Positions 1 to 64,000 of a stretch of 64,000 nucleotides of DNA are shown here, one piece after another (position 1 is the first letter of the stretch; each line of letters begins with the position of its first letter). This DNA comes from Stakelama saccharophila. GTDB taxonomy: Bacteria > Pseudomonadota > Alphaproteobacteria > Sphingomonadales > Sphingomonadaceae. The notes beneath the pieces were generated by a model. That model had not been told where the DNA came from, ran no database searches, and worked only from the letters and a program-made list of their open reading frames with translations. A program made the position numbers and the translations under genes. The stretch is from positions 1,655,001-1,719,000 of the forward strand of contig NZ_CP135076.1 in assembly GCF_032229225.1 (NCBI RefSeq), read 5' to 3'.

Positions 1-655
1 GCTGTTCCACAAGGACCTGTATAACGTCGCGACGACGTCGACGGAGCGGCAGAGCTTCACCAACAACGGCGAAACGTTCGACGCGATCGTGACGACGCCG
101 TTGAATTCCGACGATGTCGGCAAGATCAACGGTCTGGAACTCGCCTATCAGCAGACCTATGATTTCCTGCCGGGCATATTGTCCGGTCTCGGTCTGTCGG
201 CGAACTTCACTTATGTGGACTCCTCGGGGGTCTCGAACAGTTCGATCGATCCCGACGATCCGAATGTCGCGGACGGTAATCTGGTGTCGGTCGACACCAG
301 CAAATTGCCGCTCGAGGGCCTGTCGAAATATCAGTTCAACGTGACGCCCTTTTATTCTCGAAACGGGCTGGAAATTCGGGCGGCCTATTCGTGGCGCTCG
401 CGCAACCTCCTGACGACGCGGGACGTGATCGTACCGAACTCGCCGGTGTTCAACGAAGCCTATGGCCAGCTCGACGCGTCGATCTTCTATGCCGTGACGG
501 ATAATATCCGCATGGGATTCCAGGCGGTGAACCTGACCAACTCGATCTCCGAGACGCAATATGTCATCAACGACGAACTGCTGAAGCGGCCGCGCAACTG
601 GTTCATCAACGACACGCGCTTCACCTTCTCCATTCGGGCGCAGTTCGGCGACTGA
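1..655 (+). CDS. TonB-dependent receptor, C-terminal part (5' end outside window)
   Basis: The reading frame is open from base 2 to a TGA at 653-655 and gives about 217 residues of an outer-membrane beta-barrel. The visible part has the alternating aromatic/polar strands, a 'YQQTYDFLPG' segment and a 'GLGLSANFTYVDS' strand that recur almost unchanged in the receptors at 17053 and 28412, and it ends on the barrel signature 'FTFSIRAQFGD' with an aromatic near the C-terminus. The plug domain and signal peptide lie upstream of the window, so the substrate cannot be judged. By neighbourhood it is probably another carbohydrate-oligomer receptor. A strong terminator follows. Confidence 0.93.
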   Translation, partial: LFHKDLYNVATTSTERQSFTNNGETFDAIVTTPLNSDDVGKINGLELAYQQTYDFLPGILSGLGLSANFTYVDSSGVSNSSIDPDDPNVADGNLVSVDTSKLPLEGLSKYQFNVTPFYSRNGLEIRAAYSWRSRNLLTTRDVIVPNSPVFNEAYGQLDASIFYAVTDNIRMGFQAVNLTNSISETQYVINDELLKRPRNWFINDTRFTFSIRAQFGD

Positions 656-692
656 CCGTTCGAACGGGGTCTTCCTCCTCCCTGAACCTTCG

Positions 693-727
693 GCCCGCTT
701 CGCGTCATCGTGGAGCGGGCATTTTTT
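693..727 (+). terminator. Rho-independent terminator after the TonB receptor
   Basis: GCCCGCT (693-699) pairs with AGCGGGC (714-720) across a 14-nt loop and is followed by a run of six T (722-727). It separates the receptor from the tRNA gene. Confidence 0.8.
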
Positions 728-781
728 GCCCGGCCGGTCCGTTGCCTTTTCGCCGCGCCGGGCATAAGCGGACGCGGTAGG

Positions 782-857
782 GCCGGTTTAGCTCAGTTGG
801 TAGAGCAGCGGTTTTGTAAACCGAAGGTCGCGGGTTCGAATCCTGCAACCGGCACCA
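782..857 (+). tRNA. tRNA-Thr(TGT)
   Basis: This is a 76-nt cloverleaf. The acceptor arm GCCGGTT (782-788) pairs with AACCGGC (847-853), followed by discriminator A and an encoded CCA. The D-arm is GCTC...GAGC, the anticodon loop TTTGTAA has anticodon TGT at 815-817, and the T-arm carries GGTTCGAATCC. It reads ACA threonine codons. It stands alone between a terminator and a gene-poor region. Confidence 0.97.
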
Positions 858-1292
858 GCTCATTCGGAAAGATTGTAGAAGTTCGCAGAATTCTACGGGT
901 GGTAGCCAGGCTGGCACCATAATCGACAACGGGATTATCCTGACGCAGCCGCCAAGGTGTCAAGGAAGGCGGGATCACGTCAGAAAACCCGCGGGTGTCC
1001 CGCAATTTGAAGAGCTTGGGCAGAACAGAGCGGAATCCCACTGCTCCGCTCCGCTCTCCGTCCGAACCCGCGCTCATACCTGGTCGAAGCGCAACGCACA
1101 GGGGTCGGTGACCGGCACCTTCGGCAAGTCTTCCACTATTACGGTTCCGGAATGGCGCCCGATCGCCGCCACGCGCCGGCCCCGCCTGGAATGAAGGAAA
1201 ATGCCTGTCCTTCCGCTTCAACCGCGATGGTGACGACATGAATCAGCACCGGGCCCATGCACGGGCGCGCGAGCACGTACATCTCCGGCCGG
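858..1292. other. Gene-poor stretch between tRNA-Thr and a GH78-like remnant
   Basis: I see no convincing gene here. A short dyad, GTAGAA (875-880) and TTCTAC (891-896), lies 17 nt after the tRNA with no T-run. Minus-strand frames between 1140 and 1290 give protein-like but unrecognisable segments interrupted by stops, suggesting decayed coding DNA continuous with the remnant at 1293-1569. No integrase or direct repeat of the tRNA 3' end was noticed. Confidence 0.5.
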
Positions 1293-1569
1293 TCATGGCC
1301 ACACGGTCATCGGATGGTCGGAAGGTGCGACGTTATACTTTCCGCGAACCGGTCCTCCGACGTTGAAAGGCCTGCTCGCGACGAAGACGCGATACGCTGT
1401 TTGCCGAACACTGCGGTCGGCCATTTCCAGACTGAGCGGATATTGGGTATATCCGACCTGCAAGCCGTCGATCGCGACGCCGGCCGGGTCGGACGCGCGC
1501 CTGCGCGGCGCGGCTGCCGGCCAGCGCCGTGCCGGTGGTGGCGAGGAATCGCCCGCGGCCAGGGTTCAT
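1293..1569 (-). pseudogene. Remnant of an alpha-L-rhamnosidase-like (GH78) gene, N-terminal part
   Basis: An ATG at 1569 overlaps the stop of the upstream beta-helix gene (ATGA), as in an intact operon. It opens a signal-peptide-like start, 'MNPGRGRFLATTGTALAG'. About 25 codons in, near a GCGCGCG run at about 1493-1503, the sensible frame shifts by one base. The new frame reads 'DGLQVGYTQYPLSLEMADRS' and then 'RQTAYRVFVASR', resembling the N-terminal region of GH78 rhamnosidases, where a 'Q(T/V)AYRVLVA' strand is typical. It stops at 1293 after about 65 codons, whereas intact GH78 enzymes are near 900-1100 residues. The family assignment rests on this short stretch only. Confidence 0.55.
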
Positions 1570-3605
1570 CGCGCCCCCTCCCGCGCCGGCAGTTCGGGCG
1601 GTTCCTTGCCCGGCTCGATGCCCGACGCCTGCATCACCGCGCGCGCTTCCGCCGGCCAATCGTCGCCGGCGACCGGATGGTCGTCGAGGATCAGGTCGTT
1701 CTGATAGACGATCCACTGTCCGCCGATCTCGTCGCTATTGTGCCAGTTGCCGATCGCCTTGTTGTCGATGGTGATCCGCATCGGGTTGGCGGACTTCACC
1801 GTATTGTTGTTGAGCCAGCGACCCGTTCCGTCGACGACGTTGCGCTCGACATGGATGCCGCGCGACCCCTCGTCGAGATAGAGGCCGATATGGCCGTGCA
1901 GGTCGTACATATAGTTTTCGCGGATCTGCGAATGGGGATTGGCCGACAGGTTGTAGATCGCGCCGCCATCGACGAACAACTGCTTGACATCGTGCAACCG
2001 GTTGCCCGCGACCAGCGTGTTCCTGAGCGTCGTCGGTAGCTGATATTCGGCGTTCCCGGTATTGTCGTAGCCGTGCATTCCGGCGCGGTATCGGGGATTG
2101 CCGCCGACATCCATATAGCCCCAGCCAAGCCCCGTGCCGATCGCGTCATAAGGGGTGTCGGACACGTCGTTATGGACGATCGTTGCGCCATCGACATAGG
2201 TGGTGAGGATCGCGCTATTGTCCTTGAACTCGCGCGACACGCTCTTCACGCGGTTGTTGGCGATGCGGATGTCGCGGTTGACGAGGCGCGGGTCCGACGG
2301 GTGGTGCGCCTCGCGCCGGACGCCGCCGGCAATGATCGCCCCGCCGGCGAGATCGGTGAACAGGTTGCTGGTGACCGAGATATGTTGCGCGCCGAGACCG
2401 ATATGGCTGGCATTGGCGCCCATATCCATGCCGATGCCGAGCGCCACCTGCCCGAGATGGGCGAAGACATTGCGATCGAAGCGGACATTTTCGGCGCGCG
2501 CGACCTGCACGGCGGCGGGGAGCTGGCTCCACTCGTTGCGCATCGTCTCGAACGCGCGGCAGCCGAAGCTGCAGCTCTCCAGCGTGTCGTCGGGATAGTC
2601 CGCGGCGGCATCGCCGAGATAGGAGCCGCTCTGCTGATTGGCGTAACCGCGATTGGTCAGCGGACCGAGCCAGCTCGTGTGCGAGAACTGGATGCCGCGG
2701 AACGTCAGGTTGCGGACGGGATCATAGGTGCCGGCTATGCTCAGCAAGTGATCGAGGCGGGGCAGGGTGATCGACAGGCGGTTCGGATCGACGCCGTCGG
2801 GCGGGCGATAATAAAGCCTGCCGTGCTCGGGATCGACATACCACTGGTCAGGTTTTTGTAAAAAGGCGAGCGAATTCAGCAGGTAGAGATGCGAGTGTTC
2901 CGGGGAGACCGGATCGGCGAGCGTGTCATAGCCCCACAGATTATTGTCCCATGCCGGCTGCTGCATGGTGATCGTTGTGCCGTCGATATGATCTACAGGC
3001 GCGAAGCGGTCGGTGAAATAACCGGTGCCCTCCACCTCGATCCGCTTCTGCTGCGGTAGGTCGGCGAGATAGCGCAGTTTCGGATCGACGATCTCGAGTC
3101 CCGTTTGCGTGAAGCGGACGGCGTCGCGGGCGATCTCGATTCCCGCGCGCGGGGCGATCTTGCCGTTCACCCATAACTGGCGCGCGTCGACGCCCCTGGG
3201 AACGTCGGCGACATAGATGTTGCGCTCGGCATCGTGGAGCGCCCAACCGCTGACCGGAATGCCGCCCGACAGGATGGGACGCGCGCCAGGCTCGGTCGTC
3301 CAGGTGACGCTGTGTCCGTCCCGGCCGCCATCGGCAGTGCCCATGACGAGCGGCGCATCCAACCGATAGACGCCATCCGCCAGCCGCACGGTGATGTCCC
3401 GATTCTCGCTCTCACGGCGGATTTCTTCCTGCGCGCGGGCGAGGGAGTGGAGGGGATGGGCGGCGTCTCCCGCGCCCTTGCCGTCACTTGCCGGGGCGAC
3501 GTGGAGGATGAGCGGAGAGTTGTCTTGGGCGACAGCCGGGAGCGGTGTAAACAACAGGGCAAGCGCCACTCCCCCTGGCAAGCCGGCATGGCGAAAGTGC
3601 TTCAT
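1566..3605 (-). CDS. Secreted right-handed beta-helix glycosidase, GH141-like (paralogue 1)
   Basis: This is a 679-residue protein with a signal peptide ending near 'LPAVAQ'. The N-terminal segment 'LILHVAP...HPLHSLARAQEEI' followed by 'DITVRLADGVYRL' and 'GARPILSGGIPVSGW' is the start of the large parallel beta-helix family that includes GH141, whose founding members are an alpha-L-fucosidase from rhamnogalacturonan-II degradation and a xylanase. Repeated 'N..I..N' coils fill residues 300-620. A GGAGAGG ribosome site precedes the ATG. The gene at 46329 is a full-length paralogue. With GH95 and a fucose pathway nearby, cleavage of a fucosylated pectin side chain is the favoured role, but this is inferred. 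The specific activity cannot be read from the sequence. Confidence 0.85.
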   Translation of the reverse strand: MKHFRHAGLPGGVALALLFTPLPAVAQDNSPLILHVAPASDGKGAGDAAHPLHSLARAQEEIRRESENRDITVRLADGVYRLDAPLVMGTADGGRDGHSVTWTTEPGARPILSGGIPVSGWALHDAERNIYVADVPRGVDARQLWVNGKIAPRAGIEIARDAVRFTQTGLEIVDPKLRYLADLPQQKRIEVEGTGYFTDRFAPVDHIDGTTITMQQPAWDNNLWGYDTLADPVSPEHSHLYLLNSLAFLQKPDQWYVDPEHGRLYYRPPDGVDPNRLSITLPRLDHLLSIAGTYDPVRNLTFRGIQFSHTSWLGPLTNRGYANQQSGSYLGDAAADYPDDTLESCSFGCRAFETMRNEWSQLPAAVQVARAENVRFDRNVFAHLGQVALGIGMDMGANASHIGLGAQHISVTSNLFTDLAGGAIIAGGVRREAHHPSDPRLVNRDIRIANNRVKSVSREFKDNSAILTTYVDGATIVHNDVSDTPYDAIGTGLGWGYMDVGGNPRYRAGMHGYDNTGNAEYQLPTTLRNTLVAGNRLHDVKQLFVDGGAIYNLSANPHSQIRENYMYDLHGHIGLYLDEGSRGIHVERNVVDGTGRWLNNNTVKSANPMRITIDNKAIGNWHNSDEIGGQWIVYQNDLILDDHPVAGDDWPAEARAVMQASGIEPGKEPPELPAREGAR

Positions 3606-3634
3606 GTCCTCTCCCTGCTTTCATTTGTGCCCAG

Positions 3635-3652
3635 CCTACTAACATATCACGG
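3635..3652. promoter_or_regulatory. A/T-rich operator-like site upstream of the beta-helix gene
   Basis: CCTACTAACATATCACGG lies 30 bp upstream of the minus-strand start at 3605, in a divergent promoter gap. It is a poor match to operator family B (TTNNGATATCNNAA) and is listed only because it sits in the expected place. Confidence 0.3.
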
Positions 3653-3683
3653 CGCGCCTCAAGATAATTCAGTGCCGGAAATT

Positions 3684-3700
3684 ACTATATCTGATTGCGT
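3684..3700. promoter_or_regulatory. Family A operator-like site between beta-helix gene and uxaA
   Basis: ACTATATC-T-GATTGCGT matches the ATC-W-GAT core and part of the left arm of the family A consensus (AATTTATC-W-GATAAATT). It lies in the divergent promoter gap and could serve both genes. Confidence 0.5.
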
Positions 3701-3818
3701 GGATGCGGCGGCACCCGATATAGGTCGCCGGCAACCCACGTCGCGCAGTGTTTCGGGCTGAACCGTGGCGCGGCGCCGTTCGCGTGCGATGAAGCAGACA
3801 GTTTATTCGAGGCCGTCC

Positions 3819-5321
3819 ATGTCCGATTGCAACCGCAACCCCCTTCACCGCGTCGATCCGCGCGACGATGTCGCGACGGCGCTGTACGATCTCGAATCGG
3901 GGACGGCGGTAACGGTCGGCGATCGCCGGGTGGTACTGCGCGATGCCGTGGGTCATGGGCACAAGGTCGCGCTGCACGACATCGCCGAGGGCGCGCAGGT
4001 CGTCAAATATGGCTGGCCGATCGGCGTCGCCACGCGCGCCATCGCGGCGGGCGCGCATGTCCATACGCACAATGTGAAGACGCTGCTCGAAGGCGTCGAG
4101 CGCTTCTCCTACGACCCTGCCGACACCACGCCTGCGCCCGTGCAGAGCGCGCCCGCGACGTTCGACGGCTATCGTCGCGCCGATGGCCGGGTGGGCACGC
4201 GCAACGAGATCTGGGTGCTGTGCAGCGTCGGCTGTGTCGCGCAGACCGCGCGACGGCTCGCCGAGCTGGCCAATCAGCGGCTCGGCGGCAAGGTCGACGG
4301 CATCCACGCCTTTCCGCACCCCTATGGCTGCTCGCAGCTTGGCGACGACCTTGCCCATACGCGCGACATGATCGCCAGCCTCGCGCGCCATCCCAATGCG
4401 GGCGGCGTGCTGCTGGTCGGGCTGGGGTGCGAGAACAACCAGATCGACCCGCTGCTCGAATCGGCGCCCGATCTCGATCGCGAGCGGCTGCGCTATTTCG
4501 CGACGCAAATGGTCGGCGACGAATATGAGACCGGCCTTGCCATGATCGAGGAACTGGTCGCGATCGCCGAACAGGACCAGCGTGAGCCGATGGCGCTGTC
4601 CGAACTGGTCATCGGCCTGAAATGCGGCGGGTCGGACGGCTTTTCGGGGGTGTCGGCCAACCCGCTGGTCGGGCGCGTCGCCGATGCCGTGGCGGGTGCC
4701 GGCGGCACGCCGATCCTGACCGAGATCCCCGAGATGTTCGGCGCTGAGCAGGTGCTGATGTCGCGCGCGCGCGACCGCGACGTGTTCGACCGCATTCAGG
4801 CGGTGGTCGACGATTTCAAGCAATATTTCATCGCCCATGACCAGCCGATCTATGAAAACCCGTCGCCGGGAAACAAGGCGGGCGGGATCACGACGCTCGA
4901 CGAGAAGTCGCTGGGCGCGGTGCAGAAGGCGGGGCGCAGCGCGGTGGTCGACGTGCTGCGCTATGGCGAGCGCGTGCGCACGCATGGCTTGGCGCTGCTG
5001 GAGGCGCCGGGCAACGACGCGGTATCCTCGACCGCGATGACGGCGGCCGGCGCGACGGTGATCCTGTTCACCACCGGGCGCGGCACGCCGATGGGCTTTC
5101 CCGCGCCGACGCTCAAGATCGCGTCGAACACGCCGCTTGCCGAGCGCAAGCCCGGCTGGATCGACTTCGACGCAGGCACCGTGCTGGCCGGCGAGCCGAT
5201 GGACGATGCCGCGGCGCGGCTGCTCGACCTCGTCGTCGCCACCGCCTCGGGCGCGGAAACCCGTTCCGAACGCAATGGAGAGCGCGAGATCGCCCTGTGG
5301 AAACAGGGCGTGACGGTGTGA
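3819..5321 (+). CDS. uxaA: Altronate dehydratase
   Basis: This enzyme converts D-altronate to 2-keto-3-deoxy-D-gluconate (KDG) in galacturonate catabolism, in the cytoplasm. The 500-residue protein has an N-terminal SAF-type domain (about residues 10-90) and the UxaA body with the family stretches 'YRRADGRVGTRNEIWVL', 'HPYGCSQLG', 'LKCGGSDGFSG' and 'TEIPEMFGAEQ'. The ATG at 3819 is chosen because GAGG stands six bases before it. In-frame starts at 3765 (GTG) and 3789 lack such a site. Its stop is one base from the convergent IclR gene. UxaC, the reductase and ExuT lie 15-20 kb away, so the galacturonate pathway is split across the island. No separate UxaB is present. Confidence 0.95.
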   Translation: MSDCNRNPLHRVDPRDDVATALYDLESGTAVTVGDRRVVLRDAVGHGHKVALHDIAEGAQVVKYGWPIGVATRAIAAGAHVHTHNVKTLLEGVERFSYDPADTTPAPVQSAPATFDGYRRADGRVGTRNEIWVLCSVGCVAQTARRLAELANQRLGGKVDGIHAFPHPYGCSQLGDDLAHTRDMIASLARHPNAGGVLLVGLGCENNQIDPLLESAPDLDRERLRYFATQMVGDEYETGLAMIEELVAIAEQDQREPMALSELVIGLKCGGSDGFSGVSANPLVGRVADAVAGAGGTPILTEIPEMFGAEQVLMSRARDRDVFDRIQAVVDDFKQYFIAHDQPIYENPSPGNKAGGITTLDEKSLGAVQKAGRSAVVDVLRYGERVRTHGLALLEAPGNDAVSSTAMTAAGATVILFTTGRGTPMGFPAPTLKIASNTPLAERKPGWIDFDAGTVLAGEPMDDAAARLLDLVVATASGAETRSERNGEREIALWKQGVTV

Positions 5322-5322
5322 T

Positions 5323-6138
5323 TCAGTGCGCGGCGACGTCCTCGCCGTGCCAGCCCAGCCCCGCGGAGATGCGCGCAGCGGCATCGGCCGCGAACGCCTG
5401 GACATCGTCGATCGCGACCGGATGCGACCCGTCGATGCGTTCGAGAAAGGGAATGGTCAGCGCCGCGGCGATGTGACCGTCGAAGCCGAAGATGGGGTGG
5501 CTGATGTCGATCACGCCATAGGTCATCGGGCTCTGACGGCGCTCATGGCCCTGTCGGCGGATGCGCCTGAGCGCGGCGGACAGCCGTGTCGTGCTGCGCG
5601 GCTTGCCGTCGCGACCGCGCGGTACGATCGCGGCGATGCGGTCGGCATCGGTAAAGGCCAGCAGCACGTTGCCCGAACAGCTTTCGAACAGATCGACGCG
5701 CGCGCCGAGGCGGACGCCGAAGCTGGTCGGGCCGGGATTTTCCTCACGCGCGACGACCAGGCCACAGCCTTCGCTGATGACGACGAGATGGCATGACTGC
5801 GCCGCCGAGCGGGCGAGGTCGTACATCACCGGCGCGGCGATATGCGTCAGGTTCTGCACCGGTGTCGCGCGATAGGCAATGTCGAGGATCTTGTATGCAA
5901 CCGAATAGCGGTCGGTCCCGGAATCCTTGCGCAGATATCCGCGCCGTTCCATCACCACGATCAGGCGGAACAGCTCGTTGATCGACCGATCGAGCCGTGC
6001 CGCGATCTCTGAAATCGTCAGCCCTTCGGGAAAGCCCGCGAGCAATTCGAAGACATCGAAGCCCTTTTCGAGCGCGGGCGCCGAATATTGGCCCTTGCGG
6101 GCGCCGCCGCCGTTTGTTTCCATGGCTCCCCGTTTCAT
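5323..6138 (-). CDS. IclR-family transcriptional regulator
   Basis: This 271-residue protein has an N-terminal winged helix ('ALEKGFDVFELLAGFPEGLT...IAARLDRSINELFRLI') and an IclR effector domain from about residue 100 to the end ('RSAAQSCHLVVISEGCGLVV', 'FESCSGNVLLAF'). The start at 6138 is supported by AAGGAG six bases upstream. An in-frame start at 6243 would run into the transporter gene. It closes the minus-strand unit dehydrogenase-transporter-regulator and converges on uxaA. IclR proteins of this type often sense KDG or related sugar acids, but the ligand here is unknown. Confidence 0.92.
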   Translation of the reverse strand: MKRGAMETNGGGARKGQYSAPALEKGFDVFELLAGFPEGLTISEIAARLDRSINELFRLIVVMERRGYLRKDSGTDRYSVAYKILDIAYRATPVQNLTHIAAPVMYDLARSAAQSCHLVVISEGCGLVVAREENPGPTSFGVRLGARVDLFESCSGNVLLAFTDADRIAAIVPRGRDGKPRSTTRLSAALRRIRRQGHERRQSPMTYGVIDISHPIFGFDGHIAAALTIPFLERIDGSHPVAIDDVQAFAADAAARISAGLGWHGEDVAAH

Positions 6139-6193
6139 TGTCTGCTCCTTCGGGAACGCTATCGCCGTGCGCCGCCGCTGCCAATCGTCCATG

Positions 6194-7513
6194 TCAGCCG
6201 ATCGGCAACGCGCGCCGGGCGATGCGGCGAACGCGTGCGGCATAGACCGCGACGACCGCGAAACAGCCCGCCGGCATCAGCATCGCCGGCTGGATATGAC
6301 CGGTCCATTGCGACACCAGCCCCATGATCGGCGGAAACACCGCGCCGCCGATGATCGCCATGATGATCAGCGGCGCGCCCAGCATCGCGCGACCGCCAAG
6401 GTCCTTGACCCCCAGCGAGAAGATCGTCGGGAACATGATCGACATAAAGAAGCTGGTCAGCATCAGCGCGCCGATGGCGGTCCAACCTCCCGCCAGCGCG
6501 GCGATCACGGCAAGACCGATATTGATGCAGGCGAAGACGAGCAGCAGTCGTGTCGCGTCGATTCGTTGCATCAGCGCGGTGCCGATGAAGCGCCCGGCCA
6601 TGAACAGCATCAGGCTGATCGACAGCAGGAACGCGGCGGTCCGTTCGGGCGTGGCCGGGCTCAGTTCCTTGGTGAAATCGACGAAGAAACTCCACACGCC
6701 GACCTGCGCGCCGACATAGAAGAATTGTGCGATCACCGCGCCGGCCAGCGCGGGTTCGCGCAGCACCGGCAACAGCCCCGAAGGCCGCGCGCTGTCGGCG
6801 CGTTGCTGCTCAATACGGGGCAGGCGGACAAAGGCGATGGCGAGCGCGATGCACCCGATGACGAGGGCGAGGACGAGATAGGGGGTCTGCACCATCTGCG
6901 CCTCGCTCGCGCGGTAGGCGGCGAGCCGGGCGGGCGACATGGCGGCGAGATCGGCGGCGCTGTGTTCGACGCCCGAAAAGATGAACAGGCCGCCGATGAT
7001 CGGCGCGACGAAGCCGCCGAACCCGTTGAAGGCCTGTGCGAAATTGAGCCGCTGCGAAGCGCGTTCGGGATCGCCGAACGCGACGATATAGGGATTGGCC
7101 GCGGTTTCGAGAAACGCCGCGCCGCTGGCGATCACGAACAGCGCGGCGAGGAACACGCCATATTCGCGGATCTCGGCTGCGGGATAGAAGAGCAGCGCGC
7201 CCGTCGCATACAGGCCGAGACCGCACAATATGCCCGCGCGGTAGCCGAAGCGGCGCATCAACATGCCGGCCGGCAGCGCCATGGTGAAATAGCCGAGATA
7301 AAAGACGAACTGGATGAACCCGGCCTCGGCGCGGTTGAGGGCGAGCGCCTTTTGAAATTGGCGGATCAGGATATCGTTGAAATTGTTGGCGATCGCCCAG
7401 AGGAAGAACAGGCTGGTGACGAGCGCGAACCCGGCGAGATAGCCCTGGCGGACGAAGCGACCGCGCGGGGCTCGGTCATTCCCGGTCTCTGGGAATATCG
7501 TGACACTGCCCAT
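6194..7513 (-). CDS. FucP-type sugar:proton symporter (MFS)
   Basis: This is a 439-residue, 12-helix MFS protein of the fucose/glucose/galactose symporter branch. The N-terminal 'SLFFLWAIANNFNDILIRQFQKAL', 'FVFYLGYFTMALPAGMLMRRFGYRAG' and 'AAFLETAANPYIVAFG' segments are characteristic of FucP relatives. It acts in the inner membrane, importing a neutral hexose, plausibly L-fucose given the GH95 enzyme and fucose genes. GAGGAG lies seven bases before the ATG. It sits between the zinc dehydrogenase (95-bp gap) and the IclR regulator (55-bp gap), all on the minus strand. Substrate is inferred from family and context. Confidence 0.88.
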   Translation of the reverse strand: MGSVTIFPETGNDRAPRGRFVRQGYLAGFALVTSLFFLWAIANNFNDILIRQFQKALALNRAEAGFIQFVFYLGYFTMALPAGMLMRRFGYRAGILCGLGLYATGALLFYPAAEIREYGVFLAALFVIASGAAFLETAANPYIVAFGDPERASQRLNFAQAFNGFGGFVAPIIGGLFIFSGVEHSAADLAAMSPARLAAYRASEAQMVQTPYLVLALVIGCIALAIAFVRLPRIEQQRADSARPSGLLPVLREPALAGAVIAQFFYVGAQVGVWSFFVDFTKELSPATPERTAAFLLSISLMLFMAGRFIGTALMQRIDATRLLLVFACINIGLAVIAALAGGWTAIGALMLTSFFMSIMFPTIFSLGVKDLGGRAMLGAPLIIMAIIGGAVFPPIMGLVSQWTGHIQPAMLMPAGCFAVVAVYAARVRRIARRALPIG

Positions 7514-7608
7514 CCAAGCTCTCCTCGCCAGCCATTTTTGTTGGCGGCCCCGCTCTTACGGTGGCCAGGACGCCCAGGCGACATTGCCGCCGGGCGTATT
7601 ATCACAAG

Positions 7609-8619
7609 TCACAGTATCGCAATCGCCTTCAGCACCGATCCCTGATCGGCGATAAGTTCGGGAAAGCGGCTTGGCGCCTCCGCCATCGGAAACGCATGCG
7701 TCTTGATCGTATCGGTCGGGATATCGCCGCGCGTGATCGCCGCGATGACGGTGCGGAAATCCTCGGCAGTGGCATTGCGGCTGCCGATCAGGCGCATCTC
7801 GCGCTTGTGGAATTCCGGGTCGGCGAAGCTGATGTCCTGCTTCACCACGCTGACGAGCACATAAGAGCCGCCATGCGCGACGAATGCGAAGCCTTTCTCC
7901 ATCGCGCGGGCATTGCCGGTGGCGTCGAAGACAAGGTCGTAGAATTCGCCATCGGTGCGCTCGGCAAGCGTGGCTTCGATCGTGTCGTCGACCAGTACGC
8001 CGTCGGGAATCCCGATAGCATCGCGGGCGTAATCGAGGCGCTGGCGGCTGGTGTCGGCGATCGTGACGCCGGCGCCGGCAGCTTTGGCGAACAGGGCGAC
8101 GGCGACGCCGATCGGTCCCGCGCCGACGACGAGCGCGTGGTCGCCGGCCGTTGTTTCCCCGCGGCGCACGGCATGTGCGCCGACCGACAGGAATTCGACC
8201 ATCGCCGCCTGGTCGAGGCTGAGCGTGCCGGCGGGGATGACGGCGGCCTGCGGCACGGCGAGATATTCGCACATCCCGCCATCGACATGGACGCCGAGCA
8301 CCCGGATCGACGTGCAGCAATTGGGTTTGTCCTTGCGGCAGGCGATACATTCACCGCAGGGCAGATAAGGATTGAGCGTCACCACCGCGCCGGGGACAAG
8401 GCCGCTGGCCATATCGGCCTCAACCACCTCGCCGGCGAGTTCGTGCCCCATCACGCGCGGATAGCTGAGAAAGGGTTGGTTGCCGGCGAAGATGTGATAA
8501 TCGGTGCCGCACAACCCGATACGACGGATGCGCAACAGCACCTCGCCCGGCGCGCGTTCGGGAAGGGGCCGATCGCGCACGTCAAGCGCGAAGGGACGTT
8601 CGCAAACCACCGCCTTCAT
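7609..8619 (-). CDS. Zinc-dependent medium-chain dehydrogenase, RspB-like
   Basis: This 336-residue MDR alcohol dehydrogenase has a catalytic zinc site 'GLCGTDYHIF' (Cys about 37) and 'GHELAGEV', structural zinc cysteines 'CGECIACRKDKPNC', and a nucleotide-binding 'VVGAGPIGVAVALFA'. Its closest recalled family is RspB/sugar-acid 5-dehydrogenases, for example L-gulonate or L-galactonate 5-dehydrogenase. RspB is classically paired with RspA, a ManD-type protein, and a ManD gene lies 3.4 kb away in the same island. GAGGAG stands eight bases before the ATG and a family A operator 70 bp upstream. Likely an NAD-linked hexonate or hexose oxidation. The exact substrate is not determinable. Confidence 0.85.
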   Translation of the reverse strand: MKAVVCERPFALDVRDRPLPERAPGEVLLRIRRIGLCGTDYHIFAGNQPFLSYPRVMGHELAGEVVEADMASGLVPGAVVTLNPYLPCGECIACRKDKPNCCTSIRVLGVHVDGGMCEYLAVPQAAVIPAGTLSLDQAAMVEFLSVGAHAVRRGETTAGDHALVVGAGPIGVAVALFAKAAGAGVTIADTSRQRLDYARDAIGIPDGVLVDDTIEATLAERTDGEFYDLVFDATGNARAMEKGFAFVAHGGSYVLVSVVKQDISFADPEFHKREMRLIGSRNATAEDFRTVIAAITRGDIPTDTIKTHAFPMAEAPSRFPELIADQGSVLKAIAIL

Positions 8620-8688
8620 GCCACCCGCTCCTCATTGTCGTTTCCGTATATGAAATCAACTTTTGCACAGGCAGGTGCGCGTTGCAAC

Positions 8689-8705
8689 AATTTATCTGAT
8701 GACCC
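8689..8705. promoter_or_regulatory. Family A operator upstream of the zinc dehydrogenase unit
   Basis: AATTTATC-T-GATGACCC has a perfect left arm and ATC-W-GAT core. It lies in the 96-bp gap between the GH95 stop and the dehydrogenase start, where a promoter for the minus-strand unit would be needed. Confidence 0.65.
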
Positions 8706-8715
8706 CCGTGGGCCG

Positions 8716-11061
8716 TCAGGCGAAGTCGCTGGATCGCAGCGTCACCGTCCGGCCCCTCCGCAGCGCGCGCGAGAGCGACCCGTGCGGCGTGTGGATGACG
8801 CGCCTCCCGTCGCGCTCGGGATGGAGCGTCGCTTCTGTCACGCGCCCGTCGCGCCATGTCAGATCGAGACGGCATGCGCCGCGCACGCGGATGCCGCGCA
8901 GCGACCCCGCCGGCCATCCCGGCGGCAGCGCGGGCAGCAGGTCGATACGGTCGTCGCGGCTTTGCACCAGCATTTCGAGGATGCCCGCAGCACCGCCGAA
9001 ATTGCCGTCGATCTGAAAAGGTGGATGGGCATCGAACATGTTCGTATAGGTCCGGCCCGGCGACAGCAGGTGGATCAGGATACGGTGCGCATGCGCGCCG
9101 TCGCGCAGCCGCGCCCACAGGTTCAGCCGCCATCCCAGCCCCCAGCCGGTGGCGTCGTCGCCGCGCATCTCGAGCGAAGTCCGCGCCGCCCTGGTCAAGG
9201 CGGGCGTGTCGTCGGGGTTGATCTGATGACTGGGATAAAGGCCGTAGAGATGGGAGACATGGCGGTGGTGCGGATCGGTCGCATCCATGTCCCAGTCGAA
9301 CTGCCATTCCTGCAACTGGCCCTTCGCGCCGATCCGGTCGGGCGCGAGCCTGTCGCGCATGGCCGCCACATCGCGGCGCAGATCGCCGTCGCGGCCAAGC
9401 CGCTTCGCCGCCGCGCCGGTACGATCGAACAGATCGCGCAGGATTTGCATGTCCATCGTCGGGCCGGCGCATAGCGTGCTGCCATGGCCATGGTCGTTCT
9501 CGGGCGAAAACGAAGGGTTGGTGACCATATGGCCGGTGCGCGGATCGCGCACCAGCGTATCGAGGAAGAAGCGCGCCGCGCCCGCCAGCAACGGATAGAT
9601 GCGCTTCAGATAGGCGTCGTCACGGACATAGTCCCAATGGTCCCAGAGCTGGGTGGCGAGCCAGGCGCCGCCGGTCGGCCAAAGGCCGGTACGGGCATGG
9701 TCGATCGGCCCCGAGGCGCGCCACAGATCGGTATTGTGGTGCGCCACCCAGCCACGCGCGCCGTACATCTCCTTCGCCGTACGCGCGCCCGATACCGCGA
9801 GCTGTTCGACCATGGCGGTCAGCGGCTCGATACATTCGGAAAGGTCGGCGCTGTCGACCGGCCAGTAATTCATCTCGGTATTGATGTTGATCGTGTATTT
9901 GGATTGCCAGGGCGGCTGGTTGCTGTCGTTCCAGATGCCTTGCAGGTTCGCCGGCTGCGTACCGGGCCGCGAGCTTGAAATCATCAGATATCGCGCGAAT
10001 TGGAAATAAAGCGCGGCAAGCGACGGGTCGTCGCTGTCGGCGGCGTGTTCGAGGCGCTGATCGGTCGGCTGGTCGGCGCGTTCGCCCCGGCCGAGATCGA
10101 GCGAGACGCGGCGGAACAGTCGCTGATGCTCGGCGACATGCGCGTCGCGCAGCGCGGCGTAGCTCAGCCCGTCGACCGCCGCGAGACGCCCGATGGTGAT
10201 CGCGTTCGGATCGCCCGAAACGTCGCTCGGCGAGCGATGACTTGTCGCCGCGGTGAGCAGGAACAATACCGACCGGGCGTCGCGCACACGCAATATGGGG
10301 CCGTCGGCGCTGACCATGCCACCGCTCGCGCGGACCTTGCCCATCGCTGTGAATCGCAGCTTGCCGGCAATGCCGCGATCCTCGTTGTTGACGCCGTGCA
10401 TCGTCAGGGTCGCGTCGCTTGCGCTGACTTCCACCCGCTGCCCCGATGCGAGCGAAAAGTCGGCGGACACGGTCCCGCCTTCGGCGCGGATCGATACCGC
10501 GATCAGGTGGTGAACGGGAGAGGCGAAGACTTCGCGCACATAGGCCCTGCCCCCGGTGGTGAAGCGGGTGCGTGCAATGGCGGTGTCGAGATCGAGTTCG
10601 CGACGATAATCGGCGGCCGAAGTTTCATTGACCTGCGGCAGATCGATGAAACAGTCGCCGAGCGCCTGATACGCCATCTCGCGCATCGGCACCGCCTGGA
10701 CATGCGCGTCGGCATAGGCCTCGGCCTCGGCATATTTGCCGGCGAAGATCAGCTCTCGCACCTTGGGCAGCGCGGCACGCGCCTTTGGATTGACGTTCGA
10801 ATAGGGGCCGCCCGACCACAGCGTATCCTCGTTGAGCTGCAACCGTTCGCGCTTGATCCCGCCGAATACCATCGCGCCCAGCGATCCGTTGCCGATCGGC
10901 AGCGCCTCGGTCCATTCGCCGGCCGGATGCTGGTACCACAACAGTGAATGGCGCACCGCGTCCGCCGCCGTCCTATGCTGTTGCGATGCGCGCGACATCG
11001 GCGCCGAAAGCAGGGGTGCCATGACGCCTGCCCGCAATATCGTCCTTCGTCCCAGATCCAC
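8716..11061 (-). CDS. GH95 alpha-L-fucosidase (or alpha-L-galactosidase)
   Basis: This is a 781-residue glycoside hydrolase. The family hallmarks are clear: 'TEALPIGNGSLGAMVFGG', 'LQLNEDTLWSGGPYSNVNP', 'QPANLQGIWNDSNQPPWQSK', 'NINTEMNYWPVDSADL' (asparagines of the active site), and 'NPSFSPENDHG', holding the acid glutamate. GH95 enzymes remove alpha-1,2-linked L-fucose, or L-galactose, by inversion. I place the start at a GTG (11061) because GGGAG lies seven bases upstream and a twin-arginine motif 'GRRTILRAGVMAPLL' follows at once, giving Tat export. In-frame ATGs at 11103 and 11100 lack a ribosome site and would translate the operator. Length fits the family. Confidence 0.93.
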   Translation of the reverse strand: MDLGRRTILRAGVMAPLLSAPMSRASQQHRTAADAVRHSLLWYQHPAGEWTEALPIGNGSLGAMVFGGIKRERLQLNEDTLWSGGPYSNVNPKARAALPKVRELIFAGKYAEAEAYADAHVQAVPMREMAYQALGDCFIDLPQVNETSAADYRRELDLDTAIARTRFTTGGRAYVREVFASPVHHLIAVSIRAEGGTVSADFSLASGQRVEVSASDATLTMHGVNNEDRGIAGKLRFTAMGKVRASGGMVSADGPILRVRDARSVLFLLTAATSHRSPSDVSGDPNAITIGRLAAVDGLSYAALRDAHVAEHQRLFRRVSLDLGRGERADQPTDQRLEHAADSDDPSLAALYFQFARYLMISSSRPGTQPANLQGIWNDSNQPPWQSKYTININTEMNYWPVDSADLSECIEPLTAMVEQLAVSGARTAKEMYGARGWVAHHNTDLWRASGPIDHARTGLWPTGGAWLATQLWDHWDYVRDDAYLKRIYPLLAGAARFFLDTLVRDPRTGHMVTNPSFSPENDHGHGSTLCAGPTMDMQILRDLFDRTGAAAKRLGRDGDLRRDVAAMRDRLAPDRIGAKGQLQEWQFDWDMDATDPHHRHVSHLYGLYPSHQINPDDTPALTRAARTSLEMRGDDATGWGLGWRLNLWARLRDGAHAHRILIHLLSPGRTYTNMFDAHPPFQIDGNFGGAAGILEMLVQSRDDRIDLLPALPPGWPAGSLRGIRVRGACRLDLTWRDGRVTEATLHPERDGRRVIHTPHGSLSRALRRGRTVTLRSSDFA

Positions 11062-11083
11062 CCGCGCTCTCCCGAAAGCTGCT

Positions 11084-11100
11084 TTTATATCTGACAACAT
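11084..11100. promoter_or_regulatory. Family A operator in front of the GH95 gene
   Basis: TTTATATC-T-GACAACAT carries the ATC-W-GA core. It lies 23 bp upstream of the GTG start of the GH95 gene and 105 bp upstream of the divergent GntR regulator, so it could control both. Confidence 0.55.
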
Positions 11101-11204
11101 CATGCCGATTTGACAGGATGAAGCAAGCCGCGTGATCTGTTGTTCGCCAATGACAGCGACGTCGGCTTGCGCTAGCGTGCCGCGCTGTCATTTCAGGAGA
11201 TTGC

Positions 11205-11960
11205 ATGACCGCGCCCGCCGCCCCGAAACTCTATCGTGCGATCATCGACACGCTGCAGGACGAGATCGCCACCGGCAAGTACAAGCCCGGTGATCGCCTG
11301 CCGCCCGAACGCGAACTGGTCGAGCGGTTCGAGGTCAGCCGCCTGACCTTGCGCGAAGCGATGATCGGGATGGAGATCATGGGTCTGGTCGAGGCGCGTC
11401 GGGGGTCGGGTGTTTATGTCACGGAGCGGTCGGCGGACATACTGTCGCCGTCCGACCTCGATATAGGCGCGTTCGAACTGACCGAGGCGCGGCGGCTGGT
11501 CGAGGGCGAATCCGCTGCGCTCGCCGCGGTCACCGCCAATGCCGGGGATATCGCGGCGCTGCGCGAGGTCCTCGACCGCATGGTCGCGGAGAACGAACGG
11601 GAGTTGGAGGACGAGGTCGCCGATCGTGATTTCCATCTGCGCATCGCCGAAGCCACGCGCAACGACGCGATGGTGCTGGTCGTGCAGACGCTGTGGGACG
11701 TGCGGCATCGCTCGCCCTTGAGCATGAAAATGCTCGAACGTTCACGCCGTGCGGGAGTCAAGCCGCGCATCGACGATCACCGCGCGATCCTCGATGCGAT
11801 CGCCGCAGGAGACGCGCACGGCGCGCGCAAGGCGATGCGCGACCATCTCGGCCGCGTGATCGACCATCTGCTGACCGCGACCGAAATCGACCGTATCGAA
11901 CGGGTCCGCGCCGAGGCTGCCGAATTGCGCAACCGGGTGAGCCGCTTCGCCACCACCTGA
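11205..11960 (+). CDS. GntR/FadR-subfamily (FCD) regulator, UxuR-like
   Basis: This 251-residue protein has an N-terminal GntR winged helix ('LYRAIIDTLQDEIATGKYKPG', 'LPPERELVERFEVSRLTLREAM', 'RRGSGVYV') and a C-terminal FCD ligand domain (about residues 90-240). The metal/ligand pattern includes 'DRDFHLRIAEA' and a late 'DDHRAILDAIAAGD...MRDHLGRV'. AGGAG is five bases before the ATG. It is divergent from GH95 and precedes manD. FCD regulators of this type respond to uronates or aldonates in hexuronate regulons. It is the best candidate to bind the family A sites that surround it (inference). Confidence 0.92.
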   Translation: MTAPAAPKLYRAIIDTLQDEIATGKYKPGDRLPPERELVERFEVSRLTLREAMIGMEIMGLVEARRGSGVYVTERSADILSPSDLDIGAFELTEARRLVEGESAALAAVTANAGDIAALREVLDRMVAENERELEDEVADRDFHLRIAEATRNDAMVLVVQTLWDVRHRSPLSMKMLERSRRAGVKPRIDDHRAILDAIAAGDAHGARKAMRDHLGRVIDHLLTATEIDRIERVRAEAAELRNRVSRFATT

Positions 11961-11994
11961 GCAAAAGGGACTTGTCACCCGGCGATGGGCGTGC

Positions 11995-12011
11995 AATTTA
12001 TCAGATAACAT
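11995..12011. promoter_or_regulatory. Family A operator upstream of manD
   Basis: AATTTATC-A-GATAACAT is the best family member, with a perfect left arm and 6 of 8 matches in the right arm of the AATTTATC-W-GATAAATT palindrome. It ends 53 bp before the manD ATG. Confidence 0.7.
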
Positions 12012-12064
12012 TCCGGCGCTGATTCCGGTGTTGCGACGACTTCTGACAGGGGCAGGTGGTGGTG

Positions 12065-13315
12065 ATGAACGCTGATGAGGTGGGTAGCGGCAAGGACCTG
12101 GGCGTGATCCGCATTCGTGACGCGCGCGTGATCGTGACCTGTCCGGGACGCAATTTCGTCACGCTCAAGATCGAGACCGATCAGGGAATCCACGGCATCG
12201 GCGATGCGACGCTCAACGGGCGCGAGCTTGCCGTCGCGTCCTATCTGAGCGACCATGTCGTTCCGAACCTGATCGGGCGTGACGCACACCGGATCGAGGA
12301 TATCTGGCAGTTCCTCTATCGCGGCGCCTATTGGCGGCGCGGGCCGGTGACGATGACGGCGATCGCGGCGGTCGATACGGCCTTGTGGGACATCAAGGCG
12401 AAGGCGGCGGGACTGCCGCTCTATCAACTGCTGGGCGGACGGTCGCGCGAAGGCGTGCTCGTCTATGGCCATGCCAACGGCGCCGATATCGAACAGACCG
12501 TCGACCAGGTCGGCGTGTACAAGGATATGGGCTATCGCGCGATCCGGGCGCAGAGCGGCATTCCCGGCGTGAAGGGCGCGTACGGCGTGGGCAAGGGCGA
12601 CCTTTATTACGAACCCGCCGACGGCACGCTGCCGACCGAGACCCTGTGGTCGACGAGCGCCTATCTCGATCACGCCCCCAAGCTGTTCGACAAGCTGCGC
12701 GCGACCTATGGTTTCGAGATCGAGTTGCTCCACGACGTCCATCACCGGCTGACCCCGATCGAGGCGGGGCGGCTGGGCAAGGCGCTCGAACCGTACCGCC
12801 TGTTCTGGATGGAGGATGCGACGCCGGCGGAGAACCAGGAGGCGTTCCGCCTGATCCGGCAGCACACGGTGACGCCGCTCGCGGTGGGCGAGATCTTCAA
12901 TACCGTCTGGGACTGCCGCGAGCTGATCCAGAACCAGTTGATCGACTATATTCGCACGACCGTCGTCCATGCCGGCGGCATCACCCATCTGCGCCGGATC
13001 GCCGATCTCGCCGCGCTGTACCAGGTCCGCACCGGCAGCCACGGCGCGACCGACCTGTCACCGGTGTGCATGGGCGCGGCGCTGCATTTCGACACCTGGG
13101 TGCCCAATTTCGGCATTCAGGAATATATGCGCCACACGCCCGAGACCGACGCGGTCTTCCCGCACGATTACCGGTTCGAGAGCGGCTATCTCTATGCCGG
13201 TGAGACGCCGGGGCACGGCGTCGATATCGACGAGACGCTCGCGGCGAAATATCCTTATGAACCCAAGCAATTGCCGATTGCGCGACTGGGCGACGGCACC
13301 TTGTGGAACTGGTGA
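12065..13315 (+). CDS. manD: D-mannonate dehydratase, enolase superfamily (ManD/RspA type)
   Basis: This enzyme dehydrates D-mannonate to KDG. The 416-residue protein matches the characterised Novosphingobium aromaticivorans ManD over its whole length from memory. It has '[12 protein letters not shown]', 'VYGHANG', the catalytic arginine in '[12 protein letters not shown]', the loop tyrosine in '[10 protein letters not shown]', and metal ligands in 'LLHDVHH', 'WMEDATP' and 'AVGEIFN'. It ends in the typical 'DGTLWNW'. ATG 12065 follows three GTG codons, with AGG eight bases upstream. GTG 12056 is an alternative. It replaces the unrelated UxuA enzyme. The next gene starts inside its stop codon (GTGA), indicating translational coupling. 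Confidence 0.96.
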
Positions 13316-16300
13316 GCCCGTTGCGCCGCATCGTCGCGGTCGCGATCGCGCTGGCGACGCTCGCGCTGTCGATCACGGCGCAGGCGCGCAGCGACCACAC
13401 CGTCGCGGGCGATTGGCAATCGGCGCTTTTCGAAACGGGACCCGAGGGCAAGGCTTCGCCCAAAGCCGACGCGCCGTTTCAGCAGCCCGGTTTCGACGAC
13501 AGCGGCTGGACGCGGGTCAACGTGCCGCACAACTGGCAGGGCTATGCCTATGATCGACAGGTGCGCAACGGCTCGCGCCATGGCAGCGCCTGGTATCGCA
13601 AGCATCTGACGATCGCCGCGCCGGGCAGGAATGAGCGCATCTTCCTGATGTTCGAGGGCGTCGGCGCCTATGCCACCGTGTGGCTCAACGGCAAGCCGGT
13701 GGGGCGGCACGGCGGCGGGCTGGTCAGTTTTCGCCTCGACGTGACCGAGGCGGTGCGAGGCGGTGACAATCTGCTCGCGGTGCGGGTCGATATGCCCAAG
13801 GGGATCACCGATCTGCCCTGGGCGCCCGGCGACGATCAGCCCGAATCGGGCTTTTCCGAAGGGTCGCAGCCGTTCGGCATCTTTCGCCCGGTGCATGTCG
13901 TGCGGACGGCGGCGCTGCATATCCGTCCGTTCGGCATCTATGCCTGGGGCGATAGCGGCGCGATCGACGCCGGACGGGCAAGGCTGACCGCGCGCACCGA
14001 AGTCGAAAACGGCTCGAACCGCGTGCGCGACTTCACCATCGTCACGCGCATGATCGCGCCCGACGGGTCGGTCGCGGCGGAAGCGCGTGCGGATCATCGC
14101 TTGGCGGCGGGTGCGCATGGCAGCTTCGATGCGCCGCTGCCCACGATCCGCGACCCGGAACTCTGGTCGCCGAAGCGCCCGACGCTCTATACGCTACGTG
14201 CGGCGATCGTCGCCGATGGCAAAACCATCGACATGCTCGATACCCCCTATGGCATTCGCACCGTCGAGATTCGTCGGGACGAGAAGGGGCATCGCCGGCT
14301 GTTCGTCAATGACAAGCAGTTCGCCCTGCGCGGCACCGCCGAATATGAGCATCTGCTCGGCAATTCCTTCGCCTTTTCGCCCGAACAGGTCGCGGCGCGC
14401 GTCGCGCAGGTCGAGGCGGCGGGGTTCAACGCCTTTCGCGATGCGCATTATCCGCACAATTTCCGCTATGGCGAAGCGATCGCGCGCGACGGGCTGATGT
14501 GGTGGCCGCAGTTCAGCGCGCATAACTGGTTCGACAATCCCGCCTATCGCGCCAATTTCAAGGCGCTGCTCGCGCAATGGGTACGCGAGCGGCGTAACAA
14601 TCCGGCTGTGTTTCTGTGGGGGCTGCAGAATGAGAGCCAGCTTCCCAAGGCCTTTGCCGAGCAAGCGATGGCGATCATCCGCGAACTCGACCCCACCGCC
14701 TCGAAGCAGCGGCTGGTCGTCACCTGCAATGGTGGCGAGGGCGCCGACTGGAACGTGCCGCAGAACTGGTCGGGCACCTATGGCGGCGATCCCGACCGTT
14801 ATGCCGAGGAACTGAGCGAGCAAGGCCTTGTCGCCGAATATGGCGCGTGGCGCTCGCTCGGCCTGCACCGCGAGCCGGCCGAGGACGGTGACCTCTGGAC
14901 CGAAGGCCGGATGGCGGCGCTCGAGCAGAAGAAGGCGCGGCTCGCCGACAGCGTCGCCGATCGCACGGTCGGTCAGTTCCAGTGGCTGCTGACCACGCAT
15001 GAAAATCCCGGCCGGCCGATGCGCGCCGACGGCACGCAGATCTTCGACGGCATCCGCCCGCTCGATCACATTGGCCCGGCCAACAACAAGGGGTTGATGA
15101 CGCTGTGGGGCGAGCCGCTGGACGTCTATTACATGTTCCGCGCGCGACAGGTGCCGGCGAGTGTCGCGCCAATGGTCTATATCGTCTCGCACACCTGGCC
15201 CGACCGGTGGACCGGGCCGGGCATGAAGTCGGGCATCGAGGTTTATTCGAACTGCGACACGGTCGAGCTGTTCAACGATGCCGGCGGCAGGATCTCGCTG
15301 GGGCGCAAACGGCGTGATGCAGAGCAGCGCTTCGTCTGGAACGACGTTCCCGTGCGCTACGATATCCTGTCTGCGCACTGCTATGTCGGTGGCAAGCTCG
15401 CGGCGCGCGACGTGGTCACGCTCAACAACCTGCCGCCCGCGCCCGACGCCGGCCATTTGATTAAAGACCGCACCGCGATCACCGCGGCCGAGCCGGGGCA
15501 GCATTATCTCTACCGCGTCAATGTCGGCGGCAAGGCGTTCACCGACGCCGATGGTCATCGCTGGGCCGGCGACCGGCATTTCGTTCAGGGTGGAAAGTGG
15601 GGCTGGACGAGCTGGGCCGATGCCTGGCCCGATATCGCACCCGCTTTGGGTAGCCGCCGCTTGACGCACGACCCGATCGAGGGCGCGCGCGAGCAGGCGC
15701 TGTTCCAGTCGTTCCGCTATGGCCGCGACCAGTTGCGCTATCGCTTCGCGGTGCCCGACGGGCGCTATCGGGTGGCGCTTTACTTCGTCGAGCCCTGGTA
15801 TGGTCGCGCCGGAATCGATGCGCGCGGCTGGCGCGTGTTCGACGTCGCCGTGAACGGCAGGACGGTGCTGCGCGACCTCGACCTGTTCGCCGAGAGCGGC
15901 TTCGGCCATGCGGTGCGCAAGGTGGTCGAGGCCGATGTCGCGGGCGGCTGGCTGACGCTCTCCTTTCCGCGCGTTGCGTCGGGCCAGGCGATCCTGTCGG
16001 GCGTCGCGATATCGCGCGCCGACACTGGCGAGCCTCGTGCGCCGGAGCCGGGCACCGACCTGATCGCCGATGCTACGACTGGTGTTGCGACGCGCTATCT
16101 CGACAATGGCGATGCGATGTTCGCGCGCGGTAACGCCCGATGGACGCAATTGCCCTATCAACTGCTCGACCAGGATTTCGTGCAACCGCGCGGTCGCGAC
16201 GCCCGCGGCTCCGGAGAATTGCGGCTGCGCGTCAAGAGCGACCTCTATCTCGCGCTGCCCGAACGCGCGGCGGCGCCCGAGGGGTGGACCGACAGCGATT

Positions 16301-16869
16301 TCCATGCGCTCGCCGCGACGGTGGCGGGCGCGCGGACCATCCGGTCGCGATACCGCTTCGTCACCCGGCGCGCGGACAAGGGCGACCGCGTGGCGGTTCC
16401 GGCCAATGCGCCGGTCATCGCCGTGCGCGCGCTGCCATCGCCTTATGCGCCGGGCAATTTCTCGTTCAGCAAGGACGAGGGGCTGCACCAGGCAGAGGCC
16501 GACGACGCGCGTCGCAGCAATGCCGACACCGCATCGGTCGAGCAGGGCTATGGCGGGCAGGGTTATGCCGCGATGCACGCCGGCCCTGCCGCGATAACCT
16601 GGCCGGTGAAGAGTGGTATCGCCGGCAAGCTGGGTGTTCGCCTGCGCTATATGCTGGTGGAGGGCGCCGCGCCGCGTGACGCGGTGCTGACCGTGCGCGA
16701 CAGCAGCGACATCGTCGTCGCCACGGTGAAGCTGCAACTCCATGGCGGCGAGGGCTGGCGGGAGGTCGAGGCCGCCACGAACTCGGCGATCAACGCCGGC
16801 AGCTATAGCGTCCGCCTCGCCGTCGAGGACGGCCGCGGGTTGTTGGTCGATTCGATCACGATCGACTGA
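13312..16869 (+). CDS. Secreted GH2 glycosidase with malectin-like and C-terminal carbohydrate-binding domains
   Basis: This protein is about 1185 residues. A signal peptide (cleavage near 'ITAQA') precedes a GH2 sugar-binding fold ('[12 protein letters not shown]', '[19 protein letters not shown]'), an Ig-like domain and the TIM barrel. The acid/base glutamate is in '[11 protein letters not shown]' and the probable nucleophile in '[11 protein letters not shown]'. Around residues 720-900 a malectin-like domain reads '[18 protein letters not shown]...[14 protein letters not shown]'. The C-terminus ('[11 protein letters not shown]...[19 protein letters not shown]') resembles a CBM6/35 fold. Start is GTG 13312 overlapping the manD stop, with GTG 13303 as alternative. 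Beta-galactosidase on rhamnogalacturonan side chains or beta-glucuronidase are both possible. Confidence 0.9.
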
Positions 16870-16904
16870 GCCCGGCGCACGAACAGCGCGCCCCGATTTC
16901 CCAT

Positions 16905-16921
16905 AATTTATCAGACTGAAT
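16905..16921. promoter_or_regulatory. Family A operator upstream of a TonB receptor
   Basis: AATTTATC-A-GACTGAAT has a perfect left arm and core. It lies 132 bp before the receptor ATG, in the only A/T-rich part of the gap. Confidence 0.65.
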
Positions 16922-16932
16922 TCGCACTTCCA

Positions 16933-16953
16933 TTAGGAAAGTTGCTTTCCTAA
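16933..16953. repeat. Perfect 9-bp inverted repeat in the TonB receptor promoter region
   Basis: TTAGGAAAG (16933-16941), a 3-nt spacer, then CTTTCCTAA (16945-16953). No T-run follows, so it is more likely an operator or an RNA hairpin in the leader than a terminator. Confidence 0.65.
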
Positions 16954-17052
16954 GTGAAAACTGCTTGACTGAAATACCAGAATGGTTGATTGATATCGTC
17001 ATAATCCGACGCTGCGCGGCGAAACGCGCGATATCAAGCGGGGAGAGAGGAT

Positions 17053-19638
17053 ATGTCTGACAGGATTTTGCTGCTGGCGACGACGGCACTGTTCGGCGCG
17101 GGGCTCTGCGCCGCTCCGGCGCAGGCGCAGAGCGCCGAAGACCCGTCGGGGCAATCGGACGATGTTCAGGAGATCGTCGTCACCGGCCTGCGCGGCTCGC
17201 TGGAAAGCGCCGCGGCACTGAAGCGAAATTCCAACCAGATCCAGGATTCGATCGTCGCCGAGGATATCGGCAAGCTGCCCGACACCAATATTGCCGAGAC
17301 GCTGCAGCGCATTCCGGGCGTGCAGATTTCACGCAACACCCGCGGCGAAGGCAATGCCTATGTCATTCACGGGCTGAAGCAGGTGATGACCACGGTGAAC
17401 GGGCGGGCTCTGTTCGGCACGACTGATCGCGTCGCGCACCTGCTCGATTTCTCCTCGGATATTCTGTCGGGCGTCGACGTGTACAAGACCGCGACCGCCG
17501 ACCAGATCGAGGGCGGCCTTGGCGGGCTGATCAACATCCATACCGCGCGGCCGTTCGATTTCGACGGCTTCCACGTCGCGCTGACCGGCTCGGCCCTCTA
17601 TTCCGAATTTCAGGACCGCGCCGGACCGCGCGTTTCGGGTGTCGTGTCGAACCGCTGGGATACCGGCGCGGGTGAGGTTGGCGTTCTCCTTGGCGGCCAG
17701 TTCGAGCGCTATTATTCGGCCGGCTATCAGGTTTCGACCAACACCTATGGCGACAACAACACGTTGTTCGACGTCAACGGCAACGGCGTTGCCGGCGAAG
17801 ATGCCGATACCGTGACGCTGCCCACCCAGGTGCGGCCGCGCTACGAAACCGGTGACCGCGTCCGGTCGGCCGCTTATGGCGCGGTACAGTGGCAGGTCTC
17901 TCCCCAGCTCGAACTGCATACCGACGTGCTGTACGAACATTCGGGCGGGCATTCCTTCACCCAGCAGCTATCGGTGCGCACCGACGGTGCGACGGGTATC
18001 GGATCGCCGACCTTCAAGGACGGCACCACGGTTCCCGCCACCTATTCGCTCGCCAATCCGCGCATCGATTCGGTGACCGGCGCGTCCGACAATCCCTATG
18101 ACACGGTCAATATCGCATTCGGCGGCAAATACCAGTCCGGCGCCTTCACGCTGAACGCCGAAGCGTCCTATGTGCGCAGCCAAGGGCCCTTCTATTATCG
18201 CAGCGCCACACTGACCACGCGTGGCACCCGCGCCGATATAAGCCTTGAAGGCGACACGCCCGACGTCGCCATTTCCGGCGTCGATGTGAACGATCCTGCG
18301 GCATACAGCTCACTGAGCTATTTCGAATATGGCACCTCCGCCGACGGACGTGAGCCGTCGTTCCGCGCGGACGCAACATACGAGATCAAGGATAGCCCGA
18401 TCACTGCGGTAATGGGCGGTTTCCGCTGGGCGCATCACCGCGCGATCTACGACTTCTTTTCGGCCGGATCGAGCGCGATGAACCAGCCGATTTCAGCGGT
18501 CACCAATCCGACGCTCGACGATCTGTTCACCGATCAGGATGTGTCGACCAACCAGTGGCTGGCGATGGACGGCGTGTTCATGAAGGACGCCGCCCGCACG
18601 CGCACGCTGTTCGGCCTGCCGCTTGACAACGCCGCGAATGATCCCGGAAGCCATTACGACTATCGCGAGACCACGCTCGCTGGGTATCTCGAGGGCAGGT
18701 TCGCCTTCAATGTCGGATCGCTCCCGGTCGATGGCAATTTCGGCGTTCGCTATGTCCGCACCGATGGCGAGCAGACCGTGCTCGTCGCCGATGACAACGG
18801 CGATTATCAGCCGCTGACGGGCGGCGAGCCCTATGACAACTGGCTGCCCAGCGTAAACGTCCGGTTCAAGTTCACGCCCGACCTGTTCTTCCGTCTTGCC
18901 TATTCCAAGGCGATTACCCGGCCCGATTTCGGCAATCTGTCGCCGGCGGTCATCCTCAATCCGGTCAGCCTGACCGCCAGCGCGGGCAACCCGGCACTGA
19001 GACCGACCCAGGCCGACCAGTATGACGCCTCGCTGGAATATTATTTCGGGCGCTCGAATTATGCCGCGGTGTCGGTGTTCCAGAAGGACGTCACCGGCTT
19101 CATTCAGAAATTCTACGCCGACGAACAGATCAACGGCGAGACCTATTCGGTCAGCCGCCCGCGCAACAGCGGCAATGGCCGCATTCGCGGGTTCGAGGTC
19201 AGCTATCAGCAGTTCTTCGACTTCCTGCCGGGACCGTTCGACGGCCTCGGCTTCCAGGGTAACTATACCTATGTCGACAGCGCGCTCGACGTGATCGACA
19301 TCCCGCAGCGCGTACCCGCCGACCAGTTGTCGAAGAATTCGTACAACCTGACCGGAATCTATGAGAAGGGGCCGATTTCGCTCCACGTTTCGTACAACTG
19401 GCGGTCGAAGAGCGTGCAGAGCAATTCGGCCAGTGAATTCGGCACTTTGTGGAACGCGCCGCAGGAATCGCTCGACCTTTCGGCGACCTATTACGTCACC
19501 GACTGGCTTTCGATCAAAGCCGATATGGTCAACGCCACGGTCGCCTATCAGAACCAATATTACGGCACGCCAATGCGGCCGACGCTATCGAACCAGCTCG
19601 ACCGTTCGTACCAGCTCGGCTTTCACGTGAACTTCTGA
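17053..19638 (+). CDS. TonB-dependent receptor
   Basis: This 861-residue outer-membrane receptor has a signal peptide ending near 'APAQAQ' and a TonB box region 'QEIVVTGLRGSLESA'. The plug domain has 'GKLPDTNIAETLQRIPGVQI' and 'GLGGLINIHTARPFDFDG', followed by a 22-strand-type barrel ending 'YQLGFHVNF'. GGGGAG is seven bases before the ATG. It imports oligomers across the outer membrane using TonB energy. The plug lacks an N-terminal STN signalling domain, so it is a pure transporter. A preceding family A operator and a following CE15 esterase suggest (methyl-)glucuronate- or galacturonate-containing oligomers. Confidence 0.95.
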   Translation: MSDRILLLATTALFGAGLCAAPAQAQSAEDPSGQSDDVQEIVVTGLRGSLESAAALKRNSNQIQDSIVAEDIGKLPDTNIAETLQRIPGVQISRNTRGEGNAYVIHGLKQVMTTVNGRALFGTTDRVAHLLDFSSDILSGVDVYKTATADQIEGGLGGLINIHTARPFDFDGFHVALTGSALYSEFQDRAGPRVSGVVSNRWDTGAGEVGVLLGGQFERYYSAGYQVSTNTYGDNNTLFDVNGNGVAGEDADTVTLPTQVRPRYETGDRVRSAAYGAVQWQVSPQLELHTDVLYEHSGGHSFTQQLSVRTDGATGIGSPTFKDGTTVPATYSLANPRIDSVTGASDNPYDTVNIAFGGKYQSGAFTLNAEASYVRSQGPFYYRSATLTTRGTRADISLEGDTPDVAISGVDVNDPAAYSSLSYFEYGTSADGREPSFRADATYEIKDSPITAVMGGFRWAHHRAIYDFFSAGSSAMNQPISAVTNPTLDDLFTDQDVSTNQWLAMDGVFMKDAARTRTLFGLPLDNAANDPGSHYDYRETTLAGYLEGRFAFNVGSLPVDGNFGVRYVRTDGEQTVLVADDNGDYQPLTGGEPYDNWLPSVNVRFKFTPDLFFRLAYSKAITRPDFGNLSPAVILNPVSLTASAGNPALRPTQADQYDASLEYYFGRSNYAAVSVFQKDVTGFIQKFYADEQINGETYSVSRPRNSGNGRIRGFEVSYQQFFDFLPGPFDGLGFQGNYTYVDSALDVIDIPQRVPADQLSKNSYNLTGIYEKGPISLHVSYNWRSKSVQSNSASEFGTLWNAPQESLDLSATYYVTDWLSIKADMVNATVAYQNQYYGTPMRPTLSNQLDRSYQLGFHVNF

Positions 19639-19662
19639 CCTTGTCGGAAGCAAAAGGGGGAT

Positions 19663-19694
19663 CGGGTCGGAAGCGCGCTGGCGCCTCCGGCCCG
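19663..19694 (+). terminator. Long hairpin between TonB receptor and CE15 gene
   Basis: A 14-bp stem with one mismatch (19663-19676 with 19681-19694, including a G-T pair) closes on a 4-nt loop and is followed by the pyrimidine-rich TCTCTGTCTT. It is 24 bp after the receptor stop and just upstream of the CE15 gene's AAGGAGGGG ribosome site. It may terminate or attenuate transcription into the esterase gene. Confidence 0.6.
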
Positions 19695-19715
19695 TCTCTG
19701 TCTTAAGGAGGGGCG

Positions 19716-20975
19716 ATGAGTTTTCGCATCGCGATCGCCTTGACCATGATGCTCGCCGCAATCGCTCCGGCCGCAGCGCAGCTCGACGGGAATTTCGACG
19801 AGGCGAAGGTGCCGTCCTATGTGCTGCCCGACCCGTTGGAGACTTCCGACGGCGCGGCGGTAAAGAGCGTGCAGCAATGGGAGGGCGAACGAAGGCCCGA
19901 ACTGCTGGGGCTGTTTCGCGATACCATTTACGGTGCCGCGCCGCCCCCGCCGCATGACATGCGCTTCGTAGTCACCGACCGCGATGATCGCGCGCTCGGC
20001 GGACTGGCGATCCGCAAGCAGGTGACGATCCTGCTCGACGGCACCGAGCGCGGGCCGCAGACCTCGGTCCTCATCTATCTACCCGCTCGCGCGAAGGGGC
20101 CGGCGCCGGTCTTTGTCGGGCTGAACTTTCACGGCAATCAGGCGGTCGCGGCCGATCCCGCCATCGCCATCGCGACGAGTTGGGTGGCCGCGCCGGGCGA
20201 GGGGATCGTCAAGCATCATGCTACTGCGCGGTCGCGCGGAATCGAGTCCGCCCAGTGGCCCCTGCGCCAGATCCTTGAAGCCGGCTACGGCGTCGCCACC
20301 TATTTTCCGGGCGATCTCTATCCCGACGGCGACGGTATGGTCGCTCAGAGCGTCCAGCCGCATTATGGCACCAGTCCGTCCGATCCGTCGCATTGGGGCG
20401 CGATCGCGACATGGGCCTGGGGGCTGAGCCGGGTCTATGACTATCTCGCCACCGACGCTGCGGTCGATGCCTCGCGCGTGATCGTCATCGGCCATTCGCG
20501 TTATGGCAAGGCGGCCTTGTGGGCGGGCGCACGCGATCCGCGCTTCGCCATGGTCGTTTCGAACGATTCGGGTAATGGCGGAGCCGCGCTCTACCGGCGG
20601 CGGTTCGGCGAGACGATCCGGGTGATGAACGATTACTGGTTTGCGCCGCGCTTCAAGACCTATGCGCGGCACGAGGATGCGCTGCCGATCGACGCGCACG
20701 AACTGATCGCGCTCATCGCGCCGCGGCCGGTCTATGTCGCGAGCGCGACCGGGGATCTGTGGTCGGACCCCAAGGGCGAATTCCTGGCCGCGCGCGGCGC
20801 CGATCCGGTCTATCATCTCTACGGGATGAAGGGGCTGGAGGCCGACGCGATGCCGGCGCCCGACCGATCGGTCGGGCGCCGGATCGGCTATCACATCCGC
20901 GCCGGAAAACACGATATCACCGCCGAGGACTGGGCGAAGTATATCGCCTTCGCCGACCGCGAACTGGCGCGCTAG
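19716..20975 (+). CDS. CE15-like glucuronoyl (methyl)esterase
   Basis: This 419-residue alpha/beta-hydrolase has a signal peptide (to 'APAAAQ') and the CE15 nucleophile elbow 'VIGHSRYGKAALWAG' (Ser about 257) followed by 'SNDSGNGGAALYRRRFGE'. The catalytic histidine is in 'GYHIRAGKHDIT'. CE15 enzymes cleave ester bonds of 4-O-methyl-glucuronic acid, and bacterial relatives also act on other uronate esters. AAGGAGGGG precedes the ATG. The stop codon overlaps the stop of the convergent reductase gene, leaving no room for a terminator. The same-strand receptor upstream points to uptake of the de-esterified product. Confidence 0.88.
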   Translation: MSFRIAIALTMMLAAIAPAAAQLDGNFDEAKVPSYVLPDPLETSDGAAVKSVQQWEGERRPELLGLFRDTIYGAAPPPPHDMRFVVTDRDDRALGGLAIRKQVTILLDGTERGPQTSVLIYLPARAKGPAPVFVGLNFHGNQAVAADPAIAIATSWVAAPGEGIVKHHATARSRGIESAQWPLRQILEAGYGVATYFPGDLYPDGDGMVAQSVQPHYGTSPSDPSHWGAIATWAWGLSRVYDYLATDAAVDASRVIVIGHSRYGKAALWAGARDPRFAMVVSNDSGNGGAALYRRRFGETIRVMNDYWFAPRFKTYARHEDALPIDAHELIALIAPRPVYVASATGDLWSDPKGEFLAARGADPVYHLYGMKGLEADAMPAPDRSVGRRIGYHIRAGKHDITAEDWAKYIAFADRELAR

Positions 20976-22438
20976 GCCTTCGCCAGCGCCGCCAGCGCGC
21001 CGTCACGTTCGAGAACCGTCAGCCAACTGGTCAGCGCGGCGGTGAATGCCGCATCCTCAGCCAGTCCGGCGGGAAAGATGGCGTCGAGGGCGAGGAGCGC
21101 CCTAACGCGCGCCTCGGAACTGGTACATCCGTCGAGCGCGGCGGCGGTCCGGTCGGCCATGGGGTCGTCGACCGGATAGGTTTCGCCGGCATCGTCGACG
21201 CCTTCCTGCCAGCGCATCCATGCGGCGACCGCGAGGGTTAGGGCGGGCGAAGCCTGCCCGGCCTTGCGCCGTGCGGCGATGGTGGCGAGCAGGCGCTGGG
21301 GCAGTTTCTGCGATCCGTCCATGGCGATCTGGCGGGTGCGGTGGTGGAGCGCGGCGTTGGCGAAGCGCGCCATCAACTCGGCGCGATAGGCGGCGATGTC
21401 GAGCCCCGGCGGCGGCGTGAGCGTGGCTTGCGCCTCGTCCCACAGCGTCTCGACAAAGCGCCGCGCATCGTCGCGCGCGATCATCTGATGGATGAAATCG
21501 ACGCCCGCCAGCCCGCCGAGATAGGCGAGCCCGGAATGCGCGCCGTTGAGGAGGCGCAGCTTGGCGTCCTCCCAGGGCGGCACGGCATCGGTGAGTTGCA
21601 CGCCGAGCGCCGCGAAGTCGGGACGCGGGCCGGCGAACCGGTCCTCGATCACCCATTGGGTGAACGGCTCGGTCTTGACCATGCCGCGATCCTCGACCCC
21701 CAGCATCTCGGACAGCGCGGCGATGTCACCTGGTGTGGTCGCGGGCACGATGCGGTCGACCATCGTCTGCGGGAATGCCCCTTGCGTCTCGATCCAGTCG
21801 GCAAGCTTGCCGTCATGCGCGCGCGCCATGGTGAGCACCGCGCGCGCAAGCCGCCGACCGTTGTGCGGCAGGTTGTCGCAACTGATCGCGGTGAACGGCG
21901 GCAGGCCCGCCGCCTTGCGCTTCGCCAGCCCCGCGACGATCAGCCCCGGCACCGTCTTCGGCGCGGCGAGATTGGCGAGGTCGGCGGCGATATCGCTGTC
22001 GTCCTCGCGGAGATTACCGGTCGCGGGGTCGAGCTTATAGCCCTTCTCGGTCACCGTCAGCGTGACGATATGCGTGTCGGGGTCGGCGAGCGCGTCGACC
22101 ACCGCCGCCGGGTCGTCGGGCGCGACGAGCACGCGCGCCACCGCGCCGATGACGCGGATGTCTTCGGCGTCCCCATCGCGCACGACCAATCTGTAAAGCC
22201 CGTCCTGCGGCGCGAGCTGGTCGTGGACGCTGGCCGACCGCAGCGAGACACCGGTAATCCCCCAGCGCAGGTCGCCGGCGTCCAGCGCAGCATCGAACAC
22301 GGCCGCCTGATGCGCGCGGTGGAACGCACCGATGCCGAGATGGACGACACCGTGCTTGACCGCCGAGCGATCATATCCGGGCCGGGCGACACCCGCGGGA
22401 AGGCCAGAAAGCATGGTTTCGCAAAGGCGCCTGCTCAC
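20972..22438 (-). CDS. uxuB: Mannitol dehydrogenase-family oxidoreductase, probable fructuronate reductase
   Basis: This 488-residue long-chain dehydrogenase has the N-terminal nucleotide-binding 'GVVHLGIGAFHRAHQAAVFD' and the family segments 'TVTEKGYKLDPATGNL', 'FTAISCDNLPHNG', 'MVDRIVPATTP' and 'KLRLLNGAHSGLAYLG', which contains the catalytic Lys-x-x-x-x-Asn-x-x-His pattern. It reduces fructuronate to mannonate, feeding ManD. Because uxaA is present but no separate UxaB is seen, it may also reduce tagaturonate. The ATG overlaps the stop of uxaC by four bases (ATGA). The stop overlaps that of the convergent CE15 gene. Confidence 0.92.
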   Translation of the reverse strand: MSRRLCETMLSGLPAGVARPGYDRSAVKHGVVHLGIGAFHRAHQAAVFDAALDAGDLRWGITGVSLRSASVHDQLAPQDGLYRLVVRDGDAEDIRVIGAVARVLVAPDDPAAVVDALADPDTHIVTLTVTEKGYKLDPATGNLREDDSDIAADLANLAAPKTVPGLIVAGLAKRKAAGLPPFTAISCDNLPHNGRRLARAVLTMARAHDGKLADWIETQGAFPQTMVDRIVPATTPGDIAALSEMLGVEDRGMVKTEPFTQWVIEDRFAGPRPDFAALGVQLTDAVPPWEDAKLRLLNGAHSGLAYLGGLAGVDFIHQMIARDDARRFVETLWDEAQATLTPPPGLDIAAYRAELMARFANAALHHRTRQIAMDGSQKLPQRLLATIAARRKAGQASPALTLAVAAWMRWQEGVDDAGETYPVDDPMADRTAAALDGCTSSEARVRALLALDAIFPAGLAEDAAFTAALTSWLTVLERDGALAALAKA

Positions 22439-23850
22439 AGCTTATAGGCCTTCCTGACGAGGTCGTAGGTGAGGGCGTGCGCAACCTCGTGCGCTTCGTC
22501 CTCGGGCAGGCGGTGCTCGGCGACGAGACGGGCGAGGAAGGCGCAGTCCATCCGCCGTGCGACGTCGTGCCGCGCCGGGATCGAGAGGAAGGCGCGCGTG
22601 TCGTCGTTGAACCCGACGGTGTTGTAGAAGCCGGCCGTCTCCGTCGCGCGCTCGCGGAAGCGGCGCATCCCTTCGGGGCTGTCGTGAAACCACCAGGGCG
22701 GGCCGAGCTTGAGTGCCGGGTAGTGCCCGGCGAGCGGGGCGAGTTCGCGGCTGTAGCTGTCCTCGTCGAGGGTGAAGATGACGACCGACAGCTTCGGGTC
22801 CGAGCCATAGCGGCCCAGGAGCGGCTGGAGCGCGGTCACATAGTCGGTCTGGGTCGGGATGTCGGCGCCCTTGTCGCGGCCGAAGGCGCGCATCACCAGG
22901 TCGTTATGGTTGCGGTGCGCGCCAGGATGGATCTGCAGCACCATGCCGTCCTCGATGCTCATCCGCGCCATTTCGGTAAGCATCTGGCCGCGAAACAGCT
23001 CGGCCTCGGCCGCGCTGAAATCGCCCGAGCGTATCTTCGCATAGAGCTTTTCCGCATCGGCCGGCGACAGGTCGGCGGTGGTCGCCGTCGGGTGGCCGTG
23101 GTCGCTCGCGGTCGCGCCGCCCACCTCGCGGAAATAGGCGCGGCGGTTGCGATGCGCGTCCAGATAGCCGGACCAGGTGGCGACGTCTTCGCCCGTGATC
23201 TCGCCCAGCCTGTCGACATTGTCGGCAAAGCCCTCATAATCGGGATCGACCACGGCGTCGGGGCGGTAGGTGGTGATGACCCGGCCCTGCCAGCCGCTCG
23301 CGGCGATGCTGCGGTGATGATCGAGCGGGTCGAGCGCGCTTTCGGTGGTGGCGATCGCCTCGATATTGAACCGCTCGAACAGCGCGCGCGGGCGAAACGC
23401 ATCGGTGGCGAGCGCGGCGCCGATCGCGTCGTAATAGCGGTCCGCATTCTCCGCCGAGAGTATCTCGGTCATGCCGAACATCTCGGCAAACACCCAGTCG
23501 AGCCACATCCGCGATGGCGTGCCGCGGAAGAGGTAATAGTTTTCGGCGAAGCGCCGCCAGATGGCGCGGTGGTCCTGCTCGGTTTGCCCGCCGTCGACGC
23601 GGGGCACGCCCAGATCCTCCAGCTTCACCCCCTGGCTGAACAGCATCCGAAAGACGTAGTGGTCGGGGATGATGAGCAGACTCGCCGCGTCCTCGAACGG
23701 CCGGTTCTCGTCGAACCACGCCGGGTCGGTATGGCCGTGCGGGCTGATGATCGGCAGGCCCGCGATTTCCGCATAGAGCCGCCGCGCGATGTCGCGGGTC
23801 GTCGGTTCGGCCGGGAACAGGCGGTCGGGATGAAGGGTCAAAGCAGTCAT
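22435..23850 (-). CDS. uxaC: Glucuronate/galacturonate isomerase
   Basis: This 471-residue amidohydrolase-superfamily isomerase converts glucuronate to fructuronate and galacturonate to tagaturonate. Family features are 'HPDRLFPAEPTTRDIARRLY', the metal-binding 'PIISPHGHTDPAWFDEN', 'DHYVFRMLFSQG', 'MVLQIHPGAHRNHN', 'TLDEDSYSRELAPLAGHYP' and 'GFNDDTRAF'. It is the middle gene of a tight minus-strand operon: the transporter upstream overlaps its ATG by four bases and it overlaps the reductase by four. This is the first intracellular step after uronate import. Confidence 0.96.
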   Translation of the reverse strand: MTALTLHPDRLFPAEPTTRDIARRLYAEIAGLPIISPHGHTDPAWFDENRPFEDAASLLIIPDHYVFRMLFSQGVKLEDLGVPRVDGGQTEQDHRAIWRRFAENYYLFRGTPSRMWLDWVFAEMFGMTEILSAENADRYYDAIGAALATDAFRPRALFERFNIEAIATTESALDPLDHHRSIAASGWQGRVITTYRPDAVVDPDYEGFADNVDRLGEITGEDVATWSGYLDAHRNRRAYFREVGGATASDHGHPTATTADLSPADAEKLYAKIRSGDFSAAEAELFRGQMLTEMARMSIEDGMVLQIHPGAHRNHNDLVMRAFGRDKGADIPTQTDYVTALQPLLGRYGSDPKLSVVIFTLDEDSYSRELAPLAGHYPALKLGPPWWFHDSPEGMRRFRERATETAGFYNTVGFNDDTRAFLSIPARHDVARRMDCAFLARLVAEHRLPEDEAHEVAHALTYDLVRKAYKL

Positions 23851-25208
23851 TGGATATTCTCGATTTGCTCGGGAGTAAGGGCGGAATAGCGCGGCAGGAT
23901 CAGATGGATGACCGCCAGCGCGATGAGATAGGCGCAGGCCGCGACGAGGAAGATGGGTTCATAGCTGCCGACGAGTTCGAGGATCAGCCCAGCATACTTG
24001 GCGAGCAGCATGCTGCCAACCGCGCCGGCAAGGCCGCCGAGCCCGATTACCGACCCCGCCATGCGCCGGGGAAACAGGTCTCCGGGCAGCGCGAACAGGT
24101 TGGCCGAGAAGCCCTGATGGCCCGCGCAGGCAAGCCCGATCAGCGCAATCGCGACCCAGATCGACGACGCATAGGCGGCAAAGGCGATCGGCAGCGTGCA
24201 AAGCGCCATGCAGAGATAGGCGATCTTGCGCGAACCATTCACCGACCTGCCACGGCCGAGCAGCTTCGACGAGATCAGCCCGCCGAGAATCGAGCCGCCG
24301 TCCGCCATCAGATAGATGGCGACCAGCGGCGGACCGAATTCGAGCATGGTCAGCCCGAACTGTTTGTTGAAGAAATCGGGCAGCCAGAACAGAAACACCC
24401 ACCAGACGGGGTCGATCAGGAACCGACCCGCCATATAGGCCCAGGTCTGGCGCAGCTTGAGCAACGCGCGGAACGAGGCGGGCTCGGCATGGGGCTGGGG
24501 TTCCGAGCGGATATATTCGAGTTCCTCGCGAGACACGCGCGGATGCCGATCGGGCGAGCGGTAGAAGGCGAGCCAGGCGATGACCCAGATCACGGTCAGC
24601 GCGCCGCTCGCGATGAACGCCCAGCGCCAGCCGAACGCCGCGGCGATCAACGGCACGAGGAGCGGCGTCACGATCGCGCCGACATTCGAGCCGGCATTGA
24701 AGATGCCGATGGCGAGCGCGCGCTCGCGCCGGGGAAACCATTCGTTGGTCGCGGCGAGCGCGGCAGGAAAGGTCGCCGCTTCGCCGATGGCGAGCGGGAT
24801 GCGCGCCCAGATCATCCCCGCCGTGCTGGTGAAGGCGATATGGAGCACATGGCCGATCGTCCAGATCGTGACCGCCAGCGCATAGCCGACCCGCGCGCCG
24901 ACCCGGTCCATCACCCGGCCCGCGAGGACATAGGAAAGACCATAGGCAAGCGAGAAGTAGAAGGTGAGATCGGCATAGCCGGTTTCCGACCAGTCATACT
25001 GCGTCGCAAGCTCGGGCTTGAGCACCGCGATGACGAGCCGGTCGATATAGCTGAGGACGACCGCGAAGAAGAGGAGGCCGCAGACGATCCAGCGCACCTT
25101 TCCCGAGGGTTTCGGCACGCCCGGACCGGTCGAATCCGATGGCGCTTCAGAGATTTCGGGCTCGTTCAGGGCGTCCTGGGTTGCCGGCACCATGCTTCTT
25201 TCCGTCAT
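23847..25208 (-). CDS. exuT: MFS hexuronate transporter, ExuT-like
   Basis: This 12-helix MFS protein of the anion:cation symporter family is about 453 residues from the ATG at 25208. It has 'FFAVVLSYIDRLVIAVLKPEL', 'GRVMDRVGARVGYALAV', 'RIPLAIGEAATFPAALAATNEWFPRRERALAIG' and 'SNVGAIVTPLLVP', matching galacturonate/glucuronate transporters. An in-frame ATG at 25193 (after GGAAAGA) is equally plausible, and the frame extends further upstream without a credible start. The stop overlaps uxaC by four bases, so transport, isomerisation and reduction are coupled. Divergent from the GH2 gene across a gap carrying a hybrid operator. Confidence 0.9.
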   Translation of the reverse strand: MTERSMVPATQDALNEPEISEAPSDSTGPGVPKPSGKVRWIVCGLLFFAVVLSYIDRLVIAVLKPELATQYDWSETGYADLTFYFSLAYGLSYVLAGRVMDRVGARVGYALAVTIWTIGHVLHIAFTSTAGMIWARIPLAIGEAATFPAALAATNEWFPRRERALAIGIFNAGSNVGAIVTPLLVPLIAAAFGWRWAFIASGALTVIWVIAWLAFYRSPDRHPRVSREELEYIRSEPQPHAEPASFRALLKLRQTWAYMAGRFLIDPVWWVFLFWLPDFFNKQFGLTMLEFGPPLVAIYLMADGGSILGGLISSKLLGRGRSVNGSRKIAYLCMALCTLPIAFAAYASSIWVAIALIGLACAGHQGFSANLFALPGDLFPRRMAGSVIGLGGLAGAVGSMLLAKYAGLILELVGSYEPIFLVAACAYLIALAVIHLILPRYSALTPEQIENIQ

Positions 25209-25515
25209 CCTCTCGGTCGCGCCCGCTGCGTAGCATATCGACGTGCGGCGCTTGTGTTGGGGGTTATCGTCGAGCCGGGGGCGGATCTGTGAACCGTCCG
25301 ACTGCGCAAATGGCGGCGCTGTCCCGGCTCGACGGGGATAGGGAAAAGGAGATTCCATCTCGGCCGCCCGGCATCTGTCGGCTGCGGTTGATGCCGGTGA
25401 AGAAATATCTCATAATCTATCTGATATCACAACGGGCTTGGGTTGGGCAACTACATGCCGTCTCGAACTCGTGATTAAACGGGAATCGCAGAATTACAGA
25501 GAGGGTAGCGTTATC
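25209..25515. promoter_or_regulatory. Divergent promoter gap between exuT-like operon and GH2 gene
   Basis: This 307-bp gap holds no gene I can support. Its only A/T-rich segment is at 25400-25435, containing a hybrid family A/B operator. A weaker CATATC element occurs at 25233. Divergent control of the uronate import operon and the GH2 gene from here is likely. Confidence 0.6.
25414..25432. promoter_or_regulatory. Hybrid family A / family B operator
   Basis: AATCTATC-T-GATATCAC (25414-25430) fits family A, and ATCTGATATCACAA (25419-25432) fits family B, TTNNGATATCNNAA, with one mismatch. The two sites overlap, so two regulators could compete here. Confidence 0.6.
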
Positions 25516-28242
25516 ATGAACCTCCGCCCGAAATCGCCTCATCGCCGGCATTTCCCCCGGTTCTTCTGCTGGTTGCTCGTGTTGACCGCCCTGGGCGCGG
25601 TAGCGCGTCCGGCCTCCGCCGAGGCATCCCATACCCATACCGCACCCGGTCGCGTTGCGCAAAATTTATCAGACGGGTGGCGCTTCCATCTCGGACAACC
25701 AGAGGCCGATCCTCGCGCCGCCGGGTTCGATGACAGGCGCTGGCAGCGCGTTTCGGTGCCGCATAACTGGAACCGGATCGGCAATTATGATGAGACGCGA
25801 CGCTCCGATGCCGACACGACGCGCGGCATCGGCTGGTATCGGCTGCGCTTCACCGCGCCGCCGGCCGATGGTCGCCGCGCCTATCTGCAGTTCGACGCCG
25901 CCAGCATCATCGCTGATGTGTGGCTCAATGGGGAGAAGCTCGGGCGGCACGAAGGCGCTTTCTCGCGCTTCCGCCTCGATGCGACCGATGCGCTTCGCGA
26001 GGGCGACAATGTGCTCGCCGTGCGCGTCGATAATTCGGCGCCCGATCCGGGGAGCGCGACAGCGAACATCGTGCCGATCTCCGGTGACTTCTTCATGTAT
26101 GGCGGGCTCTATCGACCGGTGTCGCTGATCCGCGTCGGCCAGGCGCATGTCGAGTTGCAGGATTATGGCAGCGCGGGCGTGTATGAACGGGTGCTCGCGC
26201 TCGATGACCGGTCGGCCCGGGTGGCCGTTCGCACCGAGCTTCGCAACGATGCCAAGCGCGACGGCGTCTTTCGGCTGGTCACCACCATCCGCGATGCGTC
26301 GGGTCGAGCGGTTGCAAGCGACAGGCAGGATGTGTCGCTTGCCGCCGGCGCTGCGCGCTCGGTATCGGCCGAATTGTCGATCGCCGATCCGCGCCGCTGG
26401 GACGGACGGCGCGATCCCTATCTCTATCGCACCACCGTCGAGTTGCGCGACCCCAGCGGCGCATTGCTCGACCGCGTCGAGCAGCCGCTCGGACTGCGAA
26501 CGATCCGCGTCGACGCCGACAAGGGATTCTTCCTCAACGACCGGCACGTGGAACTGCACGGCGTCACCCGTCATCAGGACAGGCTCGACAAGGGCTGGGC
26601 GCTGAGCCGGAACGATCATGCCGAGGACATGCGGCTGATCGAGGAACTCGGCGCCAATACCATCAGGCTGTCGCACTATAACCAGGCGCAGCCCTTCTAT
26701 GACCTCGCCGACCGGCACGGCATGATCCTGTGGGCGGAGCTTGGCCTGGTCAATCTGACCGCACCCAAGGGCGAAAAAGACATGCCGCCGGCGATGATGG
26801 CGAGTGCGCGCCGGCAACTGAAGGAACTGATCCGGCAGAATTACAACCACCCTTCGGTCGGCTTCTGGTCGATCGGCAACGAGGTGACCAACTGGTCGTC
26901 CAAGGGGCTGACGCCCAAAGGCGGCGCGCGGGCCGCGATGGAAGCGCTCGACCGGGTCGCCAAAGCCGAGGATGCGACGCGCCCCACGACGCTGGCGGTA
27001 TGCTGCGAACCGCTTCCCGGCGAAATCGACAAGGGGCAGGAGCGGACATCCGGCAGCGCCGACACGGTCGGTTACAACCTCTATCTCGGCTGGTATTCGA
27101 CGGGCCATGTCGAGGATGCGGCCCGGCTGGGCGACGTGATGGGGGGCTTGCACGCCGAACATCCGGGACTTCCCATCGGCGTCGGCGAATATGGCGGCGG
27201 CGGTGCGGTCACCCAGCACACCGACAATGTCCGTGGCGGCAAGCTGGAGAGCATTTCGCGCCCGCAGCCCGAAGAGGCCGAAGCCGCGATCCATGAATTG
27301 TCGTGGAAGGCGCTCGAACCGCTCGATTTCCTGTGGGGCAGCTATGTCTGGCAGATGTTCGATTCGACGAGCGACCTCCGGCAGGAGGGCGATTCGAGCG
27401 ACATCAACACCAAGGGTCTGGTGACCTTCGACCGCAAGACGAAGAAGGATGCCTATTATTTCTATCAGGCGGCGTGGCGGACCGACGCGCCGATCCTCCA
27501 TCTCGCGGAGCGGCACTATGTCGATCGCGCCTATCGCACCGTCGATGTCCGCGCATACAGCAATGCCGCGCGGGCCGAACTGACGCTCAATGATCGGGCG
27601 ATCGGGAGCGCGCGATGCGCGGATCATGTCTGCGTCTGGCCGAAGGTGCGCCTCGCAATGGGTGTGAACCGGTTGCGCGCCAGCGCCGAGCGGGACGGGC
27701 GGATCGCGACCGACGCGATCGCCTGGACCTATGACGGGCCGGAGCGCGCGCTCCACGTTCGGGCCGGAACGCTGACGGGCGTGCGGCTGGCCAACGGCAC
27801 GCGCTATGGCTCCGACAATTATTTCGACGGCGGCACCGGACACACGCTCAACCCGTTCAAGCGCGAGCTGTATGCCGGCGACGGCAGCAACACCAATCCG
27901 CCCAAAAAGGTGGTCGGGACCGAAACGCCGGAACTGTACGCAAGCTGGCGCGCGGCGCAGCGGTTCGGGTATGACCTGCCGGTGCCGGACGGTGAATACC
28001 GGGTGGTCATCCACCTGTTCGAACCCGAGGGCCTGAAACCCGGCGAGCGCGTATTTTCGGTCACCGCGAGCGGCGGCGAAACCCGCCGCGGCATCGACCC
28101 CGCGCGGCTGGCGGGTGGGACGCTGCGCGCTGCGACGATTCGCATGACGGGCGCCGCGCGGAACGGTGTGCTGCGGCTCGATTTCGCGGCCGATCGCGGC
28201 GAAGCACTGGTCTCGGCGATCGACGTGCTGCCGCGCGACTGA
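25516..28242 (+). CDS. Secreted GH2 glycosidase with C-terminal malectin-like domain
   Basis: This 908-residue protein has a signal peptide (to 'ARPASA') and the GH2 start 'QNLSDGWRFHLG...VSVPHNWNRIG'. It continues with 'WLNGEKLGRHEGAFSRFRLD', the catalytic barrel 'ELHGVTRHQDRLDKGWALS' and 'GANTIRLSHYNQAQPFYDLAD', an acid/base glutamate in 'FWSIGNEVTNW' and a nucleophile in 'IGVGEYGGGG'. From about residue 755 a malectin-like domain follows ('LTGVRLANGTRYGSDNYFDG...GEYRVVIHLFEPEG'). ATG 25516 precedes a clean signal peptide. Upstream in-frame codons from 25438 do not look coding. A family A operator motif is embedded at codons 50-55. Beta-galactosidase or beta-glucuronidase are both possible. 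Confidence 0.92.
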   Translation: MNLRPKSPHRRHFPRFFCWLLVLTALGAVARPASAEASHTHTAPGRVAQNLSDGWRFHLGQPEADPRAAGFDDRRWQRVSVPHNWNRIGNYDETRRSDADTTRGIGWYRLRFTAPPADGRRAYLQFDAASIIADVWLNGEKLGRHEGAFSRFRLDATDALREGDNVLAVRVDNSAPDPGSATANIVPISGDFFMYGGLYRPVSLIRVGQAHVELQDYGSAGVYERVLALDDRSARVAVRTELRNDAKRDGVFRLVTTIRDASGRAVASDRQDVSLAAGAARSVSAELSIADPRRWDGRRDPYLYRTTVELRDPSGALLDRVEQPLGLRTIRVDADKGFFLNDRHVELHGVTRHQDRLDKGWALSRNDHAEDMRLIEELGANTIRLSHYNQAQPFYDLADRHGMILWAELGLVNLTAPKGEKDMPPAMMASARRQLKELIRQNYNHPSVGFWSIGNEVTNWSSKGLTPKGGARAAMEALDRVAKAEDATRPTTLAVCCEPLPGEIDKGQERTSGSADTVGYNLYLGWYSTGHVEDAARLGDVMGGLHAEHPGLPIGVGEYGGGGAVTQHTDNVRGGKLESISRPQPEEAEAAIHELSWKALEPLDFLWGSYVWQMFDSTSDLRQEGDSSDINTKGLVTFDRKTKKDAYYFYQAAWRTDAPILHLAERHYVDRAYRTVDVRAYSNAARAELTLNDRAIGSARCADHVCVWPKVRLAMGVNRLRASAERDGRIATDAIAWTYDGPERALHVRAGTLTGVRLANGTRYGSDNYFDGGTGHTLNPFKRELYAGDGSNTNPPKKVVGTETPELYASWRAAQRFGYDLPVPDGEYRVVIHLFEPEGLKPGERVFSVTASGGETRRGIDPARLAGGTLRAATIRMTGAARNGVLRLDFAADRGEALVSAIDVLPRD
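25663..25679. promoter_or_regulatory. Family A operator motif inside the GH2 coding region
   Basis: AATTTATC-A-GACGGGTG is identical over its first 12 bases (AATTTATCAGAC) to the site at 16905. It is encoded with the codons AAT TTA TCA GAC. TTA and TCA are avoided codons in this GC-rich sequence, which argues against pure coincidence. Confidence 0.45.
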
Positions 28243-28348
28243 CAAGAATTTCAGCTTTCGTCAGGAACTTCTCAACCGTGTTGCAGTGGGCGTGCGGGTG
28301 GCGCGCGACCGCTGCGATTCGCCATTGCATAGAATTTCATCCGCGCTA

Positions 28349-28362
28349 TTCTGATATCTCAA
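28349..28362. promoter_or_regulatory. Family B operator upstream of a TonB receptor
   Basis: TTCTGATATCTCAA is a near-perfect TTNNGATATCNNAA palindrome and is the best match of the family. It ends 49 bp before the receptor ATG. Confidence 0.65.
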
Positions 28363-28372
28363 TGGATGAAGA

Positions 28373-28388
28373 TGACATCTGAATGTCA
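28373..28388. repeat. Inverted repeat TGACAT-CTGA-ATGTCA in the TonB receptor leader
   Basis: A perfect 6-bp dyad with a 4-nt centre, 23 bp before the receptor start and 10 bp after the family B site. It is possibly a second operator. Confidence 0.5.
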
Positions 28389-28411
28389 CGGTCCAGGAGA
28401 GGAGATAGACG

Positions 28412-31189
28412 ATGAAAGTCACCACCAAACTTCTATGCGGAATCGCCGCTTGCGCCGTGATGGCGGGGGGCGCCGCCCCGGCCCTGGGGCAGGACGCCGG
28501 GCAGCAGGGCGACACTGCGCAACCGGCGTCCGCTCCAACTGACGATGGGAACGGACGGCCGGTTGTCGACGTCCAGTCGAGACCCTCGGCAGCCGATGCG
28601 ACGCAGGAAATCGTCGTCACCGGTATCCGCGGCAGCATTTCACGCGCATTGGAAATCAAACGCGAATCGATCAATGTCGTTGACTCGATCACTTCGGAAG
28701 ATCTCGGCAAATTGCCCGATCAGAATGTCGCGGAATCGTTGCAGCGCATCCCCGGCGTCACCATCGAGCGCAATCGCGGCGACGGCCAGTTCGTGTCGGT
28801 GCGCGGCCTCGGTCCCGATTTCAACGCCGTTACGCTTAACGGCCGTACGCTGGCCACCGACAATGTCGGCCGGGCATTCAGCTTCGACGTTTTGCCGTCC
28901 GAACTGATCGCGGGGGCCGATGTCTATAAGAGCCCGACTGCGGCGATCAATGGCGCGAGTATCGGCGCCACCGTCAATATTCGCACGATCCGACCGCTCG
29001 ACCAGAATGAGCATGTCGTCGCGGCATCGGCACGCGCCGATTATAGCGAGTTGCGCGACGCGTTCAGCCCGAATCTGTCGACGCTGGTCAGCGTGCGCAA
29101 CGAAGCCGGAACGTTCGGCGTCGCCATCTCCGCCTCGTACATTAATCGCAAGACCCGCGACGATGAATTCACCATTGGTGCGGGCCATGTGAAGCGGTCG
29201 AGTACCGATGGCGGCTATTTCGAGGGACGCCTCGGCCCTGATGTCGACGATTTCACGAATGTCGATACGCCGTCGAATCTGTCGCCCTTCTTCGTCGTTT
29301 CGGACAAGGAGCGGTTCGGCCTGTCGGGCACGGTGCAGCTCAAGCCGACGGACAATCTGCTGTTCACGCTCGACACGCTCTACACGCATCTCGACCAACT
29401 CGATCTTTATACCGGTCTGGCCTACGATTTCAGCGGCGGCACGCTGGTCGATCAGGTGCTCGAAGGAAATTCTGCGGTCTATCAGAAGCTCGAGGGCGGC
29501 TTCGTCGACGAGATCATCCAGCGCACGCCGCGCAAGTCCGACACCTTCCTGATCGGGTTGAACACCGAATGGAACAAGGGGCCGCTCGATCTCGCGGTCG
29601 ACGTCAGCTATTCGAAGGCGAGCCTGAATGGCAGGACCGGTAATTATTTTACCACGATCCGCCGCACGGGCATGACCATGTGGTATGATCGGCGCTCGGG
29701 CAACCCGATTTACGATTATGGCTTCTCCAGCCCCGATTACGCCGACGCGCCGATCGACCTGGAACATATCGGCGCGCACTATTTCATCGACGGCGGCGAT
29801 TTGCGCACCGACAAGACCTTCGAAGCGAAAATCGACGGCAGCTATGAGGTCAGCGATGCGCTGACCCTCCACGCCGGTGTGTCGCGCCAGACGCGCGACA
29901 AGGACCAGGACGCCTATTCGCAATCGTTCGGCGGACAATGTGCCTTTTGCGGCGGCACGCTTTATTATCCGATGCCCTCGGGCCTGTTCCACGCCACCGA
30001 CATGAACTTCTTCAGCAAGTACGGGGGCGGCAACATCGTCCGCGACTGGGTCGGCTATGATCCGCTCGAACTGATCCGCTCGCTGCAGGACTACCGCACC
30101 GCGGACGGTGAATCGCTGTACGAATTTCCGCACTACGACCCGGCGCAGAGTTCGCTGGTCACCGAGCGCGTCTGGCTCGGTTATCTGATGGCGGACTGGA
30201 AGACCGATATCGGCGGAATGCCGCTCGCGGTGAACGCTGGCGTGCGGGTCGAAGACACGCACTTCACCTCGGCCGGCGCGGCGCAGACCATTCTGAGCGC
30301 GCGGCCGAACGGTCAGGGTCAGAACATCATCGAAGTGTCGGACGTGGTGCCGATCGACTTTGACGGCCACTATACCGATGTCCTGCCGTCGATGAACGTG
30401 CGGCTCGACCTCACCGACAATCTGTTGCTGCGCTTTGCCGCGTCGAAGGTGATGACGCGCCCGACGCTCGACGACCTGTCGCCGGCGCAGAGCATCCAGA
30501 CCAACCCCGGCAACGAGACGATCCGCCGCGGCAATCCCGACCTGCTGCCGTTCCGCGCCAAGCAGGCGGAAATCGGGCTCGAATGGTATTTCCAGCAGCT
30601 CGGCGTGCTGTCGGCGACGGCGTTCTATAAAGATATCGATTCGTTCGTATCGCTGCAGACCACGCCGCAACAGGTCGATCAGGTAATATTCCAGGTGACC
30701 CAGCCGGCCAATGGCGAGGGCGCCAAGGTTAAGGGTGTCGAGGTCGGCTATCGCCAGACGTTCGATTTCCTGCCCGGCGCGTTCAGCGGACTCGGCGCGG
30801 AAGCGAGCTACACCTATGTCGACAGCACCGCCAACTATGCCAACGATGTTACCGGTGTGCGCTATGGCCTCGAAGGATTGTCGCCCAACAGCTATACGCT
30901 GGTCGGCTTTTACGAAAAGGGGCCGGTTCAGGCGCGCGTTGCCTATACCTGGCGCGACCGTTTCCTGCAGGTGGCGAACGGGCGCAACGGCGATCCCGAA
31001 TATTTCGACGCATATGGTCAGCTCGACGCCAGCCTGACGATCGCATTGACCGACAATCTGTCGCTCACGGCGAATGCGCTCAACCTGACCGATTCGAACG
31101 AGTTCATCTATTCGACCACGACCGACCGGACCAAGGAGTATCGCACGACCGGACGGCGCTATTCGCTCGGTGTCCGCGCGCGCTTCTGA
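28412..31189 (+). CDS. TonB-dependent receptor
   Basis: This 925-residue outer-membrane receptor has a signal peptide (to about 'APALGQ') and a low-complexity linker. The TonB box/plug follows as 'QEIVVTGIRGSISRALEIKR', 'GKLPDQNVAESLQRIPGVTI', 'SVRGLGPDFNAVTLNGRTLA' and 'GASIGATVNIRTIRPLDQ'. The barrel ends 'TGRRYSLGVRARF'. AGGAGAGGAG precedes the ATG. No STN domain. It follows the second GH2 gene, is headed by a family B operator like the fucose genes, and has a strong terminator behind it. Import of a fucose- or galactose-containing oligosaccharide is plausible but inferred. Confidence 0.95.
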   Translation: MKVTTKLLCGIAACAVMAGGAAPALGQDAGQQGDTAQPASAPTDDGNGRPVVDVQSRPSAADATQEIVVTGIRGSISRALEIKRESINVVDSITSEDLGKLPDQNVAESLQRIPGVTIERNRGDGQFVSVRGLGPDFNAVTLNGRTLATDNVGRAFSFDVLPSELIAGADVYKSPTAAINGASIGATVNIRTIRPLDQNEHVVAASARADYSELRDAFSPNLSTLVSVRNEAGTFGVAISASYINRKTRDDEFTIGAGHVKRSSTDGGYFEGRLGPDVDDFTNVDTPSNLSPFFVVSDKERFGLSGTVQLKPTDNLLFTLDTLYTHLDQLDLYTGLAYDFSGGTLVDQVLEGNSAVYQKLEGGFVDEIIQRTPRKSDTFLIGLNTEWNKGPLDLAVDVSYSKASLNGRTGNYFTTIRRTGMTMWYDRRSGNPIYDYGFSSPDYADAPIDLEHIGAHYFIDGGDLRTDKTFEAKIDGSYEVSDALTLHAGVSRQTRDKDQDAYSQSFGGQCAFCGGTLYYPMPSGLFHATDMNFFSKYGGGNIVRDWVGYDPLELIRSLQDYRTADGESLYEFPHYDPAQSSLVTERVWLGYLMADWKTDIGGMPLAVNAGVRVEDTHFTSAGAAQTILSARPNGQGQNIIEVSDVVPIDFDGHYTDVLPSMNVRLDLTDNLLLRFAASKVMTRPTLDDLSPAQSIQTNPGNETIRRGNPDLLPFRAKQAEIGLEWYFQQLGVLSATAFYKDIDSFVSLQTTPQQVDQVIFQVTQPANGEGAKVKGVEVGYRQTFDFLPGAFSGLGAEASYTYVDSTANYANDVTGVRYGLEGLSPNSYTLVGFYEKGPVQARVAYTWRDRFLQVANGRNGDPEYFDAYGQLDASLTIALTDNLSLTANALNLTDSNEFIYSTTTDRTKEYRTTGRRYSLGVRARF

Positions 31190-31218
31190 ACGCGCGGAAG
31201 CTCCGTCTCTCCCCGCTT

Positions 31219-31253
31219 GGGCGCGTGCCTCCCCGGCACGCGCCCATTCTTTT
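31219..31253 (+). terminator. Rho-independent terminator after the TonB receptor
   Basis: A perfect 11-bp stem, GGGCGCGTGCC (31219-31229) with GGCACGCGCCC (31235-31245), encloses a 5-nt loop and is followed by ATTCTTTT. Confidence 0.9.
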
Positions 31254-31289
31254 ACGGACAGGTGGACGATCAGGGTGGCGGGGCGCCGC

Positions 31290-32420
31290 TCAGGCGAGGA
31301 TAGAGCGGCCGATCTCGGCGATGTTGCGTGTGCCGGTCAGCGCCATGGCGACGCGCATTTCCTTTTCGATGAGATCGAGCAATTGCGTGACACCGGCCTC
31401 GCCATCGGCGGCAAGCGCATAGAGCCAGGCGCGGCCGAGCAACACTCCCTTCGCACCAAGCGCCAGCATTCGCACCACATCGAGGCCCGAGCGCACGCCC
31501 GAGTCCGCAAGCACGGTGAGCCGGTCGCCGACCGCATCGGCGATGGCGGGTAGCGCGCGTGCCGAGGACAAAGCGCCGTCGAGCTGGCGGCCGCCATGGT
31601 TGGAGACGACGATGCCGTTGGCGCCGATCGCCGCCGCCTTGCGCGCGTCTTCGGGATCGAGAATGCCCTTGATGATCAGCGGGCCGTCCCATTCGGCGCG
31701 AATCCAGTCGAGATCCTTCCACGCGATCGACGGATCGAAATTGGCGCCGAGCCAGCCCATATAGTCGTTCATGCCGCTTGCCTTGCCCAGCACCGGCTCA
31801 AGATTGCCGAGGCGGTGGGGGCGGCCCATCAGACCGACGTCCCATGCCCAACGGGGATGGGTCATCGCCTGCAGTACGCGGCGCAACGGCGCGTTCGGTC
31901 CCGACATGCCCGAATGGGCATCGCGGTAGCGTGCGCCCGGCACCGGCATGTCGACGGTGAAGACCAGCGCCTCGGCGCCCTTTTCCCGTGCGGTCGCAAG
32001 CAGGTCGCGCATGAAGGCGCGGTCGCGGATGACATAGAGCTGGAACCAGATCGGCTCGGGCACCGCACGCGTCAGTTCGTCGAGCGAGCAGATGCCGACG
32101 GTCGACAGACAGAAGGGGAGGCCGGCCCTCGACGCCGCGCGCGCCGCCTGCACCTCGCCGCGGCGGCGGAACATGCCGCTGATACCGACAGGCCCGAGCG
32201 CAACCGGCATCGGCACGCGGCGGCCGAACCAATCGGTCGACAGGTCCAGATCGGCGACGTCGCGCAGTACGCGCTGGCGTAGCGCGATGCCCGACAGATC
32301 GGCGACGTTGCGTTCCAGCGTTGCCTCGGCATAGGCGCCGCCATCGGCATAATGGAACAGGAAGGGCGGGAGGCGGCGCTTCGCGGCCTCGCGAAAGTCC
32401 AGCGTCGAGGAGACGATCAC
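31290..32420 (-). CDS. lldD: FMN-dependent L-lactate dehydrogenase / alpha-hydroxyacid oxidase family
   Basis: This 376-residue FMN enzyme shows the family sequence '[20 protein letters not shown]', '[13 protein letters not shown]', '[16 protein letters not shown]', '[35 protein letters not shown]' (catalytic histidine in SNHGGRQ) and '[25 protein letters not shown]'. It would oxidise L-lactate to pyruvate at the inner membrane face. Its ATG overlaps the mutarotase stop by four bases. This makes sense at the end of an oxidative L-fucose pathway, whose final hydrolysis yields pyruvate plus L-lactate. Other 2-hydroxyacids cannot be excluded. Confidence 0.92.
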
Positions 32421-32782
32421 CGGCCGTCGAGCCCCCGATGATCGGCCAGACGGAAGATGCGATCCATTTCGATCCAGCTGCCGTCCGGGCCGGCGGCGGG
32501 AACAGGCTTCTGGAACCGCGCCATCTTCTCGACCCAGCGCATCACCGCCGGATTGGCGGCGTCGGCCTTTGCCTTGGCGGCGGCATCATAGTCTTCGGTC
32601 ACGTCCATAATCATGAACAGTCTATCGCCGGCGCGATAGATTTCCATATTGGCGATGCCGGCGTCGCGGATCGACTGGATGACGGCCGGGTCCGAATTGC
32701 CGACCGCATGAAAGCGCTCATATTCGGCAATCAGATCGGTATCGTCGACCAGATCAAGGGCGAGGCAGACGCGCTCCGTCAT
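32417..32782 (-). CDS. L-rhamnose/L-fucose mutarotase (RhaM-like)
   Basis: This 121-residue single-domain protein has '[19 protein letters not shown]', '[30 protein letters not shown]' and a C-terminal 'EMDRIFRL', typical of the dimeric ferredoxin-like rhamnose mutarotase family, which includes the type 2 L-fucose mutarotases found in oxidative fucose clusters. It interconverts anomers so that the aldose dehydrogenase receives its preferred form. It overlaps the genes on both sides by four bases. L-fucose is favoured over L-rhamnose because of the neighbours. Confidence 0.9.
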
Positions 32783-33510
32783 GTGTTCGCCCAGCCGCCG
32801 TCGATCACGTTGATCGTGCCGGTGGTGTAGGAGGAAAGATCGCTGGCGAGATAGAGCGCGAGTTCGGCGATCTCGTTCGCGCTGCCGAGGCGGCCCATCG
32901 GCTGGCGGGCGACGAAATCGGCGCGTGCCTTGTCGGCGTCGCCGGTCGCTGCCATGCGCTCGTCGAGCGAAGGCGACTGCACCGTGCCCGGACAGATCGC
33001 ATTGCAGCGAATGCCCTGTTTCACATAATCGGCGGCGACCGACTTGGTCAGCCCGACCACCGCCGCCTTGGACGCGCCATAGACGAAGCGGCCCGGCACC
33101 GCGATCACCGATCCCGCCACCGACGACATGTTGACGATCGACCCGCCGCCCTTTTCAATCATGCCGGGCAGCACCGCGCGGATCATGCGATAGGCCGATT
33201 TTACGTTGAGATCGAACGAGAAATCATAGTCAGCCTCGTCGCAATCGAGGATCGCGCCGGCGTGGACGAAGCCGGCGCAGTTGAACAGCGCATCGACCGC
33301 GCCGACCTTTGCGGCGAAGGCCCTGATCGCTTCGCCGTCGAGCAGGTCGACAACATGGGTTTCGCACCCACCCAGCGTCGCCAGCGCCTTGCCGTTGATG
33401 TCGGCGGCATGGACATGCGCCCCTTCGCGCGCGAACAGTTCGGCGCTGGCCCGGCCAATGCCCTGGCCGGCGGCGGTGACGATGACGGTCTTGTTTTCGA
33501 GGCGCTTCAT
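32779..33510 (-). CDS. SDR oxidoreductase, probable 2-keto-3-deoxy-L-fuconate dehydrogenase
   Basis: This 243-residue short-chain dehydrogenase has the cofactor motif 'VTAAGQGIGRASAELFAREG' with the following acidic residue in 'VHAADIN', 'LFNCAGFVHAGAILDCDEADYDFSFDLNVKS', the catalytic Ser in 'IVNMSSVAGS', and Tyr/Lys in 'RFVYGASKAAVVGLTKSVA'. 'CNAICPGTVQSPSLDERM' is characteristic of the BDH2-like group that contains the Xanthomonas 2-keto-3-deoxy-L-fuconate dehydrogenase. An in-frame start at 33741 would overlap the next gene, so ATG 33510 is preferred. The stop overlaps the mutarotase ATG by four bases. NAD-dependent oxidation to 2,4-diketo-3-deoxy-L-fuconate is expected. Confidence 0.88.
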   Translation of the reverse strand: MKRLENKTVIVTAAGQGIGRASAELFAREGAHVHAADINGKALATLGGCETHVVDLLDGEAIRAFAAKVGAVDALFNCAGFVHAGAILDCDEADYDFSFDLNVKSAYRMIRAVLPGMIEKGGGSIVNMSSVAGSVIAVPGRFVYGASKAAVVGLTKSVAADYVKQGIRCNAICPGTVQSPSLDERMAATGDADKARADFVARQPMGRLGSANEIAELALYLASDLSSYTTGTINVIDGGWANT

Positions 33511-33530
33511 GCGGCTTGCTGTCCTTCTTG

Positions 33531-34538
33531 TCAGTCGTGCGGGACCGGCGCATCGGCGCGGATCAGCCGCTTGTCCTTGAGGTCGGCCCATAGCGCGGGC
33601 GGAATGGCGACCGCCATCAGGTCGATCGCCGCCTGGACCTGGCGGGGTGAGTTCATGCCTGGAATAACGCTCACTACCTGCGGATGCGCGAGCGGGAATT
33701 GCAGCGCGGCGGCGATCATCGGCACGCCGTGCGCGTCGCACACATCCTCGATCGCGCCGACACGTTCGACGATCTTCGCCGGTGCGGGTTCGTAGTTGTA
33801 ATGCCCGACCGCCCGCCCGCGCACGCCCTTGGCGAGGATGCCCGAATTATAGGGGCCGCCGAGCACGATCCTGACGTCGCGCGCCTCGCACAGCGGCAGA
33901 AAGGTAGAAAGCGAGTCCTGTTCGAGCAGCGTGTAGCGGCCGGCGAGCAGAACGACGTCGATATCGCCCTCGGCCATGACCTCTTCGCAAACCTGATACT
34001 CGTTGACGCCGAGGCCGATCGCACCGACCGCGCCGCCGTCGCGCAATTCGCGCATCGCCTTGTAGCCGCCGTTCATGAACTCGGCGAAGCGTGCGGGATG
34101 GTCGTCGCCATGTGCGAAGCGGCCGATATCGTGACAATAGAGAATGTCGATGCGGTCGCGCCGCAGCCGTTTCCGGCTCGCTTCGTACGAACGCATGATC
34201 GAGTCATAACTGTAGTCGAAGAAGCTTTCGACCGGTTCGGGCGAAACGAAGCCCTGACGGAGCTGTCCGAGGTCCTTGCCGGGGACCGGGTCGAGCCGTC
34301 GCCCGACCTTGGTCGAAACGATAGCCCGCTCGTCGGGGTCGAGTCCGGGCAGCGTCGCGCCGAGCCGCTTTTCGCTGAGGCCGAAGCCGTAATGCGGCGC
34401 GGTATCGAAATAGCGCAATCCCGCACTCCATGCGGCGCAGACCGTTTCCGCCGCGGCCTCATCCGTCATCGCGCGGTAGAGATTGCCGATCGACCCGGCG
34501 CCGAATCCTAGTTTGCCGAGGGCGGACCAATCGATCAT
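33531..34538 (-). CDS. Aldo/keto reductase-family aldose dehydrogenase (L-fucose dehydrogenase-like)
   Basis: This is a 335-residue AKR barrel. The catalytic tetrad is visible: Asp and Tyr in 'RYFDTAPHYGFGLSEKRLG', Lys in 'IVSTKVGRRLDPVPG' and His in 'DILYCHDIGRF'. 'FDYSYDSIMRSYEASRKRL' and 'ALQFPLAHPQVVSVIPGMNS' are typical of D-threo-aldose 1-dehydrogenases, which oxidise L-fucose to L-fuconolactone. It begins the minus-strand operon running to the lactate dehydrogenase. A family B operator lies 27 bp upstream of its ATG. L-fucose is the likely substrate, based on the gene set. Confidence 0.9.
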   Translation of the reverse strand: MIDWSALGKLGFGAGSIGNLYRAMTDEAAAETVCAAWSAGLRYFDTAPHYGFGLSEKRLGATLPGLDPDERAIVSTKVGRRLDPVPGKDLGQLRQGFVSPEPVESFFDYSYDSIMRSYEASRKRLRRDRIDILYCHDIGRFAHGDDHPARFAEFMNGGYKAMRELRDGGAVGAIGLGVNEYQVCEEVMAEGDIDVVLLAGRYTLLEQDSLSTFLPLCEARDVRIVLGGPYNSGILAKGVRGRAVGHYNYEPAPAKIVERVGAIEDVCDAHGVPMIAAALQFPLAHPQVVSVIPGMNSPRQVQAAIDLMAVAIPPALWADLKDKRLIRADAPVPHD

Positions 34539-34564
34539 GGCGCGAGCAATCTCCCGATCAGTAG

Positions 34565-34578
34565 TTTTGATATCTCAG
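34565..34578. promoter_or_regulatory. Family B operator in front of the fucose catabolic operon
   Basis: TTTTGATATCTCAG has the full GATATC centre. It sits in the 63-bp gap between the lactonase stop and the aldose dehydrogenase start. A degenerate second copy, CTCATACCTCAA, follows at 34588-34599. Confidence 0.6.
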
Positions 34579-34601
34579 ATACCGATCCTCATACCTCAAG
34601 G

Positions 34602-35435
34602 TCAAGCATCGAGGCCGTAGAATTGCATTGCCGCGCCGGCGAACAGCCGCTGTTCCGCCGCTTCGTTCAGCGCACCGGCAAGCGCACGCGTATCGCGAAC
34701 CCAGTCGCCATAGCTGTCGCCGGTGTGAAGCAGCACCGGCCAATCGCTGCCCCACATCGTGCGCTGGCCGAAGACCTTGAGGATGTGGGCGACATAGGGG
34801 CGCAGCGCGTCCGTCTGCTGTCCCGGCGCTTGTTCGGTGCGCAATCCCGACAGCTTGCACCAGATGTTGGGCAGCGCGGCGAGTGCGGTCATGTCGTCGC
34901 GCCACGGATCGAGTTCGCCGGTCGCCGCAAAAGGCTTGGCGCCGTGGTCGATGACGATCGGCAGGTCGGGCCAGGCGACGGCGAAGCGGCGCAGCGATTT
35001 CAGGTGGCGCGGCTGGACCAGCGCGTCGAAGCGCAGGCCATGCGCGATCATGGCGGCGATCGCGGGGACGATGTCGTCGCGCAGGATCCAGTTGCTGTCG
35101 TCGATCGCCTGCAGCATCGGGCGCAACCCGACCAGCTTGTCGCGTCCGGCGAGGTCGGCGATGCGCTCGGCGGCGTCGGCGCGTTCGAAATCGACCCAGC
35201 CGACGATGGCGCGGACGAGCGGGTCGTTGCCGACTGTCGCGCACATCCAGTCGGTGTCGCGGTCGTCGGGCTGCGACTGGACGAGCACGGTGCCGACAAG
35301 GTCGAGATCGCCCGCTTCGTCACGCAAGTCGTCGGGACCGAAATCGCGGTGGATGCGCGGCCATTCCGCATCGGGCCAGCTATGGCCGGGGCCGCCGATC
35401 TTCCAGAAATGCTGATGCGCGTCGACGATGCGCAC
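34602..35435 (-). CDS. Amidohydrolase-family L-fuconolactonase
   Basis: This 277-residue metal-dependent hydrolase of the amidohydrolase-2 type has an N-terminal 'RIVDAHQHFWKIG', 'VLVQSQPDDRDTDWMC', 'GLRPMLQAIDDSNWI', 'LPIVIDHGAKPF', 'NIWCKLSGLRTE' and the metal aspartate in 'MWGSDWPVLLHTGDSY'. This is the L-fucono-1,4/1,5-lactonase pattern. It hydrolyses the dehydrogenase product to L-fuconate. It starts with GTG three bases after the regulator's stop codon, so the two are cotranscribed. Confidence 0.9.
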   Translation of the reverse strand: MRIVDAHQHFWKIGGPGHSWPDAEWPRIHRDFGPDDLRDEAGDLDLVGTVLVQSQPDDRDTDWMCATVGNDPLVRAIVGWVDFERADAAERIADLAGRDKLVGLRPMLQAIDDSNWILRDDIVPAIAAMIAHGLRFDALVQPRHLKSLRRFAVAWPDLPIVIDHGAKPFAATGELDPWRDDMTALAALPNIWCKLSGLRTEQAPGQQTDALRPYVAHILKVFGQRTMWGSDWPVLLHTGDSYGDWVRDTRALAGALNEAAEQRLFAGAAMQFYGLDA

Positions 35436-35438
35436 CGG

Positions 35439-36152
35439 TCAGAACATGCCCAATATACGCTGTAGCGCCGCCTGGAAATGCGCCGCCAGTGCGGCCTCGG
35501 CGGCGTCGGGATCGCGCTTTTCGATCGCATGTAGAATGTTCATATGCTCGCGCAGCGTGCGCAGCGCGAGCGGCTGCGTGACCAGTCGTTCGAGGCGGAT
35601 AAGCCGAACATAGTTTTTCAGCCGCCGCGCCGTGTTCTCGACCAGCGGGTTGCGCAGGCTGGCGAGCATCCCGCCATGGAGCCGTTCCTCGAGATCGTCG
35701 AGCTTGTCGATCGTCTCGGACCCGAAGGCGCCGCCCTCGATTTCGGCGATCAACGCTTCGTGCTCGGCGATCATGCCCGCGATTTCCTGCGCATCGCCCG
35801 ATTCGGCATAGCTGCGCGCGGCCGAACGTTCGATGATCGTGCGGAACTGATAGGTCGAACGCGCGAGTTCCAGGTCGGGCTTGAGAAACTGGATCCCCGA
35901 GCGCGGATGAATGGTCAGCACGCCTTCGGCTTCGAGCACGCGCAGCGCGTCGCGGAGCGGCTGAACCGGAATCCCCAGCATCCCGACCAGCGCATTCTGC
36001 GAAACGAATGCGCCGGCGGGCACCGTGCGGTCGAACAGCCCTTCGAGGATCTTGCGATAGGCGATATCGCTCAACCGCTCATGCTCTGTGGAGACTGCGC
36101 GGGTCTTGGTCTGCTTCGAACTTGCCGCTTGCTTCATTTTCTTATCTGCCAT
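35439..36152 (-). CDS. GntR-family (FCD) regulator of the fucose cluster
   Basis: This 237-residue protein has a lysine-rich N-terminus and a GntR winged helix ('AYRKILEGLFDRTVPAGAFVSQNALVGMLGIPVQPLRDALRVLEAEGVLTIHPRSG'). The FCD domain spans about residues 90-230, with 'LEERLHGGMLASLRNPLVENTARRL' and 'EHMNILHAIEKRDPDAAEAALAAHF'. A family B operator overlaps its own ATG and another lies 13 bp upstream, in the 59-bp divergent gap to the dehydratase, a layout typical of autoregulation. It probably senses an intermediate of L-fucose oxidation (inference). Confidence 0.92.
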   Translation of the reverse strand: MADKKMKQAASSKQTKTRAVSTEHERLSDIAYRKILEGLFDRTVPAGAFVSQNALVGMLGIPVQPLRDALRVLEAEGVLTIHPRSGIQFLKPDLELARSTYQFRTIIERSAARSYAESGDAQEIAGMIAEHEALIAEIEGGAFGSETIDKLDDLEERLHGGMLASLRNPLVENTARRLKNYVRLIRLERLVTQPLALRTLREHMNILHAIEKRDPDAAEAALAAHFQAALQRILGMF

Positions 36153-36159
36153 ATCTCAA
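36146..36159. promoter_or_regulatory. Family B operator overlapping the GntR regulator start codon
   Basis: CTGCCATATCTCAA is a match to TTNNGATATCNNAA with three mismatches, and the following ATGG also recurs at 28363 and 48408. It covers the regulator's ATG (36150-36152). Confidence 0.5.
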
Positions 36160-36164
36160 TGGTG

Positions 36165-36178
36165 TTCTGATATTTCAA
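36165..36178. promoter_or_regulatory. Family B operator in the divergent regulator/dehydratase gap
   Basis: TTCTGATATTTCAA matches the family B palindrome with a single change in the core (GATATT). It lies 33 bp before the dehydratase ATG and 13 bp upstream of the regulator start. Confidence 0.6.
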
Positions 36179-36211
36179 ATAGGGCAATCTGACCAGACTG
36201 TAGTGGGGAAA

Positions 36212-37357
36212 ATGCGGATAGTCGACTTTCAAATCACGCGCTTTCAGTTCGGTCGTGACCGCACGATCGGCGACAGTCAGGTGCGTGCCGACGCCGTTCA
36301 TGTCGCGGCGGTCGAACTTGTCGCGGACGACGGGACGCGAGGCCTGGGCTTCTTGCAGACGCTGTTCTATCCGCTGCCGGCGGAGAGCGAGATCGTCCGC
36401 GTCTTCGCCGAAGAGGTCTGGCCGAATATCGAAGGGCAGTCGCCGGCGACGCTGGCGCACCGCGTGGCGCGGCCGCGCGGCGGCAACAACCGTGTCCATT
36501 CGATCGGCTTTGGTGAGGCGCTGCAACAGGCGGTGTGGGATCTTTTCGCGAAGTCGGTCGCGATGCCCTTGTGGAAACTGCTCGGCGGCGGAGATCGCGA
36601 CAGGGTCCGCGCCTATGCCAGCGGACTCGATTATCACCTGTCCGATCACGATTTCTCCGAACTGTTCGGCCGCGCCGCCGAACAAGGCTTTACCGCTTTC
36701 AAGATCAAGGTCGGGCATCCCGAGTTCGACCGCGACCTTCACCGGCTCGCCCTGCTCAAAAAGGCGGTTGGCGGCGACAAGCTGGTGATGATCGACGCGA
36801 ACGAGGCATGGTCGCCGCGCCAGACGATCGCCAATCTGGAGGCGATGCGCAACGCCGGTCATCCGATCTACTGGATGGAAGACCCGATCCTGCGCCACGA
36901 TTTCGAAGGGCTGCGCGTGCTTCGTGCGGGGATCGGGCCGACATTGCTCAATTCGGGCGAATATCTCGACGTGTCGGGCAAGCGCGCGCTGATCGAGGCG
37001 CAGGTCGCCGATATGATCAACGTCCATGGCCATGTCACCGACGTAATGCGGATCGGCTGGCTTGCCGCCGAGCACGGCGTGCCGATCACGCTCGGCAACA
37101 GCTTTCTGGAGATCGGCGTCAACATGGCGCTGGCGCTGCCCGAGGTCGACTGGCTGGAATACAGCTATCAGAATTTCGACCATCTGGTGGAAGAGACGCA
37201 TGTCATTCGCGACGGCTTCATCCATGGCCGTGACGCACCGGGGCACGGTCTCGTGCTGAGCGAGGACGCGCGCACGCGCTGGCGCCGGCCCGATGTGCTT
37301 GCCGACGACGCGCTGGGCGATGCACCGCCGCAGGCGCGCTTGGCGGCGGCGCGCTGA
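36212..37357 (+). CDS. Enolase-superfamily acid-sugar dehydratase (mandelate racemase subgroup), probable L-fuconate dehydratase role
   Basis: This 381-residue protein has the enolase fold: an N-terminal capping domain, then the KxK motif in 'FTAFKIKVGHPEFDRDL', metal ligands in 'KLVMIDANEAWSP', 'IYWMEDPILRHD' and 'LLNSGEYLDVSG', and a histidine-bearing loop 'MINVHGHVTDVMRIGWLAAEHG'. ATG 36212 follows GGGGA and a longer in-frame reading from 36008 would cover the regulator gene. It is shorter than, and not obviously orthologous to, the well-known L-fuconate dehydratase. Context (fuconolactonase, KDF dehydrogenase) makes L-fuconate to 2-keto-3-deoxy-L-fuconate the best guess. Other sugar acids remain possible. 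Confidence 0.85.
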   Translation: MRIVDFQITRFQFGRDRTIGDSQVRADAVHVAAVELVADDGTRGLGFLQTLFYPLPAESEIVRVFAEEVWPNIEGQSPATLAHRVARPRGGNNRVHSIGFGEALQQAVWDLFAKSVAMPLWKLLGGGDRDRVRAYASGLDYHLSDHDFSELFGRAAEQGFTAFKIKVGHPEFDRDLHRLALLKKAVGGDKLVMIDANEAWSPRQTIANLEAMRNAGHPIYWMEDPILRHDFEGLRVLRAGIGPTLLNSGEYLDVSGKRALIEAQVADMINVHGHVTDVMRIGWLAAEHGVPITLGNSFLEIGVNMALALPEVDWLEYSYQNFDHLVEETHVIRDGFIHGRDAPGHGLVLSEDARTRWRRPDVLADDALGDAPPQARLAAAR

Positions 37358-37426
37358 CCCGCCTTTCCCGGTGAACGCCGTCGGCGCGCCGGTGACAAGG
37401 CCGCGGCGGCAAGCGAGAGAGTTGTG

Positions 37427-38719
37427 ATGGAAGAGGCAAATCCCACCGCCGGCCCCGGCCACCCGGATTGCGAGATCGGCGCGGGACCGTTCGTTGCCGG
37501 GCGCGAGAAATGGGTGCTGCTCGTGTCGATGGCGGTGGTATTCTTCCTGCTGCTGTCGCTCTATTGCGGCGTGCTGTCGGTGTTGCTGCCCAACCAGATC
37601 GAGCGGCTCAATCCCGACGGCAAGGCAGGCGACCTCGCGGTGGTGTTCGCCGTCACCTCGATATTCAGCACGCTGACGACACCGATCGCAGGCGCGCTTT
37701 CGGACCGGACGCGCACGCGGTTCGGCCGGCGTACGCCGTGGATCGTGCTGGGTTCGGTGCTCGGCGCGGCGTGCCTGATGCTGGTTTCGCAGATGACCGC
37801 GCTGTGGGCGATCACGTTGTTCTGGGTCGGTGCGACGATCACGCTCAATTCGATGCAGGCGGCGGTCACGACGATCGTCGCCGACCGCTTTCACGAGGAT
37901 GAGCGCGGCGTCGCCTCGGGTTTCGTGGGCGCGGGCATGACGGCGGGCTGCACCGTCGGCATCATCGTCGCCGGGCTGATCGCGCCGGCGATCACGAGCG
38001 CCTATTTCCTGTTCGCCATCGCGGTCGCGGCGGCGTGCATCCTGTTCGTGATCCTCAACCCCGAACCGCGCTTCACCGGCGGCCCGGCCGAGCCGTTCCG
38101 GCTACGCGAATTCGCCAAGAGCTTCTGGGTGTCCCCGCGCAAGCACCCTGATTTCGCCTGGGCGTTCCTCGGCCGTTTCACCATCTACATGGGCTATCAG
38201 GCGATCGTCACCTATCTGCTTTACATCCTTCAGGATTATATCCACCTGTCGGTTGCCCTTTCGAACGACACGATCGCCAAACTGTCGACGATCACCTTCA
38301 TCGCGCTGGTCTTCTCCGCCTTCGGCTCAGGCTTCCTTTCCGACAAATGGGGGCGCCGCAAACCGCTCGTGTTCGCCGCCAGCATCATCATGGGCGCGGC
38401 GATGATCGTCCCGCTGTTCCTCCCGACTGTGCAGGGGATGATCGGCTATGCGGTGCTGATCGGGCTGGGATACGGCGCGTTCATGTCGGTCGATATGGCG
38501 CTGATGACGCAGGTGCTGCCCAAGGCCGACGGCGGTGACACCGGCAAGGATCTGGGCCTGCTGACCACCGCGGTGAACATTCCGCAGATTCTGAGCCCGG
38601 TATGGGCGGCGTGGCTGCTCAACATGACCGGCGAGGATTACCGCGCGCTGTTCGTCTCGGCGATCGCGTTCGTGTTCGCCGGATCACTGTTCGTCTGGCC
38701 GATCCGCTCGGTGCGCTAG
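37427..38719 (+). CDS. MFS sugar transporter
   Basis: This is a 430-residue protein with 12 predicted membrane helices and two MFS loop motifs, 'GALSDRTRTRFGRRTPWIVLG' between helices 2 and 3 and 'GFLSDKWGRRKPLVFAAS' in the second half. It lies 69 bp downstream of the dehydratase on the same strand and is most likely its operon partner, importing L-fucose or a related sugar or lactone. GAGAGAG precedes the ATG. A GTG three bases earlier is an alternative. The last four bases overlap the stop of the convergent crotonase gene. Confidence 0.88.
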   Translation: MEEANPTAGPGHPDCEIGAGPFVAGREKWVLLVSMAVVFFLLLSLYCGVLSVLLPNQIERLNPDGKAGDLAVVFAVTSIFSTLTTPIAGALSDRTRTRFGRRTPWIVLGSVLGAACLMLVSQMTALWAITLFWVGATITLNSMQAAVTTIVADRFHEDERGVASGFVGAGMTAGCTVGIIVAGLIAPAITSAYFLFAIAVAAACILFVILNPEPRFTGGPAEPFRLREFAKSFWVSPRKHPDFAWAFLGRFTIYMGYQAIVTYLLYILQDYIHLSVALSNDTIAKLSTITFIALVFSAFGSGFLSDKWGRRKPLVFAASIIMGAAMIVPLFLPTVQGMIGYAVLIGLGYGAFMSVDMALMTQVLPKADGGDTGKDLGLLTTAVNIPQILSPVWAAWLLNMTGEDYRALFVSAIAFVFAGSLFVWPIRSVR

Positions 38720-39486
38720 CGTCGCTTGAAGTCGGGCGCGCGCTTTTCGGCGAAGGCGGCGCGGCCTTCGCTCGCATCCTCGGTCGCGAAACAGATCGCC
38801 TGCAGGTCGCGCTCATATTCCATCGCCTTGTCGAGCGGCATCGACACCGCGGCGCGCAGATTGAGCTTGGCCGTTTCCGCCGCGATCGGCGCGCGCGAGG
38901 CGATCGTCTTGGCAAGCGCGCGGGCATGATCCATCAGCGCTTCGGGCGCGACCACATCGCTGACCAGCCCCCAGTTGCGCGCGGTCTCCGCATCGATCGG
39001 GTCGCCGGTCATGATCATCTTGGCGGCGTTCGACATGCCGATCGAATGGGCGAGCATCGCGGCCATGCCGCCGCCGCCGATCCAGCCCAGCTTGATTTCG
39101 GGCGCGGCGAACTTCGCATTGGTCGAACAGACGCGGATATCGCACGACAGCGCCGTCTCCAGTCCGCCGCCCAGCGCATAGCCGTTCACTGCGGCGATGC
39201 TGGGTTTCAGAAGCTTGTGGATCGCGTCGCAATAGTCGTCCCGGTTGCGGAAGTTCCAGGGCGTTTCATAGCTGTCCAGCTCGGAAATGTCGGAACCGGC
39301 GCAGAACGCCTTGGGGCCTGCGCCCGTCACGATCACGCAACGGATATCGGGATTGCGGTTGCATTCCCCGGTCGCCGCGACGATCGCCCTGGACATAGCC
39401 GGCGTTGCCGCATTCAGCTTTTCCGGGCGATCGAGTGTGATCGTCGCGACGCGGCCATTGACGGTGAAGAGCAGATTGTCGGTCAT
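38716..39486 (-). CDS. Enoyl-CoA hydratase/isomerase (crotonase) family protein
   Basis: This 256-residue crotonase fold has the two oxyanion-hole segments 'KAFCAGSDISELDSY' and 'GYALGGGLETALSCDIRV', and the conserved glutamate in 'FAAPEIKLGWIGGGGMAAML'. Crotonases act on acyl-CoA thioesters, but the superfamily also contains hydrolases that cleave beta-diketones. Its place among fucose and sugar-acid genes, next to a CoA-transferase, is unusual. It converges on the MFS gene with overlapping stops and lies 151 bp downstream of the CoA-transferase. The reaction is not assignable from sequence. Confidence 0.88.
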   Translation of the reverse strand: MTDNLLFTVNGRVATITLDRPEKLNAATPAMSRAIVAATGECNRNPDIRCVIVTGAGPKAFCAGSDISELDSYETPWNFRNRDDYCDAIHKLLKPSIAAVNGYALGGGLETALSCDIRVCSTNAKFAAPEIKLGWIGGGGMAAMLAHSIGMSNAAKMIMTGDPIDAETARNWGLVSDVVAPEALMDHARALAKTIASRAPIAAETAKLNLRAAVSMPLDKAMEYERDLQAICFATEDASEGRAAFAEKRAPDFKRR

Positions 39487-39637
39487 GGCTGGATTCCTGT
39501 TGGCTCGACGCTGCTGAAGGCGTAGGCGCGGCGGATATCGTTTCCGGCGGCAACAGGCGCCCGGCCGCGACCGCCTGCCGCCGCCCGCAGCGCCTGATAT
39601 CCGCGCGGATGACCCCAGTTGAGCGCGCGGCGCCGCA

Positions 39638-40825
39638 TCAGTGCTGGCGGACGGCGCCGCCGTCGATCATCCGCGCGATGGCCGCCTCGTCAAAGCCCGC
39701 TTCGACCAGGATCTCGCGGCTATGCTCGCCAACAAGCGGCGCCCCGCGCGTGACCGCGGACGGCGTGGCGGCGAAACGGATGGGAAAGCCCGGCGCTTTC
39801 ACCCGGCCTTCCGTCGGATGATCATATTCGACGAATGTGCCGTTATGCGCGACCTGCGGGTCGGCGACCACATCATCATAGCCATAGACCGGTCCCGCCC
39901 AGATATCATGGGCGCGGAACAGTTCGAGCCATTCCCCGGTCGTCTTGTCGGTCAACCTTGCGCGCGTCCGCGCGAAAATCTCGTCGCGATGCGTCCAACT
40001 GTCGCGCTCATCGTCCATTGCGGCGAAGGCCGGCTCGTCGATCAACTCGCCCAGTGTCGCGAGATTGGCGAAGGCGAGCGCGAGATAGCCGTCCTTCGTC
40101 GCGAATACGCCGTAGGGCGCGCGGATATAGCAATGCGCGTGGGGCTCGGCCGAGCGGGTCTGCGGCTTGAGACCCTGGGTGAAGACCGACAATTCCTGCA
40201 TCTGGATGGTGATGACGGCGTCGAGCATGTTGACCTCGACCAACTGCCCCTCGCCGGTGCGCTCGCGGTGGAGCAGCGCGGCCAATGCGCCCTCGAACGC
40301 CGAATAGGCGGTGACGGCATCGGCGAGATACTGGCCGGCCGGCTGCGGCGGGTCGCCGGCGCGGCCGGTCGAAAGCATCGCGCCCGACATCGCCTGCAAC
40401 AACAGGTCCTGGCCGGGCAGCCTGGCGTACGGACCATCCTCGCCATAGCCCGACATGGAGATATAGATCAGCTTCGGGTTGATCGTCTTCAGCGTCGCAT
40501 AATCGACGCCCAGCCGCTTGGCGACGCCGGGGCGGTAGTTCTGCAGGAAGACGTCGGCGGTCTTCACCAGTTCGAGCAGCACGGCCTTGCCGTCGTCGGA
40601 CTTGAGATCGACCGCCAGCGAGCGCTTGTTGCGGTTGAGCGACAGGAACGAGCTGTTGATCTGCTTGCCCGTCGCGCCGCCGGCCGCGCGGTCGCGCTGC
40701 CATTCGCCGGTGACCGGCTCGACCTTCACCACATCCGCGCCGAGGTCGCCGAGGCGTTGCGCCGCGAACGGCCCCGCCATCGCGATCGAACAATCGAGCA
40801 CGCGATAGCCGCTCAAGATACCCAT
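39638..40825 (-). CDS. CaiB/BaiF-family (class III) CoA-transferase
   Basis: This 395-residue protein has 'GYRVLDCSIAMAGPFAAQRLGDLGADVVKVEP', 'FLSLNRNKRSLAVDLKSDDG', 'FLQNYRPGVAKRLGVDY' and the catalytic aspartate in 'LPGQDLLLQAMSG'. Class III CoA-transferases move CoA between carboxylic acids. It lies in a minus-strand run with an SDR upstream (20-bp gap) and a crotonase downstream. In this sugar-acid setting the acyl substrate is unknown. The combination could activate and process a hydroxy acid released from the sugar pathway (inference). Confidence 0.9.
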   Translation of the reverse strand: MGILSGYRVLDCSIAMAGPFAAQRLGDLGADVVKVEPVTGEWQRDRAAGGATGKQINSSFLSLNRNKRSLAVDLKSDDGKAVLLELVKTADVFLQNYRPGVAKRLGVDYATLKTINPKLIYISMSGYGEDGPYARLPGQDLLLQAMSGAMLSTGRAGDPPQPAGQYLADAVTAYSAFEGALAALLHRERTGEGQLVEVNMLDAVITIQMQELSVFTQGLKPQTRSAEPHAHCYIRAPYGVFATKDGYLALAFANLATLGELIDEPAFAAMDDERDSWTHRDEIFARTRARLTDKTTGEWLELFRAHDIWAGPVYGYDDVVADPQVAHNGTFVEYDHPTEGRVKAPGFPIRFAATPSAVTRGAPLVGEHSREILVEAGFDEAAIARMIDGGAVRQH

Positions 40826-40845
40826 GATGCCAATCCTGTCCTTCG

Positions 40846-41598
40846 TCAGTGCATGACCCAGCCGCCGTCGACATTCAGCGTCTGGCCGGTGATGAATCCT
40901 GCCTCGTCGGAAGCGAGAAAGGCGAGCGCGGCGGCGATGTCGCCGGCGTGCCCGCGCCGCTTGACCGCCTGATGGTCGAGCACGAAGCGCGTATAGCCTT
41001 CGGGATCGGGATGAATTTTCTCGGCATCGGTGGGGAAGGCGCCCGGCGAGACGGCGTTGACGGTGATGCCGTATTTGCCGAATTCACGCGCCCAGGTCCG
41101 CGCCAGCCCGATCAGCGCGCCCTTCGATGCGACATAGGGCGACAGCTTTTCCCACCCGCCATAGAAGGTGACGCTGGCGATATTGATGATCCGTCCCCAG
41201 CGCCGCCGGCGCATGCCGGGCAGCGCCACCTGCACCGCAACGATGCCGGCATCGACGTTGACGCGCTGCACCGCCTGATGCTCGGCGATCGTGTACTCCT
41301 CGAAGGGCTTGGATGGATAGATGGCGGCGTTGTTGATGACGACGTCGAAGCCGCCGACCCTTTTCAACGTGCCCTCGAGATCGGCGCGGAAGCCGTCGAG
41401 ATCCGAAAGGTCGCATTCCAGTACGATCAGCCGCTCCTGCTGATCGGCCGGCACCGCGTCCCTGAGGGCGGCGATCTTGTCGGGATTGTTGTCCACGGCG
41501 ACGACGTTCGCACCGCGTTCGATGAAGCCGACCGTGGTATCGAGGCCCAGCCCGCCCGCCGCGCCGGTGTAGAGGATGGTGTGCCCGGCAATGCTCAT
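40846..41598 (-). CDS. SDR-family oxidoreductase
   Basis: This 250-residue short-chain dehydrogenase has the cofactor loop 'LYTGAAGGLGLDTTVGFIERG' and acidic 'VVAVDNN' (NAD preference). It also has 'VVINNAAIYPSKPFEEYT', the catalytic Ser in 'IINIASVTFYGG', Tyr/Lys in 'LSPYVASKGALIGLARTWA', and the C-terminal 'GFITGQTLNVDGGWVMH'. Its ATG overlaps the stop of the DUF4432 epimerase gene by four bases, so it probably oxidises the sugar or sugar acid handled by that protein. The substrate is unknown. Confidence 0.9.
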   Translation of the reverse strand: MSIAGHTILYTGAAGGLGLDTTVGFIERGANVVAVDNNPDKIAALRDAVPADQQERLIVLECDLSDLDGFRADLEGTLKRVGGFDVVINNAAIYPSKPFEEYTIAEHQAVQRVNVDAGIVAVQVALPGMRRRRWGRIINIASVTFYGGWEKLSPYVASKGALIGLARTWAREFGKYGITVNAVSPGAFPTDAEKIHPDPEGYTRFVLDHQAVKRRGHAGDIAAALAFLASDEAGFITGQTLNVDGGWVMH

Positions 41599-42785
41599 GC
41601 CCCCGCCTCCCGTCCGCCGATCGGCGGGAAATTGCCCGAGGGCTCGGGAAAGTCCGCCTCCGGCTGTTGCGCGAGGCCGGTGATCCGGGCTTCGGCGGCG
41701 GCGATGGCATCGGTACTGTCGAGGATCGAGAACACCGTGTCGTAGCGGCGTTCCTCACCATGTTCGAGCCAGATGAGTTCGCCGCGATCCTTGGCGAATG
41801 GCTTGCCGAGGACGTGGTTGGTCGATGGTTCAATGCCGAGCGCATATTGGCCGGCTTGCAGGTTCTGCCATTCGAACTGACAGGGGAACTGGTTCTTGCG
41901 CGTTTCTACCTGAACACCGAAGCCAAGGGCGTCGTTGACCAGCGCCACCGGCACTGCGCCATTGCCGTCCGCCGCTATGTCATGCTGCCAGACCTGTTCG
42001 TGAAAATCGCGCTGCGGGGCGGGAAGGGTGCGATAGCCGACCCCCTGCTTGCGATAGGCGTCGCCGGCATGGGCGGCCCAGACCACGTCCTTCACCGGGG
42101 CGAGATAGCGCGATCCCTCCGCCACCACCGGATGGCCGACATTGATGTGATAGACCAGCATATGCGGCGTGCGATAGAAGCCGTGATTGACGACGCGGTC
42201 GTGGAGATGGATTTCGTCGCTGCCAACTTCAGCTTCAATGCGGCGGATCAGATGCAGGTCCTCGCCGAAAACCGTCGATTGCTGCACCACGCCCTCGCAC
42301 CACAGGAAACAGCGGTCGCCGTCCCAGCGCTCGCCATAGCCGGTCAGCCGCGCCGGGATCGTGCCGATGCGTCCATGGAGCGAGGACGATATCTTCTCAC
42401 GCGGGCCATAGACATAATGGCCGGCATCGTCGTCATCCATGAACAGCGTGTGGTCGAGCCCGCAGGTGACGATCAGGCCGGAAAAGGAGCGCAGCCAGGC
42501 CAGTCCGCCTTCGCCCTCATATTCGTGGAGGAAGGCGTTGCGGAAGCCGGCGGGCGAGTGCCAGCCCACCGCGCGGCCCTTGTGCTCGCAATCTGCGATG
42601 TCGAGCGCGCGATCGACCAGCACGGTGAAACGCAGGCCGGTGCCGGTACGGAATTCGAGCATGCGGATGCCGCGTTCCAGCCCGTCGCCGAGCGTCATCA
42701 GCCGCACCCCGGCATATTGCGACAGCATGCCGCTCGTCTCCGCCACCTCGCGGCGGGTCATTGCGCGGCCGAACAACTGGACCAT
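41595..42785 (-). CDS. DUF4432 aldose 1-epimerase-like protein
   Basis: This 396-residue beta-sandwich protein is of the galactose mutarotase-like superfamily. Segments 'GIRMLEFRTGTGLRFTVLVDRALDIADCEHKG', 'VGWHSPAGF', 'FSGLIVTCGLDHTLF', 'LHGRIGTIPARL', 'YHINVGHPVV' and 'LGIEPSTNHVLGKPFAKDRGEL' are typical of DUF4432 proteins encoded in sugar-acid clusters. Start ATG 42785 has GAGGAG eight bases upstream. Codons from 42839 have none. It begins the unit with the SDR. A GATATATC element lies about 100 bp upstream at the end of the glycerate kinase gene. Probably a mutarotase or isomerase for the cluster's sugar. Confidence 0.85.
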   Translation of the reverse strand: MVQLFGRAMTRREVAETSGMLSQYAGVRLMTLGDGLERGIRMLEFRTGTGLRFTVLVDRALDIADCEHKGRAVGWHSPAGFRNAFLHEYEGEGGLAWLRSFSGLIVTCGLDHTLFMDDDDAGHYVYGPREKISSSLHGRIGTIPARLTGYGERWDGDRCFLWCEGVVQQSTVFGEDLHLIRRIEAEVGSDEIHLHDRVVNHGFYRTPHMLVYHINVGHPVVAEGSRYLAPVKDVVWAAHAGDAYRKQGVGYRTLPAPQRDFHEQVWQHDIAADGNGAVPVALVNDALGFGVQVETRKNQFPCQFEWQNLQAGQYALGIEPSTNHVLGKPFAKDRGELIWLEHGEERRYDTVFSILDSTDAIAAAEARITGLAQQPEADFPEPSGNFPPIGGREAGA

Positions 42786-42883
42786 CGACGGGCTCCTCTG
42801 CCGTTTTGCCGGCGTCCTGCACTGGGTGCGGGCCGACATTTCGTGCGGATGCCTGTCTAGTGAAAACGATCAACTATCGCAAT

Positions 42884-42897
42884 AGATATATCAGTTT
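42884..42897. promoter_or_regulatory. A/T-rich operator-like site upstream of the DUF4432 unit
   Basis: AGATATATCAGTTT (within AATAGATATATCAGTTTATC) overlaps the stop of the glycerate kinase gene. It shares the GATAT...CAG elements of family B with an altered centre. Likely promoter/operator region for the unit starting at 42785. Confidence 0.35.
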
Positions 42898-43709
42898 ATC
42901 GCGCGGACGCGACGCTGCTCGTCGAGCCGCAACACCAGATCGGCACGGTCGGGCATTTCGATCAGGATATGGCGGGTCAGGCGCTCATAGTGCGCGATGA
43001 AACGGTCGATGGCGGATCTGTCCATCAAGGCGCGGCCGTGCGGCCGATCGCGGCGCAGCGCCTCCTCCTGTTCCAGCCGCCAGCGGCGCACGACCGCAAA
43101 GGAAGGCGCGGCGAGCAGCACCAGCCGGTCGATCCGCGCGAACAGTCGTTGATAGGGCCGGGCAAGCGCGTCGTTGGCATAGCGGCGCCAAATGCCGTCC
43201 GGGTCCTCATCCGCTTCCAGCATATTGATGGGACTGGCCAGTGCTTCCGCCGGCTGGGGTTGCGCGCCGACGCACCAGCCCTCGAAGATCAGCACGTCGA
43301 GCGGCAATTCGAGGATCGGCCGTTCATCGGCGCGCGCGCGATCGTCGCTGCTCTTGTCGAAGCGGGGGAGGCGCGTCGGGGCGCCGGCGTCGAGCGCCGC
43401 GAATATCGCTTCGCCGAGCGCGATGTCGTGCGTGCCGGGCACGCCGCGCGTGGCGAACAGCGGATGGACATTGCGCGCGCGTTGCCGGCGTTGGGTGTGG
43501 GTCAGGTAAAGGTCGTCGAGCGACAGCGTCGCGACGTTCGTGCCGCTTTCGCGCAATCGCCGTTCCAGCGTCGCGGCGATGGTCGATTTGCCCGATCCTT
43601 GCGCGCCGCACAGGCCGAGCACGATCGGTCGTCGCGCAATATCTCGCAGCGCCGCGTCGATCTGCGCGACGATGGCGTCGATCGCGCGGCGGTCGGGTTC
43701 AGGCGACAC
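42891..43709 (-). CDS. D-glycerate 3-kinase (GLYK)-like P-loop kinase
   Basis: This 272-residue kinase has a Walker A 'VLGLCGAQGSGKSTIAATLERRL' and the glycerate kinase stretch 'ATLSLDDLYLTHTQRRQRARNVHPLFATRGVPGTHD'. It also has 'LPRFDKSSDDRA' and 'LDVLIFEGWCVGAQPQP', as in plant-type D-glycerate 3-kinases. It phosphorylates D-glycerate to 3-phosphoglycerate. The GTG start at 43709 overlaps the end of the hydroxyacid dehydrogenase by 11 bases. A longer frame to 43919 would lie in that gene. The pair dehydrogenase-kinase would turn hydroxypyruvate or tartronate semialdehyde into a glycolytic intermediate. Confidence 0.9.
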   Translation of the reverse strand: MSPEPDRRAIDAIVAQIDAALRDIARRPIVLGLCGAQGSGKSTIAATLERRLRESGTNVATLSLDDLYLTHTQRRQRARNVHPLFATRGVPGTHDIALGEAIFAALDAGAPTRLPRFDKSSDDRARADERPILELPLDVLIFEGWCVGAQPQPAEALASPINMLEADEDPDGIWRRYANDALARPYQRLFARIDRLVLLAAPSFAVVRRWRLEQEEALRRDRPHGRALMDRSAIDRFIAHYERLTRHILIEMPDRADLVLRLDEQRRVRAIN

Positions 43710-44673
43710 GATCGGGCAGGGCGCGGCCGGCGAAAAAGGCGTGCAGGTTGTCGGCGGCGCGCATCCCCATCGCGGTGCGGCTCTCGATCGTGGCGCTGCC
43801 GAGATGCGGAAGCAGCACCGCGCGCTCCTGCGCGGCGAGCAGCGGATGCACCCGCGGCTCGTCCTCGTACACGTCGAGCCCGGCGCCGGCGATGCGGCCT
43901 TCCGCCAGCGCCGCGGCAAGCGCCTGCTCGTCCACCACCGGCCCGCGCGCGGTGTTCACCAGGATCGCGTGGCGCGGCATGCGCGCGATGAGCGCGGCGT
44001 CGATCAGGTGATGCGTTGCTGCTCCGCCCGGCGTATGGAGCGACAGGATGTCGGCCTCGGCCGCCAGCGCTTCGAGGTCGTCGGCGCACCGGGCGTCCAG
44101 TGCGTCCTCGATCTTGGCCGGCGCGCGGCTGCGGCTGTAATAGCGGATGGTCATGCCGAAGCCGTCGCGCGCGCGCTTTGCCGTTGCCTGCGCGATACGA
44201 CCGAAACCGACCAGGCCCAGCGTCTTGCCCTCGATACTGCGTCCAATCATGTGAGTTGGCCGCCAGCCGGTCCAGTCGCCGCGACGCAATTCGCGCTCGC
44301 CTTCACCCGCTCGCCGCGCCGCCATCAGCATCAGCGTGATCGCGAGTTCCGCGGTGGCGTCGGTCAGCACATCGGGCGTGTTGGTCACCGCGATCCCGGC
44401 GGCGCGGGCGGCATCGAGGTCGATATGCTCGAACCCCGCGCCGTAATTGGCGAGGATTTTGACGCATGCGCCCCTGGTGGTGAGAATGTCGGTGTCGATC
44501 CGGTCGGTGATCGTCGGCAGAATCGCGTCGTAGCGCGTCATCGCATCGGCGAGTGCGGCGCGGTCGAGCGGCGTATCGCCGGGGTTCAGCGTGGTCTCGT
44601 ACCGTTCGGCGAGATGCGCTTCGACCGGTTCGGGCAGGCGGCGGGTGACGAGCAGCTTTGGCATGGCAGTCAT
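43699..44673 (-). CDS. D-2-hydroxyacid dehydrogenase (glyoxylate/hydroxypyruvate reductase type)
   Basis: This is a 324-residue NAD(P) oxidoreductase. The Rossmann motif is 'KTLGLVGFGRIAQATAKRA', the catalytic arginine lies in 'LVNTARGPVVDEQALAAAL', the glutamate in 'GLDVYEDEPRVHP' and the histidine in 'VLLPHLGSATIESRTAM'. Best match is the GhrB/GyaR group that reduces glyoxylate and hydroxypyruvate. It starts nine bases after the GH28 stop and overlaps the glycerate kinase, so pectin hydrolase, reductase and kinase are in one run. An ATG at 44664 is an alternative start. Confidence 0.92.
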   Translation of the reverse strand: MTAMPKLLVTRRLPEPVEAHLAERYETTLNPGDTPLDRAALADAMTRYDAILPTITDRIDTDILTTRGACVKILANYGAGFEHIDLDAARAAGIAVTNTPDVLTDATAELAITLMLMAARRAGEGERELRRGDWTGWRPTHMIGRSIEGKTLGLVGFGRIAQATAKRARDGFGMTIRYYSRSRAPAKIEDALDARCADDLEALAAEADILSLHTPGGAATHHLIDAALIARMPRHAILVNTARGPVVDEQALAAALAEGRIAGAGLDVYEDEPRVHPLLAAQERAVLLPHLGSATIESRTAMGMRAADNLHAFFAGRALPDRVA

Positions 44674-44682
44674 ATGTACGCG

Positions 44683-46332
44683 TCAGCCCATCCGTTGCAC
44701 GGCGCCGACCGCGACATTGCTGCTGCCGCGCGTCGTGACCGCGTCCTGCCGCGCCCGGGACGAGACGAGCCCGTCGACGATCGCACCCTGCACATCGTCG
44801 AGCAGCACGGCCGGTCTTGCGTCCGGCCTGGCGAGCGTCACGTCGAAGTCGCGCAGGGTGAGGCGCTCGGCATGGCGGGCGTAGAAGCCGCTGGCGGGCA
44901 GGGTGCCGAGAAAGCTGACTTCAAGGCTTGCGGTCGGCCGTTCCTCGGGTACGCGCGCGGCGTCTGCATCCGTGCCGCCGCCTTCGCCCGACACGCGGAT
45001 GCCGGAAAAGGTCACGTCCTCGATACGGTGGCCGGGCAGGCCGGACACGCCGCAGGCATAGGGTGTCTTCGCGCCGGTGACGGTGACATTGGCGAAGGTG
45101 ACGTGGCGGATCGTGCCGATGCCGGTTCCCTGCGGCGCGCGGCTGCGCCCCGACAGGTGGACGAACAGCGGATGATTGACCGGATCGCGCATGACGATGT
45201 CCGACACCATCACATTTTCCATCAGCCCGCCATCGACGATACCGATCAGGATGCCGCGGCTGTGCTCGCAGGTGCAGTCGGAAATCAGGATGTTGCGAAA
45301 ACCGCCATTGGTTTCGGTGCCCATCTTGATCCGGCCGAGCGGGCCGAGCTTGTCGGGCGCGTCATATTCGGACGGCCGATAGGTGCCGTCGAGGACGCTG
45401 CCCATGGCATAGCCGCTGGTCTTGCAGCCGAGTACGGAAATGTCCTCGCACATCACCTTGCGGCCGAGCGCATAGCTGCTCTTGAGCACGATCGCGTCGT
45501 CCTTGGGCGAATTGACCGTGCAATGCGTCACCCGTACGTCGCGGCAGCAATCGATATCGATACCGTCGCGATCGGTGTCGATCGTCAGATTGTCGATCGT
45601 CATGTGGGTGACGCCGTGCGCGATCACGCAGAAATGGCCGCCCTTGAGCACCGTGAAGTCGCGCAGCAGGACGTTGCGGCAGTTGATGAGGCCGATCGTC
45701 TTGTTGCCGCGCCCGATGACCTCATGCTCCTTGGGATTGCGCAGCGCCGCCTGTTTCGGCGTGATGCCCAGCGCCTTGGCCGAAATCCAGCCCTTGTCGC
45801 CATGCCAGCGCGATCCGACCGGCTCGGCGCGGTCGAGGCCGACGCCGTGGATCAGCCCCTGGCCGACGATCGCGACATTCTCCACGCCGTCGCCGTAGAA
45901 CAGGCTGTTATGGACATGGGTGATGCCGAAATCCTGGAACCGCTCCTCCATATAGTTTTCGGGCGGGTCGTAGCTGCCCGAATGGCGATCGGGATCGGCC
46001 GCCTCGATCACCGATCCTGCCGACAGGATGATGGTGACATTGCTCTTGAGCCGGATCGAGAAGCACAGATAGCGGCCCGGCGGGACGACGACGGTGCCGC
46101 CGCCGGCGCGCGTCGCCGCTTCGATCGCCTGGTTGATCGCGCCGCTGTCGATCGCCGTTCCGTCGCCTTTCGCGCCGAAGCGTCGGATGTCGATCCAGCC
46201 GCCCGCTCCCCGCGGCGCACCGGTGGTCGCACGGGCGAGAGCGGGCGCGCCCAGCAGCGCGCCGCCAAGCCCCATCGTGACCGTGCGGCGGCTCGCGAAC
46301 ATGCCGGTCGGCAGGGTGGTTTCGGCTGTCAT
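44683..46332 (-). CDS. GH28 polygalacturonase-family glycosidase, Tat-exported
   Basis: This 549-residue beta-helix hydrolase has a twin-arginine signal ('ASRRTVTMGLGGALLGAPALA'). It opens with 'IDIRRFGAKGDGTAIDSGAI', the pectinase-fold start. Active-site blocks are 'TDRDGIDIDCCRDV', 'SPKDDAIVLKS' (paired aspartates) and 'RIKMGTETNGGFRN' (the RIK motif). Family members hydrolyse galacturonan or rhamnogalacturonan backbones. It overlaps the preceding GH141-like gene by four bases (ATGA), so both are made together. Whether endo or exo, and the exact linkage, cannot be told. Confidence 0.93.
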   Translation of the reverse strand: MTAETTLPTGMFASRRTVTMGLGGALLGAPALARATTGAPRGAGGWIDIRRFGAKGDGTAIDSGAINQAIEAATRAGGGTVVVPPGRYLCFSIRLKSNVTIILSAGSVIEAADPDRHSGSYDPPENYMEERFQDFGITHVHNSLFYGDGVENVAIVGQGLIHGVGLDRAEPVGSRWHGDKGWISAKALGITPKQAALRNPKEHEVIGRGNKTIGLINCRNVLLRDFTVLKGGHFCVIAHGVTHMTIDNLTIDTDRDGIDIDCCRDVRVTHCTVNSPKDDAIVLKSSYALGRKVMCEDISVLGCKTSGYAMGSVLDGTYRPSEYDAPDKLGPLGRIKMGTETNGGFRNILISDCTCEHSRGILIGIVDGGLMENVMVSDIVMRDPVNHPLFVHLSGRSRAPQGTGIGTIRHVTFANVTVTGAKTPYACGVSGLPGHRIEDVTFSGIRVSGEGGGTDADAARVPEERPTASLEVSFLGTLPASGFYARHAERLTLRDFDVTLARPDARPAVLLDDVQGAIVDGLVSSRARQDAVTTRGSSNVAVGAVQRMG

Positions 46333-48356
46333 TCAGTCGCTCCGTCAAGAGGATAGTCGGGCAGATTGGCGGATTCCTCGACGCCCGCATTGGCCATCAC
46401 CCTTTGCGCGGCCGCGGGCCAGTTCCCGTCCGTGACGAGGTGGTCGTCGAGGATCAGATTGTTCTGATAGGTCGTCCACATCCCGCCGGTCTCGGTCGTG
46501 TCGTGCCAATTGCCGACCGCCTTGTTGTCGGGCGAGATACGCTGCGGAAAGAAGGATTTGACCGTGTTGACGTTGAGCCACAGCCGCGCGCCCTTCACGA
46601 CATTGTCGCGCACCGTGATGTAGCGCGAGCCTTCGTCGAGATAGAGCGCGATATGATCGGGAATGTCGTAGACGTAATTCTCGGCGATGACCGTGTCGGG
46701 ACTGGCCGACAGATTGTAGATCGCGCCGCCGTCCTCATAATGCGTCTTGATCGCGTGGAGGCGGTTATAGGCGACCATCACGTCGCGATGCGTGGTCGGT
46801 TCGGTATACACCAGATTGGCGGGATAATCGTAATAGCCACGCTCGCGAATGCGATAGGCGGGGTTGCCGCCGGGATCGTTCATCCCCCAGCCCCAGCCGA
46901 TATCGATGCCGTCATAGGGCGCGTCTGAAATGTCGTTGTGAAGGATGAGCGCGCGGTCGACATAGGTCGACAGGATCGCGCTGTTGTCCATGTAATCCTG
47001 GCTGACCTTGTGGATGCGGTTGTTCTGGATCAGCACCTGTCGGTTGGCCTGGCCACGTTCGGACGGGTGATGCGCGTCGCGCCGCACCCCGCCGGCGAGG
47101 ATCGCGCCCGCCGCGAGGTCGGTGAAGACATTGCCGCTCACTTCGATTGCATGCGCGCCGAGGCCGACGCCGCTGGCATTGGCGTCGGCATTGTTGCCGA
47201 TGCCGAGCGCGACCTGGCCGAGATGGGCGAAGATATTGCGCGCGAAGGTGATCCGCTCGGCCGCCGAAACCTGCACCGCCGCAGGGATCTGCGACCATTC
47301 GTTGCGCCGCGTCTCGAAACCGGGACAGCCCCAACTGCACGTCTCCAGCGCATCGCCGGGCCGCGCATCGAGCGGGCCGGCGAGAAAGGCGCCGCTCTGC
47401 TGATTGGCATAGCCCTGGTCGGTCGAGGGCCCCATCCAGCTCGTATAGGAAAAGCGCAAGCCCTCGAAACGGAGGTCGCGCACCGGCTTTTCATAACTGC
47501 CGCTGATCGAGATCAGGTGGTCGAGCCGGGGCAGCATCACCTTGGCGCTGGCCATGTCGGTGCCGGCGGCGGGACGATAGTAGAGTTTGCCCTGATCGGG
47601 ATCGAGGAACCACTCGTTCGGCGCATCGAGAAAGGCGAGGCTGTTGCGCAAGTAGAGCCTGGCATATTCGGGACCATAGGGCTTGGCGAGCGTGTCATAG
47701 CCCCAGTTGTTGTTGCCCCATGCCGGCTGCTGCATGACCAGCGTCCTGCGCTCGACGCGGGCGACGGGTGAAAAGCGGTCGGTGAAATAGCCGGTGCCTT
47801 CGACCTCGATCCGGTCCTGCTGCGGCAGGCTTGCGAGATCGGGCAGGCGGTCGTCATTGATGATGATGCCTGTTTCAGAAAAGCGAACCGCGCTACGCGG
47901 CAACTCGGTCCGGGCCATTTCGGCTAGATGGTCGTTCACCCAGAGCTGGCGACTGTCGATCCCCCTGGGAATATCGGCCTCCCAGATGCCCTTGCCGGCG
48001 CGGCTCGGGCGCCAGTCGGTTACGGCGATGCCACCCGACAAAACCGGGTGAGCGCCGTTGGCGGCGCGCCAGATGACGAGATGCCCGTTGCCGCCATCGT
48101 CCTGGCGAAAAACGAGCGGGGCGCTCAGCGAATAGGTGCCGTCGGCAAGGATAACGGTCACATCGCGGTCGGCATTGCGTGCGCGAACCAGCTTCTGCGC
48201 CTGTGCGAGCGTCCGCACCGGATGATCGGCGGTGCCGGTCGCGGCGTCGTCGCCGTTGGGCGCGACATGGATTTCGATCGACGCGGACTGCGCGTGCGCG
48301 ACCGCTATGGTGCAGAGAAACGCCTTTGCGAGCAGCAGATGGCGAATGGACTTCAT
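46329..48356 (-). CDS. Secreted right-handed beta-helix glycosidase, GH141-like (paralogue 2)
   Basis: This 675-residue paralogue of the protein encoded at 1566-3605 has a signal peptide (to 'AVAHAQ'), 'IEIHVAPNGDDAATGTADHP', 'DVTVILADGTYSLSAPLVF', 'VLSGGIAVTDW', 'RQLWVNDHLAEMART', 'GYFTDRFSPV' and late 'YLDEGSRYITVRDNVVKGA...LWLNVNTVKSF'. Most of these blocks are conserved in the paralogue. GGAGG eight bases before ATG 48356 fixes the start, and in-frame codons further upstream cover the operator. It heads the operon with GH28. The GH141 relation suggests removal of fucose or another side-chain sugar from pectin (inference). Confidence 0.87.
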   Translation of the reverse strand: MKSIRHLLLAKAFLCTIAVAHAQSASIEIHVAPNGDDAATGTADHPVRTLAQAQKLVRARNADRDVTVILADGTYSLSAPLVFRQDDGGNGHLVIWRAANGAHPVLSGGIAVTDWRPSRAGKGIWEADIPRGIDSRQLWVNDHLAEMARTELPRSAVRFSETGIIINDDRLPDLASLPQQDRIEVEGTGYFTDRFSPVARVERRTLVMQQPAWGNNNWGYDTLAKPYGPEYARLYLRNSLAFLDAPNEWFLDPDQGKLYYRPAAGTDMASAKVMLPRLDHLISISGSYEKPVRDLRFEGLRFSYTSWMGPSTDQGYANQQSGAFLAGPLDARPGDALETCSWGCPGFETRRNEWSQIPAAVQVSAAERITFARNIFAHLGQVALGIGNNADANASGVGLGAHAIEVSGNVFTDLAAGAILAGGVRRDAHHPSERGQANRQVLIQNNRIHKVSQDYMDNSAILSTYVDRALILHNDISDAPYDGIDIGWGWGMNDPGGNPAYRIRERGYYDYPANLVYTEPTTHRDVMVAYNRLHAIKTHYEDGGAIYNLSASPDTVIAENYVYDIPDHIALYLDEGSRYITVRDNVVKGARLWLNVNTVKSFFPQRISPDNKAVGNWHDTTETGGMWTTYQNNLILDDHLVTDGNWPAAAQRVMANAGVEESANLPDYPLDGATE

Positions 48357-48393
48357 TTTGGCATCCTCCCACGCGTGATATAGCAAGGCGCTT

Positions 48394-48407
48394 TGTAGAT
48401 ATGTCAA
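48394..48407. promoter_or_regulatory. Family B operator upstream of the GH141/GH28 operon
   Basis: TGTAGATATGTCAA matches TTNNGATATCNNAA with two mismatches and is followed by TGG as at 28365 and 36162. It ends 38 bp before the ATG of the minus-strand operon. Confidence 0.55.
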
Positions 48408-48757
48408 TGGCAGAACGAAAACGTCCCGTCCGCGTAACCGACACCGATCAGGAGGGCGCGGCAGAGAGCCCGGCCGGTTTGCCGGTGCCAGGTCGCCTAT
48501 AGCCGGTTCCGATCGCCGCTATGCGGACGGGAGATCGAAGCGCGGCATTGTTTTTCCGGCCCGACCCACTTTCAGACGAATGACGGTCGGCGAGATCCTC
48601 GCGTCCATCGGCGCTGCGGATGCGACAGGTTCTTCTTGCGGCCGCGGCGTTTGAACTACGGTCGGGTGCCGTTCGTTAGATCATGAACCTGCCGCTGATT
48701 CAGGAGAGGTGACCGCTGCGACCTTCTTTCGCGGTGGAGCCGATGAGGGAGCAATGC
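48408..48757. other. Intergenic stretch between the pectin operon and the response regulator
   Basis: No convincing gene. A 33-codon plus-strand frame (48401-48502) begins inside the family B site and has no ribosome site, so I do not call it. The 3' end presumably holds the promoter of the response regulator, but no clear -35/-10 pair was found. Confidence 0.5.
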
Positions 48758-49147
48758 GTGACTAGCACGGACACACTCGAAGGAAAGCGTGTCCTCGTCG
48801 TCGAGGACGAATATTTTGTTGCCGATGATTTACGGCGCGGCCTCGTTGGCGCGGGCGTGGTGATTGTCGGTCCCGTCGCCGATATCGACCAGGCACTTAA
48901 AGCCGCTGAACGCGAAGATGTCGACGCGGCATTGCTGGACATCAACCTGGGCGGCGAGATGTCGTTTCCGGTTGCCGACCGGCTGAGCGCCCGGCGCATC
49001 CCGTTCGTGCTGACCACGGGATATGACGACTGGACGATCCCCGAGCGATTCCGTCACGCCCGGCGGCTCGGGAAGCCGTTCAGCGTTCGCATCGCGCTGG
49101 ACTGTCTGCGTCAGACCCTGACCTCCCGCCAGCCGGAGAACGCGTGA
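48758..49147 (+). CDS. Single-domain response regulator (CheY-like), orphan
   Basis: This 129-residue receiver domain without an output domain has the acidic pocket 'VLVVEDEYFVADDL', the phospho-acceptor aspartate in 'DAALLDINLGGEMSFPVADRL', the Thr switch in 'FVLTTGYDD' and the conserved lysine in 'RLGKPFS'. GTG 48758 is chosen because GGGAG lies six bases upstream. ATG 48743 and GTG 48734 are alternatives. No histidine kinase is encoded nearby. Such receivers in sphingomonads often serve in phosphorelays with HWE/PAS kinases. Partner unknown. Confidence 0.88.
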   Translation: MTSTDTLEGKRVLVVEDEYFVADDLRRGLVGAGVVIVGPVADIDQALKAAEREDVDAALLDINLGGEMSFPVADRLSARRIPFVLTTGYDDWTIPERFRHARRLGKPFSVRIALDCLRQTLTSRQPENA

Positions 49148-49219
49148 TGCGGAACGTCGGCGCCGTCACCGATACGGCGAACAGCGGCACTGCCGGCCTG
49201 TCGCGCCGCGCACCTGCAA

Positions 49220-49678
49220 TTGCGAAAGCGCCGCTTGGCGGTTCGCCGGCCGATCAGCGTCGGTGCTGTCGTGCGTAATATCGCCGACAACATTGTCCTG
49301 AGCGTTCGCGATAACTCGTCGGCGTTCGGCTATTCGATCACTATCACCGGCAGCTATGGGATGCTTGAAAAGCTGGAGGGCGCCCCGGCGGTAAGCGAGA
49401 TCTTTGCCGCGCTGGTGGCCGCGGCCCTCGCCTTTTCGTGTCTTGAGTTGCTCGTTCTCGCGCTGGTGCGGGAAGTGCGTAAACCGGAGAGCCAGTCGCG
49501 CGTGCTGATTTCGCGCATGATGAATTTCGTCTCCGTCGGCGGCGGGGTCGCCATGGCGGCACTCTGCGGCAGAGAACTCGACGGGCTCGCGGCCTGGTCG
49601 CTCGGCGCCTTTCTTGCGACGATCGTGTTTGTCTGCCTGGAAGCAGTGGCGCTGGAAATCGCTCGACACGTCGAATGA
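49220..49678 (+). CDS. Hypothetical small inner-membrane protein
   Basis: This is an unrecognised protein of up to 152 residues. It has a basic N-terminus, then two to three hydrophobic segments: around residues 57-83 ('SEIFAALVAAALAFSCLELL') and 103-145 ('VGGGVAMAALCG' and 'GAFLATIVFVCLEAVALEI'), separated by a charged loop. Third-position GC is high throughout, supporting real coding. The start is uncertain: TTG 49220, or GTG 49271 near the end of a 42-codon frame (49147-49275) that begins on the regulator's stop (TGATG). It may be cotranscribed with the response regulator. Confidence 0.6.
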   Translation: MRKRRLAVRRPISVGAVVRNIADNIVLSVRDNSSAFGYSITITGSYGMLEKLEGAPAVSEIFAALVAAALAFSCLELLVLALVREVRKPESQSRVLISRMMNFVSVGGGVAMAALCGRELDGLAAWSLGAFLATIVFVCLEAVALEIARHVE

Positions 49679-49801
49679 TCCTTCGAGGCGCACCCGGCAC
49701 AACCCGGCATTGATCGACCGACGGTAAACTCGGGAGGATGCCGCGAATAAAATATATCAGGAAAAGCAACTCAGGATGGCAATCCCGATCGAAGGTACAG
49801 C

Positions 49802-51082
49802 ATGACCGTGACCGACATCGCCGCGCGCAGCTATGCCCATGGCTGGCGGCTCGATCCGATCGTGCGCAGCCTGCTCGATACCGATTTCTACAAGCTGCTG
49901 ATGTTGCAGATGATCTGGCGGCTGCATCCCGATGTGCAGGCGACCTTCACCACCATCAACCGCACCAGGTCGGTGCGGATTGCCGAAGAGATCGACGAGC
50001 CCGACCTTCGCGCGCAGCTCGATCATGCGCGGACGGTTCGCCTGACCAAGAAAGAACGCATCTGGCTGGCCGGAAACACCTTCTACGGCGTGAAGCAGAT
50101 GTTCGCGCCGGACTTTCTGGACTGGCTCGCCGATTTCCAGCTCCCCGAATATGCGCTTTCGCGAGAGGACGGCCAGTTCGTCCTGCGTTTCGCCGGACCC
50201 TGGACGCACACCAGCATGTGGGAGATCCCGGCGCTCGCCATCATCAACGAATTGCGCACGCGCGCCGCGCTGAAAGGGCGCGGCCGGTTCGAACTCGACA
50301 TCCTCTATGCCCGCGCCAAGGCGCGGCTGTGGGGAAAGGTGGAGCAGCTCCAGACGCTGCCCGATCTGCGCATCTCGGATTTCGGCACCCGCCGCCGGCA
50401 CAGTTTCCTGTGGCAGCGCTGGTGCGTCGAGGCACTGAAGGAGGGGCTTGGCGATCGGTTCATCGGCACGTCGAACGTGCTGCTGGCGATGGACAGCGAC
50501 CTGGAGGCGATCGGCACCAACGGCCATGAATTGCCCATGGTGCTGGCCGCGAAGGCCGAAAGCGACGCCGAACTGCGCGCCGCCCCCTATCGCGTGCTGG
50601 AGGAATGGAGCGGCCTTTACGGTGGCAACCTGCTCATCGTCCTGCCGGACGCGTTCGGCACCGAGGCCTTCCTCGCCGACGCACCCGACCGGGTGGCCGA
50701 CTGGACGGGTTTTCGCCCAGACAGCGCGCCGCCGATCGAGGGCGGCGAGCGGCTGATCGCGTGGTGGCGTGAAAGGGGCCGGGATCCGTCGGACAAGCTG
50801 CTCATCTTTTCCGACGGCATGGACGCCGACACGATCGCGCAGACCTATCGCCATTTCGCCGGGCGCGTGCGGATGAGCTTTGGCTGGGGAACGAACCTCA
50901 CCAATGATTTCCGCGACTGTGACCCACGCGGCGAAGCGGGGCTCGTGCCGCCTTCGCTGGTCTGCAAGGTGACGAGCGCCGACGGCCGCCCGGCGGTCAA
51001 GCTGTCCGACAACCCCGCCAAGGCCACCGGCGATCGCGATGAAATCGCCCGCTACCTGCGCGTGTTCGGCGATGCCGGATAG
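49802..51082 (+). CDS. pncB: Nicotinate phosphoribosyltransferase
   Basis: This 426-residue enzyme of NAD salvage joins nicotinate to PRPP with ATP hydrolysis. Family blocks are '[21 protein letters not shown]', '[11 protein letters not shown]', '[15 protein letters not shown]', '[17 protein letters not shown]', '[12 protein letters not shown]', '[17 protein letters not shown]', '[18 protein letters not shown]' and '[15 protein letters not shown]'. AAGG six bases before the ATG. It is a housekeeping gene and marks the return to ordinary chromosome between the sugar and phosphate islands. Confidence 0.96.
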
Positions 51083-51114
51083 CGTGCCGCGGACGACGTG
51101 CCGACCGCCGATGG

Positions 51115-51420
51115 TCAGGATATCTGCTGCGTGCGGCAAGCCGGACAGAGGCCAGCCACCTCGATCGCGATCTTGTCGATGGCGAAACCGGTCTCGCACC
51201 GCGCGCTCCACGGCGGCATGTTGATCGCGCCGCCTTGTTCGAGAATTTTCTTGCGGTCGACCTTTGCGGAAATCCTGGGCGTCTGGTCGGCCGAGAGATC
51301 GAACGGTGTTGCCGTGACGATAATGTTGTGAATGTCGGCGGGCGACGGGCGCTCCTGTGCCGAGGCGATCACGGAGACGAGCGCGGCGGTCGCCGCGCCG
51401 ATGAACAGTACGTATCGCAT
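51115..51420 (-). CDS. Hypothetical small exported protein with CxxC
   Basis: This is a 101-residue protein from ATG 51420 (GGAG six bases upstream). A clear signal peptide 'MRYVLFIGAATAALVSVIASAQ' leads to a short mature domain with 'NIIVTATPFDLSADQTPR', 'WSARCETGFAIDK' and a C-terminal 'CPACRTQQ'. Three cysteines could bind metal or form a disulfide. I do not recognise the family. It lies on the same strand as a DUF2946-type gene and a ZIP transporter, so a link to metal handling is possible but unproven. Confidence 0.6.
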   Translation of the reverse strand: MRYVLFIGAATAALVSVIASAQERPSPADIHNIIVTATPFDLSADQTPRISAKVDRKKILEQGGAINMPPWSARCETGFAIDKIAIEVAGLCPACRTQQIS

Positions 51421-51514
51421 TATAAACTCCAATGCTCCCTGAAAGGCCCTGTGCAGACGGACCTCAGCCGGTCGGCGCGCCGCGTTCACGGCTCGGCGCT
51501 TCATGATGATCGTT

Positions 51515-52067
51515 TCAGAGGCGGTGGAGGGGAGGCGGGGCGCGGTTCAACCACGCATGCGAGCGCGGCCCGGCGATCGAGGAAAGGACCGCTGGCCGGA
51601 TAGCGACATAGGCGCTCGCCTCGAAATGCACGAAAACGACGGGTGGCGGGGCGAGATAATGTCCGGATAGCGCAATGTCGCTGCAAATCGGGCATGTCGC
51701 GGGCGATTTGTCCGGGTCCCCGTCCGCTGGATGATGTGTATGCGACGATGGGCGGGGGGGCGGCCGGCGATTTGCCGGGGCTCTGGTCCGCGACAAACCG
51801 GTGACCCGTGCCCGACGTGCCGGATGCCGTCGCAGCCACGGGATCAAGACTGAAATGCAGATGGGTCCGGCTGACAAAGCTCTGCCAACCGAACGCGGCC
51901 AATGTGAGCAGCAAGGCAGCGAAGAGCCACCTGTTGGGCTGGCCGACCCGGAAGCGAAACTTACCGACCACCCGATGTCGACCCGATCCCAATAATGCAA
52001 TGTCGAGGGGCGCGAACCATATCCTTCGGGCCACGTCATGCGGCCGGGACAGTATATGGTATCTCAT
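51515..52067 (-). pseudogene. DUF2946-like membrane protein gene, frameshifted at a G7 tract
   Basis: The first part (52067 to about 51760) reads 'RYHILSRPHDVARR', a membrane helix 'WLFAALLLTLAAFGWQSF' and 'SRTHLHFSLDPVAAT'. At seven G's (51754-51760) the sensible frame changes by one. The second part, ending at 51515, reads 'HTHHPADGDPDKSPATCPIC', 'SDIALSGHYLAPPPVV' and ends 'SHAWLNRAPPPLHRL', the cysteine-containing C-terminus I associate with DUF2946 proteins. Six G's instead of seven would restore one frame of about 180 codons. Either a real inactivating or phase-variable slip or a sequencing error. Confidence 0.65.
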
Positions 52068-52101
52068 CACATTCTGTGAATCGGCGAGACCGCCGGAACG
52101 A

Positions 52102-52806
52102 TCAATGCCAGAAGGCCAAACGAACGAACGCGACCGCGACGATCGCGGTGGCCACGAGCATTGTCGCCGCCGGTGTTCGCGCACGCGCTTCGGGCAACAG
52201 ATCAGAGGTGGCAATGAACAGGAAGATGCCGGCGAACAGCGCTACCATCACCGCAAGCGCGGACCGGGACGGCGCCAGCAGCCCGGCGCACACCGCGCCC
52301 AGTACGGGCGCGGCGGCGTTCGCGACGAGCCAGCGGCGTGCGAGCGATGGTGAACCATTTCTGGCGGTCACCAGCGATACGGTGTTGATGCCGTGCGCCA
52401 GGCCGTGCGCGACCGCAGCGCCTGCCATGAGCAGGCCTGTCTTGAGCGAAAAGGAAAAGCCGACGCCGGCCATCAGGCCGTCGACAAAGGCGTGGAGGAA
52501 AAAGCTCGTCGGACCCAGATGCCGCGCCAGCCTGCCTTTCATCGTTGCCGCCGAAGCCCGGTCGGCGACCAGATAGGCCGCATAGCCCAGCGCCGCCACG
52601 ACGAAGATGGTGCCGTCCGGCCAGATTCCTTCGGCCAGTTCGATCGCCTCGGGCAACAGGGCCATCAGCGCGATCGCGAAAATCGCGCCGGAAGACAGCG
52701 AAAGCAGCAGCGAACGACGCCGTGTCATCACCGATGCGATGCCGCCGCCCAGCAGAATTGCCAGGCCCGACAGCATTCCGAAGCCCGGCGGAAGCAGAAA
52801 GTTCAT
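52102..52806 (-). CDS. ZIP-family metal transporter
   Basis: This is a 234-residue, eight-helix inner-membrane protein. ZIP signatures include 'LPPGFGMLSGLAILLGGGIAS', 'SSGAIFAIALMALLPEAIEL', the metal-site helices 'TSFFLHAFVDGLMAGVGFSF' and 'VAHGLAHGINTVSLVTA', and 'FIATSDLLPEA'. It takes up zinc or another divalent cation. ATG 52806 is preferred, since upstream in-frame codons to 52878 lie over a short ORF. That ORF ends 22 bp upstream, and a metal-operator-like dyad precedes it, consistent with control by a Zur/Fur-type regulator. Confidence 0.85.
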   Translation of the reverse strand: MNFLLPPGFGMLSGLAILLGGGIASVMTRRRSLLLSLSSGAIFAIALMALLPEAIELAEGIWPDGTIFVVAALGYAAYLVADRASAATMKGRLARHLGPTSFFLHAFVDGLMAGVGFSFSLKTGLLMAGAAVAHGLAHGINTVSLVTARNGSPSLARRWLVANAAAPVLGAVCAGLLAPSRSALAVMVALFAGIFLFIATSDLLPEARARTPAATMLVATAIVAVAFVRLAFWH

Positions 52807-52828
52807 CGATGATGGTCGCTTGAACGGG

Positions 52829-52930
52829 TTACGACGCGGTCGCCTTGCCGCGCAACTCGTCCGCGAGCGCGTCGGCATGATAGACCTTGTGCGGTGCCCC
52901 GCTGATCGCCGTGCCTGTGAATCGAAGCAT
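52829..52930 (-). CDS. 33-codon small ORF upstream of the ZIP gene
   Basis: ATG 52930 to TAA 52829 encodes a 33-residue soluble peptide beginning 'MLRFTGTAISGAPHKVYHAD' and ending 'LRGKATAS'. Codons after the first few are GC-rich at the third position, as in real genes here. It holds two histidines but no cysteine. It lies directly between an A/T-rich dyad and the ZIP transporter. It could be a small protein, a leader peptide or chance. No family recognised. Confidence 0.4.
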   Translation of the reverse strand: MLRFTGTAISGAPHKVYHADALADELRGKATAS

Positions 52931-52947
52931 CCCGCTTTTCCGCGTGC

Positions 52948-52972
52948 AATTTATGATATATTGTTACATAGC
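52948..52972. promoter_or_regulatory. Metal-regulator-like operator / promoter between ZIP unit and phosphoesterase
   Basis: The A/T-rich segment contains TATGATATATTGTTACATA, an imperfect 19-bp dyad (TATG...CATA ends, 12 of 19 positions symmetrical) reminiscent of Zur/Fur boxes. It lies just upstream of the 33-codon ORF and ZIP gene on the minus strand and about 130 bp before the phosphoesterase on the plus strand. Confidence 0.4.
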
Positions 52973-53098
52973 GAGCGAAGGCATTGATCGTCAACCGACC
53001 AGGCGAAGGCAGGAACCCGATAGGCCGAACCGGCTCTTGTTCCGGGTCGACAATCCTGCGAGGTCGCAGCGGCGAAGGCATCAGGAAAGGGGCAGTGC

Positions 53099-54772
53099 GT
53101 GGCGAATCGATCCGATCATTCCGATGGCAGGGAACCGCTTGCCAACCCCCGTCGCCGCTTGCTTCTGGGCGGCGCTGCTGCCGCGGCCGGGGTGGCCGCG
53201 TTCGGACACGGCGATGCGGTAGCGCGGACCGCCAATCCGGGCGGCGGCGCGGCGTCCGGATCGCTCGACGATGCGCTGCGCGAGCATATCGACACCGTCG
53301 TGGTGATCTTTGCCGAGAACCGCAGCTTCAACAATCTGTTCGGAAATTTCCCTGGCGTGGAGCAGCCCTTGTCCAAGGTTCCGCGCGAGCGCTGGCTGCA
53401 GCGCGATCGTGACGGCCGCGTGCTTGATACGCTGCCCCCGATCTGGGGCGGACTGGTGCCGAACAAGCAGGTCGCACGGCACCGCGAATATCAGATCGGC
53501 GAGGATGCCTTTCCGGCGCTCGACAACGCCCCCTTCGCGTTGCGCACGCCCGAGGGCGACCCGTTGCCGCAGGGGCTGGTCACCCGCGACCTGATCCACG
53601 CCTTCTACAACAACCAGTTGCAGATCAATGGCGGCCGCAATGACGGTTTCGTCGCCTGGGGCGACAGCGGTGCGCTGACCATGGGGCATTATGGCGACAA
53701 CAACACCAATATGCGCCTGTGGCGGATCGCGCGCGATTACACGCTGTGCGACAATTTCTTCATGGGTGCGTTCGGCGGATCGTTTCTCAACCACCAATAT
53801 CTGATCGCGGCGCGGCCGCCTTTCTATCCCGACGCGGACCGCAGTCCGGCCAGGGGACGCATCACCGTGCTGGAGGGCGACGATCCCAAGGGCATCCGGC
53901 CGAAACAAACCGCCGAATCTCCGGCGAGCGCGATGGATGGGCCGGTGCGCTTCGTCCCCAATTCGCTGTCGCCCGATTTCTATGCGGTCAACACGATGCT
54001 GCCGCCCTATGCGCCGACCTATCGGCTCGACCCCGCCCGGCCGGGCTATGGCGACTGGTCGGACGCGCACACAATGGTCCCGCAACGGCATGCGACGATC
54101 GGCGACATGCTGTCGGTACGCGGCGTCGACTGGGCCTGGTATGCCGGCGGCTGGGACGCGGCGATGGAGGGGCATGGCAACGACAAGGCGTTCCCATCGG
54201 AGCCGAATTTCCAGCCGCATCATCAACCGCTCAACTATTTCGTCCGCTTCGCGCCGGGGACCGATGCGCGCAAACAGCATCTGCGCGACGGCGGGACGGG
54301 CGAGACGGCGCGCACCAACCGCTTCGTCGCAGATGCCGAGGCCGGACGGCTGCCGAGCGTGACCTATTACAAGCCGCAGGGCAGCCTGAACATGCACGCC
54401 GGTTATTCGGACGTGGAGGCGGGCGACCGCCATATCGCCGGCGTCATCGACACGCTGCGCACCAGTCCGCAATGGGACAAGATGCTGATTATCGTCACCT
54501 TCGACGAGAATGGCGGTTGGTGGGACCATGTCGCGCCGCCCGCGGGCGACCGCTGGGGCCCCGGTACGCGGGTGCCGGCGCTGATCGTGTCGCCATATGC
54601 AAAACGGGGTGCGGTCGATCACACGATTTATGACACCGGCTCGATCGCCCGCTTCCTCGCCCGCCGTTTCGGGCTTGCGAAGCTTCCCGGCCTGATCGAG
54701 CGCGAACGCGCCATGATCGCCGCGGGCGGGCCGCCGCCGGGCGACCTTACGGGTGCGCTCGATCTCGCCTGA
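53099..54772 (+). CDS. AcpA/phospholipase C-type phosphoesterase, Tat-exported
   Basis: This 557-residue member of the phosphoesterase family includes AcpA acid phosphatase and non-haemolytic phospholipase C. A twin-arginine signal 'PRRRLLLGGAAAAAGVAAFG' is followed by 'IDTVVVIFAENRSFNNLFGNFPG' (metal/nucleophile region), 'CDNFFMGAFGGSFLNHQYLIA', 'WYAGGWDAA', and the C-terminal metal-binding 'IIVTFDENGGWWDHVAPP'. It would hydrolyse phosphomonoesters or phospholipid headgroups in the periplasm. GTG 53099 follows AAAGGGG. It converges with the PLD-family gene after three bases. First gene of the phosphate region. Confidence 0.9.
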   Translation: MANRSDHSDGREPLANPRRRLLLGGAAAAAGVAAFGHGDAVARTANPGGGAASGSLDDALREHIDTVVVIFAENRSFNNLFGNFPGVEQPLSKVPRERWLQRDRDGRVLDTLPPIWGGLVPNKQVARHREYQIGEDAFPALDNAPFALRTPEGDPLPQGLVTRDLIHAFYNNQLQINGGRNDGFVAWGDSGALTMGHYGDNNTNMRLWRIARDYTLCDNFFMGAFGGSFLNHQYLIAARPPFYPDADRSPARGRITVLEGDDPKGIRPKQTAESPASAMDGPVRFVPNSLSPDFYAVNTMLPPYAPTYRLDPARPGYGDWSDAHTMVPQRHATIGDMLSVRGVDWAWYAGGWDAAMEGHGNDKAFPSEPNFQPHHQPLNYFVRFAPGTDARKQHLRDGGTGETARTNRFVADAEAGRLPSVTYYKPQGSLNMHAGYSDVEAGDRHIAGVIDTLRTSPQWDKMLIIVTFDENGGWWDHVAPPAGDRWGPGTRVPALIVSPYAKRGAVDHTIYDTGSIARFLARRFGLAKLPGLIERERAMIAAGGPPPGDLTGALDLA

Positions 54773-54775
54773 GCA

Positions 54776-55891
54776 TCAACCGCCCGGATGGACCGGCGGC
54801 CGGGCCTTGGCGGTGGCGAAGCTGGCGGCGTAGCCGCTGTTCCATAGCTGGTTCTCCAACGCGCGCAGCCGCTTCTCCATCGCCGTGTCGCGCAAGACGA
54901 CCTCGACATTGCGCGACATGTCCAGATAGCCGCCTTCCCAGTTGCTCGTCCCGATCCAGGCCACGGCATCGTCGATCGTCATCACCTTGGTATGAACGAC
55001 ACGGGCATAAGGGATTGTGCCCGATGCGGGCTGCGGAATGCTGGCGACGCGGATTTCGACGCCCGGCACCGTCGCCAGGCTGGTCAGCCCCGGCAGCCGC
55101 TTGTCGGTCATCGCCCAGTCGGCGATTATCAGCCGGATCGTTAGCCCGCGCGCGGCAGCGGCGCGCAGCGCATCGTCGATGACATGATAGTCGCCGCCGC
55201 CGAACGCCGTGGTCGAATAGTCCATTACCTCGATCGCGATGCCGCGCTTTGCGGCACGGATCAGCTTGACCAATGTCGCTTGTGAATCGCCCACGCCGGG
55301 CGGATCATAGGCGTTGGGGCTGGCGACGAGCAGCGCATGGCCCTCGACCGGCGAATATTCACGCTTGCGCAGCGGCGGCACCGTCCTGCCCGCTGCGATC
55401 CGGGCCTGCGCTGTCCAATCATGGTCGAAAATCGCCTGCAGCCGGCTCGCCATGTCGGCATCGGTGATGCGCAGCCCGGTCTCATCGATCTGCGACAGCG
55501 ATCGCCAGTCGAAATTCTGGCTGCCGACATAGGCTTCGCGTCCGTCGACGATGAAGAACTTGGCGTGGATGATCCCGTCGCCGGCAATGTCGGACCAGGC
55601 GAGCGTGCGGAATTCAAGGTTCGGAATCCGCTTCAGCCGGGCGATGGTCGCCGGCTTCGACATGGCCTCGCCCTTTTTCTCCATCAGGAAGCGGATATGG
55701 ACGCCGCGCCGCCCGGCGGCGTCGAGCGCGGCGATGACCGTATCGAGCGCTTCGCCGGATCTGCCCGCGACATAGAATTGTTCGATCGCGACATCATGCT
55801 GCGCGCGATCGATCATATCGGCCCACACCGTCGCCGGGTCGCGCAGTGCGTATTTCGTATTCCGTATTCCGGTCTGTAACGATGCTGACAT
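54776..55891 (-). CDS. Phospholipase D-family protein (two HKD motifs)
   Basis: This 371-residue protein has two PLD catalytic motifs. The first is 'IIHAKFFIVDGREAYVGSQNFDWRS' near residue 110. The second is 'VVHTKVMTIDDAVAWIGTSNWEGG' near 300. Both keep His, Lys and Asp. The layout matches cardiolipin synthase/PLD-like phosphatidyltransferases. No signal peptide is evident, so it is cytoplasmic or peripheral. ATG 55891 with GTG 55897 as alternative. It is divergent from the sigma-factor gene with only 35 bp between starts, and a PHO-box-like repeat lies across its start codon. A role in phospholipid turnover under phosphate limitation is possible (inference). Confidence 0.9.
   Translation of the reverse strand: MSASLQTGIRNTKYALRDPATVWADMIDRAQHDVAIEQFYVAGRSGEALDTVIAALDAAGRRGVHIRFLMEKKGEAMSKPATIARLKRIPNLEFRTLAWSDIAGDGIIHAKFFIVDGREAYVGSQNFDWRSLSQIDETGLRITDADMASRLQAIFDHDWTAQARIAAGRTVPPLRKREYSPVEGHALLVASPNAYDPPGVGDSQATLVKLIRAAKRGIAIEVMDYSTTAFGGGDYHVIDDALRAAAARGLTIRLIIADWAMTDKRLPGLTSLATVPGVEIRVASIPQPASGTIPYARVVHTKVMTIDDAVAWIGTSNWEGGYLDMSRNVEVVLRDTAMEKRLRALENQLWNSGYAASFATAKARPPVHPGG
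55874..55891 (+). promoter_or_regulatory. PHO-box-like direct repeat
   Basis: CTGTAAC (55874-55880), a 4-bp spacer, then CTGACAT (55885-55891), resembling the PhoB box of two CTGTCAT-type 7-mers four bases apart. There are two mismatches in the first unit and one in the second. It ends 35 bp before the sigma-factor ATG but overlaps the PLD start codon, and no clear -10 follows, so this is tentative. Confidence 0.35.
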
Positions 55892-55926
55892 GTGCACGGC
55901 CCATTGGCGCGCCTGTCGTCAAACTT

Positions 55927-56508
55927 ATGCCGGAATCCATGGACGCGCTTCGCCCAATTGACCTTTGGTTCCTTGACGAGATTCTGCCGCATGAACCGAT
56001 ATTTCGTGCAAAGGCGCGAACGTTGGCCAACTCGGATGAGGAGGCGAGCGATCTCCTGCAGGAAGCCTTTGCGAAGTTGATGAGCGTGGATGGCTGGCAG
56101 GCAATCGAGTGCCCCCGCGCCTATACGCTAAGCATCTTGCGCAACCTGGCGATCAAGCGGCTGCGTAGAGCAAAGTTGATCGAATTCCGGCAACTGGCGG
56201 ACGCTGGACGGGACGAACCAGCCGATATCGCTCCGGATGCCTTTCAGATCCTTGCTGGTCGCGATCAGGTGCGGCTTGTGCTGGAGATCATCGACGCGTT
56301 GCCCGAACGCAACCGGCGGGTGGTCCGCATGCGCCGTATCGAAGGCAAAAGTCTCAAACAGATTGCCGAGTCTCTGCGACTGAGCCAGTCGACCGTAGAA
56401 AAGCGGCTGGCGCGCGGACTGGAACTCTTGACGCGGGCGCTGGAACGTGCGGACCGGATTTCGGTTTTTCGCGACACTTCGGCGACTTCCGGACGCCGCA
56501 CCGGATAA
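55927..56508 (+). CDS. ECF sigma factor, FecI-like
   Basis: This sigma-70 family protein is about 193 residues. Region 2 reads 'RAKARTLANSDEEASDLLQEAFAKLM...CPRAYTLSILRNLAIKRLRRAK'. Region 4 reads 'IDALPERNRRVVRMRRIEGKSLKQIAESLRLSQSTVEKRLARGLELL'. ATG 55927 is used. Codons upstream in frame (ATG 55882, GTG 55846) overlap the divergent gene. Followed after 76 bp by a FecR-type anti-sigma gene and then a TonB receptor with a signalling domain. This is the complete cell-surface signalling trio, so it should direct transcription of the receptor and phosphatase genes. Confidence 0.92.
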   Translation: MPESMDALRPIDLWFLDEILPHEPIFRAKARTLANSDEEASDLLQEAFAKLMSVDGWQAIECPRAYTLSILRNLAIKRLRRAKLIEFRQLADAGRDEPADIAPDAFQILAGRDQVRLVLEIIDALPERNRRVVRMRRIEGKSLKQIAESLRLSQSTVEKRLARGLELLTRALERADRISVFRDTSATSGRRTG

Positions 56509-56584
56509 TATCGTCAAAAAAGTGGTGGCGACAGCCGTCCTGGAACTCTTATGGGTAATGAGGGGCAAATGAGCAGGTACGCGT

Positions 56585-57598
56585 TTGCGACAGGAAACGC
56601 ACAGTAGCGACGAGCAGGACGCACTCGCAACGGCTGCCGAATGGTTCGCGGCTATTGATGCGGGCACAGCGGACATGTCGGCATTCGAGCGCTGGCGCGC
56701 GTCCGATCCTCGCAATGCGGTTGCCTTCGCGCGCATCGCCCGAAGCTGGCAGGCGATGGAAGATGTCGGAGACCTCGATCCCGATCGGCAGCGGGCCGGC
56801 AATGGTGCCAAGGAAGTCGCCCCGGCTCGCCTGACGCGGCGCGGCATCATCCGCGGGGCGATCGGGGCGGGCGCGGGCATGCTGGCGATCGGCGCAGGCG
56901 TGCTGGCGGATAGCGCGCCGAGCGAGGCGCATACGCGCGCCGGCGAGCGCCGGATGGTTGCCTTGCCCGGCGCGACCAGCATCGTGTTGAACGGCGACAC
57001 CGCAATCTCCTGGCGCAAGCATGACAAGCATATCGAAGTTTGGCTGGAGCGCGGAGAGATCGCGCTGGTGCTCCGTGAAGCACCGCTTCCGCTTCTCGTT
57101 CATGGCGGTAAGGCGTCCGCATTGCTGGAGCCGGGCCGATACAATGCCCGCCTTACGGGCGGGCTGCTGGATGTCGGGGTTATCCGCGGCACCGCTGCCC
57201 TGTCCATTTCGAATACCGTTTCCGCAGACGGGAGCGGATCCATCGTCAAGGCGAACGAAGCGGCGCTGGTCGGACGCGAAACGCATCTGCATCCGATGAA
57301 CAGCAAGCAGGTCGAGGCGCTGCTTGCCTGGCCGCACGGCGAAATCGTCTTCAACGATGAACCGCTCTCGGTCGCGATCGAGCGGTACAACCGCCAATCG
57401 CCGGTAAGACTGGTGCTCGGCGATCCTGCGCTTGGAAATATTCGGGTCGGCGGACGGTTCACCTCCAGCAACCCGAATTCCTTTCTGAAGGCGTTGCGCG
57501 CATCATTCGATATCCGCGCCGAGCGGACCGACAAGGCCGTCGTGCTGATGGGCGGCAAAAAATTTATTCGATCGGATTTGGCGGTTCCGGCAAGCTGA
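56585..57598 (+). CDS. FecR-type anti-sigma factor / sigma regulator
   Basis: This 337-residue membrane protein has a cytoplasmic N-terminal DUF4880-type domain ('ALATAAEWFAAIDAGTADMSAFERWRASDPRNAVAFARIARSW') that binds the sigma factor. A twin-arginine-containing membrane helix 'TRRGIIRGAIGAGAGMLAIG' (about residues 80-105) follows. The periplasmic FecR domain reads 'RMVALPGATSIVLNGDTAISW...VWLERGEIALVL', and a C-terminal STN-like segment reads 'FNDEPLSVAIERYNRQSPVRL'. The start is TTG 56585, with AGCAGG seven bases upstream. It relays receptor occupancy to the sigma factor encoded just before it. Confidence 0.92.
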   Translation: MRQETHSSDEQDALATAAEWFAAIDAGTADMSAFERWRASDPRNAVAFARIARSWQAMEDVGDLDPDRQRAGNGAKEVAPARLTRRGIIRGAIGAGAGMLAIGAGVLADSAPSEAHTRAGERRMVALPGATSIVLNGDTAISWRKHDKHIEVWLERGEIALVLREAPLPLLVHGGKASALLEPGRYNARLTGGLLDVGVIRGTAALSISNTVSADGSGSIVKANEAALVGRETHLHPMNSKQVEALLAWPHGEIVFNDEPLSVAIERYNRQSPVRLVLGDPALGNIRVGGRFTSSNPNSFLKALRASFDIRAERTDKAVVLMGGKKFIRSDLAVPAS

Positions 57599-57644
57599 AG
57601 GGTCTTTCCGTCCGAGGCATCACCTTTCGAGCCACGGGGGAAAA

Positions 57645-60479
57645 ATGAACCGCAACGCTATCGCTTCGCTGGGCATGTTGTCGGCCGCCGCTATGACGGC
57701 CAGCGCGCCGGCGTCCGCTCAGACCACGATGCAGGAATACAATATAGGTCCGCAGTCGCTTTCGTCGGCGCTGCAGGAATTTTCGCGCGTATCCGACATC
57801 CAGGTCCTGTTTCCTTCGGACGCCATTGCCGACAGGCGAACTGACGGTATCCACGGCCGGATGACGGCGCGCGAGGCGGTGCAGCGCCTGATCGATGGCA
57901 GCAGGCTTCGCATTGCGAGCATCGACGACAACACGATCGCGCTGACTGCCATCACGACGGACACGACCAGGGCACCGCAGGTCGCCAGCACCGATGCCGG
58001 CCGGGACATCATCGTCACTGCCCGCGTCGCGCGCGAGAAGGCGATCGCGATGAAACGCGAAGCGACCAATATTCGCGAGGTCGCCACGGCGGATTCGGCC
58101 GGCAAGCTGCCCGACAAGAACCTGGCGGATGCGCTCAGCCGCCTCACCGGTGTTTCCTTGGAGCGAGACAAGGGCGAGGGGCGCTTCGTTTCGATCCGCG
58201 GAATTTCGCCCGAATTGAACAATGTGACGCTGGGCGGGCAGCCGACCGCGCTTCCCGATGTCGACGGCCGGGCCGGCCGGGCCGCGCCGCTCGACGTAAT
58301 CGGATCGGGCGATTTTCAGGCGGTCGAGGTGATCAAGACGCTGCGTCCCGACATGGATGCGCAAGGCATCGGCGGCACCATCAACATCCTGCCGCCCAGC
58401 GGCTTCGACCGGACCAAGGCATTCGGCTATGCGTCGGCGGAATACGGCGTCAACGATCTCGAATCCGCTGCCGATATCTACAGCGGCAGCGCCGGATACG
58501 GCACCCAGTTCGGCGATGGCGGCATGGCGCTGTTTCTGGGCGGCGAATATTCGAAGCGCGAATACCGCACCGAGAATGTTGCCGGGTCGCGTTGGAGCGA
58601 GGAAGGCGGCTATTATGTGCCCGACCGGCTGCGCTTGCAGAATTTCAGTTCCTCGCGCGAGCGCTACGGCCTCACCGGCAATCTCGACATGCGCAACGAT
58701 GACGGCAACAGCGGCTATTTCCGCGTCGTCTATAACCATTTCACGCAAGAGGATTATCGTCCCGAACTGCAATTCGACAAGGACGGAAACATCCTGAATC
58801 AGACGCCGACCACCGGCACCTTCACCGAAGGCGACGTCAACCTGGAATCGCTGCGCAAGGAAGCGGAACGGTCGATCCTCAACATGAGCATAGGGTCCAA
58901 GCTCAGCTTCGGCGACGGCAGTCTGATCGTGGAACCGCAATTCACCTATTCCAAGGCGCACGAGAATGTGCCCGTCTATGACGCCTATGAATTCAACGTC
59001 GATGAGAACCAGCCGATCGACTATGATCTGAGCGACCAACTCTTTACCTTCGATACCGGGCAGATGCGGTTCGACCCGGCCAATTTCGTGCTCGACGAAT
59101 TCCGCATCGATACGTCGAAGGAAAAGGAACAACTGCTCGTTCCCTCGCTCGACGTGACGTGGAAGCCGGAGCTTCTGGGGACGGGCACCTATTTCAAGAT
59201 CGGCGGCAAGGCGACGTTGCGGCACCGTTTCGTCAACGACAATTCCAACCGCTACAATTCGGTCGATCCGCTTTATCTCGACGGGTTTTCAATTTCCGGG
59301 CCGGATGATTTCCGGGGGAAGTACAATATCGGTCCGTTGCCGGACCAGGACGCGCTGCGCGCCTATTTCGACGCCCATCCCGAAGCGTTCGCGCTGAACG
59401 AGGCGCGCTCGATCAGCAATTCGTTCGAGGACGATTACGATATCACGGAGAAAATCTTCGCCGGCTATGCGCTCGCCAATCTCGATCTCGGAGCACTGAC
59501 TTTGCTTGGCGGCGTCCGCGTGGAGCATACCGATACGACGATTGGCGCGACGCAGGTTCTCGAACTCGACGGCGATTTCGCCGGCACCGAACCGATGACC
59601 GGCAAGCACAACTATACCGATGTCTTTCCCAACGTGCAGGCGCGTTATGACATTACCGACACGCTGCTGGTGCGCGCGGCCTATACTACGGCGATGGGGC
59701 GGCCCGATTATGTCGCGCTGGCGCCGATTTCGACGCTGGAGGCTGACGAGACGACACCGGGTTCGAACCTGTATGACGGCGAACTGGAGATCGGCAATCC
59801 CGAACTGAAACCGTACAAGGCGCAGAATCTCGACCTCACGCTGGAATTCTATCCCAACAAGGGCGGGCTGCTCTCGGTGGGCGCGTTCTACAAACATGTC
59901 GACAACCCTATCTTCGAACGCAGCCTGTTCTTCACCGACGTCACGCGCGACGGTCGCGACTTCCGGGAACTGAGCGTCGACACGACGGAAAATGCCGAAA
60001 GCGGCGAAATCTACGGGCTGGAGGTGAATGTGCAGCAGCAACTCGCCTTCCTGCCGGGCCTGTTGTCGGGTTTCGGCGTTTCGGCCAATGCGAGCTTCAT
60101 CAAATCGTCGGTCACCGTGTTCGGCCGCGACGACGACCTGTCCTTCTTCACGCAGCCCGACCGCGTCTATAATGCGCAGCTCTTCTACGAAAAGGGCATC
60201 ATCGCGGCGCGCGTCGCCTACCAATATCGTTCCGAGTTCCTCGAATCACTGGGCGGCGAAGCGATGGAAGACATCTATCAGGACAGCAACGGCCAGCTCG
60301 ATGCCAAGCTGAGCGTGAAACTGCTCAAGAATGTCGTTGCCTATGCCGAAGGGCAGAACCTGACCGACGAGCCGTTCCGCCGCTATCAGGGCGTGCCATC
60401 TCACCTTGCCGGCGAAGGCGAATCCGGCAACGAGATTTTCGGACGCACCTTCCGCTTCGGCCTGTCGGCGCAGTTCTAA
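57645..60479 (+). CDS. TonB-dependent transducer with N-terminal STN signalling domain
   Basis: This is a 944-residue outer-membrane receptor. After a signal peptide (to 'APASAQ') comes an STN domain, residues about 28-105 ('YNIGPQSLSSALQEFSRVSDIQVLFPSDAI...MTAREAVQRLIDGSRLRI'). The plug follows ('DIIVTARVAREKAIAMKREA', 'GKLPDKNLADALSRLTGVSL', 'GIGGTINILPPSGFDRTKAF'), and a barrel ending 'GRTFRFGLSAQF'. The STN domain is what contacts a FecR protein, encoded immediately upstream. Unlike FecA/FpvA systems there is no iron gene nearby. Three phosphatase genes follow, so the ligand may be an organophosphate (inference). The PhoD gene starts 19 bp after the stop. Confidence 0.95.
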   Translation: MNRNAIASLGMLSAAAMTASAPASAQTTMQEYNIGPQSLSSALQEFSRVSDIQVLFPSDAIADRRTDGIHGRMTAREAVQRLIDGSRLRIASIDDNTIALTAITTDTTRAPQVASTDAGRDIIVTARVAREKAIAMKREATNIREVATADSAGKLPDKNLADALSRLTGVSLERDKGEGRFVSIRGISPELNNVTLGGQPTALPDVDGRAGRAAPLDVIGSGDFQAVEVIKTLRPDMDAQGIGGTINILPPSGFDRTKAFGYASAEYGVNDLESAADIYSGSAGYGTQFGDGGMALFLGGEYSKREYRTENVAGSRWSEEGGYYVPDRLRLQNFSSSRERYGLTGNLDMRNDDGNSGYFRVVYNHFTQEDYRPELQFDKDGNILNQTPTTGTFTEGDVNLESLRKEAERSILNMSIGSKLSFGDGSLIVEPQFTYSKAHENVPVYDAYEFNVDENQPIDYDLSDQLFTFDTGQMRFDPANFVLDEFRIDTSKEKEQLLVPSLDVTWKPELLGTGTYFKIGGKATLRHRFVNDNSNRYNSVDPLYLDGFSISGPDDFRGKYNIGPLPDQDALRAYFDAHPEAFALNEARSISNSFEDDYDITEKIFAGYALANLDLGALTLLGGVRVEHTDTTIGATQVLELDGDFAGTEPMTGKHNYTDVFPNVQARYDITDTLLVRAAYTTAMGRPDYVALAPISTLEADETTPGSNLYDGELEIGNPELKPYKAQNLDLTLEFYPNKGGLLSVGAFYKHVDNPIFERSLFFTDVTRDGRDFRELSVDTTENAESGEIYGLEVNVQQQLAFLPGLLSGFGVSANASFIKSSVTVFGRDDDLSFFTQPDRVYNAQLFYEKGIIAARVAYQYRSEFLESLGGEAMEDIYQDSNGQLDAKLSVKLLKNVVAYAEGQNLTDEPFRRYQGVPSHLAGEGESGNEIFGRTFRFGLSAQF

Positions 60480-60498
60480 AGGGGAAGGAAGAGCCGTG

Positions 60499-61905
60499 AT
60501 GCGATTGCCGCGACGCAAGCTTCTGGGCGCGATCGGCAGCATCGCGGCGCTGCCCGCGACGATGCGTTCCGCACGCGCCGCCGAGCCCCGGCTGTTGCAA
60601 GGGCCGATGGTCGGTTCGCCGGGCGCCGGAGACATGACGATCTGGAGCCGGGCGAGCGGTCCCTTTCAAGTCGCCGTCGAATATGCCGACAATGCGCAGA
60701 TGGTGGGCGCGCGCATGTCACCGCCCGTCACTGCTCATCCCGACGACGACTATACCGTGCGTAACCGGCTGGCCGGCCTGGAGCCGGGCACGCGCTATTA
60801 TTACCGCATGTACGTGTCGGGCGAACGGCCGCGCTATCAGCGGAAGCTGCCGCCCTTCAGTTTCCGCACGGCGCCATCCGGGTCCGCGCCGTTCCGCATC
60901 GCTTACGGTTCGTGCCTGCGCGTCGAGCTGGACCAGCAGCAGCGCATCTGGGAAGCGGTCGCCGCGCGCGAGCCCGACCTGTTCCTGTGGCTGGGCGACA
61001 ATATCTATGGTGACGCACTGCGCGCCGAGACGCTGGCAGAGGAATATCGCAAGCAACGCGTCGTGCCTGCGCTTCAGCCGGTGCTGCGCTCGGCGGGCAA
61101 CCTCGCCATCTGGGACGATCACGATTACGGTCTGAACGACGGCGACCGCACCTCCACGGTGAAGGTCGGCGCGCTGGGAGTATTTCGCAATTACTGGGCC
61201 AATCCCGCGCACGGGCTGCCGCACACGCCGGGCGTCTTCTTCGACTATCATTATGGCGGCGTGCATTTCATCTTCCTAGACGGGCGCTATTACCGCGATC
61301 CGAACAAGGCGGAGAACACGCCGCAGAAAACGCAGCTCGGCGCCGCGCAGAAAGCGTGGCTGAAGGAAAAGCTGCGCGGCAGCGACGCGGTGTTCAAGGT
61401 GCTGGTGTCGGGCGGCGGCTGGTCGAAGGCGAAGGGTCCGCATGGTGACGGCTGGTCCGCCTTCCTGCACGAGCGCGACGAGATTTTCGATTTCATCCGC
61501 GATGAAGGGATTGGTGGCGTTATCGGCATGTCCGGCGATACGCATTGCGCCGAACTCAACTGCGTGCCGCGTTCGGAAACGGGCGGCTACGACTTCTATG
61601 ATCTCGGTTCCTCGCCCATGGCGCAGGACACCGATTCCGACTGGGCCTATCGCCGTCCCGAGCGGCGCATGCGCGAACCTTATGACGGCGGCCCCAATTT
61701 CGGGGTGATCGATTTCGACGCCACCGCCGAGCGGCCGTGGATCGAATCCTGCGTGGTCAACGAATATGGCCAGAATGTCTGGGAACCGCTTCGCATTTAT
61801 GCCGATGAGCTGGTGAACGGCGCGCGCACCTGGCCTGATAAGATGGATGGAGATGCCCGTGCCTGGCACCGGCTGGTGGGGCAGAAGGATATTGCCGATG
61901 CCTGA
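60499..61905 (+). CDS. phoD: PhoD-type alkaline phosphatase/phosphodiesterase (1)
   Basis: This is a 468-residue protein. The Tat signal 'LPRRKLLGAIGSIAALPATM' directs it to the periplasm. The N-terminal Fn3-like domain ('QGPMVGSPGAGDMTIWSRASG') is followed by the metallophosphatase core: 'RIAYGSCLRVELDQQQ', 'LWLGDNIYGDALRAE', 'LAIWDDHDYGLNDGDR', 'IFLDGRYYRDP', 'VLVSGGGWS' and 'GVIGMSGDTHCAELNC'. These are the Ca/Fe-site residues of the PhoD family. ATG 60499 has AAGGAAGAG upstream. A longer frame from 60406 would overlap the receptor. The next gene, a paralogue, overlaps its end by eight bases. Confidence 0.95.
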   Translation: MRLPRRKLLGAIGSIAALPATMRSARAAEPRLLQGPMVGSPGAGDMTIWSRASGPFQVAVEYADNAQMVGARMSPPVTAHPDDDYTVRNRLAGLEPGTRYYYRMYVSGERPRYQRKLPPFSFRTAPSGSAPFRIAYGSCLRVELDQQQRIWEAVAAREPDLFLWLGDNIYGDALRAETLAEEYRKQRVVPALQPVLRSAGNLAIWDDHDYGLNDGDRTSTVKVGALGVFRNYWANPAHGLPHTPGVFFDYHYGGVHFIFLDGRYYRDPNKAENTPQKTQLGAAQKAWLKEKLRGSDAVFKVLVSGGGWSKAKGPHGDGWSAFLHERDEIFDFIRDEGIGGVIGMSGDTHCAELNCVPRSETGGYDFYDLGSSPMAQDTDSDWAYRRPERRMREPYDGGPNFGVIDFDATAERPWIESCVVNEYGQNVWEPLRIYADELVNGARTWPDKMDGDARAWHRLVGQKDIADA

Positions 61906-63385
61906 TTACCCCGACCATGACGAACGCCGCGCCCTGAAGCTTCGGCGGCGCACGATGCTGGCGGGAATGGGCGCACTCGCCGCCGCGCCGCTGCCGGTTC
62001 GCGCGCGGCGGAGCGAAACCGGCAATCCACGCCTGATGCAGGGGCCGATGGTTGGTGCCGTTACCGGAAGTGAAATCCTGATCTGGGGCCGGGCAAGCGG
62101 ACCTTATCGGGTCGAGATCGAATATGCCGACAATCCCGATTTCGCGAATGCTCGGCGCAGCGCGCCGGTGCAGGCACAGGCGGAGCGCGATTTCACCACC
62201 GTCAGTCGCCTGACCGGCCTGGAATCGGGCAGGCGTTATTATTACCGACCGCTGGTGGAAGGCGATCAGCCCAAATATCGCCAGGAGCTGTCACCCTATT
62301 CCGTGCGCACCGCGCCGGCGGAGCCGGCCAAGATCCGCATCGCCTTCGGATCGTGCGCGCGGGTGCAGGAGGACCCGGAGCAGCCGATCTGGGGTGCGGT
62401 GCTGCGCAGCGAGCCCGACCTGTTCCTGTGGCTGGGCGACAATATCTATGCCGACAGCCGTATTCCCGGCGTCATGGCCGAGATCTACCGCCGCCAGCGC
62501 GACGTGGCGGGTGCGCAGCCGGTGCTGCGCCAGGTGCCGCAGCTTGCTATCTGGGACGACCACGATTTCGGCGAGGGCGGCGCGGACCGGACCTTCGCCA
62601 CGCGCGAGCAGTCGCTGGCTTTGTTCAAGCAATATTGGGCGAACCCCGCCTATGGCCTGCCCGACGCGCCGGGGGTGTTCTTCCGCTATTCCTATGGCGG
62701 GACGGACTTCTTCTTTCTAGACGACCGCTATTATCGCGATCCAAACGATATGCCGCAAAGCGCCGAGAAAACGCAGATCGGCGCCGCACAACGCGAATGG
62801 TTGCAACAGTCGCTGCTGGAAAGCGACGCGCCGTTCAAGCTGGTGATCGCGGGTGGTGGTTGGACGCGCACGCAGCCAGACGAGCAGCCGGTCGGATGGG
62901 GCTCGTGGGCGTCGTTCCTGCACGAGCGCAATGCGCTGTTCGACTTCATTCGCGACAACCGGATCGGCGGCGTCGTGCTGTTATCTGGCGACACCCATGC
63001 CGGCGAATTGAACGCCGTGCCGTGGTCGGCGCGCGGGGGATATGATTTCTACGATCTGGTCGCATCGCCGCTGGCGCAGGACACGTCGATCAATTGGTTC
63101 CGCAGACGCCCCGAACGCCGCATCCGCGGGGCCTATGCCGGCAGCGCCAATTTCGGCGAGTTGGAAATCGATGCCGCCGCGGACCGGCCGAAGCTCACCT
63201 ACAAGCTGCGTAACATTTATGGAAAGAGCGTGTGGAACGATCTGGTCCTTTACGCCGACGAACTGGTCAACGGCGTGACGAGCTGGCCGGGGAAGATGAG
63301 CGGGGACGGACGCGACTGGCATCATATGGTCGGGGATCTCACCGCCAACGATTGGGCGATGATCGATGCCGGGCATGATCGGTAG
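61898..63385 (+). CDS. phoD: PhoD-type alkaline phosphatase/phosphodiesterase (2)
   Basis: This 495-residue paralogue of the preceding protein has the same architecture: twin-arginine-containing signal 'LKLRRRTMLAGMGALAAAPL', 'MQGPMVGAVTGSEILIWGRASG', 'IAFGSCARVQEDPEQP', 'LWLGDNIYADSR', 'LAIWDDHDFGEGGADR', 'FFFLDDRYYRDPND' and 'VVLLSGDTHAGELN'. ATG 61898 has AAGGAT seven bases upstream and overlaps the first phoD by eight bases, so they are translationally coupled. The two differ mainly around the substrate entrance (residues 205-240), suggesting different phosphoester preference rather than simple redundancy. Confidence 0.95.
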   Translation: MPDYPDHDERRALKLRRRTMLAGMGALAAAPLPVRARRSETGNPRLMQGPMVGAVTGSEILIWGRASGPYRVEIEYADNPDFANARRSAPVQAQAERDFTTVSRLTGLESGRRYYYRPLVEGDQPKYRQELSPYSVRTAPAEPAKIRIAFGSCARVQEDPEQPIWGAVLRSEPDLFLWLGDNIYADSRIPGVMAEIYRRQRDVAGAQPVLRQVPQLAIWDDHDFGEGGADRTFATREQSLALFKQYWANPAYGLPDAPGVFFRYSYGGTDFFFLDDRYYRDPNDMPQSAEKTQIGAAQREWLQQSLLESDAPFKLVIAGGGWTRTQPDEQPVGWGSWASFLHERNALFDFIRDNRIGGVVLLSGDTHAGELNAVPWSARGGYDFYDLVASPLAQDTSINWFRRRPERRIRGAYAGSANFGELEIDAAADRPKLTYKLRNIYGKSVWNDLVLYADELVNGVTSWPGKMSGDGRDWHHMVGDLTANDWAMIDAGHDR

Positions 63386-63407
63386 GACGACAAGGGACGC
63401 GAGCAGC

Positions 63408-64000
63408 ATGGACAGGCGACAATTTTCAAGGGGCGCGATCACGGCGCTGGCCTTTGCCGGCCTGGCGCGCGGCGTGTCGGCCTGGGCACGGCAGGACGCC
63501 GTCGGCGAGGATGGCAGCCGGCGCTTCGCCTATCGCAATCAGGTGCCGGGCTATGGCCCGCTGAAGCCCGATCCCGTTGGCCTGCTGGACCTGCCCGAAG
63601 GCTTTTCCTACCGCATCGTGTCGCAATTGGGCGATCGGATGGATGATGGTTTCCGCGTACCCGACAGCGCGGACGGCATGGGTGCGTTCGACCTGGGCGG
63701 CGGCCGCATCGCGTTGGTCCGCAATCATGAACTCGATCCTGACGAGCTGCCAAAGGGACCCGCCGGCACCGAGGCCGGGCGCCTGCACGGCCTGGCCGCG
63801 TTCGACCATGACGGCGACGGGCATGCGCTTCCGGGCGGCACGACCACGCTGGTGCTCGATGCCGCGACGTTGACGCCGGTCCGCCAGCATCTCAGTCTTG
63901 CCGGCACGGTTCGCAACTGCGCGGGTGGCACGACGCCCTGGGGAAGCTGGTTGAGTTGCGAGGAAACCGTCGACCGTTGCGGGAAGGCACATGGCTGGGT
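63408..64000 (+). CDS. phoX: PhoX/DUF839-family phosphatase, N-terminal part (cut by window end)
   Basis: The frame is open from ATG 63408 to the window edge, giving about 197 residues. A signal with 'MDRRQFSRGAITALAFAGLA' (twin arginine) is followed by 'YGPLKPDPVGLLDLPEGFSYRIVS', 'GRIALVRNHELDPDEL', 'GGTTTLVLDAATL' and the diagnostic 'TVRNCAGGTTPWGSWLSCEE'. This is the PhoX-type calcium/iron phosphatase or DUF839 beta-propeller. It lies 22 bp after the second phoD and completes a run of three exported phosphatases behind the TonB signalling genes. The C-terminal metal ligands are outside the window. Confidence 0.9.
   Translation, partial: MDRRQFSRGAITALAFAGLARGVSAWARQDAVGEDGSRRFAYRNQVPGYGPLKPDPVGLLDLPEGFSYRIVSQLGDRMDDGFRVPDSADGMGAFDLGGGRIALVRNHELDPDELPKGPAGTEAGRLHGLAAFDHDGDGHALPGGTTTLVLDAATLTPVRQHLSLAGTVRNCAGGTTPWGSWLSCEETVDRCGKAHGW

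Follow-up and report, generated by a model that had tools for sequence, protein, structure and literature searches.

The DNA that we analysed, a 64,000-nt stretch of the Stakelama saccharophila genome (the window), carries what is likely to be a two-input circuit for organophosphate scavenging. As read from the sequence, PhoB would arm a sigma/FecR pair, a ligand would free the sigma factor and the sigma factor would transcribe a receptor-phoD-phoD-phoX unit. Iron acquisition is the classical role of FecI/FecR/FecA trios. Phosphorus in organic form is a sizeable nutrient reserve; to our knowledge, how bacteria recognise which phosphate ester is outside is poorly understood.

Gene organization of the locus

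ORF calling and family searches gave a run of six genes on the forward strand: ECF sigma factor, FecR, STN-bearing TonB receptor, PhoD, PhoD and PhoX. The FecI-like sigma factor (55927..56508; Pfam Sigma70_r2 and r4_2) was translated from the ATG at 55927, with alternative starts upstream at GTG 55846 and at 55882. It is followed by the FecR-type anti-sigma regulator (56585..57598; DUF4880 and FecR domains above cut-off) and by the TonB-dependent receptor (57645..60479; TIGR01782, 546 bits), whose N-terminal STN domain covers residues about 31-103. The first PhoD-type phosphatase (60499..61905, within a longer ORF from 60406; PF09423, 79.9 bits) matches the Bacillus subtilis PhoD structure 2yeq (E 1e-9) and has a twin-arginine-like signal, RRKLLG. 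The second (61847..63385, later start codons being possible; PF09423, 89.9 bits, above cut-off) is 55% identical to the first and also has a twin-arginine-like signal. The PhoX-type phosphatase gene (PF05787) begins at 63408, reaches the window end at 64000 and continues to about 64790 outside it; the complete gene (about L002:12408-13790) scores 283.5 bits, above cut-off, and its product partially matches the solved PhoX structures 4amf/3zwu (E 6e-15). Receptor and first phoD are 19 nt apart, the two phoD genes overlap and phoX follows after 22 nt. Gene set, coordinates and spacing are thus the same as in the first-pass annotation. No further PhoD match was found elsewhere in the 3.19 Mb one-contig genome, and PhoD of the window's type is rare, being present in 4 of 151 congeneric genomes. 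Downstream of phoX (L002:14270-19416) lie genes that resemble sugar-acid catabolism genes by eye, from reading of the sequence alone.

Two genes next to the run, one for an AcpA-like phosphoesterase (53099-54772, forward strand; TIGR03397, 749 bits) and one for a PLD-like protein (54776-55897, reverse strand; ORF and family search), had been noted earlier as neighbours. We exclude both from the circuit: neither of the promoter elements described below precedes acpA or the PLD gene, and no PLD-labelled gene occurs among the clade loci examined.

The FecR clade and its phosphoesterase neighbours

The window's FecR belongs to a distinct clade (support 0.998). As case loci we took the 26 best FecR matches after the window's own (139.6-183.5 bits) and as controls 34 of the next 37 (79.6-98.9 bits); the choice was made by FecR score and not by neighbours. 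The searches scored at most 14 or at most 5 candidates per genome, so clade members may have been missed. For case and control loci alike, 'within two genes' was counted outward from a block comprising the trio and any adjoining ORFs >800 aa. A family-recognised phosphoesterase, CehA/McbA included, occurs within two genes at 23 of the 26 clade loci of the genus versus 7 of the 34 controls (nominal Fisher P = 2.4e-7). CehA/McbA enzymes need not all be phosphatases, and with these excluded the counts are 18/26 and 4/34 (nominal P = 7e-6). The P-values are nominal since the loci are related; the contrast itself indicates that the adjacency is more than chance. The enzymes next to clade loci span many unrelated phosphoesterase folds.

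Neighbours were assigned to loci by phmmer, with seeds partly taken from case loci, and the family totals agree between two case-set tallies. The tallies cover the best 25 of 111, 177, 674 and 966 families, so a lone phosphoesterase from any other family may have gone unseen in the controls. The control tallies also omit four ORFs >1000 aa, from L152, L153, L180 and L181. The PHP-like genes of the controls were first noticed in nine controls picked when the Pho scores were already known; phmmer over all control neighbours returned the same three PHP-like loci, with an NCBIfam match to CehA/McbA below cut-off. S1/P1-like proteins in L143 and L151 (recognised by neither Pfam nor NCBIfam) and in L234 (not recognised by NCBIfam) were excluded from the strict counts.

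Outside the genus, a phosphoesterase neighbour is present at 6 of the 12 clade loci, five have none and one could not be assessed.

A Pho-box-like element before the sigma gene

A Pho-box-like element with a weak −10-like sequence behind it (55872..55905, forward strand; 14.2 bits) lies upstream of the sigma gene, 79 nt ahead of its conserved RPIDLW codons. The profile was trained on 13 high-scoring sigma upstream regions of case loci from other genomes, excluding the window, and training loci were scored leave-one-out. The site ranks second among 127,934 positions in the 64 kb; the single higher match (14.8 bits at 1715, reverse strand) is internal to a long ORF, and we took it for a chance hit. 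As a positive control, the profile gives 17.0 bits at pstS of the same genome. The box is imperfect, with three mismatches (hand count) to two CTGTCAT 7-mers, and its −10-like part reads CCAT, departing from CTAG. Though imperfect, the candidate box at the sigma promoter qualifies, by sequence, as a Pho-regulon site.

Of the 24 clade loci that could be scored, 20 have the element anchored before the sigma gene (7 of 11 among those outside the training set), against a background of 6 in 3000 random 160-nt regions. Among the 12 out-of-genus clade loci, nine carry it at ≥10 bits and 11 at ≥9.7 bits, and the 79-nt distance falls inside the range of 75-92 nt at the nine anchored out-of-genus loci. 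Among control FecR loci that have a phosphoesterase or PHP-like gene nearby, a Pho box is present at 5 of 7, and among those that have none at 0 of 18; counting only the four controls with Pfam-type enzymes, the figures are 3/4 versus 2/21 (P = 0.016). Across the genome the Pho pattern is not enriched (nine matches versus seven for the reversed pattern). One of these matches precedes a gene that by eye resembles the betaine-lipid gene btaA.

A second element before the receptor gene

Expectation-maximization on 28 regions including the window (20 starts) gave an element scoring 400.7, compared with 147.7-150.2 in three shuffles (6 starts each). With a profile rebuilt from 18 sites of other loci, leaving the window out, the window site (57559..57586, forward strand, inside the last fecR codons) scores 31.0 bits and the next best within the 64 kb 12.8 bits. 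We regard it as the probable sigma-dependent promoter of the receptor and phosphatase genes. It is the sole zero-mismatch match in the genome to the derived pattern; a relaxed pattern gives 16 matches versus seven for its reversal. No clear wider sigma regulon was seen among 15 one-mismatch sites (those on the reverse strand viewed roughly), and a private circuit is therefore assumed. The element is present at 24 of 27 clade loci, 18 of which trained the profile; matches of at least 14 bits were also seen in 5 of the 34 controls, and L127 and L128 have additional ones elsewhere. Outside the genus, three of six such elements are at the sigma-fecR junction.

A separate promoter and regulator for the phosphatases had been named in the first-pass annotation as evidence against its reading; neither profile exceeds 3.8 bits over the 250 nt upstream of phoD1, phoD2 or phoX. 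Its proposal of an organophosphate locus with its own sigma factor stands as a phosphate-linked signalling locus with a single candidate promoter ahead of the receptor and phosphatase genes, AcpA and PLD being left outside. Its outline from sigma factor to phosphatases also stands; what it lacked was a further tier, in which PhoB probably controls the sigma gene.

The signalling domain of the receptor

The STN domain scores 23.1 bits against Pfam (E 6.6e-5), below the cut-off of 28.4. By sequence, the receptor N-terminus matches signalling domains of known structure, those of FecA (1zzv, 2d1u) and PupA (2a02). The predicted model has block-mean pLDDT of 80-92 across residues 31-100, and Foldseek matched it to FpvA, FecA and PupB (E 6e-7 to 6e-4). 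On this sequence and model evidence the domain, already called in the first-pass annotation, is genuine despite its sub-cut-off score. The receptor also has a full beta-barrel (PF00593).

Proposed circuit and alternative explanations

On phosphate starvation, activated PhoB would bind the box at 55872-55905 and the sigma and fecR genes would be transcribed. FecR, by analogy with the FecA and FpvA families, would retain the sigma factor until the outer-membrane receptor, on binding a ligand, passes a signal through STN. The conserved element suggests that the freed sigma factor would then transcribe receptor-phoD-phoD-phoX from 57559-57586, and the enzyme families suggest that PhoD and PhoX, exported by the twin-arginine route, would free phosphate from an imported or surface-bound ester. 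A phosphate ester is the probable ligand, with an inositol phosphate or a phosphodiester as our best guesses. Receptor relatives that lack a trio fit this model: 7 of the 10 fetched carry the Pho element directly on the receptor gene, and several adjoin phytase-type genes.

The strongest rival, which we nonetheless consider unlikely, is a plain Pho-regulon operon in which PhoB drives all the genes and sigma/FecR is a feed-forward amplifier needing no external ligand. It draws on the fact that, among the genes of the run, the Pho element precedes sigma alone (over the 250 nt upstream of the receptor the score peaks at −9.1), and on the Pho element borne directly by the receptor gene in those 7 of 10 trio-less relatives. 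Against it, a separate conserved element precedes the receptor, and the receptor retains an STN domain with a predicted fold like that of the FecA and FpvA signalling domains, which suggests ligand gating.

A still less probable alternative is that receptor and phosphatases obtain the carbon skeleton of phosphorylated compounds, phosphate being a by-product. Many TonB receptors import glycans, and the sugar-acid-catabolism-like genes downstream would fit; the putative Pho-box control of sigma and the many unrelated phosphoesterase folds among neighbour enzymes argue against it. An ordinary iron- or siderophore-sensing trio adjoining phosphatase genes by accident is very improbable: such trios are classically iron systems and the receptor N-terminal region matches FecA and FpvA, but phosphoesterase linkage and Pho elements track the FecR clade, and we rejected this reading on a scan limited to the E. 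coli Fur box, which gave no clear excess over shuffled sequence upstream of sigma, receptor, phoD1 and acpA.

Relation to known systems

Phosphate-linked surface signalling with an ECF sigma factor already has parallels, VreAIR in Pseudomonas and the PUS loci in Flavobacterium. The VreA/VreI/VreR (PUMA3) system of Pseudomonas aeruginosa consists of an ECF sigma factor, an anti-sigma factor and a receptor-like protein that respond to PhoB and phosphate starvation, with the sigma factor linked to virulence genes (PMC4971064). The window likewise combines an ECF sigma factor, anti-sigma factor and receptor with candidate PhoB control; it differs in that its receptor has a full barrel while VreA has none, and in that no Pho element precedes the receptor whereas PhoB also binds VreI target promoters (PMC4971064). 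In the PUS loci of Flavobacterium johnsoniae, genes for TonB transporters induced by low phosphate adjoin those for phosphomonoesterases and phosphodiesterases, some with ECF sigma or FecR-like genes (PMC8115612). The window similarly has a TonB receptor beside phosphatases with ECF sigma and FecR, yet the PUS systems are SusCD-type complexes of Bacteroidetes and the window's receptor is of the TIGR01782 type with another FecI/FecR clade (PMC8115612); a family scan of ten window proteins gave no SusD, and no SusD-like neighbour was noticed. In Caulobacter crescentus, TonB receptors belong to the PhoB regulon together with a phytase and further enzymes that release phosphate, and the main text of that paper mentions neither FecR nor 'sigma factor' (PMC11208175); the window differs in placing a sigma/FecR relay between Pho element and receptor. 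With FecI/FecR/FecA and FpvI/FpvR/FpvA the window shares gene set, order and STN fold, but the genes adjoining the trio and the element upstream of sigma indicate phosphate rather than iron. Among the top matches of the open-access literature searched, we found no FecI/FecR trio tied to phosphatases in sphingomonads.

Implications

We lean, by a modest margin, toward a wider reading in which this FecI/FecR clade would be a dedicated organophosphate surface-signalling family under PhoB. The regulator pair would be kept while receptors and phosphoesterases (PhoD, PhoX, calcineurin-type, PI-PLC, PLC, S1/P1, CehA/McbA) are swapped between loci, each locus being an AND-gate for phosphate starvation and ligand, and in the window the relay would have been inserted into a receptor family otherwise directly controlled by PhoB. 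If so, the locus would be an example, open to experiment, of a signalling relay that came to stand between the global regulator PhoB and its old target. If the model is true, sigma factors usually annotated as iron-related would need re-annotation in these genomes, and receptors of the FecR clade would be ready-made sensors for specific phosphate esters, with ligands that could be read by reporters.

Organization of the locus

The run of ECF sigma, FecR, TonB receptor, PhoD, PhoD and PhoX genes read in the first-pass annotation was borne out by ORF calls and family searches; the PhoX gene extends past the window end, to about 64790. The window spans bases 1655001–1719000 of a single-contig genome of 3.19 Mb, presumably that of a sphingomonad to judge by relatives such as the Sphingopyxis MAG L036. 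A genome search returned only the window's two PhoD proteins as PhoD matches. The receptor's STN domain scores under the Pfam cut-off; by sequence comparison this region matches the solved signalling domains of FecA and PupA, and an AlphaFold2 model (six-row alignment), confident over residues 31–100, resembles here the structures of FpvA, FecA and PupB. Twin-arginine motifs point to Tat export of the enzymes, which probably act as phosphatases. The AcpA-like and PLD-like genes carry neither of the two elements described below and are neighbours only.

A 177-aa ORF behind PhoX (L002:13815–14348, window about 64815–65348) resembles by eye a partial beta-propeller protein and may be truncated. 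The same genome has a second sigma–FecR–TonB receptor trio (L004:8562–12874), outside the FecR clade, whose receptor holds the single STN match of a genome search.

FecR clade and phosphoesterase neighbours

Searched against 151 genomes of the genus, the window FecR gave bimodal scores: besides its own, 26 places in 18 other genomes scored 139.6–183.5 bits, the next 98.9. All 26 (L108, L126–L132 and L134–L151; L133 overlaps L146) form the case set, and 34 of the next 37 FecR rows (L152–L185) the controls; the out-of-genus set comprises 12 FecR loci passing 1e-30 among 397 genomes of the family. The tree of 67 FecRs covers the window, the Sphingopyxis MAG locus L036, 24 of 26 case, 10 of 12 out-of-genus and 31 of 34 control loci (the others have no called FecR). 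In this tree all 36 window, L036, case and out-of-genus FecRs lie on one side of a single branch (support 0.998), a separation expected in part because the loci were chosen by similarity. A nicotinate phosphoribosyltransferase-like gene adjoins the clade trio in L144 (11219–12523) and, in the window (49802–51082), lies some 5 kb upstream of the trio, possibly marking a shared insertion site.

Genes up to two positions away from the trio block were counted as neighbours and assigned per locus by phmmer. Among 93 case neighbours Pfam recognized seven calcineurin-type phosphoesterases, five PI-PLC, five PhoD and three PLC/AcpA-type proteins; an S1/P1 nuclease is present in L127, and NCBIfam contributed eight CehA/McbA hydrolases. 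A phosphoesterase thus counted accompanies 23 of the 26 case loci (18 of 26 with CehA/McbA excluded). As to the other three, the receptor is missing from its place in L130, the CehA/McbA gene of L150 falls just beyond the two-gene range, and L151 has an S1/P1-like protein unrecognized by the family libraries. Pfam listed four PhoD among 115 scanned control neighbours. PhoD, PLC or purple-acid-type enzymes occur in 4 of 34 controls (L162, L174, L180 and L181), and PHP-type proteins, with a CehA/McbA match under the NCBIfam cut-off, in three more (L161, L182 and L183), giving 7/34 when judged in the way the case loci were. Nominal Fisher values are 2.4e-7 for 23/26 versus 7/34 and 7e-6 for 18/26 versus 4/34 with CehA/McbA excluded.

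In control locus L164, a sigma-labelled ORF (8854–9564; 26 bits) also matches PHP-type seeds (40–49 bits); a PHP-type end, fused or remnant, possibly precedes the sigma gene there. Asticcacaulis endophyticus (L039:5857–17842) has a trio with PhoD followed immediately by a trio with a purple-acid-phosphatase-like gene; upstream of its two sigma genes the Pho scores are 15.3 and 8.4.

Pho element before the sigma gene

One scan used the E. coli Pho-box consensus. Same-strand matches scoring at least 8 precede 17 of 25 clade sigma genes (window, L036 and 23 case loci), versus a mean of 2.2 and a maximum of 7 in 200 sets of dinucleotide shuffles; the opposite strand of these regions gave 6/25, and control sigma genes 7/25 versus a shuffle mean of 2.2. 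The element (window 55872–55905) is a pair of TGTCA-like half sites, 11 bases apart, with CTAG often following after a further 9 bases or so. Such geometry is that of a PhoB-activated promoter. In E. coli, as stated in PMC4971064, the Pho box takes the place of the −35 near the −10.

A profile built from 13 case sites, with the window excluded, scored the window site at 14.2 bits, a btaA-like gene at 12.8 and the genome's own pstS at 17.0, the pstS site overlapping the first possible ATG; the likely signal peptide starts at an ATG roughly 60 nt downstream of that site. With called sigma starts, at least 10 bits were reached in 15 of 23 case versus 5 of 25 control loci (random regions, 12/3000); anchoring on the sigma N-terminus gave 20 of 24 (L036 plus 23 of the case set; random 160-nt regions, 6/3000), and 7/11 among anchored loci outside the training set. 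Among controls the box occurs in 5/7 with a phosphoesterase or PHP-type neighbour versus 0/18 without (p 4e-4); the PHP-type labels were first noticed in nine controls picked after Pho scores, and later phmmer over all control neighbours gave the same three loci. A 14.8-bit match at window 1715 (minus strand), within a long ORF, is probably due to chance.

Outside the genus, the best position in about 1 kb around sigma reaches at least 10 bits in 9/12 loci and at least 9.7 bits in 11/12. Ten of the 12 allowed anchoring on the conserved sigma codons; the Pho site lies 75–92 nt upstream of them in nine (79 nt in the window), and the scan around sigma found no box in the tenth, L237. Phosphoesterase neighbours accompany six of the 12 (Pfam: L227 PhoD, L232 calcineurin-type; NCBIfam: L230, L231 and L233 CehA/McbA, L234 PhoD); five have none and L226 is at a contig end. 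Outside the genus, the sigma gene's link to phosphate therefore holds up more widely than the presence of an adjacent enzyme gene.

Second element before the receptor gene

Expectation maximization over receptor-start regions yielded a W-rich tract, about 8–10 bases, then TRGCGGTT. The window site (57559–57586) scores 31.0 bits, the next best 12.8, and is the sole exact pattern match in the genome. Matches of at least 14 bits stand before the receptor or receptor–CehA unit, or directly behind fecR (L130), in 24 of 27 loci scanned, 18 of these 24 having also trained the profile; L136, L137 and L150 have none at those places. The element is also present in L126 and L146, in which the receptor does not follow fecR, and faces a divergent receptor–CehA unit in L141, L142 and L149; it is therefore more than a by-product of fecR coding sequence. 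Additional matches occur in L127 and L128. Five of 34 controls reach 14 bits, the L180 match preceding a receptor and then PhoD; outside the genus 6/12 reach at least 16 bits, three of them at the sigma–fecR junction instead. In L130 an intact element (10413–10440, 30.8 bits) lies directly behind fecR with no receptor after it; the related L131 and L132 have a receptor and a phosphoesterase at the corresponding place.

Proposed regulatory model and receptor relatives

Gene order, domains, both elements and their positions and spread are read directly from the DNA. Among the genes of the finding, a strong Pho-profile score occurs only at sigma and a strong second-element score only at the receptor. 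We consider it quite probable that PhoB arms sigma/FecR, a ligand frees sigma, and sigma transcribes receptor–phoD–phoD–phoX; PhoB would bind the element before sigma, sigma would be specific for the second element, and gating would pass through the receptor. A feed-forward amplifier, in which PhoB drives all genes and sigma/FecR needs no external ligand, seems rather improbable.

VreAIR (PMC4971064) and the Flavobacterium PUS (PMC8115612) are among the nearest known systems; the present one differs in its own regulator clade, in a Pho element before sigma alone and in the varied enzymes beside one regulator pair. A term search of the main text of a review of ECF-controlled iron-carrier uptake (PMC9249621) gave zero occurrences of phosphate, phosphatase or PhoB. 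In Caulobacter, TonB receptors and a phytase are under PhoB control (PMC11208175).

Ten receptor relatives lacking the trio were fetched, short of a full ranking. In seven (L112, L113, L114, L116, L118, L119 and L122) the receptor gene itself bears a Pho element; the profile scan gave none there in L111, L117 and L121. In L115, whose trio has another FecR type, the element precedes sigma and is absent upstream of the receptor. Neighbours resemble histidine-acid phytases in L113 (Pfam), L114 and L115 (by eye), and beta-propeller phytases in L036, L111, L121 (NCBIfam, under cut-off) and L122 (by eye); L111 additionally has a UhpC/PgtP/GlpT-like transporter, under cut-offs. Inspection by eye saw no phosphatase beside the receptor in L112, L116, L117, L118 or L119. 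The receptors of L117, L118 and L119, the latter two with the Pho element, adjoin an unassigned propeller-like protein of about 260–300 aa. The Pho elements and neighbours of these relatives favour a phosphate ester as the receptor ligand, and suggest that PhoB originally acted on this target directly, the sigma/FecR relay having been inserted between the two later.
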